Origin: an alpha proteobacterium MED-G10
GTDB lineage: Bacteria; Pseudomonadota; Alphaproteobacteria; Methylaequorales; Methylaequoraceae
Reading direction: 5' to 3'
NCBI GenBank assembly: GCA_002457065.1
Contig: NTKR01000001.1
Location: 1-64,000, forward strand
DNA: 64,000 nucleotides
Positions 1-64,000 of this stretch are shown here, one piece after another (within the stretch, counting starts at the first letter, position 1; every line of letters starts with the position of its first letter). The translations under genes were made by a program, and so were the position numbers. The notes beneath the pieces were generated by a model that ran no database searches, was not told where the DNA came from, and saw only the letters and a list, made by a program, of their open reading frames with translations.

Positions 1-30
1 TTCTGAAATCGTTGGTTTAGTCCAAGCCAT
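1..30 (-). CDS. pqqA: PqqA, PQQ precursor peptide (5' end only, cut by window edge)
   Basis: Read on the minus strand, the first ten codons give MAWTKPTISE, which matches the N-terminus typical of PqqA. PqqA is the short peptide whose conserved Glu and Tyr are crosslinked and trimmed into the cofactor pyrroloquinoline quinone. A strong Shine-Dalgarno (AAGGAG, positions 37-42 on the minus strand) lies 6 nt before the ATG, unusual in this AT-rich sequence and fitting a highly translated peptide. The Glu-x3-Tyr core lies outside the window, so the call rests on the N-terminus and ribosome site only. The DUF2784 gene lies 84 nt upstream on the same strand. Confidence 0.65.
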   Translation of the reverse strand, partial: MAWTKPTISE

Positions 31-114
31 AATATACTCCTTAAAAGTTAATATAATTATTTCCTTTATATCAGTTACACCTTAATCAAACCTGATCTTC
101 GTATTCATCTTGTG

Positions 115-483
115 TTAATTTAACTTTTTACGAAACCTTTTTATAATAATTAGGTAAAAGACTATATTTGTACAAATGATAAAAATAATTAAAAATAATC
201 TAGCTCCATCTGATAATGGAGTTGGATAAACAATTGAAAAAATGTATTGCTGAATAAAACCACCTGAGTAAATATCAAGTCCAGCTTTTTTTAAAAACCA
301 GTTCTCTAAATACGTCAAAGGACAAATTGTTTTCGTCAAAACAGCATAGCACCCCCAAATCAAAGATAAAAAATGAATGTACAATAGCTTTGAATTAATA
401 AAATATATAAATGCTCCAAACCCAACAAATAATATAAAAATAAAATGAATTACTAAAGTTAATTCAGCTGCTATCTCATACAT
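115..483 (-). CDS. DUF2784 family membrane protein
   Basis: This 122-residue protein has four hydrophobic segments (roughly residues 5-28, 33-50, 75-90 and 95-115). It carries the DUF2784 signature: an N-terminal helix ending in VGFGAF, an HFLSLIWG helix, a CPLTYLENW loop and a YSGGFI motif. It is probably an inner-membrane protein; the family has no established function. The length is usual for the family. It lies upstream of pqqA on the same strand and diverges from the molybdopterin oxidoreductase gene across a 103-nt gap that holds a perfect inverted repeat. No good ribosome site precedes the ATG. Confidence 0.8.
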   Translation of the reverse strand: MYEIAAELTLVIHFIFILFVGFGAFIYFINSKLLYIHFLSLIWGCYAVLTKTICPLTYLENWFLKKAGLDIYSGGFIQQYIFSIVYPTPLSDGARLFLIIFIICTNIVFYLIIIKRFRKKLN

Positions 484-527
484 TAAAAATCTTTTGTTGC
501 TATAAAATAATATACAATTTTAAAAAA

Positions 528-564
528 TCATAAAATTAATTTTGATTTTTTTATAATTTTATGA
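528..564. promoter_or_regulatory. Perfect 11-bp inverted repeat between divergent genes
   Basis: The arms TCATAAAATTA (528-538) and TAATTTTATGA (554-564) are exact reverse complements separated by 15 nt. Their centres are about 26 bp apart, roughly two and a half helical turns. The repeat sits between the DUF2784 start and the molybdopterin oxidoreductase start, 22 nt before the latter. It could be an operator for a dimeric regulator, or a hairpin in the 5' leader. The arms are AT-only apart from one C and one G, so chance is a real alternative. Confidence 0.4.
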
Positions 565-586
565 CACTATTTAATAGGATCTCACT

Positions 587-2710
587 ATGGATGATATATC
601 TAGTAAAAAACTATTCGGTGGTTGCCCTCACGATTGCCCTGATACGTGTGCAATGCTTTATGAGGTTGAAGATAATAAACTTATAAGCGTAAGAGGAAAC
701 CCAGATCATCCGATGACCAGAGGAGGACTCTGTGTAAAAGTAAAGAATTACGAAGAAAGACATTATCATCCAGATAGACTTTTATATCCTCATAAAAGGA
801 TTGGTAAAAAAGGAAAAAAAGAATTCGAAAGAATAAGCTGGGATGAAGCATTAAATACAATTTCAGAAAAATGGAAATCTTTAATTTCAGAATATGGACC
901 CGAATCCATACTTCCATATAGCTATCTTGGTAATCAGGGGCTTGTTCACGGATTAAATGGTGCTGACGCATTCTTTAATAAATTAGGTGCAACAGTTTGT
1001 GAAAGAACATTTTGCGGTGAAGGGTCTTGTACTGCTTGGCTCTCTACAGTCGGTCCAACGGCTGGCCTAGACCCCGAAAGCTACATTCACAGCAAATATA
1101 TTGTAATTTGGGCATGTAATAGTGTGAGCACAAATCTGCATCATTGGGCAATCGTTCAAGACGCAAAAAAAAAAGGTGCTAAAGTTGTAGTTATTGATTC
1201 ATATAAGTCGAGAACAGCAAAACAAGCCGACTGGCATATTTCTCCAAAACCTGGTACCGATGGTGCTTTAGCTGTATCAATAATCAATCATTTGATTAAT
1301 AATGACCTTGTTGATAAAGACTATATTCAAAAACATACCAATGGCTTTGACGAGCTTAAAGACCATATTCAAGGAAAAGATCCACAATGGGCATCTAAAA
1401 TAACTGGAATAAGTGTAGAAGATATAAAAAAACTTTCCTATGAAATTGCAAATGAACAACCAGTTGGAATAAGAATTGGAGTAGCTTTAGAGCGTCATCA
1501 CGGCGGTGGGCAAACAATAAGAGCTGTCACTTGTATTCCAGCCCTAACCGGCTCGTGGAAGTATATAGGTGGAGGTATCACTCAATTCCCAGTGTGGGAG
1601 CATCCTTATAAGTTCGATGTAATCTGCAGACCAGATCTTATCCCCAATGGCACGAGAGTAGTTAACGCTCTTCAACTTGGAAGAGTTCTGTTAGGTGAAA
1701 ATATAGACAAAAACAAACCGATAATGTCTATGATGTGTTGGAATGCCAACCCAGTAACTCAAGCCACTGAAACTGAAAAAATTATTAAAGGTCTTGAAAG
1801 AGAAGATTTATTCCTTGTGTCTGCTGAACACTTTATTTCAGATACAGCCTCCTATGCTGATATTCTTTTGCCCGCTGCAATGGGAGCTGAACAAGAAGAT
1901 ATGATATTATCCTGGGGACATTTGTACCTAACATATAATCAAAAATGTATTGACCCTCCAGGAGAAGCAATATCGAATAACGAGATATTTAGAAAACTTG
2001 CAAAAAAAATGGGTTTTAATGAAGAGCAATTTACTTGGTCAGATGGTGAATGTTTAGAAAATTATGTTGACTGGGATGCTCCGGCTTGTGAAGGACTTTC
2101 ACTTGATTATTTAAGACAAAATGGTTTTGCACGTCTAAATGTAGGATGTAAGGACACGAGAGCCCCGCATAAAAATGGAAACTTTCCAACAGAATCAGGT
2201 AAATGTGAACTAATTTTAAAAAATGCAAAAAACTTTGTCGCTGGGCCTTTCAGACAGATGTATGATGATTATCAGCCAGGACAAGACCTTCCCCCTCTTC
2301 CAGATTATGTACCTCCATTTGAATCAAAAGAAACAAATCCAAATTTAGCAAAGAAATATCCTCTTAATATTATATCGCCAAAAAGTCATGCTTTCTTAAA
2401 TTCATGTTACGCAAATATGGAAGATAAACTAAGGGTTCAAGGCGAACAGTTCGTACTTATAAATGAGTTAGATGCATCAGAGAGAAATATTAATGACAAA
2501 GATAAAGTTAAAGTTTTCAACGATCGAGGTTCATACGAAGGTGTTGCTGAAATATCTGAAGATGTGAATGAGGGTATAATTGTTTCAACTCTTGGCTACT
2601 GGAGACAACACAATGAGGGTACTGTTAACAGTATAAGCTCAGGTAACTTAGCCGATATGGGGAATGCCCCTACTTTTTCAGATAATCTAGTTGAGGTCGT
2701 AAAACTTTAA
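587..2710 (+). CDS. Molybdopterin-dependent oxidoreductase (BisC/formate dehydrogenase-like)
   Basis: This is a 707-residue molybdopterin oxidoreductase. It begins with a [4Fe-4S] motif: Cys13, Cys17 and Cys21 in CPHDCPDTC, with Cys49 in RGGLC as the fourth ligand. The central molybdopterin guanine dinucleotide domains include motifs such as DTASYADILLPA, and a C-terminal dinucleotide-binding beta-barrel starts near residue 600. There is no Tat signal, so it should be cytoplasmic. No electron-transfer partner or membrane anchor gene is adjacent. The segment RTFCGEGSC (about residues 139-147) is where the family places the metal-ligand loop; I cannot assign the ligand or the substrate. The ATG is preceded by a weak AGGATC. 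Fold and cofactor are confident; substrate is unknown. Confidence 0.85.
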   Translation: MDDISSKKLFGGCPHDCPDTCAMLYEVEDNKLISVRGNPDHPMTRGGLCVKVKNYEERHYHPDRLLYPHKRIGKKGKKEFERISWDEALNTISEKWKSLISEYGPESILPYSYLGNQGLVHGLNGADAFFNKLGATVCERTFCGEGSCTAWLSTVGPTAGLDPESYIHSKYIVIWACNSVSTNLHHWAIVQDAKKKGAKVVVIDSYKSRTAKQADWHISPKPGTDGALAVSIINHLINNDLVDKDYIQKHTNGFDELKDHIQGKDPQWASKITGISVEDIKKLSYEIANEQPVGIRIGVALERHHGGGQTIRAVTCIPALTGSWKYIGGGITQFPVWEHPYKFDVICRPDLIPNGTRVVNALQLGRVLLGENIDKNKPIMSMMCWNANPVTQATETEKIIKGLEREDLFLVSAEHFISDTASYADILLPAAMGAEQEDMILSWGHLYLTYNQKCIDPPGEAISNNEIFRKLAKKMGFNEEQFTWSDGECLENYVDWDAPACEGLSLDYLRQNGFARLNVGCKDTRAPHKNGNFPTESGKCELILKNAKNFVAGPFRQMYDDYQPGQDLPPLPDYVPPFESKETNPNLAKKYPLNIISPKSHAFLNSCYANMEDKLRVQGEQFVLINELDASERNINDKDKVKVFNDRGSYEGVAEISEDVNEGIIVSTLGYWRQHNEGTVNSISSGNLADMGNAPTFSDNLVEVVKL

Positions 2711-2713
2711 CTT

Positions 2714-2839
2714 TTAGTCATCATCATTAAGATTATGAATATCGTTATCTAAGTCCATTAATTGAGATTTAATAATCTCAAATTCACTTTCAAAATTTTG
2801 TTTTAATAAATTAACTTCCCGAAACGTTAAAATGCGCAA
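2714..2839 (-). pseudogene. Short open frame resembling a truncated protein C-terminus
   Basis: Minus-strand translation from a TTG at 2839 gives 41 residues with a coiled-coil-like heptad pattern of acidic and hydrophobic residues, ending in LNDDD. The frame stays open upstream to about 2885 but offers no ATG and no ribosome site. The composition looks protein-like, unlike the low-complexity shadow frames common in this DNA. It may be the remnant of a decayed gene, a small protein with a TTG start, or chance. I recognise no family. Confidence 0.25.
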
Positions 2840-2953
2840 TAGTTGTATAAAAAAAGCACTAAAATAGTAATGATATTTTTAATTTTTTTTTACGATGAAT
2901 ACTTATATTAATTCAACATCTAGGTGTCAAACTTAAATCCTGGAAAAATTAAA

Positions 2954-2984
2954 TTGATTTTTTTCCGAAAACTTATAATATATT
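2954..2984 (+). promoter_or_regulatory. Candidate promoter of the cold-shock gene
   Basis: TATAAT (2974-2979), overlapped by TATATT (2979-2984), lies about 110 nt before the cold-shock start codon. TTGATT (2954-2959) precedes it; the spacing is 14 nt to the first hexamer and 19 nt to the second, neither ideal. If used, it leaves a long 5' leader of about 100 nt, as is common for cspA-type mRNAs whose leaders sense temperature. AT-rich DNA yields many such matches. Confidence 0.3.
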
Positions 2985-3091
2985 AATTGTATAGTGTTTA
3001 GACTTTCATAAACTGTTTTTTAACTTTTTATCCAGCCAAATGATATACATATATAAACAACTAATAAACTAAATATTTGGATAGGAGATTT

Positions 3092-3295
3092 ATGTTTAAG
3101 GGAAAAGTTAAATGGTTTAATTTTCAGAAGGGTTATGGTTTTATAACTCCTGAAGATGGATCAAAAGATGTATTTGTTCATAGAAGTGCAGTAGAGAAAG
3201 CTGGTTTAAGCCAACTTTCGGAAGGCCAAGATGTTTCTTTTGAAAAGTCAAATAACAAAGGTAAAACATCCGCTGTCAACTTAAAAGTTGAGTAA
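3092..3295 (+). CDS. cspA: Cold-shock domain protein (CspA family)
   Basis: This 67-residue cold-shock domain protein acts as a single-stranded nucleic-acid binder and RNA chaperone in the cytoplasm. Both RNA-binding motifs are present: KGYGFI (RNP1) and DVFVHRSA (RNP2). The start chosen is the ATG at 3092, preceded by AGGAG at 3083-3087; an in-frame TTG at 3077 would place that ribosome site inside the gene. The domain is complete and of family length. A long leader precedes it. The SemiSWEET gene follows 38 nt downstream on the same strand. Confidence 0.92.
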
Positions 3296-3333
3296 GTCCT
3301 TATTAATATCACTCAAAATTTAATATAAAAGGT

Positions 3334-3594
3334 ATGCTAGATTTCTTTAAAAGTAACTTAGGTTACTTTGCAGGTTTTTTAACTACAATAGCTTTTATAC
3401 CACAAGTTGTTAAAGTCTGGACTTCTAAAAGTACCTCAGATATCTCGCTAATAATGTTCGTAGTCTTCACTTTTGGTGTCCTGTTTTGGTTAATTTATGG
3501 AGTAATTATTAACGATTATGCACTTATTATTACAAACTTTGTCACGTTTTCCTTATCACTTTCAATCCTAGTTGCAAAAATTTTATATAAATAA
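3334..3594 (+). CDS. SemiSWEET/MtN3 family sugar transporter
   Basis: This 86-residue protein has three predicted membrane helices (about residues 7-25, 37-57 and 62-83) and the PQ-loop signature AFIPQVVKVW with TSDIS after helix 1. SemiSWEETs are half-size sugar transporters that dimerise in the inner membrane to give facilitated, usually bidirectional, sugar flux. Length and motif order are those of the family. The substrate cannot be read from the sequence. The gene follows cspA on the same strand; a 202-nt gap separates it from the convergent parvulin gene. Confidence 0.88.
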   Translation: MLDFFKSNLGYFAGFLTTIAFIPQVVKVWTSKSTSDISLIMFVVFTFGVLFWLIYGVIINDYALIITNFVTFSLSLSILVAKILYK

Positions 3595-3796
3595 AGAATT
3601 TAGTTATTGATTTATTAACATATTAAATCTACGATAATTAGGGGAGTCTTTATATATATTTACAAGTTAAATCGATCAAAAAAGAAATATTTATTTTCTC
3701 CCCACCTCTTTTAAATATTAGTAATAAACATCTTCATCATATAAAGATTGTTATTTAAAAAAAACTCGATTTTTGAAATGCTTGTAAGAAGATTCT

Positions 3797-4120
3797 TCAG
3801 GCTTCTCTTTTGATAATATGATAACCAAACTCAGATTCAAATGGCTCACTAACTTGATCTATTTCAAGAGAAAAAGCCATTTCTTCAAACGGTTTGACCA
3901 TCATGCCCTTGCCAAACTCGCCAAGATTTCCACCACCTTCAGCTGATGAGCAGTCAGAGTGTTTTACAGCAGCGTCAGCAAAACTTATTTTGCCACCAAC
4001 AACTTGATTATGAATAGACTCAATTTCCTCTAATGCCTTTTCTTTTGATATGTCAGATCTAGAGTTTTGGGAGTCTTTATGCATTATCAAAATATGAGAT
4101 GCTTTAATTTTACTTACCAC
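3797..4120 (-). CDS. Parvulin-type peptidyl-prolyl isomerase (PpiC-like)
   Basis: This 107-residue protein is a single rotamase domain of the PpiC/parvulin family. Conserved features are KASHILI at the N-terminus, the central GGNLGEFGKGMMVKPFE segment and the terminal FGYHIIKRE. It has no signal peptide, so it should act in the cytoplasm on proline bonds of folding proteins. The likely start is a GTG at 4120, which overlaps the end of the upstream MFS-like gene by 11 nt, so translation is probably coupled to it. The client is unknown. Confidence 0.88.
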   Translation of the reverse strand: MVSKIKASHILIMHKDSQNSRSDISKEKALEEIESIHNQVVGGKISFADAAVKHSDCSSAEGGGNLGEFGKGMMVKPFEEMAFSLEIDQVSEPFESEFGYHIIKREA

Positions 4121-5297
4121 TATATTTACCTGACAAAAAAGAGATCAAAAAAATTAAACCTATAATAACATATACTATATCATAACTAATAGAAAAATTA
4201 ATGAAATAATAAAATGAAATTGGTGTTATTACTGACAAAACTAGGAAATATAAAGATATAGAATTTAGGTATAATTTTGAGTTGCTCAAAACCCTCTGGT
4301 TATTATTTAGTAAATTTAGACTAATTACAAAACTGGATACTAAAGAAATATAAAACTTTAAAAAATTTATACTATAACTCGAGGAGTAATCAAAGAAAAA
4401 CGCTGCAAAAGATATTACTGTTATAGACAATAGAATAAAGCTTTTAGATCTTTTGTTACCAATTAATTTAAATAATGGGTAAGTGAAAATAGTTAATATT
4501 ACAGTCAACAAGATATAGAGCATATTATAATCTAAAAATTGCATATTATTAGGATTACTAAACTTAGGTAACCATTCAGAGCACGAATAAATAAAGAAAA
4601 AGTAAAAAGGAAAGATAGAGGAAAAATTTTTTATAAATAAAGAGTTTGTTTCTTTCATCAATAAACTTGACTCAGTATTTTCTGACGTTACTCCATTAAA
4701 TCCATAGTAAAAATTAAAGAAATATCCAAAAATTAAGCTTAAGAAAATTAAAAAAAGATAGAAAGATTTCCATCCCCAATCATTCATTTGGCTGTTAGAA
4801 AATATATCATTAAAGAATAGATAAAAAAAAGTACCTACAATCATACCAATCGAGAAAGTAATTGTGTATTTAACAAAAAAGCCTGATTCACTCTTTAGAT
4901 CATCTTCAAAAACAGATTTTTTAGCTAAGTAAAATAAATTACCAATAAAAAAACGTGAAATCATAAATAGTATTAATGATAAATAAATTAAACTAGAAGT
5001 ACTAAACAAAGGAATAACATAAGATATTGCTAATAAATAAAAAATGTTAACTCTTTTAATTTCAAATTTTTGAATGATTTTACCACAAATATTAAGTACT
5101 TCATTACGAGATAGAAAACTCATAAGTACAATAAATGAAGTCAATAAGATTGAAAGTCTACTATCAACATCAGAGAAAAAAAAAATTGATAAGAAAGTTA
5201 TTATTGAAAGATTTAAAAAAATATCTAACCCATCCAATAAAGCTACATATACAACTTTTGTAAACTTTATGTTATCTGATTTCTGATTGGCTTTCAT
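4110..5297 (-). CDS. MFS-like multi-pass membrane transporter
   Basis: This 395-residue protein is almost wholly hydrophobic, with about eleven to twelve predicted membrane helices and a longer hydrophilic loop near the middle (about residues 205-225), as in major facilitator transporters. The N-terminal half carries short charged loops of MFS style, such as RFFIGNLFYLAKKS. No substrate-specific motif is visible. Its start overlaps mfd by 26 nt and its end overlaps the parvulin gene, so it belongs to the sdhE-mfd transcription unit. The family assignment is tentative; membrane transport is likely. Confidence 0.55.
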   Translation of the reverse strand: MKANQKSDNIKFTKVVYVALLDGLDIFLNLSIITFLSIFFFSDVDSRLSILLTSFIVLMSFLSRNEVLNICGKIIQKFEIKRVNIFYLLAISYVIPLFSTSSLIYLSLILFMISRFFIGNLFYLAKKSVFEDDLKSESGFFVKYTITFSIGMIVGTFFYLFFNDIFSNSQMNDWGWKSFYLFLIFLSLIFGYFFNFYYGFNGVTSENTESSLLMKETNSLFIKNFSSIFPFYFFFIYSCSEWLPKFSNPNNMQFLDYNMLYILLTVILTIFTYPLFKLIGNKRSKSFILLSITVISFAAFFFDYSSSYSINFLKFYISLVSSFVISLNLLNNNQRVLSNSKLYLNSISLYFLVLSVITPISFYYFINFSISYDIVYVIIGLIFLISFLSGKYSGK

Positions 5298-8200
5298 TTT
5301 GGAACCTTGATATTAAATTCAAAAAATCCTTAAGTTCAATTATTTTTTTAATTTTTTCTTTACTTATAGTAACATACATTATTTTTGATTTTGGTAACAA
5401 TCTTATTTTTTGTGGATTCGAATTCGCAAAGGATATCAATTTATCTGCATAGTCAATTTTCCCTTGTCTAAATTCAATTACATAACCACTAATTGATTCA
5501 TCAATTTTTTTTATGTTGTTGCTTTTTGATAAGATCTTAATTTCAATTATCTTAAATAAATTATTAAAAGATTCTGGTAGCTTTCCATATCTATCTATTA
5601 AATCGTCAATCATATCAGTTAGTTCTGAGCTCTTAGTAATTTGTGAAATATTTCTATAAATATTCATCCTAGTTTCTAAATTAGAAACATAGTTATCTGG
5701 AATATTAAATGAAAATCCAAGTCTTATAGTGGGTGACCAATCAGTTTCACTTACATCCAAATTTTTAATTTCATTTATAGTTTCATTTATCATTTTATAA
5801 TACAACTCAACGCCAACTTCCCTTATATGACCAGATTGCTCAGAACCAATAATGTTACCTCCACCCCTCATATCTAGGTCTCTTGCGGCAATGGAAAATC
5901 CCGAACCTAGTTTTTCAATTTTTGAAATAATCTTCAATCTAGTCATTCTATCTTCATTTAGGTTAATATTTTTCTCAAGCATCAGATAAGCGTAGGCTTG
6001 AACAGACGAACGTCCAACTCTTCCTCTTAATTGATATAGCTGAGACAAACCAAAAAGGTAAGGCTTATCAATTATTATTGTATTTACATTGGAATTGTCT
6101 AAACCAGACTCTATCATTGCTGTAGAAATCAATAAATCAATTTTTTTTTCAAAAAAATCACTATAAATTTGTTCAATGTCATTTGCATTTAGTTTGCCAT
6201 TAATAATGGAGAATTTTAATTTTGGAAAAATCTTAATTAACTTTTTCTTTATTAAAAATTGATCATTTATCCTAGGTGTTACAAAATAAATTTGACCTTT
6301 TCTTTTTAATTCCAACTCTATGATTTTTTTAAGAAAATTATCATCATAGAGCATTAAAAATGTTTTAATATTTATTCTGTTAACTGGTGGCGTTTTGATT
6401 AGAGAAATCTGCCTAATCTTTAAAAAAGACGATTGTAATGTTCTAGGAATTGGTGTTGCACTTAGGGTGAGGATATGACAGTTTGGCTTTAATTTCTTTA
6501 ATTTCTCTTTTTGCTGAACTCCAAAACTTTGTTCCTCATCAATTATTATTAATCCTAATTTCTTAAATTCGATTTTTTCAGATAATAATGCATGGGACCC
6601 TATAATGATATTCGTCAAGCCAGACGATAGTTTTTTTTTAATTTCCTCCTTATCAGCACTACTTTCTAATCTTGAGATTTTTGAAATTTGATAATTAAAA
6701 TTAGAAAACCTTTTTCTAAAGGTTGAAAAGTGTTGGTTTACCAAAAGTACTTTTGGACATATCATTGCCACTTGATAACCTGCCGAGGCAGCTATAAAAG
6801 CCGCCCTCATTGCTATTTCTGTTTTTCCAAAACCTACATCCCCACATATTAATCTATCCATTGGATTTCCAGAGATAAAATCATTTTCAATTTGCTCTAT
6901 TGCCTTAATTTGGTCTGATGTCTCTGTGAACTCAAACAAAGAAGAAAATTTTTCGTATTCAAATTTATTAGGAAGAATTTTATCTGCCTTTATAAGTTTT
7001 CTTTCAGCTGCTGTCCTTACAAGTTCTTTCGCAATGTCTTTAATTTTATTTTTAATTATTGCTTTACGATTTTGCCAGTTTTGTAAACCCAGCTTGTCTA
7101 AATTAGGATTTTTGTCATCAGATCCATATCTAGAAATTAATTCAAGATTCTCAATTGGAATTAAAAGTTTATCATTATTATGATATTGTATTTCAATAAA
7201 GTCCTGATTGAATCCATTAATATCATTATTTCTCAAACCGATGAATTTGCCAACCCCATGATCAATATGCACAACTAAGTCGCCAACTGATAGCTGACTA
7301 AATTCATTTATTAGGTTATCTGCGTTAGCTTTGTATTTTGCTGTTTTTCTTTTTGTAATTTTATTGAAAAAATCATTCTCAGATAAAAACAGCACATCAC
7401 TATTATTTATTTTTAGTAAAAAACTTGATTGTATAGATAAATTAAAAATTTTTATCTTACGATCCGATGGTTTAAGATCAGAAAAATCAATTTTATCTAT
7501 TTCTTCAAATTTTAAATTAGAATTATTAAGATAATTTGTTATTTGTTTTCTATTAGAGTTTGATTCAAAACAAAATATCATTTGTTTATTAACTTTTTTA
7601 ATATTTCTTAAAAATTTAATTTTATTCTTATTTTTATCGCTTGAAATGAATTCTTCTTCAGAGAAAAGCTGAAAATTCTTATCATTGAAAAAATAATTAT
7701 ATAAAAAATGAACTTTATTCCTTTTTAAAATTTTGTCTATTTCGCTTTTATTAGAAATAAAATTATTTTGTTTTAAAAATAAACTATTAATTTCTGCAAA
7801 GTCGTCTTCTAGAGATTTTTTTGTTTTTTTAAGGATATTTTCAAAATCGCTTGCTAAAAAAAAACAATAATTACTCAAATATTCTAAGATAGAATCATAT
7901 TTATCATAGATCATTGGATAAAATTGATCTGAACCTGGCAGTAAAATTTTATTTGAAATTGAATTATAGTATTCCTCTTTGCTATTAAATTTGAATTTTC
8001 TGTAATTTTCTCTGAAATTTTTAATTGCATCATCATCAAAAATAATTTCAGTGGCTGGAAATAAATAATACTCATCAATTTTGGTTTTTGATTTCTGAGT
8101 GTTTTTATCAAAAAGAAATAAAGATTCAATTTCATCAAGGTCAAATAGAACTCTCAAAGGATGTTTTTCATTTGGAGAGTAAATATCGATTATATCACCT

Positions 8201-8682
8201 CTCACTGCATATTCACCTGGATTTCTTACAAACTCAACTCTCTCATACATTTGAGTAATTAAATAATTATTTATTTTCTCAAACGTATTTATTTTGTTGA
8301 AAGAGATTTTTAGTCTTTTATTTTCAAGTCTTTGTTTTGGGATTACTTTTAAAAGTAAACTATTAATTGATGCTAAAAAAATAGTTTTTGATTGATTAAA
8401 AATTAAATTATAAAAACAAAGTATTCTCTCTTTAATGATTGTTTTTGTTGGTGATAGGTTTGAAAGTAACGGACAGTCAAGCTCAGGAAAGACAACTATA
8501 TTAACAGTGGGGTCGATATGTTCAATCTCATCTCTTAATCTTTTAAGTGAAAAAGAATCATCACAGAAATAAGCAAGTTTTTTATGTTTTTTTAATGCAT
8601 AGCACAAAAACAAAGAAACAGATGATTTTGAAAGTGATATTTTAGGCTTTAGGTCCAATTTAAAATAACTACAGCTTTCCAT
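5272..8682 (-). CDS. mfd: Transcription-repair coupling factor Mfd
   Basis: Mfd (1136 residues) pushes stalled RNA polymerase off damaged DNA and recruits UvrA. The order is: N-terminal UvrB-like region (residues 1 to about 330), RNA polymerase-interaction domain near 460-540 (VHIDHGVGKFIGL), a RecG-like translocase with Walker A GDVGFGKT near residue 613, a DEEQ box (IIIDEEQSFGV), helicase motif VI in QLRGRVGRS, and a C-terminal TRCF domain from about residue 990. Length is close to the E. coli protein. The start overlaps sdhE by 14 nt. Partner uvrA lies 7 kb away in this window. The N-terminal region is strongly AT-drifted but intact. Confidence 0.97.
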   Translation of the reverse strand: MESCSYFKLDLKPKISLSKSSVSLFLCYALKKHKKLAYFCDDSFSLKRLRDEIEHIDPTVNIVVFPELDCPLLSNLSPTKTIIKERILCFYNLIFNQSKTIFLASINSLLLKVIPKQRLENKRLKISFNKINTFEKINNYLITQMYERVEFVRNPGEYAVRGDIIDIYSPNEKHPLRVLFDLDEIESLFLFDKNTQKSKTKIDEYYLFPATEIIFDDDAIKNFRENYRKFKFNSKEEYYNSISNKILLPGSDQFYPMIYDKYDSILEYLSNYCFFLASDFENILKKTKKSLEDDFAEINSLFLKQNNFISNKSEIDKILKRNKVHFLYNYFFNDKNFQLFSEEEFISSDKNKNKIKFLRNIKKVNKQMIFCFESNSNRKQITNYLNNSNLKFEEIDKIDFSDLKPSDRKIKIFNLSIQSSFLLKINNSDVLFLSENDFFNKITKRKTAKYKANADNLINEFSQLSVGDLVVHIDHGVGKFIGLRNNDINGFNQDFIEIQYHNNDKLLIPIENLELISRYGSDDKNPNLDKLGLQNWQNRKAIIKNKIKDIAKELVRTAAERKLIKADKILPNKFEYEKFSSLFEFTETSDQIKAIEQIENDFISGNPMDRLICGDVGFGKTEIAMRAAFIAASAGYQVAMICPKVLLVNQHFSTFRKRFSNFNYQISKISRLESSADKEEIKKKLSSGLTNIIIGSHALLSEKIEFKKLGLIIIDEEQSFGVQQKEKLKKLKPNCHILTLSATPIPRTLQSSFLKIRQISLIKTPPVNRINIKTFLMLYDDNFLKKIIELELKRKGQIYFVTPRINDQFLIKKKLIKIFPKLKFSIINGKLNANDIEQIYSDFFEKKIDLLISTAMIESGLDNSNVNTIIIDKPYLFGLSQLYQLRGRVGRSSVQAYAYLMLEKNINLNEDRMTRLKIISKIEKLGSGFSIAARDLDMRGGGNIIGSEQSGHIREVGVELYYKMINETINEIKNLDVSETDWSPTIRLGFSFNIPDNYVSNLETRMNIYRNISQITKSSELTDMIDDLIDRYGKLPESFNNLFKIIEIKILSKSNNIKKIDESISGYVIEFRQGKIDYADKLISFANSNPQKIRLLPKSKIMYVTISKEKIKKIIELKDFLNLISRFQNESQSEIR

Positions 8683-8926
8683 TACAAAACTCTAGGATTT
8701 TAAATAAAATTAAATTTTTGAGATTTGCCGGAGGATATTTTTTCTTTAATATAATGTCAAAAAGTTCAGAATCAGGTATGTCTAGTATTTGTTCTAAATC
8801 CTCATAATCGCTGTCTGAGAAGTCTGACGAAAATTTTTCTATAAATCTTTCAAATATAATATCTAATTCTTTTATTCCTCTATATTTGGATCGATGTAAA
8901 ATTTTTTTTTTAGAGAGTTTATTCAT
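8669..8926 (-). CDS. sdhE: SdhE/YgfY family flavinylation factor (succinate dehydrogenase assembly)
   Basis: This 85-residue protein matches SdhE (DUF339), which promotes covalent FAD attachment to SdhA. The hallmark RG-x-x-E motif is visible in RSKYRGIKELD near residues 13-23, followed by the helical domain with DLEQILDIPDSELFD. The family typically has 80-95 residues. It overlaps mfd by 14 nt and diverges from recG across 46 nt; sdhE-mfd opposite recG is a recurrent alphaproteobacterial arrangement. A shared divergent promoter must sit in the short gap. Confidence 0.88.
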   Translation of the reverse strand: MNKLSKKKILHRSKYRGIKELDIIFERFIEKFSSDFSDSDYEDLEQILDIPDSELFDIILKKKYPPANLKNLILFKILEFCNGKL

Positions 8927-8972
8927 TTTTAGTGTTAATAATTATTAAGAGAATAAATCATTTTACTATTTA

Positions 8973-11033
8973 ATGAACATCTTAAAAAAAAAAAATATTT
9001 TTAGTCAAATACCAAATAATAAAACAATTTTTTTATCAAATGTTAAAAATTATTTTGGATCCAGGATAATAGATACCTTAATCCACAAACCTACCTCTAA
9101 TTTTGATAAAAATCTGAAAGAAGATTATAATCTTTATGACGTTGGAAATATTATTACATTGGATGTGCTTGTAGTTGAACATCAAAAAAGCTTTAACAAT
9201 AAGTCACCATTTAAGATTGTTACTAAAACAAAAGCAGATCAGTCTTTAAACATCCTTTTTTTTAGTAATTTCAAGTCATTTTTTGCTAAAAAACTTTTAA
9301 TAAATTGTAATTACAGGATAACCGGGAAACTTCAATATTTTTCAAATTCGTTTCAAATAATTCATCCAACGGAGATAATAAAGTTAAATGAAAGTAGTTT
9401 TTTTGAGGAAATAGAACCTCAGTACAATCTATCAAGGAAGAAAATAAATAAAAAAAAGTTTAGAGAATTAATTCTGTGTAATTTAAAGATATTTCAAAAT
9501 TTTGAGTTTCCACAAGAATGGATTGCTGATGATTTTAAAGAAAAGGATTGGCCATCTTTTAAAATATCAATAATTAATTTACATAAACCAACAAAAAGTA
9601 TAATTAAGGAATGTGAAACTTTCAGAAAGCGTCTAGCTTTTGACGAGTTACTGGCAAATTTTTTAGTTTTCAACAAATTGAAAAAAGAAAACAATAAAGA
9701 AAAAAATACATATATTGTTAATGATTTTGCTAATTCTGAAAATATAATTAAGGGACTTAGCTTTAAACTCACGAAAGATCAAATTAATGCTTACAAAGAA
9801 ATAAAAGAAGACATAGCCAGTAATCAAAAAATGTATAGATTATTACAAGGCGATGTCGGTTCGGGAAAAACAATTATTTCATTATTAATAATAGCTGATT
9901 TTGTTAAAGCAGGTTATCAATGTGTTGTTATGGTTCCAACTGAAATTCTTGCTAAACAACATTTAAAATATTTCAAAGAATTTTTAGATCCATTACAAAT
10001 AAATATTGAAATATTGACCAGTAAGACGAAACACAAACACAAGATATACGATGATATCTCTAAATCAAATATTGATGTACTTATAGGAACCCATTCTGTT
10101 TACAATCAATCTATAAGTTTTAAAAAACTTGGGCTTGTTGTAATTGATGAACAACATAAGTTTGGAGTTAAGCAACGTGTAAATATTATAGAAAAGTCTC
10201 TTAGATGCCATACTTTAATAATGTCAGCAACCCCAATTCCCAGAAGTTTATCGTTTGCCTTATATGGTGAAATAGAAGTTTCTTTAATTAAATCAAAGCC
10301 TGAGGGTAGAAAAAAAGTTTTAACCTCGATTTTAAGTTCAGAAAAAATTACTTCTCTCATAGATGGGATAAAAAGAAAATTAGATAAAAATGAACAGGTA
10401 TTTTGGGTTTTGCCAACTATTGGAGAAGAAAATAATTTTGATGAAAAAGAATCAGCAATTACTAGATTTAATTTTTTAAAAAAAAAATTTGGAATGAAAG
10501 TAAGTATAATACACGGCAGAATGAACAAAGAAGAAATCCAAATCAGCATTGATGAGTTTCAAAAAAAAAAAACAATGATTTTAGTTTCAACAACTTTAAT
10601 AGAAGTTGGGATAAATATCCCATCAGCAACTTTAATAATAATTGAGGAAGCTAATAGATTTGGTTTATCTCAACTGCATCAATTAAGAGGTAGAGTTGTC
10701 AGAGGCACTTTAAATTCCCACTGTGTGCTAATTTACAACAAGAGTCTTTCCGAAAATTCAAAAAAAAGACTTCAAGTTTTGAAACAATGTGATGATGGTT
10801 TTGAGATTGCAGAGAAAGATTTAATTTTAAGGGGATCAGGTGATTTTTTTGGAACAAATCAATCTGGTCTGCCTAGGTGGAAATTTTTCTCTCCTTATGA
10901 GGATCTTAATATTATTGATAACGTAAAAAAAAACTCTGCGATGATTTTGGCTAGCAATAATGAACAAATTAGTGATTTTTTAATTAATATATTCTATCAA
11001 AGAAAGAATTTTTCTAATTATTATTCTCCTTAG
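8973..11033 (+). CDS. recG: ATP-dependent DNA helicase RecG
   Basis: RecG (686 residues) regresses stalled replication forks and processes Holliday junctions. After an N-terminal wedge domain with an OB fold (roughly residues 50-140), the helicase core shows Walker A GDVGSGKT (293-300), the DEQH box (392-395), SATPIPRS, and QLRGRVVRG near the C-terminus. The wedge domain has drifted and is lysine-rich. A 12-A homopolymer lies shortly after the start and another at 10561-10572. No ribosome site is visible before the ATG. Its 3' end overlaps the convergent DUF502 gene by 20 nt. Confidence 0.96.
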   Translation: MNILKKKNIFSQIPNNKTIFLSNVKNYFGSRIIDTLIHKPTSNFDKNLKEDYNLYDVGNIITLDVLVVEHQKSFNNKSPFKIVTKTKADQSLNILFFSNFKSFFAKKLLINCNYRITGKLQYFSNSFQIIHPTEIIKLNESSFFEEIEPQYNLSRKKINKKKFRELILCNLKIFQNFEFPQEWIADDFKEKDWPSFKISIINLHKPTKSIIKECETFRKRLAFDELLANFLVFNKLKKENNKEKNTYIVNDFANSENIIKGLSFKLTKDQINAYKEIKEDIASNQKMYRLLQGDVGSGKTIISLLIIADFVKAGYQCVVMVPTEILAKQHLKYFKEFLDPLQINIEILTSKTKHKHKIYDDISKSNIDVLIGTHSVYNQSISFKKLGLVVIDEQHKFGVKQRVNIIEKSLRCHTLIMSATPIPRSLSFALYGEIEVSLIKSKPEGRKKVLTSILSSEKITSLIDGIKRKLDKNEQVFWVLPTIGEENNFDEKESAITRFNFLKKKFGMKVSIIHGRMNKEEIQISIDEFQKKKTMILVSTTLIEVGINIPSATLIIIEEANRFGLSQLHQLRGRVVRGTLNSHCVLIYNKSLSENSKKRLQVLKQCDDGFEIAEKDLILRGSGDFFGTNQSGLPRWKFFSPYEDLNIIDNVKKNSAMILASNNEQISDFLINIFYQRKNFSNYYSP

Positions 11034-11634
11034 AATTTAAAGGTATAATCCCTGCAGATACAATTGTCTTAATCGCATCATCAACCTTTACATTTAATGG
11101 CTTGATTTGAGATTTTGGAACTAACAATAAAAAACCAGAGGTAGGATTTGGCGTTGTTGGTACAAATACATTAACCATTTGTATTTTTACTTTTTCTTTA
11201 ATAACTCCCTTAACTTCTCCTGTAGTAAAACCAATCACCCACACTCCTTTTCTAGGGTACTCCATAAGTACAGCTTCTCTGAATGCTTTTGAATTATTTT
11301 TTAAGATAGTTTCTAATATTTGTTTTATAGCTTTATAAAAAACTTTTATAAGGGGTATCTTATTAATAACTAATTCGGTTTTTCTTAATATGTAAGAACC
11401 AAAGAAGTTTGCAGCTATAAAACCTATTATTACCAGGAAAACAACTAAAACAATTAATCCTAGGCCTGGGACATCTCTGGGGAGGTATGTATTTGGGTTT
11501 ATGTATAATGGTATGATAGGTGTTATAATTCTGTCAAATAGTCTAACTAAGGAAATTACAATCCAAAACGTTATAACAACAGGAGCGGTAACTAATATTC
11601 CGGTAAGTAGATAATTTTTTATTTTTGCAAGCAT
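11014..11634 (-). CDS. DUF502 family inner-membrane protein
   Basis: This 206-residue protein has the DUF502 layout: two N-terminal membrane helices (about residues 9-32 and 57-80) followed by a soluble domain with PLIKVFYKAIKQ, the segment FTTGE, and VFVPTTPNPTSG with a terminal S-AG motif. The family is widespread in proteobacteria without a firm function. Its ATG is only 13 nt after the 3' end of tRNA-Lys, leaving no room for a promoter, so it is probably made by read-through from the tRNA promoter. It ends 20 nt inside recG on the opposite strand. Confidence 0.9.
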   Translation of the reverse strand: MLAKIKNYLLTGILVTAPVVITFWIVISLVRLFDRIITPIIPLYINPNTYLPRDVPGLGLIVLVVFLVIIGFIAANFFGSYILRKTELVINKIPLIKVFYKAIKQILETILKNNSKAFREAVLMEYPRKGVWVIGFTTGEVKGVIKEKVKIQMVNVFVPTTPNPTSGFLLLVPKSQIKPLNVKVDDAIKTIVSAGIIPLNSKENNN

Positions 11635-11647
11635 ACACCCAAGTTTG

Positions 11648-11722
11648 TGGTACGCCCGATGAGGTTCGAACTCATGACAACTCCCTTAAAAGGGGAGTGC
11701 TCTACCAGCTGAGCTACGGGCG
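11648..11722 (-). tRNA. tRNA-Lys (anticodon TTT)
   Basis: The cloverleaf reads on the minus strand: acceptor GCGCCCG pairs with CGGGCGT, the D-loop holds AGCTCAGCTGGTAGAGC, the anticodon stem CTCCC/GGGAG encloses loop CTTTTAA (anticodon TTT), and the T-arm has GTTCGAAC. CCA is encoded. Position 1-72 is a G-T wobble. A TATATT with TTATCA 17 nt further upstream is a plausible promoter in the 58-nt gap after the cyclophilin gene. Confidence 0.96.
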
Positions 11723-11780
11723 CATTATCTTCAAATATAGGATATAATGAAATAATTGATAATAAACAACTAAATTTTTT

Positions 11781-12308
11781 TTATTTGACACGCATAGTTA
11801 CAATTTTTACAGGATTACTCAAGACCTGACCGTTTTGTCCCTTTCCTTCGGGAATCCTTTCTATTAGATTCATTCCTTGAACTACTTTCCCCCAGGCAGT
11901 GTATTTTCCATCAAGGAATGGATGAGAATCATAACAAATAAAAAACTGACTATCCGCCGAATTAATTTCATTACTCCTTGCCATAGAAACAATCCCTCTT
12001 TCATGTTTAATATCATTAAATTCAGCAACAATATTCTGACCGCTTCCACCAGTTCCGTTTCCATTTGGATCTCCACCTTGTGCCATAAATCCAGAAATTA
12101 CCCTGTGAAATGTGAGACCATCATAAAAACCTTCATTACTTAACTCTACAATTCGTTGAACAGTTTTAGGAGCTTTTTCTGGATAGGTTTCAATAACAAC
12201 CAATCCTTTATCTAATAACATATGTATTTTTTGTTTTTCTTCAGAATAAGCAGTATTAAATATAAATACTCCTAATAAAACTGACAAAATTTCTTTAAAA
12301 AAGTTCAT
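11781..12308 (-). CDS. Periplasmic cyclophilin-type peptidyl-prolyl isomerase
   Basis: This 175-residue cyclophilin has a signal peptide (about residues 1-22, ending NTAYSEE). Catalytic-domain motifs are FHRVISGFMAQGGDP, with the active-site Arg in HR, and a SQFFICYDSHPFLDGKYTAWG segment carrying the substrate pocket (most family members have Q-F-F-I, as here). It isomerises prolyl bonds in exported proteins. The start overlaps coaD by 4 nt, and gyrA-coaD-cyclophilin is a common alphaproteobacterial order. It is the second prolyl isomerase here; the parvulin is cytoplasmic. Confidence 0.93.
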   Translation of the reverse strand: MNFFKEILSVLLGVFIFNTAYSEEKQKIHMLLDKGLVVIETYPEKAPKTVQRIVELSNEGFYDGLTFHRVISGFMAQGGDPNGNGTGGSGQNIVAEFNDIKHERGIVSMARSNEINSADSQFFICYDSHPFLDGKYTAWGKVVQGMNLIERIPEGKGQNGQVLSNPVKIVTMRVK

Positions 12309-12826
12309 TTTTTTTTTCCTTTCATTTTATTTCTAAACATTTTTATTACATTTGACGGAACAAAATTATTAATTTCACCATTATAAAAAGCTACTTCTTT
12401 TACAAAACGTGCCGATGTTAATTGAAGATTTTCTGATGCCATTAAAAAAATTGTTTCTATACTTGGTTCAAGCTTTGAATTCATCCCAGCCATTTGAAAC
12501 TCATATTCAAAGTCAGCAACAGCTCTTAAACCTCTAATAATTACTTTTGCATTAGAACTTTTAGCGTGTTCAACCAATAAATTATCAAAACCAACAACTT
12601 CAATTAGACAGTCATTAGAATTAATCTTCTTTAAGGAGTCTTTAATCATATCTATTCTTTCATTAATTGAAAAAAAAGGCTTTTTGTGAGTATTTTCTGC
12701 AACACTTACTATAAGTTTATTTACAATATGAGTGGCTCTTACAATTATGTCCAAATGCCCAAATGTAACCGGATCAAATGTCCCTGGATAAATTCCTGTA
12801 ATAATTGAACTTTCTAAATTATTCAT
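12305..12826 (-). CDS. coaD: Phosphopantetheine adenylyltransferase CoaD
   Basis: CoaD (173 residues) transfers AMP to 4'-phosphopantetheine in the fourth step of coenzyme A synthesis. The nucleotidyltransferase signature is complete: [17 protein letters not shown], containing the T-x-G-H motif; [14 protein letters not shown]; and the C-terminal [14 protein letters not shown] in place of the usual ISSS-V-KE form. It carries a short N-terminal extension of about eight residues before the core. Its start overlaps gyrA by 8 nt and its end overlaps the cyclophilin gene by 4 nt. Confidence 0.96.
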
Positions 12827-15473
12827 TCTCTTCTAACTTAGCAACAGAAACTACTTTTTCTTCATCAGAAACATTAAACAAAGTAACGCCTTGTGTCTGT
12901 CTTCCAGCAATCCTAATATCATTTACAGGACACCGAATAAGTTTACCTTTATCAGTAACAAGCATTAATTGGTCAGAATCAGTTATGGGGAAGGATGCCA
13001 CAACTTCACTACCATTTCTTTCGCTGAGTTGCATATTAGCTATACCAACACCACCTCGATTCGTTTTTCTATATTCAAAAGCTGAACTTCTTTTCCCGTA
13101 TCCTTTATCAGTTACGCTTAAAATAAATTCTTCATTTTCTTTTAAAATTTTAAATTTTTCTTCACCAATCAAATTCATTTCAAATTTCTCATTTTTTCTC
13201 ATAGACGAACTTATTTTTAAGTATTCATTTCTCTCCTCTACATCAAAATCTATTCCATTCAGAATTGCTAAAGAAATGACTGAATCATTTTTTGCTAATT
13301 TTATTCCCCTAACTCCAATTGATGATCGCCCTGAAAATATCCTTAGATCATTACATCCAAATCTTACACATTTTCCTAATCTGGTTGACATAAAAATATT
13401 TTCTTTTTCTGAACAAATTATTACATTTATTAACTTATCATCTTCTTTAAGCTTCATTGCAATTTTGCCATTAGCATTAATATTATGAAAGTCTGTCAAT
13501 CTATTTCTTCTAATATTTCCAGAAGATGTTGCAAAGATTATATTATTTTTCTCATCTGACTGATCGTACGGCATAGTTGTAGTAATTTTCTCACCCGATC
13601 TAAGTGGAAGAATATTTACTAAAGCTTTACCTTTAGAAGTTGGACTGCCAGATGGAATCTTATATGTTTTAAGCTTATAAACAATTCCCATTGATGAAAA
13701 AAATAGTAATGGAGTTAAAGTATTAACTACAAAAACTTTGTTAACATAATCTTCCTCTTTAGTTGTCATTCCAGCCCTACCTTTTCCTCCTCTTCTTTGA
13801 GATCTATAGGAATTTAAGGGGACTCTTTTTATATAACCAGTGTTTGTTAATGTAACCACAACCTCTTCAGAAGAGATTAATGATTCATCGTCTATTATCT
13901 CCTCACTTTCAGATATTACTGTTCTTCTGGGAGATTGAATCTTTTCATTAATCTCTGTTAATTCTTTTATTAACTCAGAGTTTAGTCTGGTTTCTGAAGA
14001 AAGAATATCCAGATAATCTTTTATTAACCTTACACATTCTTTCAGATCGTCAACAAGCTTTGTTCTCTCAAGGTTTGTAAGTCTGCTAAGTTTGATCTCT
14101 AGAATTGACTTGGCTTGGGTATCACTTAATTTGAAAAAATTATCTTTAATCAATGTGCTGTCATCTGACTTAATAAAGTTTAATAAAAATTCATCTTTGG
14201 GAATATTCCATTTAAAGTTTATCAACTTATCTCTTGCATCATTAGTATCATTTGATGACTTTATAATTTCGATTACTTTGTCAATATTTTCTAACGCAAT
14301 CGACAAACCAATAAGAATATGAGATTTTTCTCTAGTTTTTCTAAGATGATATTTTGTTCTTTTAAAAATAACATCTTTTCTAAATTCTATAAAGAGCTGT
14401 ATCGATCTTTTCAAAGTGAGTAACTCTGGTACTCCCTTATTTAGAGCAAGCATATTTATCCCAAATGACGTTTGCAAAGAAGTAAATTTAAATAATTGGT
14501 TTAAAACAACCTCTGATTGTACATCTCTTTTTAAATCAATGACAACTCTGACCCCTTCTCTACTTGATTCATCTCTTAACTCTGAAATACCATCAATAAT
14601 TTTATCCCTTGCAACTTTTGCTATATTTTCAATCAGCATAGACTTTTTAACCGCAAAAGGAATTTCAGTTATAATTATGCTTTCTCTATTTTTTTTTGAG
14701 GATTCAATCGAAGTTTTTCCCCTAATTAAAATAGATCCCTTTCCAGTAAGATAAGCGCTTTTAATCCCAGACTTACCAACTATAATTCCACCAGTTGGGA
14801 AGTCAGGGCCGTTAACGTATGAAATTAATTCATCCGGACTAATTTCTGGGTTTTCAACATATTTACAACAAGCTTCTATAATTTCAGATGGGCAATGTGG
14901 CGGGATTTTTGTCGCCATTCCAACTGCAATTCCCTCTGATCCATTAATTAAAAGATTAGGAAACTCAGACGGCAATAACTCAGGTTCTAATGTTGAACCA
15001 TCATAATTTTCTTTAAATGATACAGTTTCGTTATTTATGTCATTGGTTAAATAAGAAGAAATATTAGATAGTCTAGCTTCAGTGTATCGCATTGCAGCTG
15101 CAGAGTCCCCATCCATAGACCCAAAGTTTCCCTGACCCTCAATTAGTGGTACCCTCATACTAAAATCCTGAGCAAGCCTTACCATTGCGTCATAAATTGC
15201 GGAATCTCCGTGTGGATGATATTTACCCATAACATCACCAACTATTCTTGCAGATTTTCTAGAGGGTTTACTGGAAACATAACCTGCCTCATTCATTGCG
15301 TATATTATTCTTCTATGTACAGGTTTTAAACCATCACAAACATTTGGAAGAGCTCTCGATACTATGACACTCATAGCATAATCAAGGAATGAACTCTGCA
15401 TTTCCTTTTCAATATCGATGCGTTCTAATTTTTTTAAATCATCTAAATTTTCTGGTGTTGAGTCATCAATCAT
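12819..15473 (-). CDS. gyrA: DNA gyrase subunit A
   Basis: GyrA (884 residues) is the DNA-cleaving subunit of gyrase, which introduces negative supercoils. The catalytic tyrosine is Tyr130 in RYTEARL. The quinolone-determining region [11 protein letters not shown] carries Ser91 and Asp95, the residues seen in sensitive enzymes. The C-terminal half (from about residue 540) forms the beta-pinwheel and contains the GyrA-box segment RRGGKGRAG. Length is normal. It lies 13 nt after ssb and overlaps coaD by 8 nt. gyrB is not in this window. Confidence 0.98.
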
Positions 15474-15486
15474 ATTTATTTACTTC

Positions 15487-15951
15487 CTAAAATGGAACTT
15501 CGTCATCAATATCAATTCCCTGTAAACTATCATCAACACTTTCTTTTTTATCTAGGGTATTATCAATGCTAGGTGATGATAAATTTTCTGAGTTTTCAGA
15601 TCTATTATCAATCATTGTTAATTGACAGTTATAACCCTGCAGCACAATTTCTGTAATATACTTTTCTATTCCAGACTGATCGGTATACTTCCTTGTACTA
15701 ATCTGACCTTCAATATAAATCAAAGATCCCTTTTTTAAATATTTCTCGGTTATATCTGCTAAACCTGAAGAAAAAATAATAACTTTATGCCATTCTGTTT
15801 TCTCTTTTTTTTCTCCAGACTGTTTATCCTTCCAACTCTCACTGGTTGCTAATGAAAATTTGGCAATTTTTTTCCCATCTTGAGACATCCTGATTTCAGG
15901 GTCTGCACCAAGTCTTCCTAATAATATTACTTTGTTTATTGAACCTGCCAT
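15487..15951 (-). CDS. ssb: Single-stranded DNA-binding protein
   Basis: SSB (154 residues) has an OB-fold up to about residue 110 (NKVILLGRLGADPEIR, then TEWHKVIIF), a short disordered linker, and the acidic tip DDEVPF that recruits repair and replication partners. It heads the gyrA transcription unit and diverges from uvrA across 69 nt. I could not find a GTTC-N7-GTTC type alphaproteobacterial SOS box in that gap. Confidence 0.97.
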   Translation of the reverse strand: MAGSINKVILLGRLGADPEIRMSQDGKKIAKFSLATSESWKDKQSGEKKEKTEWHKVIIFSSGLADITEKYLKKGSLIYIEGQISTRKYTDQSGIEKYITEIVLQGYNCQLTMIDNRSENSENLSSPSIDNTLDKKESVDDSLQGIDIDDEVPF

Positions 15952-16020
15952 TTTAATTAGCTAAATAAGTATTAAATAATATCATAATTAAATCAAATTA
16001 CACCTACTGAATATACAAAA

Positions 16021-18846
16021 ATGAAAAAAAAAACATCTCTTGATTTTATTAAAATAATAGGAGCAAGACAACATAACCTAAAAAACATAAATTTACAAAT
16101 TCCTAAAAACAAGTTTGTTGTAATCAGTGGACTTTCTGGCTCAGGTAAATCGTCTTTAGCTTTTGATACAGTCTATGCTGAGGGACAAAGAAGATATGTT
16201 GAGAGTTTATCTTCATATGCCAGACAATTTTTAAATATGATGGAAAAACCTGATGTGGATTTAATTGAGGGACTCTCTCCATCAATCTCAATTGATCAAA
16301 AAACAACATCGAGGAACCCAAGATCAACAGTCGGCACTGTAACAGAGATTTATGATTACTTTAGGGTTCTTTTTGCCAGAATAGGCACTCCAATCTCTCC
16401 AGAGACAGGAAAAGAAATTAAATCAATGAGTGTTGAGGAAATAGTTGATGATTTTTTTAAAATGGATAAAAATTCAAATTTTTTGTTGCTTTCTCCAATA
16501 GTAAAAAACAGAAAAGGAGAATTTAAGAAAGAATTAATTGATTTAGTAAAAAAAGGATTTGCAAGATTTAGAATTGATAATGAAATTTACACATCGGAAA
16601 ATATTCCTGAACTCCAAAAAAACAAAAAACATAATATCGAAGTAATTGTAGACCGAGTTAAAATAGATGAAAAATATAAAAAAAGAATTTCAGAATCGGT
16701 TGAAACGGCACTTGGGTTGTCTGATGGTGTTATATATTTCTATGACAATCAAAAAAAAGAATCTTTTATTTTTTCATCAAAGTTTGCATGTCCTGTCTCA
16801 GGATTTACTATTGAAGAGATAGAGCCAAGACTATTTTCTTTTAATAGTCCAAATGGGGCATGCGCAGATTGTGATGGGCTAGGCTATAAAGAAAAGTTTG
16901 ACCCAGATTTTATTATTGGAAATAAAAATCTATCATTGAAGGATGGTGTTATTTTACCTCTGAACAAAAATAATCAATTTTACAAAGAGTTCGTTATTGA
17001 AATAGCAAAACATTGTGGAGTTGATTTTGAAATGGAATGGGGCAAGATTTCAAAAGAAAAGCAAAAAACTATAATTTTTGGTGATGGCAGAGTTATCAAT
17101 TTTTTTAATTCCTATACAGGGTGGAGTTACAATAAAGAATTTACAGGAGTAATTGGATTTTTAGAAAATAAATTGAGAAGATCTGATCTATGGCAAAGAG
17201 AAGAACTAAGTAAATATTTAAATAAATTTGTTTGTGAAGAGTGTAACGGATCAAGATTGAAGAAAGAGGCCCTTTCAATAAAAATCAACAAGTGTGATAT
17301 CAATCAAATTACAAAACTCTCGATTGAAAAGGCTCTCAAGTGGTTTTGTAATTTAGAATCTAAACTCAGTAATTATCAAAAGGAGATATCTTCACGAATA
17401 ATAAAAGAAATAGTTGATCGACTGTCTTTTTTGAACAATGTTGGATTAAGTTATTTACAATTATCTAGAAGTTCTACCACCTTATCAGGTGGTGAAAGTC
17501 AGAGAATTAGATTAGCCTCTCAAATTGGATCAGGCCTTACCGGAGTTTTATATGTATTAGACGAACCATCTATAGGACTTCATCAAAGGGACAATAAAAA
17601 GCTCATTAATACTTTAAAAAAATTAAGGGATTTAGGTAACTCGGTAATTGTTGTTGAACATGATGAAGAAACTATTTTAGAGTCAGATTACGTTATTGAT
17701 ATAGGAATTGGAGCAGGAGTAAATGGAGGTCATGTTGTCGCAACAGGAAAGCCAAATGATCTAAAAAGAAACCCTAAAAGTATAACTGGAAAATACCTAT
17801 CAAAAGAGCTCAGCATAGATATACCCAAAACAGATTCAAGAGAAAGCAAAAGCTTTATCGAATTAAAAGGAGCGAATGGAAATAATTTAAAAAATATTGA
17901 AATAAAGTTCCCACTAAATAAATTTATTAGTATCACAGGAGTGTCTGGAGGAGGAAAATCATCATTGGTAATTGAAACACTGTACAAAGGACTTTCTAAA
18001 ATAAAAAACAACCTTAATGAAAAAGCATTACCTTTTGTTTCTTTAAAAGGAAGCGAATTTATCGATAAAATTATTCAAATAGATCAAAGTCCTATTGGAA
18101 GAACACCAAGATCAAACCCAGCAACTTACACCGGATGTTTCACATTTATAAGAGAATGGTTTTCTCATCTACCTGAGGCAAAATCAAGAGGATACAGACC
18201 AGGAAGGTTCTCTTTTAATGTAAAGGGAGGACGATGTGAAAATTGTCAAGGAGACGGTGTTATAAGAATAGAAATGCATTTTCTTGCTGACGTTTTTGTT
18301 ACATGTGATTTATGTAAGGGAAAAAGGTTTAATAGGGAAACTTTAGAAATAAAGTTCAAAAATAAAAGCATCTCAGATGTACTAGATATGACTGTTGAAG
18401 AGGGACTCAGTTTTTTTAAAGCAATTCCTTCTATTTCCACCAAGCTAGAAACTTTAAAAAAAGTTGGTCTTGAATATATTAAAATAGGACAGTCTGCTAC
18501 AACATTATCCGGTGGTGAGGCTCAAAGGATTAAACTGGCCAAAGAATTAGCAAAACGAGCTACAGGAAAAACACTTTATATTCTTGATGAACCAACAACC
18601 GGTCTCCATTCGCATGATGTAAAAAAATTACTAGAAATTTTACATAAGTTTGTTGAAAAAAAAAATACAGTTATTGTTATTGAGCATAACCTTGATGTTA
18701 TAAAATCATCAGACTGGGTTATAGATTTAGGTCCTGAGGGAGGAGAAAAAGGTGGGTTTGTTCTATTCGAAGGTGAAGTTTCAAATTTATTAGAGAAAAA
18801 AAATAATGATACAGCAAAGTGCTTAAAACAATTTATTGAATATTAG
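16021..18846 (+). CDS. uvrA: Excinuclease ABC subunit UvrA
   Basis: UvrA (941 residues) detects bulky DNA lesions and loads UvrB. It has two ABC ATPase modules: Walker A GLSGSGKS near residue 37 with signature LSGGESQ near 490, and Walker A GVSGGGKS near 640 with LSGGEAQ near 830. Zinc-binding elements are present; the first starts CPVSGF, with Ser where many UvrA proteins have the second Cys, a variant I associate with alphaproteobacteria, and the second is RCENCQGDG with CDLCKG. It overlaps the convergent small membrane gene by 4 nt. uvrB and uvrC are not in the window. Confidence 0.98.
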
Positions 18847-19103
18847 CTATTTTTTCTTAAACGATTCCTAGCTGATTTGATTATTGGATGTTCAGATGCT
18901 GGAATATCATATGGGTTGATTGGATTTTTACCTTTAATTAAATCTTTATTTTGTGATTTCTTTTTATCAAATTCATAAAATATGTAAACTAATAGTCCAT
19001 TAAAAAGTAAAAATAAGAAATTCAAATTAACTGTAACAGATAGATAAATTGAAACATTTAAAAAAATAAAACAAAGAATTAATTTAACTTGATTTTTTTT
19101 CAT
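18843..19103 (-). CDS. Small membrane protein of unknown function
   Basis: This 86-residue protein has two adjacent hydrophobic helices (about residues 7-25 and 26-44), then a basic soluble tail with the segment NPYDIPASEHPII. I do not recognise a family. It overlaps the end of the NDUFAF6-like gene by 4 nt (ATGA), so the two are translationally coupled and possibly related in role. It converges with uvrA. Confidence 0.7.
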   Translation of the reverse strand: MKKNQVKLILCFIFLNVSIYLSVTVNLNFLFLLFNGLLVYIFYEFDKKKSQNKDLIKGKNPINPYDIPASEHPIIKSARNRLRKNS

Positions 19104-19693
19104 TTATTTAGAATGTTGAAGATTAAATTGATTAAATAATTAGTTTTACTAATTTTTTTGTTTTTTTGAACACAATTTTTAAAAAAAACTTTAATAAAAG
19201 TTTTTTCAAAATAGTCTGGTATATTCCGCTCAATATCTGAAATGTTTTTTTTCAGATATTCTAATTCATATAATCTATTATTGTACAAATATTGAATCAT
19301 TTGAAATCTAAATGAAGAATCAAACCTCAAATATTCTTGATGGATAATGAAATTAAATTCTTTATTTAGTTTCTCAAATGTCTCTTCAATATTTCTTATT
19401 TGTATTGGGTAAATCAAATCTGAAAAAGTCTCAACTATTTTTAAAACTTTTTTTTTAAGAATTTTATCTTTAAAAGGTAGCAAATTAGAGGTTATTTCAT
19501 TATTGAAGTGATTTTTATCAATCTCATCGTATAGCCATTTTAATTTTAATTTAAAAACTAATATCTCCTCAACTTTAATATTTAAATTAAATAAGTAATA
19601 TTCTAGAAAAAATAGACTTCTGATTATTTCGCTATTTTTAAAAAAAAAATTAATCTGAAGATCCCTGACATAAAAAAGATTTCTTGAATTCAT
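19100..19693 (-). CDS. Squalene/phytoene synthase-fold protein, NDUFAF6-like (divergent)
   Basis: This 197-residue, all-helical protein is highly drifted, but the start aligns with the alphaproteobacterial NDUFAF6-like squalene/phytoene synthase-fold family: YVRD near residue 8, the helix pattern R-x-LFFLEYYLFNLNI (25-38), and K-LKWLYDEID, equivalent to the family's RLQWWRDELD. The catalytic Asp-rich motifs of true prenyl synthases are not evident, so it is probably not a terpene enzyme. NDUFAF6 helps assemble respiratory complex I in mitochondria. Location supports the call, because this family recurs downstream of secD-secF in alphaproteobacteria. It is shorter than the usual 250-280 residues, so the C-terminus may be reduced. 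Confidence 0.6.
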   Translation of the reverse strand: MNSRNLFYVRDLQINFFFKNSEIIRSLFFLEYYLFNLNIKVEEILVFKLKLKWLYDEIDKNHFNNEITSNLLPFKDKILKKKVLKIVETFSDLIYPIQIRNIEETFEKLNKEFNFIIHQEYLRFDSSFRFQMIQYLYNNRLYELEYLKKNISDIERNIPDYFEKTFIKVFFKNCVQKNKKISKTNYLINLIFNILNK

Positions 19694-19741
19694 ATTAACT
19701 TAAAACTATAAATATTATTATAACAACAAAATGGAGTACAT

Positions 19742-20335
19742 ATGGCTAATATTTTAACTTCTCTTATTAAGACTGTCATCACAGGTTTTCTTTTATTATT
19801 CGCAATAATATTTTTAATTTCTAATATAACTGAATTTTATTTTGACTATGGTTTCATAACTTTTTTATTTAGATGGTTGCATGTCCTTGCAGGTATTATG
19901 TGGATTGGATTGTTGTGGTATTTTAATTTTGTTCAAATCCCAAGTATGCCTAATATTCCTGATGAACAAAAACCAGCTGTTTCTAAATTTATAGCTCCTA
20001 AGGCTCTATTTTGGTTTAGATGGGGAGCGGTCGCTACTTTAGCCACAGGATTGATATTAGCTCATCTGAATGGGTACCTGCATGATGCAATGACACTTAA
20101 TACAAACAATGCAAAGTACTTTATGATCGGTATTGGTATGTGGTTAGGTATAATTATGGCTTTTAATGTTTGGGCAATAATTTGGCCTAATCAAAAGAAG
20201 GCATTAGGTATAATCTCAGTGGATGCTTCAGAAAAAGCTGCGGCAGCAAAAAAAGCTATGCTTTTTTCTAGAACAAATACTTTGTTATCGATTCCAATGT
20301 TGTATTGTATGGTAGGCGCTCAAAATTTATATTAA
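19742..20335 (+). CDS. PuuD-like (urate hydroxylase N-terminal type) membrane protein
   Basis: This 197-residue protein has about five membrane helices. The second begins RWLHVLAGIMWIGLLWYFNFVQIP, a pattern shared with the urate-hydroxylase PuuD membrane domain family. Conserved histidines in helices (HVLAG, and AHLNG near residue 105) may bind heme. The C-terminal cytochrome c domain of real PuuD is absent, so urate oxidation is doubtful; many alphaproteobacteria carry such short forms without a proven role. A GGAG ribosome site precedes the ATG. It sits alone on the plus strand inside the sec cluster and overlaps secF by 4 nt. Confidence 0.65.
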   Translation: MANILTSLIKTVITGFLLLFAIIFLISNITEFYFDYGFITFLFRWLHVLAGIMWIGLLWYFNFVQIPSMPNIPDEQKPAVSKFIAPKALFWFRWGAVATLATGLILAHLNGYLHDAMTLNTNNAKYFMIGIGMWLGIIMAFNVWAIIWPNQKKALGIISVDASEKAAAAKKAMLFSRTNTLLSIPMLYCMVGAQNLY

Positions 20336-21210
20336 TTTTTTTTTTTATTAATATAACCAAATATAATTATTAGTGGGGATGCAATAAAGATAGATGAATA
20401 TGTTCCCACTAATACACCCCACATCATTGCAGATACAAAACCTTTAATCACCTCACCACCAAATAGGAATAAAGCCAATAATGCTAAAAGTGTTGTGAGT
20501 GAAGTCATAATTGTTCTAGAAAGAGTTTGATTTATTGATTTATTTAAGAGTTCAGATAAGGGTATTTCTGTTTTTACCAAATTTTCTCTTACTCTATCAA
20601 AAACTACAACTGTGTCATTTATTGAATAACCTGCTATTGTGAGAATTGCGGCTATAGACGCTAAATTAAATTCTATCTGTGTTAAAGCAAAGAATCCAAG
20701 GGTTGAAAAAACATCGTGAAATAAAGCAAAAACTGCTCCTAAACCAAATTGCCAACCAGAGAATCTGAACCAAATGTAAATAAACATTGCTACTAGAGAA
20801 TAAAGAATCGCCTTTAAACCCAGAATTTGAAGTTCTTTACCTACTTTAGGACCTACAAACTCAACTCTTCTATAATCTACATCACTAGGTAAACCTTTTT
20901 TTAATTCTGAAATAATCAACTTTTGCTCTTCTTCATCATTTGATTTTTTCTCAATTCTAAATAATATGGTTTCAGGATCTCCAAACTCTTGAATTTCAAT
21001 ATTAGTACTTAAAAAACTTGAAATATTTTTTCTAAGATCCTCAAGATTTGGAGCTGACTTAAACTTAGCTTCAACCATTACTCCTCCTTTAAAATCGATA
21101 CCTAAGTTCAGGTTTTTTTTAACAAATAAAAAGACAGAAAAAAGCATTAAGATTAAGGAAAATAAAAAAGCAACTTTTCTATATTTGTAGAAATTAATTT
21201 TAAAGACCAT
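20332..21210 (-). CDS. secF: Protein translocase subunit SecF
   Basis: SecF (292 residues) works with SecD to use proton motive force in late protein export through SecYEG. It has one N-terminal helix, a periplasmic P4-like domain (about residues 30-125, including LGIDFKGGVM) and five C-terminal helices with the conserved SINDTVVVFDRVREN segment near residue 200. It follows secD after an 8-nt gap. Length is typical for alphaproteobacteria. Confidence 0.97.
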   Translation of the reverse strand: MVFKINFYKYRKVAFLFSLILMLFSVFLFVKKNLNLGIDFKGGVMVEAKFKSAPNLEDLRKNISSFLSTNIEIQEFGDPETILFRIEKKSNDEEEQKLIISELKKGLPSDVDYRRVEFVGPKVGKELQILGLKAILYSLVAMFIYIWFRFSGWQFGLGAVFALFHDVFSTLGFFALTQIEFNLASIAAILTIAGYSINDTVVVFDRVRENLVKTEIPLSELLNKSINQTLSRTIMTSLTTLLALLALFLFGGEVIKGFVSAMMWGVLVGTYSSIFIASPLIIIFGYINKKKN

Positions 21211-21218
21211 AAACTAAC

Positions 21219-22793
21219 CTATAAAAAAAGTTTATTTGGTTTTAGCTTTAATACCCAAACACTTACAACAAGCTTTGTAAGAACTAGAGCTGTAAACATA
21301 GAGGTTAAGATTCCTATACTTAGCGTTACTGCAAATCCTTTGATTGGGCCTGAGCCATAGTTATAAAGAAGTAGTGCAGCGATGAGTGTTGTAAAATTTG
21401 CATCAAGTATTGTCTTAACGGCAAACTTATATCCTAGATCAACTGAATTAATTATTGACCTGCCTGACCTTAGTTCCTCTTTAATTCTTTCAAAAACAAG
21501 AACGTTAGCATCAACTGCCATTCCTATTGTGAGCACAATGCCAGCTATACCAGGCATCGTGAGTGTTGCTTCAATGAGACTTAGCAATGAAATTAACAAA
21601 ATAATATTAAATATAATCGCAAAATCAGCAATCAAACCAAACACCCTGTACCTGATAATCATAAATAATATAACAAGTACAAAACCTATTTTAAGAGCTT
21701 TTTTTCCGGCTTTAATAGAGTCCTCACCAAGACTAGGGCCTACTGTTCTCTCCTCTAAAACAGTGATTGGTGCAGGTAATGAACCAGCTCTAAGTAATAC
21801 AGCTAAATCATTTGCTGTTTCAGGAGAAAAATTTCCACTTATATTTCCTTGTCCACCTGTTATGGGTTCACGGATTTGGGGAGCACTTATTACTCTTCCA
21901 TCAAGAAGAATTGCAAGTCGTTGATAGGTGTTATCAGTCGTAATTTTAGCAAATTTTTTTGCTCCTTTTCTATCAAACTCAAACGCAACAACATATTTAC
22001 CAGATTGAGCGTCAACTGTAGCCGCAGCATTTATTAACCGATCACCAGTAAGTAAAATTCTCTTTTTTACAACAAATTCTTTTTCGTAAGCAGTAGGGTC
22101 AGCGTTAGCGACCTTAAAGGTACCTGGGGGTAATTTTCCTCTTTGCAAAGCTAACTCAACTGTTGTCGGATCGAGTAGATGAAAGTTAAGCTTAGCTGTT
22201 CTTCCGATAAGAGACTTTACTCTCTCCGGATCCTTAATTCCCGGCAACTGAACTATAATCCTATCGGCACCTTGTTTTTGAATAATTGGTTCCTTAGTCC
22301 CAGATTCGTCAACTCTTTTTCGTATTACTTCAATTGATTGTTCTACGGTCTGATTATTCGTATCAATTATATATTGGTCAGTAAATGAAAGATTAAGTTT
22401 ATTATCTTTAGATGTAACTACTATACCTGTTTCTATTCCTTTTCTTAGAAAAGAAACTGCATCGGTTGTTTTTTTTGGATCTGTAATAGTGACTACTGCA
22501 CCTTTTACTTTAGATCCAAGATTTGTATATTTAATTTTATTTTTACGCAAAGTTGATCTTATATCGTCAACAAGATATTCAGATTTTTCTTTAAGTACTG
22601 CATTTGTATCAACTTCTAATAAGAGATGTGAACCTCCTTGAAGGTCTAGACCTAGATTTACCTGTTTTTTTGAAACATAATTAGGTAAACCGGTTACTTC
22701 TGTTTTATCATAAAAGTTTGGAATAATATAGTAGACCCCCAATACACATATTGAGAGAACAAAAAGTAATTTCATTTTTGTAATTTTTAGCAT
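21219..22793 (-). CDS. secD: Protein translocase subunit SecD
   Basis: SecD (524 residues) has one N-terminal helix, the large periplasmic P1 domain (LGLDLQGGSHLLLEVD near residue 47, IVQLPGIKDPERV near 185), and five C-terminal helices with AVDANVLVFERIKEEL near residue 430. It assists release and pulling of exported proteins on the periplasmic side. It lies between yajC (7-nt gap) and secF, the standard operon. The protein is notably better conserved than most genes in this window. Confidence 0.98.
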   Translation of the reverse strand: MLKITKMKLLFVLSICVLGVYYIIPNFYDKTEVTGLPNYVSKKQVNLGLDLQGGSHLLLEVDTNAVLKEKSEYLVDDIRSTLRKNKIKYTNLGSKVKGAVVTITDPKKTTDAVSFLRKGIETGIVVTSKDNKLNLSFTDQYIIDTNNQTVEQSIEVIRKRVDESGTKEPIIQKQGADRIIVQLPGIKDPERVKSLIGRTAKLNFHLLDPTTVELALQRGKLPPGTFKVANADPTAYEKEFVVKKRILLTGDRLINAAATVDAQSGKYVVAFEFDRKGAKKFAKITTDNTYQRLAILLDGRVISAPQIREPITGGQGNISGNFSPETANDLAVLLRAGSLPAPITVLEERTVGPSLGEDSIKAGKKALKIGFVLVILFMIIRYRVFGLIADFAIIFNIILLISLLSLIEATLTMPGIAGIVLTIGMAVDANVLVFERIKEELRSGRSIINSVDLGYKFAVKTILDANFTTLIAALLLYNYGSGPIKGFAVTLSIGILTSMFTALVLTKLVVSVWVLKLKPNKLFL

Positions 22794-22800
22794 AAATAAA

Positions 22801-23103
22801 CTATTTTTTATTCAATACGTCAGCAACTGTTGATCTGTAAATAATTACATTAACATCTTTAGCTATATCAACATTAAGTCTTTCAGCATCTGTTTTTGTT
22901 ACTTTACCAACAATTCCCCCACTCGTTAATATTTCGTCACCTCTTTTTATTGAGTCTAAAAGTAATTTGTGTTCTTTTTGCTTTTTTTGTTGTGGACGAA
23001 TTAGCAAAAAATAAAAAATTAAAAAAATCAAAATTAAGGGAATAAAAGACGCAAACATAGATGGTTGTTGTGCCGCGGCTTGAGCATAAGCATGGTTGAT
23101 CAT
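22801..23103 (-). CDS. yajC: Preprotein translocase accessory subunit YajC
   Basis: This 100-residue protein has a single membrane helix (about residues 17-36) followed by PQQKKQKEHKLLLDSIKRGDEILTSGG (read in parts), which is the YajC signature. YajC associates with SecDF in the inner membrane. An AGAGG ribosome site precedes the ATG by 6-7 nt. It is the first gene of yajC-secD-secF and diverges from the DUF815 gene across 111 nt. Confidence 0.95.
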   Translation of the reverse strand: MINHAYAQAAAQQPSMFASFIPLILIFLIFYFLLIRPQQKKQKEHKLLLDSIKRGDEILTSGGIVGKVTKTDAERLNVDIAKDVNVIIYRSTVADVLNKK

Positions 23104-23214
23104 AAAACCTCTTGAAAAAAGTTCTTATTAATTAAATACTATGAATCAATATATAAAAAATAAAATAAAAACAAAGTATAAAATAAGACAATAGAAAAAA
23201 CTCTCAAGTAAAAT

Positions 23215-23979
23215 ATGAAATTTTCAATAATTAAAAAAATTTTTAATGACGATGACTATTTTGTTTATCTTCCAAATAATAAAGAAATTGTTCCAATAAA
23301 AATAAAGTTTTACACTAATCTAAAGGACATTCTATTTGTAGAAAAACAAAAAAATCTAATTCTTGAAAATACCAAGAAATTTACAAGTAACATTAAATCA
23401 AATAATATTTTACTTTGGGGAGCAAGTGGAATGGGAAAATCCACTTTGATCAAATGCGTGATTAAAGAAACAAATAAATTTGCTAAAAAATCTCTTAAAT
23501 TAATAGAAATATCAAATAATCATTTAGAATTGTTACCAGAAATTATTTATTCGTTATCTCAAATAGATTATAAATTTATAATCTTTATAGACGATATTTT
23601 TTTAAAAAAAGATAATCCAGATTTCAATACTTTAAAAAGTATTGTGGAAGGGAGTCTATTAGGTGATTCTGATAACATAAGGTTCTATATTACATCAAAT
23701 CTCAGACACATATCTGACCAAAATACTGGAAATTCTAGTAATGATGAATTAATTAAAAAAGAATTGAGGTCAAATTTATTGTCTTTAACAGATAGGTTTG
23801 CTTTATGGATTGGTTTTTATGATAATAATAAGGATAAATATTTAGAGACCGTTAAATATTATGCAAAAAAATTAAAAAAAAACTCGTTCACTCCAAAAAA
23901 AGCTCTTGAGTGGTCGAAAAATAAAGGAAATTATTCTGGAAGAACAGCCCTTCAATATATTAAAAATCTAGATGATTAA
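23215..23979 (+). CDS. DUF815 family AAA-type ATPase
   Basis: This 254-residue P-loop ATPase has Walker A GASGMGKST near residue 76, Walker B FIIFIDDIF near 120, and the DUF815 hallmarks LKSIVEGSLLG and YITSNLRHI. The family is common in proteobacteria with no firm function. In alphaproteobacteria it is frequently placed beside yajC and the pcm/nlpD end of the serS cluster, as here. Its 3' end is 7 nt from the convergent nlpD-like gene. It is AT-drifted, but all nucleotide-binding motifs are intact. Confidence 0.87.
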   Translation: MKFSIIKKIFNDDDYFVYLPNNKEIVPIKIKFYTNLKDILFVEKQKNLILENTKKFTSNIKSNNILLWGASGMGKSTLIKCVIKETNKFAKKSLKLIEISNNHLELLPEIIYSLSQIDYKFIIFIDDIFLKKDNPDFNTLKSIVEGSLLGDSDNIRFYITSNLRHISDQNTGNSSNDELIKKELRSNLLSLTDRFALWIGFYDNNKDKYLETVKYYAKKLKKNSFTPKKALEWSKNKGNYSGRTALQYIKNLDD

Positions 23980-23986
23980 CGCCAAT

Positions 23987-24847
23987 CTAAGAGAGATGTT
24001 TTAATGGATTGACGGCATTTTTACCTTTTCTTATTTCAAAGTGAAGCTGTATATCTTTAACATTACCTGTATTCCCTACAATACCAATAGATTGGCCTCT
24101 CTTGACTAGATCTCCCTTTGTTTTCTCAATTTTCTCTAAATGCGCATAAGCTGTAATCCAGTTTTTATTATGTTTAATTAATATCAAATTACCATATCCA
24201 GGAATTTCATTTCCGCTATAGATAATTTCACCGTCATTAGAAGCTTTGACAGCAATTCCAGATGATGATTTTATATTTATCCCATCATTAAAAAATCCTG
24301 AATCACCGCTTCCATATTTTATTAAAATCTTGCCCTTCACAGGCCAAATGAATTTTTGGGTATTACTAGACTTTGATATACTCTTTACTTTAACAACTTT
24401 TTTTTTCTTTTGGATTGTTTTTTTTTTAAGTGTTGGATTATTTTTTTTTTGTTCAAAATATTCAGGAATTAGGATTCTTTGACCAACTTTAATTTGATTT
24501 ATATCTTTAAGTTTATTCAGTTTTGAAATTGAGTAAACATTACTTTTTAATTTCCTTGAAATAGAATACAGTGTGTCACCTTTTTTTACTCTATAGTAGA
24601 CATTTTTTGGTAAAAATATTCTTTGGTTTGGATAGATTTTAAAAGGTTCTTTAATTCCGTTATGTTTAATAATCTTTTTGATTGAAATATTAAATTTTTT
24701 TGAGATCGAATATAAATTATCTCCTTTTTTAACTTTATAAAAATCAGTTTTTTTTGGTTCTATTTTAGGATATTTAATCGTAAATTCATCATAAAAAATT
24801 GATTCACAACCATATAAAAAAAATATTAGTAATATAATTATTTTCAT
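23987..24847 (-). CDS. nlpD: NlpD-like LysM/LytM-domain lipoprotein
   Basis: This 286-residue protein starts with a lipoprotein signal (lipobox LYGC, Cys14). Two LysM peptidoglycan-binding repeats follow (about residues 43-80 and 86-130), then a basic linker, then a LytM/M23 domain (about 170-286). The first zinc-ligand motif H-x3-D reads FNDGIN, with Asn at both ligand positions, so the domain is probably not an active endopeptidase. Such degenerate LytM factors activate cell-wall amidases during division, as NlpD and EnvC do in E. coli. It is the last gene of the dgt-to-nlpD run and overlaps pcm by 4 nt. Confidence 0.87.
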   Translation of the reverse strand: MKIIILLIFFLYGCESIFYDEFTIKYPKIEPKKTDFYKVKKGDNLYSISKKFNISIKKIIKHNGIKEPFKIYPNQRIFLPKNVYYRVKKGDTLYSISRKLKSNVYSISKLNKLKDINQIKVGQRILIPEYFEQKKNNPTLKKKTIQKKKKVVKVKSISKSSNTQKFIWPVKGKILIKYGSGDSGFFNDGINIKSSSGIAVKASNDGEIIYSGNEIPGYGNLILIKHNKNWITAYAHLEKIEKTKGDLVKRGQSIGIVGNTGNVKDIQLHFEIRKGKNAVNPLKHLS

Positions 24848-25491
24848 TGATTTTCTTTTCCTTCTACTAAAGGTACAAATCTGACTTTCATTAAATTTTC
24901 TATTTTTATATCATTATCATTTTTTATTATTTTTTTTAAGACTTGTTCGTTATAATCATCACCAATCGGAATTATCATTATACCTTTATTTGCAAGTTGT
25001 TTTAAAAGATTGTGAGGAATCTCTGGGGCATTTGCTGTTACTAAAATCCTGTCAAAAGGTGCTTGCTCTTTCCAACCTAGACCTCCATCAGCATGTTTGA
25101 AAAATATATTTTTCGTTCCAAGTTGCCTTAAAAGGTTCTCGGCTTTTTTTTTTAAGCTATTGTACCTTTCAATAGTGTAGACGAATCTGCATAATTTTGA
25201 TAGAATATATGACTGATAACCGCTTCCAGTACCTATCTCTAACGCTCTTAAATTTTTATTTAATTCAAGTGACTGCGTCATATGAGCCACTACCAAGGGT
25301 TGGGATATTGTTTGGCCACAGTCTATCGGCAAAGCAATATTCAGATTTGATTTTTGCTTTAAATTCTCATCAACAAAAAACGATCTATCTGCTGATTCGA
25401 TTATATTTAAAACTGATCTATCAACAATACCATTTTTCTTTAATTCCATTAACAAGTCAAACTTTTTACTTTTTTTAATTTTCTCAAACAT
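24844..25491 (-). CDS. pcm: Protein-L-isoaspartate O-methyltransferase
   Basis: This 215-residue SAM-dependent enzyme repairs isoaspartyl residues in aged proteins. SAM motif I is intact in LEIGTGSGYQSYIL (about residue 80), with the PCMT segment PLVVAHMTQSLEL before it and DRILVTANAPEIP later. It overlaps serS by 8 nt and nlpD by 4 nt. In related genomes surE often sits between serS and pcm; it is absent here. A second, degenerate member of the family lies at 41156-41803. Confidence 0.94.
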   Translation of the reverse strand: MFEKIKKSKKFDLLMELKKNGIVDRSVLNIIESADRSFFVDENLKQKSNLNIALPIDCGQTISQPLVVAHMTQSLELNKNLRALEIGTGSGYQSYILSKLCRFVYTIERYNSLKKKAENLLRQLGTKNIFFKHADGGLGWKEQAPFDRILVTANAPEIPHNLLKQLANKGIMIIPIGDDYNEQVLKKIIKNDNDIKIENLMKVRFVPLVEGKENQ

Positions 25492-26767
25492 TAAGCTGTA
25501 ATTTTTTTATACCATTCATATATTTGCTTATTACTTGTGGTATTTCTATTGTTCCCTCCTCATTTTGAAAGTTCTCAATGATTGCAATTAATATTCTTCC
25601 GACTGCAAGAGATGAACCATTTAAAGTATGAGGGAAAAAAATTTGACCATTCTCGTAATTTTTGACTCTTGTTTTCATTCTTCTGGATTGAAAGTCTTTA
25701 CAGTTTGAACAACTTGAGACCTCTCGGTATTTATCTTGTCCTGGCATCCAAACTTCAAAATCAACAGTATATGAAGATGAAAAGCCAATATCTCCTGCGC
25801 AAAGCTCAATCATTCTAAAAGGTAAATTTAAATCCGTAAGAATTTTTTCAACACAATTCAGCATATGCGATAGTTCTTTCTTTGAATCATCGGGGTGAGT
25901 TATAGAAACCAATTCAACTTTTCCAAATTGATGTTCTCTCATTAAACCTCTAGTATCCTTTCCAGCTGCACCTGCCTCTGCTCTAAAACAATTTGTAAAA
26001 GCCGTATATCTTAGAGGTAGATCTTTTATGTCAATAATTTCTTCCCTATGAAAATTTGTCAAAGGAACCTCACTAGTAGGTATCAACCATAATTCGTTAA
26101 AATTAGTTTTGAAAAGATCTTCTCCAAATTTTGGAAGTTGACCTGTACCGTAAAGACATTCCTCTTTTACCATTTCAGGAACTGTACATTCAATATAATC
26201 AAAAACTTGTGTATTAATATCAATCATAAAATTCATTAAAGCCCTGTGTAATTGAGATAAACTTGATTTCAAAACTGAAAATCTTGTTCCAGATATCTTA
26301 ATTGCTTTTTTGTAATCAATCAGATTCAAATTTTCTAATAATTCTAAGTGATCTTTAGGCTTAAAACTAAACTTTTTTTTATCACCTTTCTGTTTTATAA
26401 TCTTATTATTTTTTTCAGTTAAACCCTCTGGCGTTTGTTCATCAATTAAATTAGGAATTTCTGAAAGCAATTGATCCAAAATTTTTTTCTTATTCAATGA
26501 TTCTTCTTTACATAATTCAAGGTCAGCCTTCAAAGTCTTAACTTCCTTTGAAATTTTTGAAAATTCTTCAGAACTTTTATCATTAATCGAAGATACTTTT
26601 TTTGATAAACTATTCTTTTTTTCTTGATAATTTTGAACTTTATTAAGCGACTCAAGATAGCTGTTATGTAAATCAATTAATTTTTTAGAATCTACAAAAC
26701 AGTTTCTTTTTTTTAGAGATTTTTCAAAATTATCCGGGTTTTCTTTGATAAATTTAATATCATGCAT
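25484..26767 (-). CDS. serS: Serine--tRNA ligase
   Basis: SerRS (427 residues) charges tRNA-Ser. An N-terminal coiled coil (about residues 30-100) grips the tRNA. The class II core has motif 2 in FRAEAGAAGKDTRGLMREHQF (read in parts) and motif 3 near the C-terminus in NGSSLAVGRILIAIIEN. Length matches the family. It overlaps tatC by 8 nt upstream and pcm by 8 nt downstream. Confidence 0.97.
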   Translation of the reverse strand: MHDIKFIKENPDNFEKSLKKRNCFVDSKKLIDLHNSYLESLNKVQNYQEKKNSLSKKVSSINDKSSEEFSKISKEVKTLKADLELCKEESLNKKKILDQLLSEIPNLIDEQTPEGLTEKNNKIIKQKGDKKKFSFKPKDHLELLENLNLIDYKKAIKISGTRFSVLKSSLSQLHRALMNFMIDINTQVFDYIECTVPEMVKEECLYGTGQLPKFGEDLFKTNFNELWLIPTSEVPLTNFHREEIIDIKDLPLRYTAFTNCFRAEAGAAGKDTRGLMREHQFGKVELVSITHPDDSKKELSHMLNCVEKILTDLNLPFRMIELCAGDIGFSSSYTVDFEVWMPGQDKYREVSSCSNCKDFQSRRMKTRVKNYENGQIFFPHTLNGSSLAVGRILIAIIENFQNEEGTIEIPQVISKYMNGIKKLQLNV

Positions 26768-27491
26768 TTTTATCTTTTAAAAATATTTTTATAAACAATA
26801 TTGAGAATTCATAAAAGATTATTAATGGAATAGCAATCCCTATCTGGGAAATAACATCTGGAGGTGTAAAAATTGCCGAAAAAATAAGAATTCCTATAAA
26901 AAAATATTTTCTATTTCTTGATAAAAATTTTTGATTAAATATTTTCAATTTTGTTAACAATATAATTAATACAGGGAACTCAAATGACAATCCACTTGCT
27001 AATAACAAAAACATTGTTAACTTTACGTACTCTGAATATTTTGACTCTAACTCCACAGGCAGTGATTCATTTAAAAAGTTTTCATATGAAATAAAAAAAT
27101 TCCAAATGACTGGAATTAAAAAATAATAAGCAAAAAGCAAACCAGCAAAAAAAAAGAAAGGACTTAAAATAACTAATGGTATAAATATTTTCTTTTCTTT
27201 TTTATAAAGTGCAGGAGATGCAAACAAAATAACCTGTATTAGGAGGAAAGGTATAGAAACTAAAAAGGAAGCAAAAAGTGAAATTTTTAGATTAGAAACA
27301 AAAACCTCTGGTAAAGCAGTAAATATCATTCTCTGATTAGATGAATCAGATAGTAAGTTAAAAAGTGGTTTAGTTAAAAAATTCCCAATATATTCGACAT
27401 TATATAAAAAAAAAAAAAAACATAAAAAGAGAAATAAAAAAGAAAACAATAGTCTGTTTCTTAGTTCTTTCAAATGATCTAAGTATTTCAT
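26760..27491 (-). CDS. tatC: Sec-independent protein translocase TatC
   Basis: TatC (243 residues) recognises twin-arginine signal peptides. It has six membrane helices and the conserved N-terminal HLKELRNRLLFS, plus FEFPVLIILL in helix 4. A run of 15 A on the plus strand (27406-27420) encodes a phenylalanine stretch in helix 1, the longest homopolymer I saw in the window; the frame is intact as given. It overlaps tatB by 4 nt and serS by 8 nt. Downstream, the charged tail is short. Confidence 0.95.
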   Translation of the reverse strand: MKYLDHLKELRNRLLFSFLFLFLCFFFFLYNVEYIGNFLTKPLFNLLSDSSNQRMIFTALPEVFVSNLKISLFASFLVSIPFLLIQVILFASPALYKKEKKIFIPLVILSPFFFFAGLLFAYYFLIPVIWNFFISYENFLNESLPVELESKYSEYVKLTMFLLLASGLSFEFPVLIILLTKLKIFNQKFLSRNRKYFFIGILIFSAIFTPPDVISQIGIAIPLIIFYEFSILFIKIFLKDKNA

Positions 27492-27739
27492 TTTTTTAAA
27501 TTTTTTTTACTAGGTTTTAATTGTTTTTTATTTTGTCTATCAAAATCAAGTTTTATTTTTTTTAATTCCTCTATGCTGTCATATTCATCTAGCTCGTATT
27601 TAAAGTTTAATAAATATCTACTTATTTTCCTGTAAAATAGACCAAAATTCTTTGTGATTTTTGGGATTTCTTCAGGTTTAATAAATAATACTAAAAAGAA
27701 AAAAATGATTAAGAGTTCAATAATTCCAATGTTGAACAT
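27488..27739 (-). CDS. tatB: Sec-independent protein translocase TatB
   Basis: This 83-residue protein has one N-terminal helix followed by an amphipathic segment. The start MFNIGIIELLIIFFFLVLF and the KPEEIPKITKNFG motif with a Pro after the helix are those of TatB, the receptor partner of TatC. It is shorter than most TatB proteins, with a reduced basic tail. Its ATG overlaps the tatA stop (TAATG), and its end overlaps tatC by 4 nt. Confidence 0.87.
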   Translation of the reverse strand: MFNIGIIELLIIFFFLVLFIKPEEIPKITKNFGLFYRKISRYLLNFKYELDEYDSIEELKKIKLDFDRQNKKQLKPSKKNLKK

Positions 27740-27903
27740 TATTTTTTTTTATCGTTTTCTTTTTTTTCATCTTTCAGTCCTTCTTTAAAAGACTTTATAC
27801 CTTTTGCAAGTTCACCAGCCACCTTTGGAAGTTTTCCAGCTCCAAATACGATTAAAACAATCAAAAGTATTAAAATTATTTCCCAATGCCCAAGTCCAAA
27901 CAT
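27739..27903 (-). CDS. tatA: Sec-independent protein translocase TatA
   Basis: A 54-residue minus-strand frame starts MFGLGHWEIILILLIVLIVF, followed by the FGAGKLPKVAGELAKGIKSF hinge and amphipathic helix and a lysine-rich tail. These are the defining TatA features: short N-terminal helix, F-G motif, amphipathic helix. TatA oligomers form the translocation passage for folded proteins. GGAG lies about 8 nt before the ATG. Its stop shares one base with the tatB start. It was easy to miss because of its small size. Confidence 0.95.
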   Translation of the reverse strand: MFGLGHWEIILILLIVLIVFGAGKLPKVAGELAKGIKSFKEGLKDEKKENDKKK

Positions 27904-27923
27904 AAAAAAGCTCCAGTTAAATA

Positions 27924-28445
27924 TTACAAGATTATGGATTCTAATTCATCAACTTTCGGAAGATCTTTAATTGAAGTCAAACCAAAATGCTTTAAAAATT
28001 CATAATCAGTTATCCAAGTTACTGGTCTTCCAGGTGTTTCCCTACGACCACTTGGTTTTATCCACTTTAGTTCCAAAAGTGAATCTAAAGTACCTCTAAA
28101 GACTGGTTTACCTCTAATTTTTTCTATCTCAGCCCTAGTAACAGGTTGATGATAAGATATTATAGCCAAAGTTTCAACAGCTGCTCCAGAGAGATTCTTT
28201 ACTTTTTTTGTTTGGATACTCAAAAAGTCTTTTAAACTATTCGAGGTTTTAAAAAAGAATCTGTTATCAGCACTATCCAATAAAATCCCTCTATCTTTAT
28301 AGTCCATCTTTAATTCATCTAGAATTTTATCTAAATCAAAATCTCCATATTCAGATAACATTTTTTTTAAATCTTTTTTATTCAAGGGTTCCAAAGATGA
28401 GAAAATTAAAGACTCGACGTAATTTTTTGCAATTTCATAATTCAT
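27924..28445 (-). CDS. scpB: Segregation and condensation protein B
   Basis: ScpB (173 residues) is the kleisin-binding winged-helix protein of the SMC-ScpAB condensin complex. Features include the N-terminal IESL-like helix (YVESLIFSS), and LSGAAVETLAIISYHQPVTRAEIEKIRG (read in parts) in the middle, which is the family signature. A winged-helix repeat and an acidic tail follow. It overlaps scpA by 4 nt and is followed by tatA after 20 nt. Confidence 0.94.
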   Translation of the reverse strand: MNYEIAKNYVESLIFSSLEPLNKKDLKKMLSEYGDFDLDKILDELKMDYKDRGILLDSADNRFFFKTSNSLKDFLSIQTKKVKNLSGAAVETLAIISYHQPVTRAEIEKIRGKPVFRGTLDSLLELKWIKPSGRRETPGRPVTWITDYEFLKHFGLTSIKDLPKVDELESIIL

Positions 28446-29155
28446 TCTTTAACCTTTATCATTATTTTATCATAATGGTCCTTTTGGTTCATTAATAATT
28501 TGCCCTGAGAAACTTTATTAAGAGAGGCTAAAAGTAATGATATAATTGCAGATTTTTTTTTATTGTCACTAACGGTAACATTAGGTAAAAAATTGAAAAG
28601 AAAGAACCAGTCTTTTTCACTTTTTTCAAATAATCTACCCAACCACCTTATACCATCTTCCATTGAAAATAAATCTGTTTCATCAGAAAGTATTTTGATA
28701 GTATTTTTTTTTTTATATATTTCAGAGTATTTAAGTATTATGTCGTGAAGACTTATCTTAGGGACAATTTTACTACTAATTACATATTCATTCTTAATAT
28801 TTACAGAATGAAAGTCTTTTCCATCTTGCGGTAAATTAAATATTTTTTTTGCTAATTGTTTTATGGCATCATAGTGAATCAACCTCTGTGTTAGATCCTC
28901 TTCAATATTTTCAGTTTCTTCTTTTTCGTCCTCCGGAAGTAAAAGTTTCGATTTTAAATAAGCTAATAGTGATGCCATAACCAAATAATCAGCAGAAAGT
29001 TTAATCTGATTAATATTTTTATCTATAAAACTTAAGTACTGATTAGCTAACTCAAGAATAGAGATCTTTTTAATATCAACTTTCTGTTTTTTTGATAAAT
29101 CTAACAAAAGATCTAAAGGTCCTTCATATCCGCTAATATTTAAATTTAGTTGCAT
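28442..29155 (-). CDS. scpA: Segregation and condensation protein A
   Basis: ScpA (237 residues) is the kleisin that bridges SMC heads. The N-terminal signature YEGPLDLLLDLSKKQKVDI is intact, followed by YLVMASLLAYLKSKLLLP (residues about 60-78) and a C-terminal winged helix. It lies 4 nt after nagZ and overlaps scpB by 4 nt. The smc gene is not in the window. Confidence 0.95.
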   Translation of the reverse strand: MQLNLNISGYEGPLDLLLDLSKKQKVDIKKISILELANQYLSFIDKNINQIKLSADYLVMASLLAYLKSKLLLPEDEKEETENIEEDLTQRLIHYDAIKQLAKKIFNLPQDGKDFHSVNIKNEYVISSKIVPKISLHDIILKYSEIYKKKNTIKILSDETDLFSMEDGIRWLGRLFEKSEKDWFFLFNFLPNVTVSDNKKKSAIISLLLASLNKVSQGKLLMNQKDHYDKIMIKVKE

Positions 29156-29159
29156 AACT

Positions 29160-30164
29160 TTATATTATACCCTCATTTTTTAGTTCTCGTCTAATATTTT
29201 CTATTTGCATTACTTTAGGATCTATTTTTTTTAATTTCTTTTGAAAGAAATTTAAGTATTTTTGAGAAATTGGTTTTGATAATGGATAAATTCTTTTCAT
29301 CTCATCTATTTTTCCATTACAATGTAAAATAATATCACAACCAGCGTCATATGATCTTTTCACAATTGTCTCTAGATTATCTGTCAAACCCTTCATAGAA
29401 ATATCGTCAGTTATTATTAAACCTTTAAAACTATTATAATCTCTTAACAATTTGTTAATTTTTTTTGAATACGTAGCTATTTCCGAGTCAATGCCTGGAT
29501 AGGTTATATGAGCTAGCATAACGAAAGTCTCTTCCTTTAAACATAAAAATGGAATTAGATCAGTTTCTTTAAGAGTCTTTAAATCAGTTCTGATGCAAGA
29601 AACATCATTGTGCGTATCTTTCTTTGATCTCCCGTGACCAGGATAATGTTTTAACACAGGAAATACACCAGAATCCATCAAGCCTTTACAATATTGACTA
29701 ACGAGTTTATTTGCAGTTTCAGGATTTTTACCAAAAGATCTATTACCAATGATTTTATGAGCATTATCAAAAACAAGATCACAAACTGGCGAAAAGTTTA
29801 CATCAATTCCAATTTCTTTAAGTTCATTGCCAATTAAATATGAAGTAAGGTAACTTAAAGTTAAAGCTTTATTTTCATTAACTTCACACAAGTCTCCAAA
29901 GATTTTTTGAGGTGGAAAATCGGTAAAATTATTACCTCTTAATCTTTGAACTTTACCTCCTTCTTGATCAATAAAAATCAAAGGAGATCTATTAATAGTT
30001 GAAACTTTAAGTTCTAATATTAAATTCTTAATTTGCAAATAATTTTTAAAATTCCTTTTAAACAGAACAAAACCAAAAGGTTTAGTTTTTTTAAAAAATT
30101 TTTTTTCTACTGCAGTTAATTCTGTGTTGTTAACAGATAATATGATTCCATCAGGATTGTCCAC
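29160..30164 (-). CDS. nagZ: Beta-N-acetylhexosaminidase NagZ (peptidoglycan recycling)
   Basis: This 334-residue glycoside hydrolase family 3 enzyme removes N-acetylglucosamine from anhydromuropeptides in the cytoplasm. The family motif KHYPGHGRSKKDTHND is intact near residue 170, with the catalytic His; the nucleophile Asp lies in LIITDDISMKGL (about 250). EGGKVQRLRG marks the N-terminal substrate loop. It starts with GTG immediately after the SPOR gene stop and lies 4 nt before scpA. No signal peptide is present. Confidence 0.94.
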   Translation of the reverse strand: MDNPDGIILSVNNTELTAVEKKFFKKTKPFGFVLFKRNFKNYLQIKNLILELKVSTINRSPLIFIDQEGGKVQRLRGNNFTDFPPQKIFGDLCEVNENKALTLSYLTSYLIGNELKEIGIDVNFSPVCDLVFDNAHKIIGNRSFGKNPETANKLVSQYCKGLMDSGVFPVLKHYPGHGRSKKDTHNDVSCIRTDLKTLKETDLIPFLCLKEETFVMLAHITYPGIDSEIATYSKKINKLLRDYNSFKGLIITDDISMKGLTDNLETIVKRSYDAGCDIILHCNGKIDEMKRIYPLSKPISQKYLNFFQKKLKKIDPKVMQIENIRRELKNEGII

Positions 30165-30692
30165 TTAATTATCTTTCAATACAATACAGTTTATCTTATT
30201 TTTTTTTAGTATTTTGCAATTACTATTAGCTTCTCTGTAGGAGAATACATTTTCTGAAACAACTCTAAAATACGTATTATTTTTTTCTAAATTAAATTCT
30301 TTTATTTTTAAATTTATTTTATTTTTTTTAAAAAAATCGTTTTGTATTATCTGTTTAGAAATTTTTTCACTTTTTTTGTAATTTCTAAATGATGCCAACT
30401 GAAGCCTGTACTCTTTTTTCTCATTAAGACTTGAGCTTTGATCTTTTTCTTCAAGCTTTTCTTCAATTAGCTCATCAATATTTTTTGGCTTATCTTTTTC
30501 AAGAATTTGATAAATACCCTCTTCATTGTATTGAAAGTTATTTTCTACTTTCTTTATAATAGACCTTTGATTCTCCAGTATTATTAATTCTTCATTTGGA
30601 ACAATCGAAATATAAGACAAAATTATAAGAGCTATTAAAATAAGATAACTAAAAAAAATTATAGAAACTTTTAATTTAAAATTTTTCATCAC
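30165..30692 (-). CDS. SPOR-domain inner-membrane protein
   Basis: This 175-residue protein has one N-terminal membrane anchor (about residues 9-30), a charged periplasmic linker, and a C-terminal SPOR-like domain beginning YRLQLASFRNYKKSEK (about residue 98). SPOR domains bind denuded septal peptidoglycan and bring proteins to the division site. It overlaps argS by 4 nt and abuts nagZ. The SPOR domain has drifted, with many Lys and Asn, but the start of the fold is recognisable. Confidence 0.8.
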   Translation of the reverse strand: MMKNFKLKVSIIFFSYLILIALIILSYISIVPNEELIILENQRSIIKKVENNFQYNEEGIYQILEKDKPKNIDELIEEKLEEKDQSSSLNEKKEYRLQLASFRNYKKSEKISKQIIQNDFFKKNKINLKIKEFNLEKNNTYFRVVSENVFSYREANSNCKILKKNKINCIVLKDN

Positions 30693-32413
30693 ATTTTATT
30701 TGGACATTTAATTTTTAATAAGCTCAGACCTTTATTTAAAACTTTTTTAACTGCAAAAACCAAATAAGTTCTAGCCCGTGTAGTATCGTCATCATTTTCA
30801 ATTAAAATTCTTTTTTTGGCATCAATATTACCAATACTCCAATAATTATGAAATATTTTTGCCAAATCATACAAATAAGCAGATATTCTATGGGGTTCAT
30901 AATGTATAGCGGAATTTTTAATTATATCATAAAAACTACAAATATGTTTAATTATCAATTTTTCTTCCTCAAGCATTAATTTGTTTAACTTAAGTGAATC
31001 AGTATTTTTTTCATCAATACTAATCTCTTTTCTTTTCTCTTTTACAATTTGAATTATTGACATACATCTGGCATATGCGTACTGAATATAAAAAACCGGG
31101 TTTTCCTTATTTTTTTGAAAAAAAATATCTAAATCAAAATCAATTTTTTTATCTGCATTTCTAGATATCATCATATATCTTATCGCATCAGAACCTACTT
31201 CAGATACGACTTCGTTCATCGTAATAAAATTCCCAGACCTTTTTGACATCTTTATTTGTTTATTTTTTTTCAAAAGGTTAACTAGGGAGGTTAATTTAAT
31301 TTCTAAGTTCACATTTTCTTTATTCAATGCATTTAATACATTTTTAAGCCTCTTAACATAACCAAAATGATCAACTCCCCATATATTAATCATTAAATCA
31401 AACTTCCTTGATATTTTGTTTTGGTGATACAAAATATCTGACATAAAATATGTTAGAGATCCATTTGGTTTAATAAGGGCTCTATCAGAGTCATCCCCAA
31501 ATTTTTTAGAACGAAATAAGAAATGCTTTTTTTTTATCCAATCCTTCTCCTCAATATTCTTTGGTTTTTCCTGAAATCCGTAATATGCTAATTCCATTTC
31601 CAAAAGTTTTTTTTTTAGTTTTTCTATATTTTGTAAAGATGAAATCTCTTTTTCAGAAACAAAACTTTGATGAAAAACGTTTATTAACTCTAAATCAGCT
31701 TTAATATCATTTAGTATATTTTCAATTATTATTTTTTTGTACTTTTCATTAAGAACATTAATCTTTTCTTTCTTAAAAATTTTTTTTGTTAAGTTCTTTA
31801 GATAATCGCCAGGATATAATGTGTCAGGCATCTCATCTTCAACTCTTCTTGTATTAGTGAGATGAAATTTAACTGTTTCTATTAATTTATTTATTTGCTC
31901 ACCAGCATCATTTATGTAGTACTCACCAGTAACTTTATGTCCAACCTCACATAGAATTGAAAATAAGCTGTCACCCAAAATAGCTCCTCTGGCATGACCA
32001 ATATGCATTTGTCCAGTTGGATTTGCCGATACATATTCAAGACAAATTTTTCTTGATTTAATTTTATAATCAAATTTTTCCGGTAAATCTAAAAACTCTT
32101 GTAATTGATTCTGCCAAAATAAACTTTTAAAAAAAAAATTTATAAAACCAGGTTTAACAATCTCTAATTTTAGGATCATTTTATTCTTATTTAATTGATT
32201 TACTATTTTCTCAGCTAACCTAATGGGAGACAATTTTAATATCTTACAAGCGACCATAGCGATATTACTAGAAAGATCTCCAAATTCTTTCCTGGGTGAA
32301 ATATCTATTGAGAAATTCAAATTATTAGAGAGGTTTTTGTTTAAACAATTCTCTGAAAATATTTTTTTTAAAATTATCTCCAGTTCATTTCTTAGGTATT
32401 CTTGATAAAGCAT
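30689..32413 (-). CDS. argS: Arginine--tRNA ligase
   Basis: ArgRS (574 residues) is a class I synthetase. The HIGH motif is in ANPTGQMHIGHARGAILGD (about residue 130) and the KMSKS counterpart is KMSKRSGNF (about 400). The C-terminal anticodon-binding DALR domain begins near residue 455. Its start abuts the dgt stop without a gap, and its end overlaps the SPOR gene by 4 nt. Confidence 0.97.
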   Translation of the reverse strand: MLYQEYLRNELEIILKKIFSENCLNKNLSNNLNFSIDISPRKEFGDLSSNIAMVACKILKLSPIRLAEKIVNQLNKNKMILKLEIVKPGFINFFFKSLFWQNQLQEFLDLPEKFDYKIKSRKICLEYVSANPTGQMHIGHARGAILGDSLFSILCEVGHKVTGEYYINDAGEQINKLIETVKFHLTNTRRVEDEMPDTLYPGDYLKNLTKKIFKKEKINVLNEKYKKIIIENILNDIKADLELINVFHQSFVSEKEISSLQNIEKLKKKLLEMELAYYGFQEKPKNIEEKDWIKKKHFLFRSKKFGDDSDRALIKPNGSLTYFMSDILYHQNKISRKFDLMINIWGVDHFGYVKRLKNVLNALNKENVNLEIKLTSLVNLLKKNKQIKMSKRSGNFITMNEVVSEVGSDAIRYMMISRNADKKIDFDLDIFFQKNKENPVFYIQYAYARCMSIIQIVKEKRKEISIDEKNTDSLKLNKLMLEEEKLIIKHICSFYDIIKNSAIHYEPHRISAYLYDLAKIFHNYWSIGNIDAKKRILIENDDDTTRARTYLVFAVKKVLNKGLSLLKIKCPNKM

Positions 32414-33553
32414 TTAAAAATTATATAAATCAAAAAACTTTTTGTGAGTATTAATAGCATATTTGTCAGTCATACCTGAAATATAATCGCAAACTACAAA
32501 ATATCTTTGTTCTTTATTATTAAATTTCTTCCATTTTTCTGGAAGAAGGTCAGATTCACTAATAAACAGATCAAATAAATCTGAAATGATTCTTTTAGCC
32601 TTTAAAGTCATTGTTCTTATTTTGGGATGCATATACATTTTTTCTTTTAAAAATTTTTTAAGTTCAATTTCATTTTTTTTCATTGAATCACTGAAACATA
32701 CTACACTTTTATCTAATGAGACAATATCGTTGGCAGATAATATTTTAAATTTCTTTAAATTTTCTTGAGTATTTTTGATTAAATCATCTATCATCAATTT
32801 TATAAGTTTCCTAACCAGCTCATATCGTAATCTTGCATTATTAGGTCTTTGTATCTTAAATGAACCCAAAGCTTTTTTTACAAGCTTTAGTTGTTCTAAT
32901 TCCTCTAAATCAAAGAATTTAGCATACAGTCCATCATCGATATCATTATTATTGTATGCTATATCATCACAAATTGAGGAAAGCTGTGATTCAAAAGAAC
33001 CAAATTTATTCAAGTCGCCTTTAAAGAAATTAATAAAGTTTTGAATATAAATTGGAACTTTTTGATTTTTGATTGGACCATTATGTTTAAGAATCCCGTC
33101 TAAAGTTTCAAAAGTAAGATTTAATCCGTCAAATTTTAAATACTTTTTTTCCAGGGAAGTTAAAATCTTTAATGCCTGATAATTATGATTAAAACCACCG
33201 TATGCCTTCATTTTCTTACTAAGCTCATCCTCCCCCGCATGTCCAAAAGGTGTATGCCCAAGATCATGAGACAATGATATTGACTCAGCTAGATCATCAT
33301 TAACTTTAAAAACTTTAGCAATTGATCGAGCTAGTTGAGACACCTCAATACTATGAGAGAGTCTTGTTCTGTAATAATCTTCTTTATTGTAAACAAATAC
33401 TTGTGTTTTATATTTTAGCCTTCTAAATGCTGAACTATGAATGATTCTATCTCTGTCTCTCATAAAACAAGATCTATTTACATCTTCTTCTTCAAGAAAC
33501 ATTCTTCCTTTTGATTTTTTTAAATCAGATGAAAAGATTGAATAATCTGTCAT
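32414..33553 (-). CDS. dgt: Deoxyguanosinetriphosphate triphosphohydrolase-like HD protein
   Basis: This dNTPase-family protein shows HD-domain motifs in RLSHSIEVSQLARSIA and SLSHDLGHTPFGHAGED (metal-binding His and Asp), with the family lead-in FRRLKYKTQVF. I place the start at the ATG at 33553 (MTDYSIF, 379 residues). A longer frame begins at 33619, but its extra 22 residues look non-homologous and would overlap the erpA start. It heads the twelve-gene minus-strand run and diverges from erpA across 41 nt. Confidence 0.93.
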   Translation of the reverse strand: MTDYSIFSSDLKKSKGRMFLEEEDVNRSCFMRDRDRIIHSSAFRRLKYKTQVFVYNKEDYYRTRLSHSIEVSQLARSIAKVFKVNDDLAESISLSHDLGHTPFGHAGEDELSKKMKAYGGFNHNYQALKILTSLEKKYLKFDGLNLTFETLDGILKHNGPIKNQKVPIYIQNFINFFKGDLNKFGSFESQLSSICDDIAYNNNDIDDGLYAKFFDLEELEQLKLVKKALGSFKIQRPNNARLRYELVRKLIKLMIDDLIKNTQENLKKFKILSANDIVSLDKSVVCFSDSMKKNEIELKKFLKEKMYMHPKIRTMTLKAKRIISDLFDLFISESDLLPEKWKKFNNKEQRYFVVCDYISGMTDKYAINTHKKFFDLYNF

Positions 33554-33594
33554 AATATATAATATATTGATAACATAAAAAAAAAAATAGTATA

Positions 33595-33915
33595 ATGTTT
33601 GATGTATCAAAAAGTGCACTTGACAGAATAGAAAGCGTTTGTAAGGAAAAAGAATCTGATAACTTTTTTCGTATATCAGTAGATGGAGGGGGATGTCAGG
33701 GTTTTTCCTATAAATTTACATTTGATAACAAAGTAAATAAAGACGATAAGATTCTAAATTTTGATAAAGTAAAGGTTTTAATAGACGAAACTTCACTTGG
33801 ATTTGTGCAAGGATCAAAACTTGATTTTGTTGAAGATATGATCGGATCATATTTCAAAATATCCAATCCTAATGCCACTTCTACTTGTGGTTGTGGAACT
33901 TCCTTCTCCGTATAA
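33595..33915 (+). CDS. erpA: Iron-sulfur cluster insertion protein ErpA/IscA family
   Basis: This 106-residue A-type carrier delivers Fe-S clusters to target enzymes. The three conserved cysteines are Cys34 in GGGCQGF and Cys98 and Cys100 in the terminal CGCGTSF. Length is typical. It is followed by xthA after 3 nt, and sits opposite dgt as in many alphaproteobacteria. Fe-S clients in this window include ilvD and the molybdopterin oxidoreductase; whether it feeds them is inference. Confidence 0.94.
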   Translation: MFDVSKSALDRIESVCKEKESDNFFRISVDGGGCQGFSYKFTFDNKVNKDDKILNFDKVKVLIDETSLGFVQGSKLDFVEDMIGSYFKISNPNATSTCGCGTSFSV

Positions 33916-33918
33916 TCT

Positions 33919-34701
33919 ATGAAAATTTGTTCGTGGAACATTAATTCAGTTAGGATTAGGACTGAGATGCTTGAACTATTAGTTGAAAAACACCAACCAG
34001 AGATTATTCTTCTTCAAGAGATCAAATGTGAAAATTCTGAATTTCCAGAATTTTATAAAACCTTAAACTATAACTTAGAAGTTAATGGTCAGAAAGGTAG
34101 ACATGGAGTAGCAATATTATTGAAAAAAGATCTAACTTATAAAAGGATTGATTTCGAATCGCAAATACTAAATTTAGAATCTAGAATAAATGGGGTTTCA
34201 TTTAAAAATTTGAATATAGTTAATGTTTATGTTCCAAATGGTAATCCAGTTGAAGATAAAAAAAAATTTGACTTTAAGTTAAAGTGGCTAAATGAATTAA
34301 AGAGGATTGTAGAAAGTTTTATAAATAATTATGAAAATCTTTTAGTTGCCGGAGATTTTAACGTTTTGGAAAATGAGTCTGATGTGAAAGATTTTGATAA
34401 ATGGAAATTAGATGCCCTCGGAAAAATTGAAACGAGAGAGTATTTTAGAAAAATTTTAGAAAAAGGACTTTTTAACATTGAAAGACTATTTAACAGTCCT
34501 GGCACAAATTATTCATTTTGGGATTATCAAAAAGCTTCTTGGGAAAGAAATTATGGTTTACTTATTGATCATTTTTTAGCTTCACCATTTATAATTCAAA
34601 ATACTAAAAGTATTTTTTTTGATAAAGAATTTAGAGGTTTGGAAAGACCCTCTGATCATATTCCAGTAATTATTGAAATTGAAAAGAATTTAAATATCTG
34701 A
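33919..34701 (+). CDS. xthA: Exodeoxyribonuclease III (AP endonuclease)
   Basis: This 260-residue EEP-fold nuclease cleaves abasic sites and 3' blocks in base excision repair. Visible motifs are SWNINSVR at the start, LLQEIKCE with catalytic Glu (about residue 34), GDFNV (about 150), and the terminal SDHIPV with catalytic Asp-His. It follows erpA after 3 nt and overlaps the convergent ilvD by 12 nt. Confidence 0.96.
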
Positions 34702-36405
34702 AAAACTCCTCTTTTCTTTTTTAGCACCAGGATGTGTGACTGCCCCAAACCTAGCAGAACCAACACTTTGGGAAAATTTCCACAAGGCACCTGAGCCAAA
34801 ATCATTTTCTCTTTCTCTAATTTTTTTTGATCTTTCTTTTAATTTTGATTCAGGTACTAATAACTCTATTATTCCTTTTTCAGCATCAAGTATTATTTCA
34901 TCATCATCCTCGATCAAAGAGATTGGTCCTTGAACAGCTGCCTCAGGACTTATATGTCCAACACAAAAACCTCTAGTTGCTCCAGAAAACCTTCCATCAG
35001 TAATCAATGCAACTTTATCTCCCATACCCTGACCATAAATCGCAGCTGTTGTTGCGAGCATTTCTCTCATTCCAGGACCGCCCTTCGGGCCTTCATATCT
35101 AATAACAATTACATCCCCTTCCTTATATTTCTTTTTACTTACAGCCTCAAATGCATCCTCTTCACAATTGAAGCACCTTGCTTTTCCTTTAAAAGATAGC
35201 GATTTCATTCCTGCAACTTTTACTATTGCTCCGTCTGGTGCCAAATTACCCTTTAAACCGACCACCCCACCTGTTTTTGTAATAGGTTTTTTTACTGGAT
35301 AAACTACATTTTGAGATGAATAATTAACATCAATTTCTCTAAGGTTGTCTTTTATACTTTTACCATTAACATTAATACAATCATCGTAGAGTAATCCCCC
35401 TTCTTGAAGTGCTTTCATTATTATTGGAACACCGCCTATTTCATATAAATCCTTAGCTAAATATTTTCCTCCAGGTTTAAGATCAACAATATAGGGAGTC
35501 TCCTTAAAAATTTTAGCTACATCAAGTAAATCAAAATCAATCCCAATTTCATTCGCAATTGCTGGTAGATGAAGTGCAGCATTTGTTGATCCTCCACTAC
35601 ATGCAACAACTCTAGCAGCATTAACTAAAGACTTTTTATTCACTATTTCTCTTGGTTTTATTTGTTTTTCTATTAAATTCATAACAGCAACGCCTGATTG
35701 ATAAGCATATTTATCTCGTGATTCAAATGGAGCAGGAGTCGAAGAAGACCCTGGAATTGCTAGGCCTATAGCCTCTGCTACACATGCCATAGTATTTGCC
35801 GTAAATTGTCCTCCGCATGAACCTGCAGATGGACAAGCAACTTTTTCTAATTCGCATAACTCTTTCTCTGAAATTTTGTTGGCATCAAACTTCCCTACAG
35901 CTTCAAAAACATCTTGAACAGTTACTTCTTTATCTTTGTATTTTCCTGGCAAGATTGAACCTCCATATAAAAAAACTGATGGAACATTCAAACGTAACAT
36001 AGCCATCATTAATCCTGGTAACGATTTGTCGCAACCTGCAATACCTACAAGACCATCATAACAATGTCCTCTCATTGATACCTCTACTGAATCAGCGATT
36101 ATTTCTCTTGATACTAAAGATGACTTCATACCTTCATGGCCCATAGCTATGCCGTCTGTTACAGTAATAGTTGTAAACTCTCGAGGGGTACCATCACTTT
36201 CCTTAACACCTTTTTTTGTAGACTGAGCTTGCCTAGAAAGGGATATATTACAAGGTGCTGATTCATTCCAACAGGTTGCGACACCTACAAATGGTTGATT
36301 TATTTCTTTTTCAGTCATACCCATTGCATAGTAGTAGGATCTATGTGGTGAGCTTTTTGCACCTAAACTTACATGTCTGCTAGGTAGTTTAGATTTATCA
36401 ATCAT
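34690..36405 (-). CDS. ilvD: Dihydroxy-acid dehydratase
   Basis: IlvD (571 residues) makes the branched-chain 2-oxo acids for Ile, Val and Leu synthesis. It uses an Fe-S cluster with cysteines in [17 protein letters not shown] and [35 protein letters not shown] is conserved in the C-terminal domain. It is well conserved and full length. Its start overlaps the alpha/beta-hydrolase gene by 4 nt (ATGA), and it is convergent with xthA. Confidence 0.97.
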
Positions 36406-37175
36406 TTAAAATTCCTTTCATTAATTGACTTATTGAAGATTTTTCTAAATTCATAAGAGTTTTCGTAAAAACTAAAATGACCACAATCATATATCTTATA
36501 TCTTATTGAACCAAATAAAAATTCTGAAAAAAAAAAATTTGACTTTTCTCCATACAAATAAATTCTTTTGTTAAAAAATGATTTATAAAACCTCATAAGA
36601 TCACCAGAATTGCTATATGAAACAGCATCTTTTGATATATTATAAAATGAATCTGGCGATGTTTTTTTTAGAGATTCTGACCATTTCCTCAAACCAACTT
36701 CTTTAGAAGATGAGCAAATCGAAATTAAATTATTATATTTTTCATTAAATATTTCTTTTGAATATGAAACAGTTTTCTTTGTAATAGTTGAAGTATCATA
36801 ATGAGTTAAATTTCCTTCATAATTTATAAAGTTTTTAAAAATCTTTTTTTTTAAAAATCTTTTAGCAAGAAGAATGGGTATTATACCTCCAACAGAATGA
36901 GCAAAAAAAATAATTTTTCTTAATTTTTTTTTTTTTATAAATAAAAAAATTTTTTTTGTATAACTATTTAGATTACTATTTCTTGAGTTAGTTTTACGGT
37001 GATGTCCGGGTAATTCCGGAATTAGTATTTGAAATTTTTTATTTATTGACCTAATCAGAAAATTAAAGTCATTGCTACAACAACCTAAACCGTAAAAAAA
37101 AAGAATTGTTTTTTTTTTTAATACCTTCCTATTGTTAGAATTTATAATTAGATCATCAAATTTAATTTTATACAT
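36402..37175 (-). CDS. Alpha/beta hydrolase of unknown substrate
   Basis: This 257-residue hydrolase-fold protein has the oxyanion region [11 protein letters not shown] (about residues 28-38), the nucleophile elbow AHSVGG (Ser near 94), and a likely catalytic His in DCGHFSFYE near the C-terminus. The catalytic acid is not clear. It lies between valS (18-nt gap) and ilvD (4-nt overlap). The sequence is very Lys- and Phe-rich, so the substrate cannot be guessed. Confidence 0.75.
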
Positions 37176-37193
37176 TAATTTCTTTTGTATAAT

Positions 37194-39791
37194 TTACTTT
37201 TTAAGGAGAATAAGATTTTCCTCAGCTTCTTTAAGCTTACTCTTATTTTCATTTACAATTTTAACAGGAGCGTTAGAAATAAAATTTTTGTTACTAAGTT
37301 TATTTTTGAAAAATTTTACTTCTTCCTCGTAAAATTTTATTTTCTTTGCTTTTTCGATATTTGTACTTTCTACATCATTTTGTGAGTGAATAATAAATTT
37401 TATTCCTGATGAAATAAAGTCGATGTTGTCTTTTGTTTTAATGTCATATTCCAGTGAACTCAAATTAAAGAAAGAAATTATTAATTCTTTGTTACTTTCT
37501 ATCCATTTAACTTTTTTAGAATTAACAATAACTAAACTTATAGTTTGTTTTTTTCCTTCAGTTATTGATCTTAGGTTTCTAAGAAGCTGAATAATTTTTT
37601 TAAATTCAGCAACCTTTGATTTTTGAACCAACTTTGATTTGACGGTTACAAACTTATTATCAAATAAACTTTTTGTGGTGTATCCCAAATCCTTAGATAT
37701 TTTTTCAGATACAAAAGGTATTATAGGATTAATTAGATTTAAAATATTTGCAAAGATAAAATTAAAGTTATAAGAAATTTCATAAAAGTTTTTTTTATCT
37801 TTTAAGTAAATTTTAGATAATTCAATATAAATATCGCAAAAATCATTCCAAATGAAATGATAAAGCTCTTTGACTAAAAGATTAAATTTATAATTTTTTA
37901 AGTGTTTGATAACAATTTGCTGTGTTTGATTTAATCTTTCTAGTATCCAATCATTAATAATAAGTTTATTTTTTTTTAAGCTATGTTTATTTGTTTCTGA
38001 GAATTTATGAAACTGCGAGAATCTTGCAGCATTCCAAAGTTTAGTTATGAAATTTCTGCTATTTTCGACTAGTTTATTAGACAATTTTATATCTCTACCT
38101 TGAGTAGATAAATTCACTAAAGTAAATCTTAATGCATCAGCACCATAAATATTTATTAAATCTAGTGGGTCAATTACATTACCCTTTGATTTTGACATTT
38201 TATTTCCCTTTTCATCTCTTACCAACGGATGAATATAAACATTTTTAAAGGGAACTTTTTTCATAAAATATGAGCCCATCATAACCATCCTCGCAACCCA
38301 AAAAAAGATTATATCAAATCCTGTAACTAAAACATTTGTGGGATAAAATTTTTTTAGGAATTCATTTTTTTTTGGCCAACCCAGTGTTGAGAATGGCCAT
38401 AGTGCCGATGAAAACCACGTGTCCAAGACATCCTCATCTTGATGAGATATATATTCATTTGGCTTTTTTTTCTTTAAAATTTCTCTGGCATTCTTTTCAT
38501 TCAAAGCTGCTACTTTGAAACCTTTATTAGAATACCAAACTGGAATTCTATGTCCCCACCAGATTTGTCTCGAAATACACCAAGGTTCAATGTTTTTAAC
38601 CCAATGCTTAAATGTTTTCATCCAAGATGATGGAAAAAAAACAAGTTGATTATTTTTAATAATCTTTTCTACATGAATACAGAGTTTTTTTGAGTCAACA
38701 AACCACTGTAAAGTCATAAAAGGCTCAATTACTGCTCCACTTCTATCACCAACGGGAATAGTCATCTTTTGATCTATTTCTTTTTCTATCAAACCAAGGT
38801 TTTTTAAAGAATGGAGTAACTTTTTTCTAGCTGTATTTCTATCTAATCCAATAAAATCATTGCTAGCATTTTCATTTAATTTCGCATTTTTATCAAAGAT
38901 ATTAACAAATTCTAAATTATGTCTTTTGCCAACTAAAAAATCGTTAAAATCATGTGCAGGTGTTATTTTTACAGCTCCCGATCCTTTTTCTGGGTCAGCA
39001 TATTCATCTGCTATTATAGGAATTTGTTTATTTTTAAAAGGAATTATTGCAAATCTTCCAATAAAATCTTTTAGTTTTTTATTTTTAGGATGAATTGCTA
39101 TTGCAGTATCACCAAACATAGTTTCTGGCCTAGTTGTTGCTACTGTTAAGTACTTTTCACTATCTTGGATTTTGTATTTAATATACCATAGTTTGCCGTT
39201 AATTTCTTTCTGGTTAACCTCAAGGTCAGATACTGCTGTTTCCAGAACGGGATCCCAATTAACCAGTCGGTTATCTTGGTAAATAAGGTTGTTATTAAAT
39301 AAATCAATAAATACTTTTTTTACAGATTCACTTAAACCTTCATCCAATGTAAACCTGCTAATTGACCAATCAACAGCTGTACCTAATTTGTTTAGTTGAT
39401 CAATAATTTTATTTCCAGAAATTTCTTTCCATTCCCAAATCTTTGCCAAAAATTTTTCTCTACCAATACTTTTTTTTGATAATCCGTGCTCATTATTAAG
39501 TTTTTTTTCAACAATTATTTCAGTAGCAATCCCTGCGTGATCTGTTCCGGGTTGCCATAGAACATTCTTCCCTAGTTTCTTATAATATCTTACTAAAATA
39601 TCTTGAAGTGTAAAAGTAAGCGCGTGTCCCATATGTAGGCTTCCAGTCACATTTGGAGGTGGCATCATTAAACAAAAAGGTTTTTCTTTTTGTGAATTTT
39701 TAAATTTAAAGACATTATCATTCTTCCAATTTAAAATTAAATTTTCTTCTGTTTCCTTAAAAGGGAATCTTTTTTCTAGTTCATTGTTCAT
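37194..39791 (-). CDS. valS: Valine--tRNA ligase
   Basis: ValRS (865 residues from the chosen ATG) has the class I HIGH motif in PPPNVTGSLHMGHAL and KMSKS in GNKMSKSKGNVIDP, an editing domain with TTRPETMFGD, and a C-terminal coiled coil. The chosen start at 39791 (MNNELEKRF) overlaps the tolC stop as ATGA; a longer frame six codons upstream is less likely. The order pcm2-tolC-valS is alphaproteobacterial, though popZ, often between tolC and valS, is missing. Confidence 0.96.
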   Translation of the reverse strand: MNNELEKRFPFKETEENLILNWKNDNVFKFKNSQKEKPFCLMMPPPNVTGSLHMGHALTFTLQDILVRYYKKLGKNVLWQPGTDHAGIATEIIVEKKLNNEHGLSKKSIGREKFLAKIWEWKEISGNKIIDQLNKLGTAVDWSISRFTLDEGLSESVKKVFIDLFNNNLIYQDNRLVNWDPVLETAVSDLEVNQKEINGKLWYIKYKIQDSEKYLTVATTRPETMFGDTAIAIHPKNKKLKDFIGRFAIIPFKNKQIPIIADEYADPEKGSGAVKITPAHDFNDFLVGKRHNLEFVNIFDKNAKLNENASNDFIGLDRNTARKKLLHSLKNLGLIEKEIDQKMTIPVGDRSGAVIEPFMTLQWFVDSKKLCIHVEKIIKNNQLVFFPSSWMKTFKHWVKNIEPWCISRQIWWGHRIPVWYSNKGFKVAALNEKNAREILKKKKPNEYISHQDEDVLDTWFSSALWPFSTLGWPKKNEFLKKFYPTNVLVTGFDIIFFWVARMVMMGSYFMKKVPFKNVYIHPLVRDEKGNKMSKSKGNVIDPLDLINIYGADALRFTLVNLSTQGRDIKLSNKLVENSRNFITKLWNAARFSQFHKFSETNKHSLKKNKLIINDWILERLNQTQQIVIKHLKNYKFNLLVKELYHFIWNDFCDIYIELSKIYLKDKKNFYEISYNFNFIFANILNLINPIIPFVSEKISKDLGYTTKSLFDNKFVTVKSKLVQKSKVAEFKKIIQLLRNLRSITEGKKQTISLVIVNSKKVKWIESNKELIISFFNLSSLEYDIKTKDNIDFISSGIKFIIHSQNDVESTNIEKAKKIKFYEEEVKFFKNKLSNKNFISNAPVKIVNENKSKLKEAEENLILLKK

Positions 39792-41146
39792 TCGATAATA
39801 TCCAACCACCTCTTTTTAACTTTATTATAATTTTTTTCATCATCAAAAATTTCAACATTTAAGCTAAGGTCTTTTGCATTCAATTTTCCTATAAAAAACA
39901 TAACTTCGTAATAAGAAATGAAATAGTCTTTGTATGCTTTGATAAGATCAAGTTCTGATTCAAGAAGTTCCTGTTCACCATCTAAAACATCTAATGTCGT
40001 TCTCTCGCCGAGTTGAAATTCTTGTTTTAATCCATCTAAATAAATCTTATTTGATTCAATCTGTTTTTTATATGCAATTATTCTTGAAAAAGAGTAATCA
40101 TAAGATGACTTTGACGAGACAATACTAGCAGTAAGATTTTCAGTTTCTAATTTTAACAACTCTTGTTGTGCAAAAAGCTTTTCCTTGGCTTCTCTAATTT
40201 TTGAAGAAGCCATTCCTGACTGATAAATTGGTATATCAACTTTTGCAAAAGCAGACAAAACTTCTCTTTCACTATCTGTCCTAAAATAACCCTGATTAAT
40301 TTTAGCCTCAGCCTCAAGTTTCAAGGAAGGAAGTCTTTTTCTTTTTAAAGAAGATATTTCGTTTTTTAAAGACGCTAAAGTAAATCCAACACTTCGAATC
40401 TTAGGATTATTATTTTTTCCCTCAGCAATTAAATCTTCCTCATCAAATTGTTTTTCTTCAAGTGGAATAATTATTTCTGGATTAGTTGGACTTACTCCAA
40501 AAATTGATAAGTATTTTGCTTTTATTGAGTTTATTATATTTAGTGATTCCATCAACTCTGACTCAGCTAATGTAAATCTAGCTTCGGATATTGAAACATC
40601 TGTCAGTGTTACTTCTCCTATCTCAAATTGTTCTTTTGTGAGCTCTAGTTGTCTTTTTAAAACTTCAACGTTTTTTTCTTTAACTTTTAAGTTTGATTTT
40701 TCTGTTGCTAAGTCAGCATAAAGTTTTATAGCTTCAAGAAAAACTTCCTGCTCAACATTTTTTAAATTACTTCTTTGAGATAATATTTCATTTTTTGCAA
40801 CCTTAATTTTACTTAAACTACTTCCTCCCTCAAAGATACTTTGAGAAACAACAACACCTTTATTCGTTTCAGTTCTTATGCCATCGGAGGTGATATTAAA
40901 GCCTTCGGAATTTGTATCAACCTTACCTTTTTGATAGTAACCTCTAATTTCTGGTCTAAACTCTGACAAAGCCATTGGCATTAACTCGTCCTTTACCATA
41001 AGATTTTTTCTTTCGTACTTAAGTTTAGGATTAAAAATATATAATTTCTGTAGTGAATTAGATAAATCTTGGCTTATATAGATTTCTGTGCTCAATACTC
41101 GAGAGTCAATAAAGAAAATAAAAAATAATAAAATAAGTTTTTTCAT
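39788..41146 (-). CDS. tolC: TolC family outer-membrane efflux protein
   Basis: This 452-residue protein has a signal peptide (about residues 1-19) and two homologous outer-membrane efflux halves of long alpha helices (about 30-230 and 250-440), ending with the LDVLDGEQELLESELDL motif that marks TolC family members. It forms the trimeric exit duct for type I secretion and RND or ABC efflux. It overlaps valS by 4 nt and follows the Pcm-like gene after 9 nt. A membrane-fusion adaptor lies at the far end of the window. Confidence 0.92.
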   Translation of the reverse strand: MKKLILLFFIFFIDSRVLSTEIYISQDLSNSLQKLYIFNPKLKYERKNLMVKDELMPMALSEFRPEIRGYYQKGKVDTNSEGFNITSDGIRTETNKGVVVSQSIFEGGSSLSKIKVAKNEILSQRSNLKNVEQEVFLEAIKLYADLATEKSNLKVKEKNVEVLKRQLELTKEQFEIGEVTLTDVSISEARFTLAESELMESLNIINSIKAKYLSIFGVSPTNPEIIIPLEEKQFDEEDLIAEGKNNNPKIRSVGFTLASLKNEISSLKRKRLPSLKLEAEAKINQGYFRTDSEREVLSAFAKVDIPIYQSGMASSKIREAKEKLFAQQELLKLETENLTASIVSSKSSYDYSFSRIIAYKKQIESNKIYLDGLKQEFQLGERTTLDVLDGEQELLESELDLIKAYKDYFISYYEVMFFIGKLNAKDLSLNVEIFDDEKNYNKVKKRWLDIIE

Positions 41147-41155
41147 AAAACTAAC

Positions 41156-41803
41156 TTAGATTATAGTATCTAATGAATCTTTTAGACTTGTATTGAAAAA
41201 CTTTTCTATTGATAGGTTCGATTCTATCTTCAATGCTCTTACAAAATCTCCGATGTAGTCCTCATTTTTTAAAATTACAAATATTTCTCCTTTACTTTTT
41301 AATTGTTTAACCAGATGAGAAGGTATGGATTTTACTGACCCTTCGATAAATATTTTATCGTAAGGAGCATTTTTGCTTAGACCTTGAGATAGTTCTTTTT
41401 TAAAAAAAATTGAACAATTAAGGATATTTAAATCATTAATGTTTTTAGATGCAATCTCTGTTATTTCTTTATCATTGTCTATTCCAAATACATAATTTAC
41501 CATCTTAGAAACAACGGCCAAAGAATAACCAGTTAAACAACCGATAAATAAAATTTTGTCATCTTTATTAAAGTTACATCTATCTAACATTTTTGCCACA
41601 ATGAAAGTTTTCATCATAAATCTATTTTTAGATATTTTTATTTCAGCATCACTGTATGTAAGGTCATATTGCTCTTTTGGAACAAAATTCTCTTTTTTTA
41701 CATTATAAAAAGCATCAATCAACTCTTTATTTTTTACATTATTTGGAAGAATTTGATTCTTTACCATATTTAATCTTGCTTTTTGAAAAAATTTATCGTG
41801 CAT
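41156..41803 (-). CDS. Pcm-like methyltransferase-fold protein (degenerate)
   Basis: This 215-residue protein belongs to the Pcm-related family that recurs just upstream of tolC in alphaproteobacteria. The N-terminal R-MV-NQ helix and the fold are retained, but the SAM motif I reads FIGCLTGYS in place of the G-TGSGY of active Pcm. It may bind SAM poorly or have another role. It is distinct from the active-looking pcm at 24844-25491. Confidence 0.8.
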   Translation of the reverse strand: MHDKFFQKARLNMVKNQILPNNVKNKELIDAFYNVKKENFVPKEQYDLTYSDAEIKISKNRFMMKTFIVAKMLDRCNFNKDDKILFIGCLTGYSLAVVSKMVNYVFGIDNDKEITEIASKNINDLNILNCSIFFKKELSQGLSKNAPYDKIFIEGSVKSIPSHLVKQLKSKGEIFVILKNEDYIGDFVRALKIESNLSIEKFFNTSLKDSLDTII

Positions 41804-41830
41804 TTTTTTTAGTTAATGTATAAGTATTGC

Positions 41831-41836
41831 TATAAT
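41831..41836 (+). promoter_or_regulatory. Candidate -10 element for tRNA-Cys
   Basis: A perfect TATAAT lies 44 nt before the tRNA-Cys 5' end. The -35 region is poor (TTAGTT-like). A short leader processed by RNase P would be expected. AT-rich context weakens the call. Confidence 0.35.
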
Positions 41837-41879
41837 ATATTTAGTATTAATATTTATTACAATAGATTAGAAATTTAAT

Positions 41880-41953
41880 GGTGCGGTGGCGGAGAGGCTA
41901 CGCACCGGCCTGCAAAGCCGAGTACACCGGTTCGAATCCGGTCCGCACCTCCA
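41880..41953 (+). tRNA. tRNA-Cys (anticodon GCA)
   Basis: Acceptor GGTGCGG pairs with CCGCACC, the anticodon loop CTGCAAA gives GCA, the T-arm has GTTCGAAT, and CCA is encoded. The D-arm GGCGGAGAGGCTAC is usual for tRNA-Cys. tRNA-Asn follows 52 nt downstream with its own promoter-like sequence. Confidence 0.97.
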
Positions 41954-41966
41954 AAAAATAAATGTT

Positions 41967-41994
41967 TTTACAAATTAAAAAATTAAACTATTAT
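41967..41994 (+). promoter_or_regulatory. Candidate promoter of tRNA-Asn
   Basis: TTTACA (41967-41972) and TATTAT (41989-41994) are separated by 16 nt, and transcription would start a few bases before the mature tRNA-Asn 5' end at 42006. This is the most convincing sigma-70-like promoter I can place in the window. Confidence 0.45.
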
Positions 41995-42005
41995 AGCTCT
42001 AATTT

Positions 42006-42081
42006 TCCGGCGTAGCTCAGTTGGTAGAGCAAGCGACTGTTAATCGCTGGGTCACAGGTTCGAGTCCTGTCGCCGGAGCCA
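42006..42081 (+). tRNA. tRNA-Asn (anticodon GTT)
   Basis: A 76-nt cloverleaf: acceptor TCCGGCG pairs with CGCCGGA, the D-arm holds AGCTCAGTTGGTAGAGC, the anticodon loop CTGTTAA gives GTT, the T-arm has GTTCGAGT, and discriminator G is followed by encoded CCA. Confidence 0.98.
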
Positions 42082-42118
42082 TCATAATAATAAACGTTTA
42101 TAAGTTATCGCAAAGTTT

Positions 42119-43045
42119 ATGGTTAAAGTCAGTTTCGTTTGTCCTATTTTTAATAAATCCAAATATTTAAAAGATGTGCTTAATGCACTTAATAAACAGA
42201 CAGGAAATTTTGAAAAAGAATTCATTTTTGTCAATGACGGCTCATCAGATAATTCATTAGAATTACTCAAATCTTTGACAAAAGGTTGGAAAAATAAAAA
42301 AATTTTAAGTCAAAAAAATAAAGGTCCAGCAAGTGCTACTCAGCGAGGCATAGATTTTTCTACTGGGGATTACATTAAATTAGTTGGTGGAGACGATGTA
42401 TTGTCGCCTAACTGTACAAAAACACTATTAGATGTTTTAAGACAAAGTAATGCTGTTGCTGTTTTTAGTCGTTACAAATTAGTTGAAAATATAAAAAAAT
42501 TTGATTTTGAAAATAAACCTCTTCAAAATTTAAGAGTTTTAAAAGATCCCCTTCAAAAAACTATCTTATCTAGTTACTCTGGAACGTCTCCTAACCTTTA
42601 TTGTAGAAAAACAATTGAAAAATCTGGGGGGTGTGATCTCAGACTTTTCATTGAAGATTTTTCTTTAGTTCTTGGACTTTCAAAACTTGGAAAATTTAGT
42701 TTTATTGATAACGTCACTTCAATAGGTCCAGCTGACGATCCAAATAGAATTATGTTAGGAAAACAAACACAACTAATCCATGACTTTAACGCAGCACTTT
42801 ATTATTTCTTTATTGAAAATGATTCACTGCCTAGTAATCTAAAAAAATTAGCCTGTTTAAAGGCTATCGGAAGAGCAGAAAAATGGGCCAGAAGGATTAA
42901 AAATCAATCTTTTTTTAATAAAATGAACCTTCTTAAACTTAAACTCTATATAGGTGACAAAAATTATTTAAAATTCCTTAAAATGTCATGTTTATTTTTT
43001 TACGATGACTTTAATGATGAAAAAATAAGATATAAGATTTCTTAG
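42119..43045 (+). CDS. Glycosyltransferase family 2
   Basis: This 308-residue protein has the GT-A fold signature of family 2: VSFVCPIFNKSKYL at the N-terminus, FVNDGSSDNS (about residue 38), and GGDDVLSP, the metal/sugar-nucleotide site in DxD position (about 90). No membrane helix is evident, so it is probably cytoplasmic or peripheral. It would add a sugar to a surface polymer or lipid; the donor and acceptor cannot be inferred. It follows tRNA-Asn and converges end to end with the ABC-2 permease gene. Confidence 0.88.
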   Translation: MVKVSFVCPIFNKSKYLKDVLNALNKQTGNFEKEFIFVNDGSSDNSLELLKSLTKGWKNKKILSQKNKGPASATQRGIDFSTGDYIKLVGGDDVLSPNCTKTLLDVLRQSNAVAVFSRYKLVENIKKFDFENKPLQNLRVLKDPLQKTILSSYSGTSPNLYCRKTIEKSGGCDLRLFIEDFSLVLGLSKLGKFSFIDNVTSIGPADDPNRIMLGKQTQLIHDFNAALYYFFIENDSLPSNLKKLACLKAIGRAEKWARRIKNQSFFNKMNLLKLKLYIGDKNYLKFLKMSCLFFYDDFNDEKIRYKIS

Positions 43046-43837
43046 TTATTCACCTTGATTTATTAAAATTCCGTGTTTTCTTGAGGATTTTATCATCAAC
43101 ATAAAAAAGAGAATTGAAGAACTCAAATATAAAAAGTTAAGTAATAAAATCTTGCTTAAGTTCTTAAAGTCAATTATTTGTTCTATAAGAATCATTCTCA
43201 TAGATTCAAAAACGTAAACTGGTGGAAGAAGTTGAGAAATCTTTTGCATTATTGGAGGAAGTGAATCTAACGGATAGTAAACGCAAGAAAAGGGTAATAA
43301 GATAAATATAATTGCCCAAGCCAACTCTTCAAAAGAATGACCATACCTTAGAACTAGCCCAGATACTATAAATCCTATAGACCATCCTATGGCTATAAGA
43401 TTAAAAAAAAAGAAAATCAAATAAAAACCCATTTCAAAAAGATGAAAATTAAAAAAATAATTTGCCAAAAAAACTGCTGGAGTGAGACCAACCAAAGTTC
43501 TTAATGCACTTATTATTATTAGGCTTGAAACAAGCTCATACTCTTTAAGTGGGGTAATAAATAAATTAGTTAAGTTTCTAGACCATATTTCTTCTAAAAA
43601 AGACATCGTTAAACCTAATTGTCCTCGAAATAAAACATCCCAGAGAACAACAGCAGATAAAATTATACTTAATACATTAAAAACAGAAGATGAATTATTC
43701 TGAATCAAGAAATTGCTAAAAAAACCCCAAAATAATATTTGTACAGAAGGCCAATAAAAAATACTCAATAACCTTGGAAAAGAACCAAAAGATATAGTTT
43801 TATATCTAATTATTAGTGCAAATATTCTTCCAAACAT
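43046..43837 (-). CDS. ABC-2 type transporter permease
   Basis: This 263-residue protein has six predicted membrane helices in ABC-2 order, with the C-terminal LPPVYVFESMRMI segment typical of exporters of drugs, polysaccharides or lipids. Its ATG overlaps the stop of the upstream ATPase gene (TAATG). It abuts the GT2 gene on the opposite strand. Substrate is unknown. Confidence 0.87.
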   Translation of the reverse strand: MFGRIFALIIRYKTISFGSFPRLLSIFYWPSVQILFWGFFSNFLIQNNSSSVFNVLSIILSAVVLWDVLFRGQLGLTMSFLEEIWSRNLTNLFITPLKEYELVSSLIIISALRTLVGLTPAVFLANYFFNFHLFEMGFYLIFFFFNLIAIGWSIGFIVSGLVLRYGHSFEELAWAIIFILLPFSCVYYPLDSLPPIMQKISQLLPPVYVFESMRMILIEQIIDFKNLSKILLLNFLYLSSSILFFMLMIKSSRKHGILINQGE

Positions 43838-44544
43838 TAGCCTTGCCCTAAAAAAAATTCTTCAAGTGAAGAATACTTGTTTTTTTGTAATAAAAATTCA
43901 AGATTACCATGCGAATCAATTTCTCCTGATTTAAGTAATATGATTTCAGAACATATACTTTGAATCTCATCTAAATTATGAGATGTAATAATTATTGATG
44001 ACTTATGTAATCTTTTATAATTAACTAAAAAATCCCTGATAAAAATTGAAGTTTCCGGATCCAATGATGCTGTTGGTTCATCAAGTAAAAGAAGTTTTGG
44101 TGTATTTAACAGTGCTTTACACAAATTTACTTTTGTTTTTTGTCCAGCAGACAAAGACCCATAATTTTTCTTTAACAAATCATTCATTTGAAGGTTTTTA
44201 GCTAAATCATCAATAACATCTTTAAAATACATTACTCCATATAACCTAGAATAAAAAAAAAGATTTTGTTGAACAGTCATTTTTTTTGGGAGGTCAATGT
44301 AAGGACTCTGGAAATTTATTTTTTTAAGTATTTCATTTTTATATTTTTTAAGATTTTTCCCAAAAACATTTATCTCACCAGATGAAGGTGAAATCAGACC
44401 CATTAACATTCCTAGTAGTGTAGTTTTTCCAGCACCATTCTTTCCTAAAACTCCAACTATTGAATTATCAGTTACATTAAACGAAATATTCTTAATAATC
44501 ATCTTGTTATTAAAGCTTTTAAAAAGCTTAGAAACTTTTAACAT
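43837..44544 (-). CDS. ABC transporter ATP-binding protein (exporter type)
   Basis: This 235-residue ATPase has Walker A GKNGAGKTT (about residue 35), signature LSAGQKTKVNLCKAL (about 132), Walker B LLLDEPTASLD, and the H-loop in ITSHNLDE. LSAGQ replaces the usual LSGGQ, a common tolerated variant. It pairs with the ABC-2 permease to form one exporter. It diverges from cysK across 119 nt of AT-rich DNA. Confidence 0.93.
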   Translation of the reverse strand: MLKVSKLFKSFNNKMIIKNISFNVTDNSIVGVLGKNGAGKTTLLGMLMGLISPSSGEINVFGKNLKKYKNEILKKINFQSPYIDLPKKMTVQQNLFFYSRLYGVMYFKDVIDDLAKNLQMNDLLKKNYGSLSAGQKTKVNLCKALLNTPKLLLLDEPTASLDPETSIFIRDFLVNYKRLHKSSIIITSHNLDEIQSICSEIILLKSGEIDSHGNLEFLLQKNKYSSLEEFFLGQG

Positions 44545-44663
44545 AATACTTATGGATATTTAAATTCTATTACAATTTAACTGTTTAAATATTTATAATT
44601 TTTTATATATCATTATAAAGTAATAACATTACAATTAAAAAAAAATCTATAATTATCAATCAA

Positions 44664-45665
44664 ATGAAAAAAGTTTTATTAAAAAAAAATTTTAATGAAT
44701 GTATAGGTAACACTCCTCTTATAAAACTTAACAGGGCCTCAGAATTATCAGGAAACAACATATACGGAAAATGTGAGTTCTTGAATCCTGGAGGATCAGT
44801 GAAAGATCGACCAGCACTTCAAATAATTAAAGATGCATTAAATAAAAAAGTTATAACTAAAGGTGGAACAATTGTCGAAGGTACAGCTGGAAACACAGGT
44901 ATAGGCCTATGTCTCGTAGGAAATACATTTGGTATGAAATCAGAAATTGTAATGCCAAAAACTCAGAGTGAAGAAAAAAAAAAAATGCTTCAAATTTGTG
45001 GAGCAAACCTCCACTTAGTTGAGGCAGTTCCATACAAAAATCCAAAAAATTATGTTAGGTATTCAGAAACATTAGCCAAAAGTATAAAAAATGATAATGG
45101 TGTGCTTTGGGCGAATCAATTTGACAACCTTTCAAATAAAAAAGCCCATTATACTTCAACAGGCCCAGAAATATGGAGTCAACTTGAGGGTAAAGTCGAT
45201 GGCTTTATATGCTCAGTAGGAACGGGTGGGACACTTGCTGGGACATCTGAATATCTTAAAGAAAAAAATAAGAATGTTACTATTGGACTTGCAGACCCAT
45301 TTGGGTCTGCAATGTATAATTATTTTAAGAATGGAATACTTAAGTCCGAGGGCGATTCAATTACTGAAGGAATTGGTCAAGGAAGGATTACCAAAAATCT
45401 AGAGAATATAAAAATTGATGAAAGCTTTCAGATCTCGGATTTTGATGCATTACACATTGTTTTTAAAATGATTGCAGAGGAAGGTTTGATATTAGGAGGT
45501 TCTTCTGGAATCAATGTTATGGGTGCTATAATGTTAGGTAAAAAATTAGGTAAAAATAAGAATATTGTGACCATATTATGTGATTATGGAACAAAATACG
45601 AAAGTAAAATCTTCAATAAAAAATTTTTATTAGAAAAACAATTACCTATTCCTGAATGGTTATGA
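44664..45665 (+). CDS. cysK: Cysteine synthase (O-acetylserine sulfhydrylase family)
   Basis: This 333-residue PLP enzyme makes cysteine from O-acetylserine and sulfide. PLP-lysine is Lys47 in NPGGSVKDRPAL, the phosphate-binding loop is EGTAGNTGIGL, and GTGGTLAGTSEYL lies near residue 180. It is the first gene of an eight-gene plus-strand run and overlaps sseA by 4 nt. It might also be a CBS-like beta-replacement enzyme; the adjacent metC and sseA fit general cysteine and sulfur metabolism. Confidence 0.88.
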   Translation: MKKVLLKKNFNECIGNTPLIKLNRASELSGNNIYGKCEFLNPGGSVKDRPALQIIKDALNKKVITKGGTIVEGTAGNTGIGLCLVGNTFGMKSEIVMPKTQSEEKKKMLQICGANLHLVEAVPYKNPKNYVRYSETLAKSIKNDNGVLWANQFDNLSNKKAHYTSTGPEIWSQLEGKVDGFICSVGTGGTLAGTSEYLKEKNKNVTIGLADPFGSAMYNYFKNGILKSEGDSITEGIGQGRITKNLENIKIDESFQISDFDALHIVFKMIAEEGLILGGSSGINVMGAIMLGKKLGKNKNIVTILCDYGTKYESKIFNKKFLLEKQLPIPEWL

Positions 45666-46480
45666 ACAAAGAAAAAAATAACTTAATAAGCGCTTCAGAG
45701 CTTAAAAAAAAATTAAACAATAAAAAAATAAAAATCTTGGATGCTAGATGGTTTCTAGAAGATTCGCAAAAAGGGAAAAAACTATATGATAAACTGCATA
45801 TTCCTCAAGCCATTTTTTTTGATATAAACAATCTTTCTGATAAAACCTCAGACCTTCCTCATATGCTTCCTAAGAAAGAGATTTTTAAAAAATACTTAGA
45901 TGAAAATGGAATATCCAAAGAAAATGAAATTATAGTTTATGATCAAATCGGTTTTTTTTCCTCAGCAAGAGTATGGTTCATTTTTAAATATTTTAGTTTT
46001 GATAAAGTAAAGATTTTAAATGAAGGTTTTTTAATGTGGGAAAAAAAAAATTATCCAACAGACAATAAAATTCATAAGAAAGAAACTATAAAAAATAAAC
46101 TTACTGAAAATAAAGATTTTCTAGCAAACAAGGCCTTCATTGAAAAAAATATTAAAAGTAAAAATATTTTAGTTATAGATGCAAGATCTAAAAAAAGATT
46201 TCTTGGAATTGAAAAAGAACCAAGAAAGAATTTAAAATCTGGAAATATTCCAGGCAGCATTAATATTCCCTACTCATTATTATCCAAAAACGGTAAATTT
46301 TTAAATTATGGAGATCTTAGTAAAGTTTTTAATACTAAACTCAATTTAAAAAAACAAAAAATTATTTGTAGTTGTGGATCTGGTATAACTGCTTGCAATT
46401 TAATTTTTGCTTTAGATATTTTAGGTTATAATAATGTTAAACTTTACGATGGTTCTTGGGCAGAATGGGGAAAAAAATAA
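45662..46480 (+). CDS. sseA: 3-mercaptopyruvate sulfurtransferase-type rhodanese
   Basis: This protein of about 272 residues has tandem rhodanese domains (about 10-130 and 150-272). The catalytic loop CSCGSGITA, with Cys238, has the CGSG[V/I]TA form associated with mercaptopyruvate rather than thiosulfate as donor. The start at 45662 gives the common ATGA overlap with cysK; a start two codons upstream is equally open. It overlaps metC by 16 nt. Role: sulfur transfer in cysteine catabolism or detoxification. Confidence 0.88.
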   Translation: MNKEKNNLISASELKKKLNNKKIKILDARWFLEDSQKGKKLYDKLHIPQAIFFDINNLSDKTSDLPHMLPKKEIFKKYLDENGISKENEIIVYDQIGFFSSARVWFIFKYFSFDKVKILNEGFLMWEKKNYPTDNKIHKKETIKNKLTENKDFLANKAFIEKNIKSKNILVIDARSKKRFLGIEKEPRKNLKSGNIPGSINIPYSLLSKNGKFLNYGDLSKVFNTKLNLKKQKIICSCGSGITACNLIFALDILGYNNVKLYDGSWAEWGKK

Positions 46481-47622
46481 AAACACGAATTATCCACACT
46501 GGATCAGAACCGAAAAAACACTTTGGTTCAATAAGCGACCCAATCTATAGAAACTCAACTCTTGTTTTTGAATCCTACAAGAGGTTTATCGAAGCAAAAA
46601 AAAATCGATTCATCCTTCCTTATTACGGAAGAATTAGCACTTACTCGACAAGAAGCTTTGAAAAAGTTATCACATCGTTATATAAATCAAGGCATACTAT
46701 ACTTACAAGCTCAGGTTTATCAGCCATAACAATTACTCTAAAAAGTCTTTTAAAGTGTAATGATCAAATATTAGTAACTGAAAATTGTTATGAACCTGTT
46801 TTTAATTTTTCTAAACTTGAATTATCAAGGTTTGGAATTAAAACAACTTTCTATCCAAACAACTTTAAGAAACTAGAAAATTTAATATCAAAAGAAACTA
46901 AAATTTTATATGTTGAATCTCCTAGCTCTCTCAATTATGAAGTTGAGGACTTATTAAAAATTACAAAAATTGCTAAAAAAAATAAAATTATTACTGTCAT
47001 TGATAATACTTGGTCAACTTTTTTAGGCTGTAATCCTCTTGATTATAATTTTGATATAGTTATTGAATCTGCAACAAAATATCTGTCTGGTCATTCAGAT
47101 AACTTCTTAGGTATAATTACAACAAATTCAGATAATCTCTGGAAAAAAATTAAAAAAACCGCGGTATTAAATGGAGACTTCGTTTCTTCAGAAAGCTGTT
47201 TTAATGCTATGAAAGGTTTGAAAACACTTGAGGTTCGAATGAGTAAACATAGTGACAACGCAAAGAAGATTTTTGATTATTTGAATTCAAAGAATTCTGT
47301 CGAGCAAATAATATATTTACCTGATCCAAAAAATAAAAATCATAAACTATGGAAAAAATATCATAAAATGAGTAATGGGCTGATTACTTTTTCATTAAAA
47401 AAAAAACGTAAAATTGAATACTTCTTAGACAAATTAAGTTTATTTAAGATAGGGTTTAGTTGGGGTGGTTATGAAAGTTTAATTTTACCGTTAAATAATT
47501 TAAAACCTTCAAAAAAATTGGCGACAAATTCGAATTATTGGTTTAGAATTCATATTGGTTTAGAGGATGTTAGTGATTTAATCAATGATTTAGAAACAGC
47601 AATTAAAAATTATGAAAAATAA
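46465..47622 (+). CDS. metC: Cystathionine beta-lyase type PLP enzyme
   Basis: This 385-residue protein is of the Cys/Met metabolism PLP family. PLP-lysine is Lys205 in ESATKYLSGHSD, and YYGRISTYSTRSFE marks the N-terminal substrate loop. The ATG at 46465 is preferred over an in-frame TTG nine bases earlier. MetC cleaves cystathionine to homocysteine; closely related gamma-lyases cannot be excluded by eye. It overlaps sseA by 16 nt and NDUFS4 by 11 nt. Confidence 0.87.
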   Translation: MGKKIKTRIIHTGSEPKKHFGSISDPIYRNSTLVFESYKRFIEAKKNRFILPYYGRISTYSTRSFEKVITSLYKSRHTILTSSGLSAITITLKSLLKCNDQILVTENCYEPVFNFSKLELSRFGIKTTFYPNNFKKLENLISKETKILYVESPSSLNYEVEDLLKITKIAKKNKIITVIDNTWSTFLGCNPLDYNFDIVIESATKYLSGHSDNFLGIITTNSDNLWKKIKKTAVLNGDFVSSESCFNAMKGLKTLEVRMSKHSDNAKKIFDYLNSKNSVEQIIYLPDPKNKNHKLWKKYHKMSNGLITFSLKKKRKIEYFLDKLSLFKIGFSWGGYESLILPLNNLKPSKKLATNSNYWFRIHIGLEDVSDLINDLETAIKNYEK

Positions 47623-47917
47623 AGAAAAATTTTTAATTTTCCAACCTGCAAAATCCGCAATGCAATCCGGTCTCTTTAATACAAATAAATGGTGTCTTTC
47701 GAATTGTGAAATGCAAGAATCATATTTAAGCAGTAAGTTTTGTTGGAACGGAAGCTCAAACCCTGAAAAAAAAATAAAAATATTTTTCAAGACCCTTGAT
47801 GAAGCAAAAAAATTTGCTGAAAAGAAAAATATAAGCTTTGAGATAGTTCTTCCAGGTAAAAGAAAAATTCTAAAAAAATCTTATTCACAAAATTTCTTCA
47901 GAAAAAAAAATGCCTAA
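47612..47917 (+). CDS. NDUFS4-like complex I accessory subunit (ETC complex I subunit family)
   Basis: This 101-residue protein matches the family of mitochondrial NDUFS4 found in alphaproteobacteria: PAKSAMQSGLFNTNKW near the start (family A-x-TAMQSG-x3-T-x-W), the WNGSSNPEKKIKIFF segment, TLDEAKKFAEKKNI and a terminal KSYSQNF. It binds the peripheral arm of NADH dehydrogenase. Extra Cys residues (28, 32 and 44) are unusual for the family. It overlaps metC by 11 nt, so it is translated from a sulfur-metabolism transcript, far from any nuo gene in this window. Confidence 0.87.
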   Translation: MKNKEKFLIFQPAKSAMQSGLFNTNKWCLSNCEMQESYLSSKFCWNGSSNPEKKIKIFFKTLDEAKKFAEKKNISFEIVLPGKRKILKKSYSQNFFRKKNA

Positions 47918-48410
47918 AATTGATAAATTTTGTCCCCTTTGGTTATATAAAGTTGTAATATCAGTTACTGTATATGATTACATTGTTAGAGACGTTGCAA
48001 TTTTTGTATCTACAAAAAAATTTGAAAGTTTTTTCAGTAAATACTATAAAGATTTAACTGTGGATGAAATAGAAACCGGAGCAACTTCATTTATCCAATT
48101 TTTAGGAGAAGTAAAGACAAAAGATCCCTTTTTACTGCTAAATCATTTTACATACAATCTAGTGGAAGAAACAAAAGCTAAGTTAGGAAAGCTCTTCAAA
48201 AAAGATCCATATGAAGGTGACTCTGAAAAAGAATACAGCTCAGAAGTTGCTCTAAAAGACTTTAAAGTTTTTTCATTTTCATGTAGATCTGGTTTAACAA
48301 AAAAAGCTCCTGTCGGATGGGAGATAAGAAATGAGCAAGATTTAGGTATACTAAATAAAGCAATTGAAAAAGAGTTTTCAATTGATGATATGATAGATAG
48401 TGTACTTTAA
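47910..48410 (+). CDS. Protein of unknown function (166 residues)
   Basis: I do not recognise a family. The protein lacks a signal peptide and clear membrane helices. It looks mixed alpha/beta, with a hydrophobic N-terminal third (residues 9-33), an acidic central loop near residue 118, and a conserved-looking C-terminus FSCRSGLTKKAPVGWEIRN. It overlaps NDUFS4 by 8 nt and ends 1 nt before the secreted methyltransferase gene, so it is part of the cysK run. Confidence 0.7.
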   Translation: MPKIDKFCPLWLYKVVISVTVYDYIVRDVAIFVSTKKFESFFSKYYKDLTVDEIETGATSFIQFLGEVKTKDPFLLLNHFTYNLVEETKAKLGKLFKKDPYEGDSEKEYSSEVALKDFKVFSFSCRSGLTKKAPVGWEIRNEQDLGILNKAIEKEFSIDDMIDSVL

Positions 48411-48411
48411 T

Positions 48412-49200
48412 ATGAGAAATCTATTTATATTTGTATTTTTGTTTAGTTTAATATTTGAAGCTAAAACTGCTGAAAGCGACGATTTATTAATTAGCTCAAT
48501 TAAGAACGAAAAAAGAAGTGAAAAAAATATTAAAAGAGACAAATACAGAAACCCTTTTGAGACACTAACATTTTTTGAAATTGATCGGAAAAAAAAAATT
48601 TTGGAAATTTCACCCGGCGGCGGTTATTATTCAGAGATAATTTCACATTATATGAAAAAAACAAATAACTTTTTTTCAACCGAATATCTTGTCCCACCAG
48701 TTGAAGCTGTTAGAAAAGCTCAAGAAAGATATAACAAATTCTTTGAGGAAAATAAAAAAGATTTTGGTCAGATTAATAAGATATACTTTTTAAAAAATAA
48801 TAAACTAGAATTTGAAGAAAAAAACTTTGACCTAGTTCTTACATTTAGAAACACTCATAACTGGCTAGGGTCAAATTCAGCAGGAAATGTATACCAAACT
48901 ATTTATGATGTAATGAACAAAGGCGGGATTTTAGGTATAGTACAACATAGAGCTGATGAAAAATCAAAATTCAATTTTAAAAATGGGTATGTTAAAGAAT
49001 CATTTCTTATAAGCTTTTTAGAAGATATTGGATTTAAACTTTTAGATAAATCCGATATCAATCAAAATACAAAGGATAAGAAAGACTATAAAAATGGAGT
49101 TTGGACACTTCCGCCAAGATTGGTTCTGGGTGATCTTGATAGACAAAAATATCTGGACATTGGTGAAAGTGATAGAATGACATTAAAATTTATAAAATAA
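48412..49200 (+). CDS. Exported class I SAM methyltransferase-like protein
   Basis: This protein of 262 residues has a signal peptide (about residues 1-20, ending EAKTAES). A Rossmann methyltransferase fold follows, with SAM motif I EISPGGGYYSEI (about residue 68), DLVLTFRNTHNW and GGILGIVQHRAD. This family of exported methyltransferase-like proteins (COG4798 type) is widespread in proteobacteria; SAM availability in the periplasm is unclear, so function is open. I prefer the ATG at 48412 over a GTG at 48400. Confidence 0.8.
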   Translation: MRNLFIFVFLFSLIFEAKTAESDDLLISSIKNEKRSEKNIKRDKYRNPFETLTFFEIDRKKKILEISPGGGYYSEIISHYMKKTNNFFSTEYLVPPVEAVRKAQERYNKFFEENKKDFGQINKIYFLKNNKLEFEEKNFDLVLTFRNTHNWLGSNSAGNVYQTIYDVMNKGGILGIVQHRADEKSKFNFKNGYVKESFLISFLEDIGFKLLDKSDINQNTKDKKDYKNGVWTLPPRLVLGDLDRQKYLDIGESDRMTLKFIK

Positions 49201-49201
49201 A

Positions 49202-49993
49202 GTGATACACTTCATAGTTGCTACAACCTCTGAGGCAAGACCGTTAATCGACTTTTTTAAACTAAAAAAAAAAAATTCTATTTCTAATTTTGTTTTTTTT
49301 GATAATGATGAAATCTCTCTTACTATTAGTGGAATTGGAAAAATAAACGCAGCAATGAGCGTCACGCACACCTATTATGAATTTAACAAAATTAAAAATA
49401 ATGTTTGGGTAAACTTTGGGATTGCAGGACATATTAGTCATAGTATAGGAAAAATTTTTCTTATAAATAAAATAGTTGATAAAGAAACTAATTATAAATA
49501 TTTTCCTCACATAATCAAAAACTGCAAATTAGACCAAAAAAGCTGTATAACTTACAGTGAACAAAATTTTTTTTATAATGATGATTTATCAGATATGGAA
49601 GCTAGTGGTTTTTTTATGGCTGCAGACAAATATTCAACTAAGGAACTGATTCATTCAATAAAAATTATTTCTGACAATAAAGAAGAAAAAATTGATTTTT
49701 CTGATAAAAAAAAATTATATGACATAATTAAACCTAATGAAAAAATGATAACTTCATACATAGAAAATATATATAAAATTTGGAAGAAGTTTTACTTCTA
49801 CAAAAAAACAATTGATGAAAAAGTAAAAAAAGTTCTTCAAAATAAAAATCTTTCATTTTATCAAAAAAAAGAATTTGCAAAAGTTTTAGAATATTACTTT
49901 CTAAATAGTGAAAAAAATTCATCTAAAACATTAGATTTTTCAAATAATTTTGCTGAAAAAATAAAATTAATTAAACGAAATCTGAAAATATGA
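49202..49993 (+). CDS. Nucleoside phosphorylase/MTA-SAH nucleosidase-like protein
   Basis: This 263-residue protein starts at a GTG one base after the upstream stop. The first 150 residues match nucleoside phosphorylase superfamily features: FIVATTSEARPL at the start, ISGIGKINAAM (about residue 43), FGIAGH, and SDMEASGFF, where Met-Glu resembles the ribose-binding pair and the preceding Asp the catalytic region. The C-terminal 110 residues are helical, Lys-rich and unlike standard MTAN. It overlaps the SPL-like gene by 4 nt, so the two are coupled. Possible role: cleaving 5'-deoxyadenosine or SAH generated by the partner, which is inference. Confidence 0.7.
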   Translation: MIHFIVATTSEARPLIDFFKLKKKNSISNFVFFDNDEISLTISGIGKINAAMSVTHTYYEFNKIKNNVWVNFGIAGHISHSIGKIFLINKIVDKETNYKYFPHIIKNCKLDQKSCITYSEQNFFYNDDLSDMEASGFFMAADKYSTKELIHSIKIISDNKEEKIDFSDKKKLYDIIKPNEKMITSYIENIYKIWKKFYFYKKTIDEKVKKVLQNKNLSFYQKKEFAKVLEYYFLNSEKNSSKTLDFSNNFAEKIKLIKRNLKI

Positions 49994-50958
49994 AATTTGA
50001 AAATATATATATAGAGGATGAAATTAAAAGTTTGAAAAAAACAAAAAGTATTTTGAGTAGAATTAAATATAAAAATATAATTTTTTGCGACAAATACACT
50101 GAAATATTTAATCCAAAAAATCAAAACTTTCGAATCCAAAAAATAAATCCAAATATAATTTTAGCAAAAAAATATGGAAAGTTTATTTTAAAAACACCCC
50201 CAAAATTTAATATTGGATTCAAATACAACTATTATTTTTCACATATGCTTAATTGTGTTTATGATTGTAAATATTGTTTTTTACAAGGAATGTTTAATTC
50301 AGCTAATTTTTTAGTTTTTGTTAATTATGAGGATTTTTTTAAGGAGATTGACTGTATTTTAACAAAAAATCCAAATAAGAAAATTTGTTTCTTCTCCGGT
50401 TATGATTGTGATAGTTTGGCCTTGGAGAAAATAACTAATTTTCTTAATTCTTTTTTAACTTTTTTTGAGCAAAGAAAAAACGCATTCTTAGAAGTCAGAA
50501 CCAAAAGTACTAATATAGAAGTTTTCAAAAAAATTAAACCAATTAATAATGTAATCATTGCATATAGTTTGAATCCAGAAGAAATTATTCAAAAGTATGA
50601 GCAAAAAACTCCAACTTTTGCAAAAAGACTTGAAAGTTTGCACTTATTACAGAGTCTAGGTTGGAGGGTTGGTATTAGATTTGATCCAATTTTTGTTTCA
50701 CATAATAATGTTAATATTTACAATCGCTTCGTAGAAAATATTTTTTTAAAGATAAATCCAAATACCTTGCATTCAGTAACAATTGGTGAATTTAGAATGC
50801 CGAATAATTTTCTTAACAAGATACTCAAGATTAGAACTAATGACTCACTTGAATTTTTAGAGTTGCATAATAACAAATTAAAGAAAAAAGAGAGTTATAG
50901 TTTATTTAAGAAAAAATTAAGAACCTTTGTAAGTGCAAGAAAAATTTATGAAAATTAA
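49990..50958 (+). CDS. Spore photoproduct lyase-like radical SAM protein
   Basis: This 322-residue radical SAM protein has the cluster motif Cys89-x3-Cys93-x2-Cys96, followed by F-LQG, which is the arrangement of spore photoproduct lyase (SPL). Cys140 in FSGYDCDS falls where SPL carries its H-atom donor cysteine (Cys141 in B. subtilis). The tyrosine after the third cluster Cys in SPL is Phe97 here; Tyr95 is kept. SPL reverses the UV thymine dimer 5-thyminyl-dihydrothymine; homologues occur in non-spore-formers with unproven substrates. It overlaps the nucleosidase-like gene by 4 nt. Confidence 0.77.
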   Translation: MKFENIYIEDEIKSLKKTKSILSRIKYKNIIFCDKYTEIFNPKNQNFRIQKINPNIILAKKYGKFILKTPPKFNIGFKYNYYFSHMLNCVYDCKYCFLQGMFNSANFLVFVNYEDFFKEIDCILTKNPNKKICFFSGYDCDSLALEKITNFLNSFLTFFEQRKNAFLEVRTKSTNIEVFKKIKPINNVIIAYSLNPEEIIQKYEQKTPTFAKRLESLHLLQSLGWRVGIRFDPIFVSHNNVNIYNRFVENIFLKINPNTLHSVTIGEFRMPNNFLNKILKIRTNDSLEFLELHNNKLKKKESYSLFKKKLRTFVSARKIYEN

Positions 50959-51335
50959 AACTTCTTTTGTTTTACCTCAAACTTTTTACAGTTAAATGTT
51001 AAAGAGGTAATTTTTCCATCATCATGTTTCTCAAAATTTAATACGAGCTGTCCACTATATCTTCCAATAATACCTGAAACATCACCATTGGAATCAGGAT
51101 ACAAAGGTATATCTTTTGCAGTCCACGAAATATTTGAATCAGTATTTTTGAATCTATCAGCAAAAAAACTTAATCCACCTATGTCAATTTTTTTTTTATC
51201 TGTATCAATTATTAAGAAAACATCTTTTACATCAAGACTTCGTACATCTATATAATTATTTGTACATATTAGATTTAGTTCATTTGAAAAAGAAATTTTG
51301 GGAAGAAAAAGAAGAAATAATAACAGCCTGATCAT
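50955..51335 (-). CDS. Secreted protein of unknown function
   Basis: This 126-residue protein has a signal peptide (about residues 1-17, ending SFSNE). The mature part has two cysteines (in LICTNN and FNCKKF) that could form a disulfide, and beta-rich composition. No family is recognised. It overlaps the 3' end of the SPL-like gene by 4 nt on the opposite strand. Confidence 0.65.
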   Translation of the reverse strand: MIRLLLFLLFLPKISFSNELNLICTNNYIDVRSLDVKDVFLIIDTDKKKIDIGGLSFFADRFKNTDSNISWTAKDIPLYPDSNGDVSGIIGRYSGQLVLNFEKHDDGKITSLTFNCKKFEVKQKKF

Positions 51336-51494
51336 AATTTGATAATTTCAAAAAAAAAGAAAATGTCAATTTTATTTTTATATAATTGTTATAAAGTTAT
51401 TAACAAAATATAAACTTTTAATTTGAAAAAATTTTCATAAAAAGTTTTTAACTGATAATAATTTTTTTTTTTGTTAACATAACTTAATAAGTGT

Positions 51495-52229
51495 ATGTGG
51501 AAAAAGAAAGTTTACATAAGTGATTCCGCTCAGCCATTCAGATTAAATAGAACAAAAATTGATTTATTTTTTGATTGCGAACGTTGTTTTGTCCTTGATC
51601 AAAAATTTGGTATAAAAAGACCTTTTGGGACTCCTTTGGTAATGAATAATAAAATAGTAAATACGCTTAAGGATGAATTAGAGATTTGCAGAGAAAAAAA
51701 ACAAATTCATCCTCAAGTTTTGGAGAATAATTTGAATTATATTCCCAATAACTTTGAGCTTCTGAATGATTGGAAAAATCCATTTAAGGGTGTAAAATAT
51801 ACTCACAAGAAAACTAATTTTTTACTTAATGGGACTATTGATGATGTTTGGATAAATAAAACTACAAAAAAAAACTACTGTTTAATTATTAAAAGTACTT
51901 CAAAAAAAGAACAACTGTCATATGAGCAAATATGGTCTGGATATTGGAGGCAATTATCTTTTTATACATATCTTCTGGAAAAAAACTCAATTGAAATGTC
52001 AAAAACTGGAATTCTTGTATTTATAAAAACTTTTGACAATTCTGAAAAATTCTCCAAAAGTTTATCATTTAATTTAAGTATCTTTGAAAAAATATTAGAT
52101 CTTGATTGGATTGAACCAACACTGTTAAACATACATAAGATTTTAAATAGTAACGAAATTCCAAAAAATTCAAACTATTGTAAATATTGCAAATATTATT
52201 TTAACATTAAAAACAAAATTAATGAATAA
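51495..52229 (+). CDS. PD-(D/E)XK nuclease-family protein, active site altered
   Basis: This 244-residue protein matches a PD-(D/E)XK family found in alphaproteobacteria and Parcubacteria: FRLNRTKIDLFFDCERCF (residues 15-32), GTPL, then GTIDDVWIN (113-121) and LIIKSTSKKE (130-139). In the family the last segment reads VDYK; here the Asp is Ile131, with Lys133 kept. Asp116 and Asp117 remain. Cys28 and Cys31, and Cys229 and Cys232 at the C-terminus, could bind Zn or an Fe-S cluster as in Cas4 and AddB. It overlaps the ATP-dependent ligase by 8 nt. Confidence 0.72.
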   Translation: MWKKKVYISDSAQPFRLNRTKIDLFFDCERCFVLDQKFGIKRPFGTPLVMNNKIVNTLKDELEICREKKQIHPQVLENNLNYIPNNFELLNDWKNPFKGVKYTHKKTNFLLNGTIDDVWINKTTKKNYCLIIKSTSKKEQLSYEQIWSGYWRQLSFYTYLLEKNSIEMSKTGILVFIKTFDNSEKFSKSLSFNLSIFEKILDLDWIEPTLLNIHKILNSNEIPKNSNYCKYCKYYFNIKNKINE

Positions 52230-53541
52230 TGCAGAGATTATAAAACTTATTGAATCATCGAATTCAAGACTTTTTAAAGAAAATATAATTCTTGAGCAAA
52301 TGAAATTGCAAAATAATATACTTTTCTCTGGTTTGTCATTAGCTTACAACAAACTACTGACCTTTGGTGTTAAGCAGCTTCCAATCTCTGATAATGATGG
52401 CACTGGAATAAATTGGTTAGAATTTAAGGAATTATGTGACCAATTAATTAAAAGAAAGCTGACCGGTCATGCTGCACGAGATAGAATCATTGAATTAAAA
52501 GATAAATCTGGGAAAGATGAATGGAATTTTTTTTATAAAAGAATTTTGCAAAAGGATATGAGATGTGGACTTTCGGAAAAAACGATTAATAATGTTGCAA
52601 AAAAAAATAATTTTGAAAATTACATAATTCCTGTTTTTTCATGTCAATTAGCGCAGGATTGTGAACTTCACAAAAAAAAGTTAAGCGGAAGAAAAATCTT
52701 AGAAGTAAAACTTGACGGAGTCAGGGCAATAACTGTTGTATACCCTAATGGTAAAATTGATATTTTCAGTAGAAATGGTAAAGAATTAAATAATTTCGAC
52801 CATCTTAAAAATGAAATTAATAGATTACTAGACATAAATCTAGTTTCAAAACCTATTATTTTTGATGGTGAAATCGTGAGTGAAGACTTCCAATCATTAA
52901 TGAAACAGATCCATAGAAAGAATTCATTGCAAAACAAAGATGCAAAACTTTTTATTTTTGATTTTTTACCACTTGAGGATTTTAAAAATGGAATTTACAA
53001 AAAAACTTTTGAAGATAGAAAAAATCTTTTAAAAAAATTTTACGAAAAGTTATTTTCAGAAAGTAAACTTATCAGACTTATGGATTCATTAAGTGTAGAT
53101 CTTGATACTGAAAATGGGAAAGATGAATTTAAAAAATTTAATAGTGAATCTATCATAAATGGCTATGAGGGTATAATGATCAAAGACCCAAGCTCTTTTT
53201 ATGAATGTAAAAGATCTACAACTTGGTTAAAATCAAAACCATTTATAGAAGTTTCACTAGAAGTAAAAGACTATGAAGAAGGTACCGGAAGAAATCAAGG
53301 TAAATTAGGAGCTATCATTGCTGAAGGAACTGATAACAATAAATATTTCAAAACTAATGTAGGGTCAGGTTTTTCTGATATTCAAAGAGAAAACTTTTGG
53401 ATAAAAAGAGATGAACTTATCGGGCAAATAATAGAAATTCGCGCAGACTCTGTAAGTAAGGCTCAAGACGGAAAATATTGGAGTTTGAGATTCCCTCGTT
53501 TTAAAACGTTTAGGGGTTTTGAAAAAAAAGAAAAATTATAG
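52222..53541 (+). CDS. ATP-dependent DNA ligase (accessory, single polypeptide)
   Basis: This 439-residue protein has an N-terminal DNA-binding region (residues 1 to about 150, with TGHAARDRI), the adenylation domain with motif I K163-x-D-G, motif Ia FSRNGKE, motif III FIFDFLP, motif IV YEGIMIKD, motif V TTWLKSKP, and a C-terminal OB fold. Chromosomal bacterial ligases are normally NAD-dependent LigA, so this is an accessory ligase. Its architecture resembles T4-like phage or archaeal/bacterial accessory ligases. No LigD polymerase or phosphoesterase domain or Ku gene is adjacent. It overlaps the PD-(D/E)XK gene by 8 nt. Confidence 0.9.
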   Translation: MNNAEIIKLIESSNSRLFKENIILEQMKLQNNILFSGLSLAYNKLLTFGVKQLPISDNDGTGINWLEFKELCDQLIKRKLTGHAARDRIIELKDKSGKDEWNFFYKRILQKDMRCGLSEKTINNVAKKNNFENYIIPVFSCQLAQDCELHKKKLSGRKILEVKLDGVRAITVVYPNGKIDIFSRNGKELNNFDHLKNEINRLLDINLVSKPIIFDGEIVSEDFQSLMKQIHRKNSLQNKDAKLFIFDFLPLEDFKNGIYKKTFEDRKNLLKKFYEKLFSESKLIRLMDSLSVDLDTENGKDEFKKFNSESIINGYEGIMIKDPSSFYECKRSTTWLKSKPFIEVSLEVKDYEEGTGRNQGKLGAIIAEGTDNNKYFKTNVGSGFSDIQRENFWIKRDELIGQIIEIRADSVSKAQDGKYWSLRFPRFKTFRGFEKKEKL

Positions 53542-53561
53542 TATATTAAAAATCAAGGCAT

Positions 53562-54029
53562 ATGCAAAAAATTAAGAAAAAAATAGTTGTACTTTTATGT
53601 ATTTTTTTAATTGGATGCTCATCCCAAGAAGATAATAAATTTATCGGGCAAATACTCGGATCAGCTGCGGGTGCGTATTTGGGTTCTAAAGTTGGAACAG
53701 GAGTGAGTAATAATTTGGCAATTATTTTAGGAGGTGCAGTTGGTTTACTTGTTGGGGGCAAAATTGCTGAGGCATTGGATAAAGATGAACAATTAGACCT
53801 AAGCAATAATGTTAATGAATCTCTTGAAGAAAATGAAGATTATGAGATCAAAGAGTGGAAAAGTAAGAAAAACATAGAAAAGACTGCAAAAATTATTCCT
53901 CTGAACAAATATGATATAGATGAAGAGACATGCAGAGATTTTAAAAAAATTGTTACTTCTGAAGGTAAAGTTATCGAAGAAAATTCTACAGCTTGCAGAG
54001 ATGAAAATGGCAATTGGAAAATTATCTAG
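53562..54029 (+). CDS. Glycine-zipper lipoprotein, 17-kDa surface antigen-like
   Basis: This 155-residue protein has a lipoprotein signal with lipobox LIGC (Cys19), a glycine-zipper segment of two helices (about residues 29-68) and an acidic linker. The C-terminal segment, with Cys in CRDF and ACRDENGNWK, resembles the rickettsial 17-kDa antigen family. It is likely outer-membrane anchored. It overlaps the convergent RND gene by 8 nt. Confidence 0.8.
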   Translation: MQKIKKKIVVLLCIFLIGCSSQEDNKFIGQILGSAAGAYLGSKVGTGVSNNLAIILGGAVGLLVGGKIAEALDKDEQLDLSNNVNESLEENEDYEIKEWKSKKNIEKTAKIIPLNKYDIDEETCRDFKKIVTSEGKVIEENSTACRDENGNWKII

Positions 54030-56526
54030 AAGAAATTTTAAACATCTTTATAATTAATGGGAGAAAAATCAATGAAGAAATTAATGTCATTGTTAAACTT
54101 ATAAAAAGTAAAATACCCATAGAAGATGTTCCTTGATGACCTGAAATTGCTAAAGTACTAAATGAACAAATTGTTGTCGATGCACTAAGTAATATTGCTG
54201 GTGGAGTTTTACTTCTGATCACTTTGTTAAGGTTTCCTAACTCCCTATACCTTCTTAAAAAATATACAGGATATGAAACTCCCAGACTAAATAATAATGG
54301 CAACGAAATCATATTTGCAAAATTAAAATTCAAATTAAACAAAATCATAAAAAAAAGTGTAAAAATTACACCTATTAGGAGACAAGAAAAAGTAATTAAA
54401 ACAAATTTTAAATCTTTAAAAATAAAAAATAGAAAAATAAAAAGAAATGAAATAGATACTAATATTGCAAATAAAAAAGAATCTATTACAACCTCACCAG
54501 CAAAGTATTGAACAATTGGCATTCCAGTGGCATTTGGAAATACATCTAATGCATCATTGACAAATTCTTTTAAATTTTCTTTTTTACTTACGTCCTTGGA
54601 TGGGAATATTTCCACTCTATATTTTCCGTTAACAGATAAATACCTATCTTTATAAAAAAAAGGTAAATTTTCTAAAAATAAATCATCTTTAATCCCAAGT
54701 CCACTTAGAATAACAACTAAGTCATCAAATTTTCTAAAGTATCTTTCCTCAATATCTCTAAAATCATTTTGAGAAAGAATTTGTTTTTCCAGTTTATCTA
54801 ACAGTAGTTTTGCTTCAAATGAAATTGACAATTCATCGAGAGATTTTATTGATTTAAGTAAACTTTTAAACCTATCAAATTCCTCAATATTTGAATAAAA
54901 CTTATTACTATTTTCAGATGAAACTAAAAATTTAAAGTAATCTAATTCTTCATTTTTATAATCCTGAGTTAATTCAGAATATGAAAAAGTTGATTTAATT
55001 AATTTCTTTGAGTTTAAATTTTCAAAAAGAGATCTATTTTTTAATTGCGTTTCATCTAATATAACTGAAATAACATAATCTGAAGTTGGATTCTGCTCGA
55101 TTAATTCTTTAGCTAATTTTACTGACCCTAAACTGTTATCCTTAAGATTTAATGGATCTGAATCAAAATTTAGTGATTTATAATGCAATACATTATAACT
55201 CACAATAATTAACAAAATTAAAAGTATAAACTTTTTTTTCTTTTCAAAATACCAAAATAGTTCTTCGTATTTATTTATATTTTTAGATTCGTATTGTTTA
55301 TCAAAACTACCAAATTGTTTTTGTAGTGAAGTGAATAAAAAAATATTTGTCAATAACCCCACCACTAAACCAAAAAAAGATATGATGCCCAGTTCAGATA
55401 AACCAATATAATCAGTTGGAATAAAAGAAATGAAACCAACCATTGACGGCACTGAGGCCATCAATAATGTTGTTGAGATACTGGAGGTATCGTTATCCAT
55501 TTTTTTTTTTAAATTAATTTTTTTTGAGCCATTTTCTAAGAATCTTGAATAAATTTGAATACCAAAATCTACAGAAAGTCCTATAAACAAAACAGCAAAA
55601 GCTACAGAAATAAGATTTAAGTGGCCTATTAAAATAGTCGTCAAAGCCATCGTTATCGAGAGTCCTGACAAAATTGTCAAAATAATAAAAAATATATTTT
55701 TAAAATTTCGAAAAGCAAATAATAATATTATCGCCACCAAAATTATACTTAGAATGCCTGCTGTAGATGCACCATCTGCCACTGATGATATCTCTTCATA
55801 ATCTATTACAATTCCACCAGTGTAGTTAATCTCAACAGTCTTATATTTAGAAGAAATTGAGGTTAAGTAATTATAAAAATCCAAAAAACCATTTTTTTTC
55901 AGTCCCTCCTCCTCAAAACCAAGAATTATATAATTATTTAAATCAGAGTTTAATAACTCAGTCCAATCAACATACTTTTTATTATCAAGTGATAAAATAA
56001 AGCTTTTAAATATTCTTTGAAAGCCCTCAAAATCCTCGTTGTTTTTATTCTCTGATTTAAGAATTAATTCTAACAAGTTATTCAATCCAGTAAATTTAGT
56101 ATTAGAGTTTAATTCAGAGATAAAGGGTTGAAATTGATAAAGTTTAGAAATCAATTCATTTTTTTGTTCAGAATTTAAGAAAGTAAAAAAATTTTTTTTA
56201 AACACTGGATCAGTTTGAGGTGAATAAAAGAAATTTAGTTCTTTTTTATCTTTTAAATCAATTAAAATTTCATTTGAAACTCTGTTAATTTCTTCTTTAT
56301 TTGTCCCGGATATTCTAATAAGGATATTATTGTCTAAAATTTTAAACTCTTTTTTCAAATTTGCTTGATCAATTTTGAATTTAAGATCCTTATTAATTAA
56401 TCCATCAGTCGAAGTATCGATTTTCAAATAATTCAAACTAACTATCAGTGAACAAAAAGTTAGAAAAAGAAAAAAAAGAATGATCGTTCTCGGAAAACCT
56501 AAGGTAAATCCAACAATTTTTTTCAT
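54022..56526 (-). CDS. RND/MMPL superfamily exporter (HpnN-like)
   Basis: This 834-residue protein has two repeats. Each has an N-terminal helix, a large periplasmic domain, and about five to six membrane helices (residues about 255-400 and 690-830). LSVDFGIQIYSRF near residue 318 carries the charged residue typical of RND proton pathways. Such proteins include HpnN, which moves hopanoids, and MmpL lipid exporters; hopanoid genes are not visible here. It converges with the 17-kDa-like lipoprotein (8-nt overlap), and its 5' end is 70 nt from a plus-strand gene. Confidence 0.82.
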   Translation of the reverse strand: MKKIVGFTLGFPRTIILFFLFLTFCSLIVSLNYLKIDTSTDGLINKDLKFKIDQANLKKEFKILDNNILIRISGTNKEEINRVSNEILIDLKDKKELNFFYSPQTDPVFKKNFFTFLNSEQKNELISKLYQFQPFISELNSNTKFTGLNNLLELILKSENKNNEDFEGFQRIFKSFILSLDNKKYVDWTELLNSDLNNYIILGFEEEGLKKNGFLDFYNYLTSISSKYKTVEINYTGGIVIDYEEISSVADGASTAGILSIILVAIILLFAFRNFKNIFFIILTILSGLSITMALTTILIGHLNLISVAFAVLFIGLSVDFGIQIYSRFLENGSKKINLKKKMDNDTSSISTTLLMASVPSMVGFISFIPTDYIGLSELGIISFFGLVVGLLTNIFLFTSLQKQFGSFDKQYESKNINKYEELFWYFEKKKKFILLILLIIVSYNVLHYKSLNFDSDPLNLKDNSLGSVKLAKELIEQNPTSDYVISVILDETQLKNRSLFENLNSKKLIKSTFSYSELTQDYKNEELDYFKFLVSSENSNKFYSNIEEFDRFKSLLKSIKSLDELSISFEAKLLLDKLEKQILSQNDFRDIEERYFRKFDDLVVILSGLGIKDDLFLENLPFFYKDRYLSVNGKYRVEIFPSKDVSKKENLKEFVNDALDVFPNATGMPIVQYFAGEVVIDSFLFAILVSISFLFIFLFFIFKDLKFVLITFSCLLIGVIFTLFFMILFNLNFNFANMISLPLLFSLGVSYPVYFLRRYRELGNLNKVIRSKTPPAILLSASTTICSFSTLAISGHQGTSSMGILLFISLTMTLISSLIFLPLIIKMFKISSR

Positions 56527-56596
56527 AATACGAATATAAATAACAAATATTTTTTTTTTTGTTTGAAAAAAATAAACTTTTTAGTAATTAAGTATT

Positions 56597-56794
56597 ATGG
56601 AGTTATTTATAGATAATATTTTAGAAAGAATTTCGGACGGTGATTTTCCACCTAAAAGATTCAAAATAAGACGTCTAAAAACTATCTCAGGCCTTATACA
56701 TGCTGTCATTGTAGATTTAAAAGATGAACAATCAGAAATGTTGGTTGCATTATCTGTCCTAGAGGATAAAAGTAAGTATAAGATAATTAAATAA
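56597..56794 (+). CDS. Small protein of unknown function (65 residues)
   Basis: This 65-residue soluble protein has alternating charged and hydrophobic residues and a beta-like C-terminal half. No family is recognised. It lies 16 nt upstream of the MxaD-like gene and heads the plus-strand run, and it has a plausible ATG but weak ribosome site. It may be a dedicated small partner or a chance frame; its protein-like composition and position favour a gene. Confidence 0.6.
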   Translation: MELFIDNILERISDGDFPPKRFKIRRLKTISGLIHAVIVDLKDEQSEMLVALSVLEDKSKYKIIK

Positions 56795-56810
56795 CGATGA
56801 AAGCAAGCTA

Positions 56811-57338
56811 ATGAAATCTGTAAAAATTTTTTTGATTCTATCTATATTTTTTTTAACCCCTTTTGAAAGCTTTTCACATGGTCCTTCTAGGCAAAAGGTT
56901 TCTGAATCAATCATAGTAAATGCTAGCGCCGAAACAGTTTGGGATATTGTAAAGAATTTTAAAGACTTTAAGTGGAATGAAGATGTGAAAAATTGTTTAG
57001 CTACAGACAACAAGATTGGATCCGAAAGAACAATTGAATTTAACAACGGCAGTAAATTAAAGCAAAAACTAGAAAAGTTAGATGATGAAAAACTTATGAT
57101 TGGTTGGAGAGTAACAGAAACAGATAATAAGATGCTCCCGGTTAATAGTTATGCAGCTAAAATTTTTATTTCATCAAAGGATGATAATACAGCTCAGGTT
57201 AAATATAAGGCTGGTTTTTATAGAGGTTTTATGGGAAATGATCCTCCCGAAGAGCTAAATGACGAAAATTCAAAGAAAAAAGTTGAAAATTTCATTAAAA
57301 AATCTCTTGACGGTTTGAAAAAATTTGCTGAGAAATAA
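56811..57338 (+). CDS. mxaD: MxaD-like periplasmic SRPBCC protein
   Basis: This 175-residue protein has a signal peptide (about residues 1-21) followed by SHGPSRQKV and an SRPBCC-fold domain with ETVWDIVKNF, MLPVNSYAAKI and a terminal YRGFMGNDPPEELNDE. This pattern is that of MxaD-type proteins in methanol dehydrogenase gene clusters, which aid electron transfer between PQQ-dependent methanol dehydrogenase and cytochrome cL. Its 3' end overlaps the YVTN gene by 14 nt, the usual partner in xoxF-type neighbourhoods. No xoxF or mxaF lies in the window, so the link is inferred. Confidence 0.7.
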   Translation: MKSVKIFLILSIFFLTPFESFSHGPSRQKVSESIIVNASAETVWDIVKNFKDFKWNEDVKNCLATDNKIGSERTIEFNNGSKLKQKLEKLDDEKLMIGWRVTETDNKMLPVNSYAAKIFISSKDDNTAQVKYKAGFYRGFMGNDPPEELNDENSKKKVENFIKKSLDGLKKFAEK

Positions 57339-58290
57339 TATCTACCTCTTTTTTTTCTTTTTTGTATTTTTAGTGTGCTCAAATGCTAACTCTAAAACAG
57401 ACATAGCCATAATCACTAATCAAGAAGCCAATAAAGTTGATATTATTGATTTGAAAAATCAAAAAGTAACTTCACAAATTCTAGTTGGTAAAAAACCTGC
57501 AGGTATCATTGTGGATTCATCTGACAATACTATTTATACTTCAAATCCTGGTAGTAATAATATTTCTCAAATCAATTTGACAAACTTTGATCAAAAATTA
57601 CTGTTTGCCGGAAAAAGTCCAATGGGCATCCAACTGGAAAGAACTGAAAAAATTTTATTTGTTAGCAATTGGTTCGAAAATCAAATTTCTGTAGTTAATA
57701 CATTAACAAACGAAATTATTTCAAAAATAAATGTTGGAAAGTTTCCTGCAGGAATGTATTTAACAGACGCTAATTTACTTTTTGTTGCAATTAAAGGAGA
57801 AAATAAATTAACAGTAATAAATTCAAAATCCCTTGAAATAGTTAAAAGAATTAGTGTTGGAAAAGCGCCTTATGGAGTTTTTTCGAGTTCTGAAACAGAT
57901 CTATTATTTGTCACAAATGTTCAATCAAACACAGTTTCAATTGTAAACAAAAAAACCTTAGAACTTATCAAGGAAGTTGATGTTGGAAGTTGGCCATACC
58001 AAACAGCATTTAATAAAAACACTAAATTGTTATATGTAACTAATCAAAGAGATAATAGTATTTCCATTATTGATACCAAAGAATACACAAACATCAAAAC
58101 ACTTTATGATGTATGTGAATATCCAGAAGGAATTGACATTAGTTACAACGAAAATTTAATTGTTGTTGCTTGTTGGTTTGAAGATAATATTATTTTACTA
58201 GATTTAAAAAATTATAATTTAATAAAAAAAATTAAGGTTTCCGGTGGTCCAAGATCATTCGGGAATTTTATTTTAGAGGGTTATGAATAA
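57325..58290 (+). CDS. YVTN-type beta-propeller protein (PQQ/methanol-associated type)
   Basis: This 321-residue protein has a hydrophobic signal sequence (about residues 5-25) and about seven YVTN-like repeats, each near 42 residues with patterns such as IYTSNPGSNNIS, LFVSNWFENQISVVN and LYVTNQRDNSISIID. The start appears to be a TTG at 57325; no ATG fits. Similar propellers accompany PQQ-dependent alcohol dehydrogenases. It overlaps the MxaD-like gene by 14 nt and tkt by 8 nt, coupling a periplasmic protein to a cytoplasmic metabolic enzyme. Confidence 0.78.
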   Translation: MLRNNIYLFFFFFVFLVCSNANSKTDIAIITNQEANKVDIIDLKNQKVTSQILVGKKPAGIIVDSSDNTIYTSNPGSNNISQINLTNFDQKLLFAGKSPMGIQLERTEKILFVSNWFENQISVVNTLTNEIISKINVGKFPAGMYLTDANLLFVAIKGENKLTVINSKSLEIVKRISVGKAPYGVFSSSETDLLFVTNVQSNTVSIVNKKTLELIKEVDVGSWPYQTAFNKNTKLLYVTNQRDNSISIIDTKEYTNIKTLYDVCEYPEGIDISYNENLIVVACWFEDNIILLDLKNYNLIKKIKVSGGPRSFGNFILEGYE

Positions 58291-60238
58291 AGAAAAACTT
58301 AAAATAATGTCTAATGCCATTAGAGCTCTTTCAATTGATGCAATAGAAAAAGCCAACTCAGGGCATCCTGGGCTCCCTCTAGGTATGGCAGATGTTGCAA
58401 CAGTATTGTTCTCAAAGTTTCTTAAATTTGATCCCTCTAAACCTGATTGGCTAGATAGGGATAGGTTTGTTTTATCAGCAGGTCATGGCTCAATGCTACT
58501 TTACGCTTTATCTTACTTAGTTGGTTATAAAGATTGCTCATTAAATCAACTCAAAAATTTTAGACAACTTGGGAGTAAAACAGCCGGGCATCCTGAATTT
58601 GGTTTACTAAAAAGTATTGAAACAACAACAGGACCACTTGGTCAAGGATTAGCAAATGCTGTTGGGATGGCAATCTCTGAGAAAGTACTAAATCAAAAAT
58701 ACGGTAATATTTTTAATCATAAGACTTGGGTAATTGCTGGGGATGGTTGTCTAATGGAGGGAATCTCACAAGAAGCTATATCAATGGCAGGTCACTTAAA
58801 ATTAAAAAATTTAATAGTTTTTTTTGATGATAATAAAATCTCAATCGATGGACCAACAAATCTTACTTGTTCGGATAATCAAAAAGAAAGGTTTGAAGCA
58901 TCTAACTGGCATACCATTGAAATTAATGGTCATTCATTTAAAGAAATAGAAAAAGGTATCAATGAAGCTTTAAAATCATCAAAACCATCACTTATCATTT
59001 GCAGAACCATTATTGGTTTTGGATCACCTAATAAATCAGGTAAAGAAACAGTTCACGGCGCTCCATTAGGAGCTGAAGAGTTAAAACTTACAAAAAAAAG
59101 GCTTGATTGGCCATATGAAAGTTTTTTTATTCCAAATATAATTATCAAAAATTGGAGAAAAATTGGAATTAATGGGAAAAAAAAAAGATTAAATTGGGAA
59201 AAAAAGTACAATAGCTCGAAACATTTTTTGGAAATAAAAAAACAATTTAAACAAAGAAAAGTTACTCGAGACAATAATTCAATAAGTTTTCTATCAAATA
59301 TTCTTAAAAATAAAAAAGATGAAGCTACAAGGAAATCATCTCTAAATTCTCTTGAATTTTTTTCTTCAAAAATTGAAAATTTTATGGGAGGCTCAGCAGA
59401 TCTTACTGGCTCAAATTTGACTAAAACAAAAAATTCTAGAACAAATAAAAACATAAATTATATTCATTATGGTGTAAGAGAGCATTTAATGGCTGCCGCA
59501 ATGAATGGCATTGCAGTACACGGAGGGTTTATTCCATATGGAGGGACTTTTTTAGTTTTTTCGGATTATTGTAAAAACGCAATAAGACTCTCTGCAATGA
59601 TGAAACAACAAGTGATTTATGTGTTTACACATGATTCAATTGGTTTAGGAGAAGATGGTCCCACTCATCAACCTATAGAACATTTAGTAGCACTTAGATC
59701 AATTCCAGGACTTACAGTTTTAAGACCAAGCGATGCAATAGAAACCTTTGAGGCATGGGAAATCGCCTTAAATAACTTCAGTGGACCAAGTGCAATTATT
59801 TTAACAAGACAAAACCTTCCTCTGATAAGAAATAATTTCAAAAATAATGAATCAATAAAAGGCGGATATCTAATTAAGTCAAATACAAATTCAAAATTTA
59901 CAATTCTTTCCACGGGATCAGAAGTAAGTTTAGGGCTTGAAGTATTAAACCATATAAAACAAAAATTTAATATTGAATCAAATTTAGTTTCTATGCCTTC
60001 CCTTGAACTTTTTGACAATCAAAATAAAAGTTATCAAAAAAAAATTTTAGGTAATAAACCCAAAATTGTTATCGAGGCAGCATCCGGACATAGTTGGTAT
60101 AAGTATCTTGAACAAAAAGATTTAATTGTTTGTATTGATAAGTTTGGTGAATCTGGGAAAGCAAAGGATCTTTATAATTACTTTGGTTTTAATTGTAAAA
60201 ATATAGTAGAATTAATTAAAAAAAACAATTTTTTGTGA
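58283..60238 (+). CDS. tkt: Transketolase
   Basis: Tkt (651 residues) is a thiamine diphosphate enzyme of the pentose phosphate cycle. Visible features are GHPGLPLGMADV near residue 28, the ThDP-binding GDG...N region (AGDGCLMEGISQEA, about 155), and HDSIGLGEDGPTHQPIEHL near 460. Length is normal. It overlaps the YVTN gene by 8 nt and pgk by 4 nt. In many alphaproteobacteria gap lies between tkt and pgk; here it is absent. Confidence 0.97.
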   Translation: MNKEKLKIMSNAIRALSIDAIEKANSGHPGLPLGMADVATVLFSKFLKFDPSKPDWLDRDRFVLSAGHGSMLLYALSYLVGYKDCSLNQLKNFRQLGSKTAGHPEFGLLKSIETTTGPLGQGLANAVGMAISEKVLNQKYGNIFNHKTWVIAGDGCLMEGISQEAISMAGHLKLKNLIVFFDDNKISIDGPTNLTCSDNQKERFEASNWHTIEINGHSFKEIEKGINEALKSSKPSLIICRTIIGFGSPNKSGKETVHGAPLGAEELKLTKKRLDWPYESFFIPNIIIKNWRKIGINGKKKRLNWEKKYNSSKHFLEIKKQFKQRKVTRDNNSISFLSNILKNKKDEATRKSSLNSLEFFSSKIENFMGGSADLTGSNLTKTKNSRTNKNINYIHYGVREHLMAAAMNGIAVHGGFIPYGGTFLVFSDYCKNAIRLSAMMKQQVIYVFTHDSIGLGEDGPTHQPIEHLVALRSIPGLTVLRPSDAIETFEAWEIALNNFSGPSAIILTRQNLPLIRNNFKNNESIKGGYLIKSNTNSKFTILSTGSEVSLGLEVLNHIKQKFNIESNLVSMPSLELFDNQNKSYQKKILGNKPKIVIEAASGHSWYKYLEQKDLIVCIDKFGESGKAKDLYNYFGFNCKNIVELIKKNNFL

Positions 60239-61422
60239 TTACTCTTAAAAAAAAATTTACTGATATAACTAACTTTGTTTTTAAAAAAAAAGTTATTGTC
60301 AGAGTTGATTTAAACTTACCTTTCTTCGAAGATAAAGTTTCAGATTACACTAGATTAGAAAAAATAATTCCTACTATTGATTTTCTTTTAAAAAACAACT
60401 CAAAAATTATTTTAATTTCTCACTTTGGAAGACCGAATGGAGAAAAAAAAAAAGAACTCTCATTAGAACTAATCAAAGATGAAATTCAAAAATTTTTAAA
60501 AAAAGAAATATATTTTTGTGCAGACAATTTAAAAATAATAAAACGAGACAAAATTAATAAAATTCTTGAAAGAAATGACATCATATTGCTTGAAAATATT
60601 AGATTCTATCCAGAAGAAGAATCGAATGATGACGTTTTTGCAAAAAAAATTGCAAGCTTAGGTGATATCTATATAAATGAATGTTTTTCTGTGTCTCATA
60701 GGGAGCACGCCTCAATTGTTGGTATTCCAAAATATCTACCTGCTTTTCCTGGGATGCTTCTTGAAAATGAAATTTCTAATTTAAAAAACTTAATTACAGT
60801 TAACAATACATCTTCCATTGCGATTTTTGGAGGAGCTAAGATTTCATCTAAGCTAGAAATAATAGAGTTTTATTTGAATAAATTTCAAAGAGTAATAGTT
60901 GGTGGAGCTATGGCAAATACATTTTTGAAAGCTCAAGGTATAGAAATTGGTAATTCTATGTATGAAAAAACTATGTTAAAAACAGCTAGCTCATTCATCG
61001 AGAATTACGCAGATAAGATTCTTCTGCCTGAGGATGTAATTGTTTTAACTAAAGATCAAAAAAAAACTGAAGCTAAACCCACTGGGGTAATTGATAAAAA
61101 TGATAAAATTTTTGATATTGGTCCGAAAACAAGGTTGAAATTTTTCAATCATATAATAAATTCTAATAAACTATTATGGAATGGTCCACTTGGATTTTTT
61201 GAAAAAAAACCATTCGATGAAGGCACAAACTTTGTAGTAAAAGCTGTAAAGAATAACAAAAATAAAAATTTCTTTTCTGTTGCGGGTGGAGGTGATACTA
61301 TATCGGCATTGAAACAGATGAATGCCTTTCAATTTTTTTCATTTATATCAACAGGTGGTGGAGCATTTCTTGAGTTCATTAGAGGCCAGGGCCTGCCTGG
61401 TCTTGATAGTTTAAATGAATGA
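60235..61422 (+). CDS. pgk: Phosphoglycerate kinase
   Basis: PGK (395 residues) converts 1,3-bisphosphoglycerate and ADP to 3-phosphoglycerate and ATP. Motifs are VIVRVDLNLPF near residue 22, HFGRPNGE near residue 65, ENIRFYPEEESND, and the C-terminal AGGGDTISAL nucleotide loop. The start is a GTG sharing bases with the tkt stop (GTGA). It is followed by fba after 9 nt. Phosphoglycerate kinase without an adjacent gap gene is unusual for this operon type. Confidence 0.97.
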   Translation: MITLKKKFTDITNFVFKKKVIVRVDLNLPFFEDKVSDYTRLEKIIPTIDFLLKNNSKIILISHFGRPNGEKKKELSLELIKDEIQKFLKKEIYFCADNLKIIKRDKINKILERNDIILLENIRFYPEEESNDDVFAKKIASLGDIYINECFSVSHREHASIVGIPKYLPAFPGMLLENEISNLKNLITVNNTSSIAIFGGAKISSKLEIIEFYLNKFQRVIVGGAMANTFLKAQGIEIGNSMYEKTMLKTASSFIENYADKILLPEDVIVLTKDQKKTEAKPTGVIDKNDKIFDIGPKTRLKFFNHIINSNKLLWNGPLGFFEKKPFDEGTNFVVKAVKNNKNKNFFSVAGGGDTISALKQMNAFQFFSFISTGGGAFLEFIRGQGLPGLDSLNE

Positions 61423-61431
61423 AGACAAAGT

Positions 61432-62463
61432 ATGAATAAAGAAAATTTAAAAATAATTGCAGAAAAATTATGTGCAGACTCAAAAGGTATCCTTGCCGCA
61501 GATGAGAGCACTAATACCATTAAAAAAAGATTTGATTCAATAAACGTAGACTCAAATTTTGAAACTAGAAGAACCTACAGGGAAATTTTATTTAAAACAC
61601 CAGATCTAAATAAATATATTAGTGGTGTAATTTTATTTGATGAAACACTAAGACAAAAAGGTTCAGATGATGTTTTACTCTCTGAATATCTTATCAGTAA
61701 AAATATTATTCCTGGAATAAAAGTCGATATTGGTGCTATTGAATTAGAAAAAAACTCCGAAGAAAAATTAACAGAGGGCTTAGATGGACTAGGTAAAAGG
61801 TTAGAAGAATATAGAAAGTTTGGTGCTGCTTTTACAAAATGGAGAGCAATAATTAACATTGACACAAAGAAAAAACAGCCAAGTGAATATTGTATCGAAG
61901 CAAATTCTTATAATTTAGGAAGGTACGCTAAAATTGTCCAAGACTATGGGATGGTTCCAATAGTAGAACCAGAAGTTATTATGGATGGTGAGCATTCAAT
62001 CAAGGATTGTTTTGATGTGACATCAAAAACTTTAAAAAGTGTTTTCAAACATCTTAACATTCACAAAGTCTACATAGAAGGCATTTTATTAAAACCCAAT
62101 ATGGTTATATCTGGAACAAAAAATGAAAAACAGGCATCTGTGGGTGAGGTTGCCAGTATGACAATAAAATGTTTAAAAGATAATGTACCTGATAATCTCC
62201 CGGGTATAGTTTTTTTGTCAGGAGGTCAAAGTAATGAACTAGCTACTCAGCATCTAAATGAAATGAATAAAGAAAACACTGATTTACCGTGGAAACTTAG
62301 TTTTTCATACGGAAGAGCATTACAACAACCTGCTTTGAGCAAGTGGTTAGGAGAAGATAGGAATATCGAATCATCTCAAAAAGCTCTTTTCCATAGAAGC
62401 AAATTAAATTCAGATGCCGCCTCAGGTATTTATAAACCAGAGGACGAAAAATTAATATTATGA
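61432..62463 (+). CDS. fba: Fructose-bisphosphate aldolase, class I
   Basis: This 343-residue class I (Schiff base) aldolase has GILAADESTNTIKKRF near residue 18 and the catalytic Lys221 in ILLKPNMV, with a WRAIINI segment. It is metal-independent and of the animal-like type found in some alphaproteobacteria. It cleaves fructose 1,6-bisphosphate or runs in reverse. It sits 9 nt after pgk and overlaps rpe by 4 nt. Confidence 0.95.
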   Translation: MNKENLKIIAEKLCADSKGILAADESTNTIKKRFDSINVDSNFETRRTYREILFKTPDLNKYISGVILFDETLRQKGSDDVLLSEYLISKNIIPGIKVDIGAIELEKNSEEKLTEGLDGLGKRLEEYRKFGAAFTKWRAIINIDTKKKQPSEYCIEANSYNLGRYAKIVQDYGMVPIVEPEVIMDGEHSIKDCFDVTSKTLKSVFKHLNIHKVYIEGILLKPNMVISGTKNEKQASVGEVASMTIKCLKDNVPDNLPGIVFLSGGQSNELATQHLNEMNKENTDLPWKLSFSYGRALQQPALSKWLGEDRNIESSQKALFHRSKLNSDAASGIYKPEDEKLIL

Positions 62464-63110
62464 GTAGCAATATAAAAATTGCTCCATCAATTTTATCAGC
62501 TGATTTTTCAAAACTTGGGCAAGAAATCAAAGTTTTAGATAAAAGCAACTGTGAATATATTCATATTGACGTTATGGATGGACATTTCGTACCAAACCTT
62601 ACTATTGGGCCTGATGTTGTAAAGTCACTAAGGAAATATACAGCAAAAGTTTTTGATGTTCATTTAATGATTGATCCAGTCAAAGAGTTCATTCCTCAGT
62701 TTATAGAAGCTGGAGCAGATATAATAACAATCCACCATGAAATTTCAGATGAAGTAATTAAGTCATTAGAATTAATAAAAAAAAATAAAAAAGAAGTTGG
62801 AATTTCAATTAAACCACTAACGCCTGCAAAAGTTATACATAAATACTTAGAAATAATTGACTTAGTTTTAATTATGACAGTCGAGCCAGGTTTCGGTGGA
62901 CAACAGTTGATTAAAAGTCAAATTGAAAAAATTAAAGAAATAAGAAAAATTATTGCAAATAGAGATATTGACATTGAAGTAGATGGTGGAGTGAATTTAA
63001 AGAATGCCAAAGAGCTCAAAAACGCTGGCGCCAACATTTTGGTATCTGGTTCAACCATATTCAAATCTGAAAATTATCAGGAAACAATTGATATACTTAG
63101 AAAATTATGA
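62460..63110 (+). CDS. rpe: Ribulose-phosphate 3-epimerase
   Basis: Rpe (216 residues) interconverts ribulose-5-phosphate and xylulose-5-phosphate in a TIM barrel. Motifs are SILSADFSKLGQEI at the start, HIDVMDGHFVPNLTIGP (metal-binding His and Asp) and MTVEPGFGGQ. It overlaps fba by 4 nt and the efflux adaptor by 4 nt. Together with tkt, it provides the non-oxidative pentose phosphate interconversions. Confidence 0.97.
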   Translation: MSSNIKIAPSILSADFSKLGQEIKVLDKSNCEYIHIDVMDGHFVPNLTIGPDVVKSLRKYTAKVFDVHLMIDPVKEFIPQFIEAGADIITIHHEISDEVIKSLELIKKNKKEVGISIKPLTPAKVIHKYLEIIDLVLIMTVEPGFGGQQLIKSQIEKIKEIRKIIANRDIDIEVDGGVNLKNAKELKNAGANILVSGSTIFKSENYQETIDILRKL

Positions 63111-64000
63111 AGATAATTTCCTTTATTTTTTTCTTTATATCTAGCGCTGTTTACTCACAACAAATCATTACCGTTGGAGCAAACATACCAACAACTAAAA
63201 TTATTGAAGATACGTTAAACTTACCTGCGTCAGTTATAGCAAATGAAAGCGTAAAAATAACACCTGTTGTATCAGAAAAAATAAAAAAAATTTTTTTTCA
63301 AGAAGGAAAGTTTGTCAAAAAGGGCCAACTTTTAGTTGAATTGGTAGATCTTGAGGAGCAGGCTGTTCTAAAACAATTTGATGCTGAATTGGATGAAGCG
63401 AACCTTAACTATGAAAGAGCAAAAAAACTTATATCTAAAGGTAATATATCCCAATCAATTCTTGACAATAGAATTATGATTAGGGAAAAATTGATAGCTA
63501 AAATTGAAGAAATTGAAGCAAAAATTGATGATCTGAAAATAAGAGCCCCCTTCAACGGAATAACAAGCGTGAGAAACTTCAGCGAAGGCTCCTTTATAAA
63601 ACCCGGAGACATAATAACAGAATTATATGATATCAAAACATTAAAGATCCAAGCGTTTGTTCCTGAAAGCTTTATAACAAAACTTAAAGAAGATAATAAT
63701 TTCATTGTAACTTCAGACCTGATTGAAGGTTTAAATATTTCCGGGAAGATATCAGTTATAGATCCTTTGATTGATACTAAAACAAGAACTTTTAAGATCC
63801 AGGGGAGGATTGTAAATAAAAATAATATTATTAAGCCTGGAATGATGGTTAAGTTAAAACTTTTATTTGAAAAAAGAGAAAGTTTATTAATAAGAGAGAA
63901 CTCAGTTTTTAATCAAGATGACATAAGTTTTGTTTATTTAGTCAATAAAAATAAAAAAATTGAAAAGAAACAGATTAAGGTTGGTTTAAAGTTCGATGGA
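63107..64000 (+). CDS. RND efflux periplasmic adaptor (membrane fusion protein), 3' end outside window
   Basis: The first 298 residues are visible. A signal peptide (about residues 1-17, ending AVYSQQ) is followed by a lipoyl/barrel-sandwich half with EGKFVKKGQLLVELVD (about 68-84), an alpha-helical hairpin (about 90-145), the second lipoyl half with IRAPFNGITSVRNFSEGSFI, and a beta-barrel with DPLIDTKTRTF. It links an RND pump to a TolC-type duct. The ATG overlaps the rpe stop by 4 nt (ATGA). The pump gene would lie just beyond the window. Confidence 0.92.
   Translation, partial: MKIISFIFFFISSAVYSQQIITVGANIPTTKIIEDTLNLPASVIANESVKITPVVSEKIKKIFFQEGKFVKKGQLLVELVDLEEQAVLKQFDAELDEANLNYERAKKLISKGNISQSILDNRIMIREKLIAKIEEIEAKIDDLKIRAPFNGITSVRNFSEGSFIKPGDIITELYDIKTLKIQAFVPESFITKLKEDNNFIVTSDLIEGLNISGKISVIDPLIDTKTRTFKIQGRIVNKNNIIKPGMMVKLKLLFEKRESLLIRENSVFNQDDISFVYLVNKNKKIEKKQIKVGLKFDG

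Follow-up and report, generated by a model that had tools for sequence, protein, structure and literature searches.

Gene organization of the locus

Two genes on the forward strand of the window (the whole 64,000-nucleotide stretch of DNA that was analysed) overlap by four nucleotides. The upstream gene (positions 49202-49993, GTG start, 263 amino acids) encodes a nucleosidase-like protein, hereafter NUC, and the downstream gene (49990-50958, ATG start, 322 amino acids) encodes a radical-SAM protein with the fold of spore photoproduct lyase (SPL), hereafter the SPL-like protein. The overlap was noted in a first-pass annotation of this DNA, and both reading frames indeed share the ATGA at 49990..49993; the same overlap occurs in most of 23 related loci.

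Upstream of the pair, also on the forward strand, is a gene for a methyltransferase-like protein with a signal-peptide-like start (48400-49200). Similar proteins are also encoded at distances of up to 5 kb from the SPL-like gene in several loci of Methylococcales. On the other side, a reverse-strand gene (50955-51335) encodes a small protein of 126 amino acids, again with a signal-peptide-like start, for which searches of Pfam and NCBIfam gave no matches above cut-off. It is followed on the forward strand by a gene for a Cas4-like PD-(D/E)XK nuclease that overlaps one for an ATP-dependent DNA ligase (51495-53541). In the window's family, the neighbours of the pair are this exported methyltransferase-like protein, the opposite-strand small protein, whose conserved location separates the pair from the nuclease gene, and the equally conserved nuclease and ligase, which possibly form a separate DNA-repair unit.

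NUC has the fold and catalytic residues of MTA/SAH nucleosidases

Residues 1-190 of NUC (49202..49771, forward strand) form a core with the fold of MTA/SAH nucleosidases (MTANs), as judged from the Pfam model PF01048, an AlphaFold model and Foldseek comparison with the PDB. The match to PF01048 (PNP_UDP_1) has an E-value of 2.9e-5 and, at 24.0 bits, is just under the cut-off of 25.1; matches to nucleosidase, futalosine hydrolase and MTAN models are weak and far below all of those curated cut-offs. The AlphaFold model, built on an alignment of the family, has a mean pLDDT of 93.8, and its top 50 PDB matches are nearly all MTA/SAH nucleosidases (E about 1e-12, TM 0.5-0.65).

The catalytic residues of MTAN are Glu12, Met173-Glu174 and Ser196-Asp197. 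Their equivalents in NUC are Glu11 (codon 49232..49234), which is Glu in 77 of 77 distinct relatives; Met132-Glu133 (49595..49600), which align with the VEMEA of MTANs and are conserved in 77 and 76 relatives, respectively, with one unknown residue at the Glu position; and Ser157-Asp158 (49670..49675), which align with AVSD and are each present in all 77. The family also has invariant residues of its own, such as Lys154.

The first-pass annotation had compared the N-terminal half of this protein to a nucleoside phosphorylase and described an added helical C-terminus of 110 residues. Membership in the PNP/MTAN superfamily is correct, but half of the protein is too small a share, since the catalytic residues reach position 158 and the model remains MTAN-like into a long helix that starts at residue 169. 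A helical extension does exist in the AlphaFold model (residues 191-263; 49772..49990, forward strand), although its length is closer to 70 residues. Most pairs have it, but it is absent from the relatives L019, L021 and L066 and from a group of short NUCs described below. NUC thus resembles MTAN and futalosine hydrolase (MqnB) in fold and catalytic residues, and differs from them in its shorter middle region, its extra C-terminal helices, its scores below every curated cut-off and its strict partnership with an SPL-family protein.

The SPL-like protein keeps the SPL fold, but not its radical chain

The SPL-like protein scores 62.4 bits with the Pfam SPL model (PF20903), above the cut-off of 27, and 85.4 bits with the NCBI spore photoproduct lyase model (TIGR04070), far short of the cut-off of 400. 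The model for the "SPL family radical SAM protein" (TIGR03886) can be aligned over the N-terminal region and core, with 32 bits here and 81 bits for a gammaproteobacterial relative, but its cut-off of 437 bits is not approached by the SPL-like protein. An AlphaFold model based on the family alignment (mean pLDDT 92.9) has as its best Foldseek match in the PDB the SPL of G. thermodenitrificans (GtSPL; 4FHG), with TM 0.82 and E 4e-16. Searches for viral relatives of the protein found none.

Similarity to SPL (SplB; PDB 4FHC) extends over the whole fold and includes the TK motif in the barrel. As the first-pass annotation had stated, Cys89, Cys93 and Cys96 are retained; they make up the CX3CX2C motif of the [4Fe-4S] cluster (50254..50277, forward strand) and are invariant in 98 of 98 distinct sequences. 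Tyr95, the Tyr that precedes the third cluster Cys in SPL as well, is kept across these 98 apart from one unknown residue.

The residues of the SPL radical chain are different. In a profile alignment, Phe97 (50278..50280) occupies the position of the radical-relay Tyr (Tyr98 of GtSPL, Tyr99 of B. subtilis SPL), a replacement that had been recognized correctly at first pass; this column is Phe in 93 and Tyr in 5 of the 98 sequences. Cys140 had been assigned to the position of the SPL H-atom donor, and here the alignment disagrees. Within Tyr138-Asp139-Cys140 (50401..50409, forward strand), it is Tyr138 that aligns with the donor, Cys140 of GtSPL (Cys141 in B. subtilis), and Cys140 of the window aligns with GtSPL Ser142. 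Tyr138 is conserved in 98 of 98 distinct relatives, and the Cys140 column contains 89 Cys, 7 Ser and 2 Gly. In B. subtilis SPL, the C141A and Y99F mutations each abolish SAM regeneration, and one 5'-deoxyadenosine is produced per repair event (PMC3742179). Because both radical-chain residues are replaced, the SPL-like enzyme is predicted from its sequence to produce one 5'-deoxyadenosine per turnover, and probably uses up SAM. Alternatively, Tyr138 or Cys140 may act in H-atom transfer, with SAM regenerated by another route.

The two proteins also diverge at the C-terminus. The GtSPL segment KRKYKWGRYGIGKY, which we take to be the DNA-contacting hairpin, is poorly aligned, the region around it is not conserved in the SPL-like family, and the model of the window's protein has helices in its place.

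These features bear on the idea, raised in the first-pass annotation, that the pair carries out light-independent repair of DNA photoproducts, with the SPL-like enzyme reversing a thymine lesion and NUC assisting. The full-length SPL fold speaks for such a role, as does the position of the pair beside the Cas4-like nuclease and the ligase in the window's family. However, the H-atom donor Cys is Tyr in every sequence, the relay Tyr is Phe in nearly all, and the C-terminal segment is not conserved; moreover, the repair-gene neighbours are not seen as conserved partners in other lineages, whereas a GT2 glycosyltransferase and a short-chain dehydrogenase (SDR) are (see below). The supporting argument from UV exposure at the ocean surface fails, because the pair is retained by methanotroph endosymbionts of the deep-sea mussel Bathymodiolus and the snail Gigantopelta (L071 and L102), whose habitat is dark. 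We consider photoproduct repair very unlikely, and the SPL-fold enzyme is probably no longer a photoproduct lyase. SPL-like proteins of organisms that, like the present hosts, do not form spores are commonly annotated as UV-repair enzymes. For this family, which is widespread and sharply defined, has replaced catalytic residues and differs from SPL in its near-obligate nucleosidase partner, that annotation is probably wrong.

The two genes are coupled across phyla

In all 23 relatives fetched, NUC immediately precedes the SPL-like gene, mostly with the four-nucleotide overlap; 22 of these genomes, including the window's own, belong to one family and the remaining one to another. When 84,980 species genomes were scanned, at least 483 proteins related to the SPL-like protein were detected. 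In the best 80 of these loci, NUC is adjacent in 31, which belong to Alphaproteobacteria, Gammaproteobacteria, Opitutaceae and one acidobacterium; those without an adjacent NUC are mostly from Methylococcales. Where NUC is not adjacent, exactly one NUC is encoded elsewhere in each of the 22 genomes tested, and four of these have it immediately next to a GT2 gene.

Of 369 genomes sampled evenly from one class, 49 have the SPL-like gene (all matches 438 bits or more), 58 have NUC and 46 have both, with the genes adjacent on the same strand in 40 of these 46. Fisher's test of co-occurrence gives a p-value of 1e-43, whose significance is overstated, as related genomes are not independent. A mirror-tree comparison of the two proteins yields a correlation of 0.91 (permutations reach at most 0.18). 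We do not count this as proof of coupling, since a species phylogeny common to both proteins produces the same effect. In a phylum-wide genome sample, the only match was in the window's own genome, and the family is therefore patchy.

The pairing is not a product of chance, because the genes are adjacent in all 23 relatives, mostly with the overlap, and are paired across phyla. Rare adjacency in such a survey would have counted against the pair; adjacency and co-occurrence instead uphold the functional coupling proposed at first pass. That this coupling is near-obligate in distant bacteria suggests a two-enzyme pathway not described before, and not the repair of UV damage.

A second SPL-family partner for NUC

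Among the 12 genomes of the 369-genome sample that have NUC only, 11 encode a short NUC that lacks the C-terminal helices. Nine stretches with short NUCs were fetched. A GT2 gene is located beside the NUC position in seven (L172, L173 and L175-L179), six of which also have an SDR gene, and the first type of SPL-like gene is absent from these seven stretches. All 11 short-NUC genomes encode, mostly at another place in the genome, an additional type of SPL-family protein, which is about 410-475 amino acids long and has an N-terminal extension; it is absent from all 40 control genomes. When this second type was sought in ten genomes with the first type, only cross-matches to the first type were obtained. 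Because every short-NUC genome carries the second type, we conclude that NUC is partnered by one or the other SPL-family enzyme. The second subfamily (L177, 6953-8383, reverse strand; L181-L189) has SGQ-[AS]-SDSL in place of SGY-DC-DSL.

Sugar-modifying genes adjoin the pair in other lineages

Outside the window's lineage, the SPL-like gene is immediately followed by an SDR gene in 61 of the 80 loci. In 15, NUC is preceded by a GT2 gene, and some of these have a phosphatase-like gene between the two. Nine loci have GT2, NUC, SPL-like and SDR genes in an unbroken row. Neither GT2 nor SDR adjoins the pair in the window's lineage. A close relative of the GT2 protein (257 bits or more) is encoded in 23 of 34 genomes tested, and a search of window-family genomes found none; GT2 as an obligatory partner was accordingly rejected.

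A candidate pathway of radical adenosylation and adenine removal

A comparable pair is formed by HpnH (adenosylhopane synthase) and HpnG (hopanoid phosphorylase), which also combine a radical-SAM enzyme with a PNP-family protein and are followed by sugar-modifying enzymes. HpnH adds the radical to diploptene, and the putative phosphorylase HpnG then removes adenine (PMC12583986). The resemblance would extend, by analogy, to the logic of adenosylation followed by depurination. The enzymes themselves are from other radical-SAM and PNP subfamilies, and neither NUC nor the SPL-like protein matches the HpnH (TIGR03470) or HpnG (TIGR03468) models. The window's genome has genuine HpnG and HpnH genes at another locus (L108, 1453-3176, contig C23), beside a squalene-hopene-cyclase-like gene.

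We propose, with a probability of roughly 0.5, that NUC and the SPL-like enzyme represent the core of an uncharacterized two-enzyme pathway; the proposal builds on the observed folds, catalytic residues, gene coupling and co-occurrence, on the GT2 and SDR partners, and on the Hpn analogy. In the order of steps that we infer, the SPL-fold enzyme would cleave SAM to the 5'-deoxyadenosyl radical, consuming SAM in each turnover, and the radical would most likely be added to an acceptor. NUC would then remove adenine from the 5'-deoxyadenosyl-containing product, turning the adenosyl adduct into a ribosyl one, and in many bacteria GT2 and SDR would complete the product. The notion that an MTAN-type enzyme handles 5'-deoxyadenosyl products was put forward at first pass, and the MTAN fold and catalytic set support it. 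Because part of the MTAN middle region is absent from NUC, its substrate may nevertheless be something other than an adenosyl compound. The situation in the window's lineage, where GT2 and SDR do not adjoin the pair and the search for a close GT2 relative found none, also weighs against the proposal.

A simpler scheme also suits the MTAN fold and catalytic set. The SPL-like enzyme could abstract an H atom from a small molecule in the ordinary way, with NUC only clearing the by-product 5'-deoxyadenosine, which is reported to be inhibitory to radical-SAM enzymes and to require removal (PMC8102628). However, a further strong enzyme of the PNP/MTAP type is already encoded in 37 of the 38 genomes that have the pair (in the window's own genome, the other PNP-family genes encode an MTAP-family phosphorylase and HpnG). 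NUC is therefore distinct from the housekeeping enzyme, and near-obligate pairing for general clearance would be without reason. To our knowledge, moreover, radical-SAM enzymes rarely need a dedicated enzyme for 5'-deoxyadenosine removal. We therefore regard clearance as unlikely and as a weaker idea than radical adenosylation, which we favour for this reason and because of the HpnH/HpnG precedent in the same genome.

Another pathway would act on modified nucleosides: NUC would free the base from an unusual nucleoside, the SPL-like enzyme would remodel the base or nucleoside, and GT2 and SDR would act on the sugar. In favour of this, SPL recognizes thymine nucleosides, and NUC has diverged from other members of the PNP family and has invariant residues of its own. 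No tRNA- or DNA-modification genes are recognizably linked to the pair across lineages, however, and we judge this scheme improbable. Queuosine-type salvage by a radical-SAM enzyme and a nucleosidase was considered separately and dropped, with no support from sequence and almost none from the literature searched.

Radical adenosylation followed by adenine removal could, more tentatively, be generalized to a biosynthetic pathway that occurs in Proteobacteria, Verrucomicrobiota and Acidobacteriota. There, a dedicated nucleosidase and either of two SPL-derived radical-SAM enzymes would make a ribosyl (formerly adenosyl) compound for elaboration by GT2 and SDR. SPL chemistry would then have been redirected, with radical adenosylation taking the place of DNA repair. 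A literature search found no published description of the NUC/SPL-like module. The two-enzyme system is present in cultured methanotrophs and may represent a new use of the 5'-deoxyadenosyl radical.

A shared motif order in two helical extensions

The C-terminal helices of NUC (49772-49990) and the N-terminal extension of the second SPL type (L177, 6953-8383, reverse strand) have a motif order in common, FT/FS-x2-E/Q-x2-QL. Comparison of the two with hhalign gives a P-value of 0.014 and a probability of 3%, a weak hint of homology. If the two are homologous, a domain has moved between the partners.
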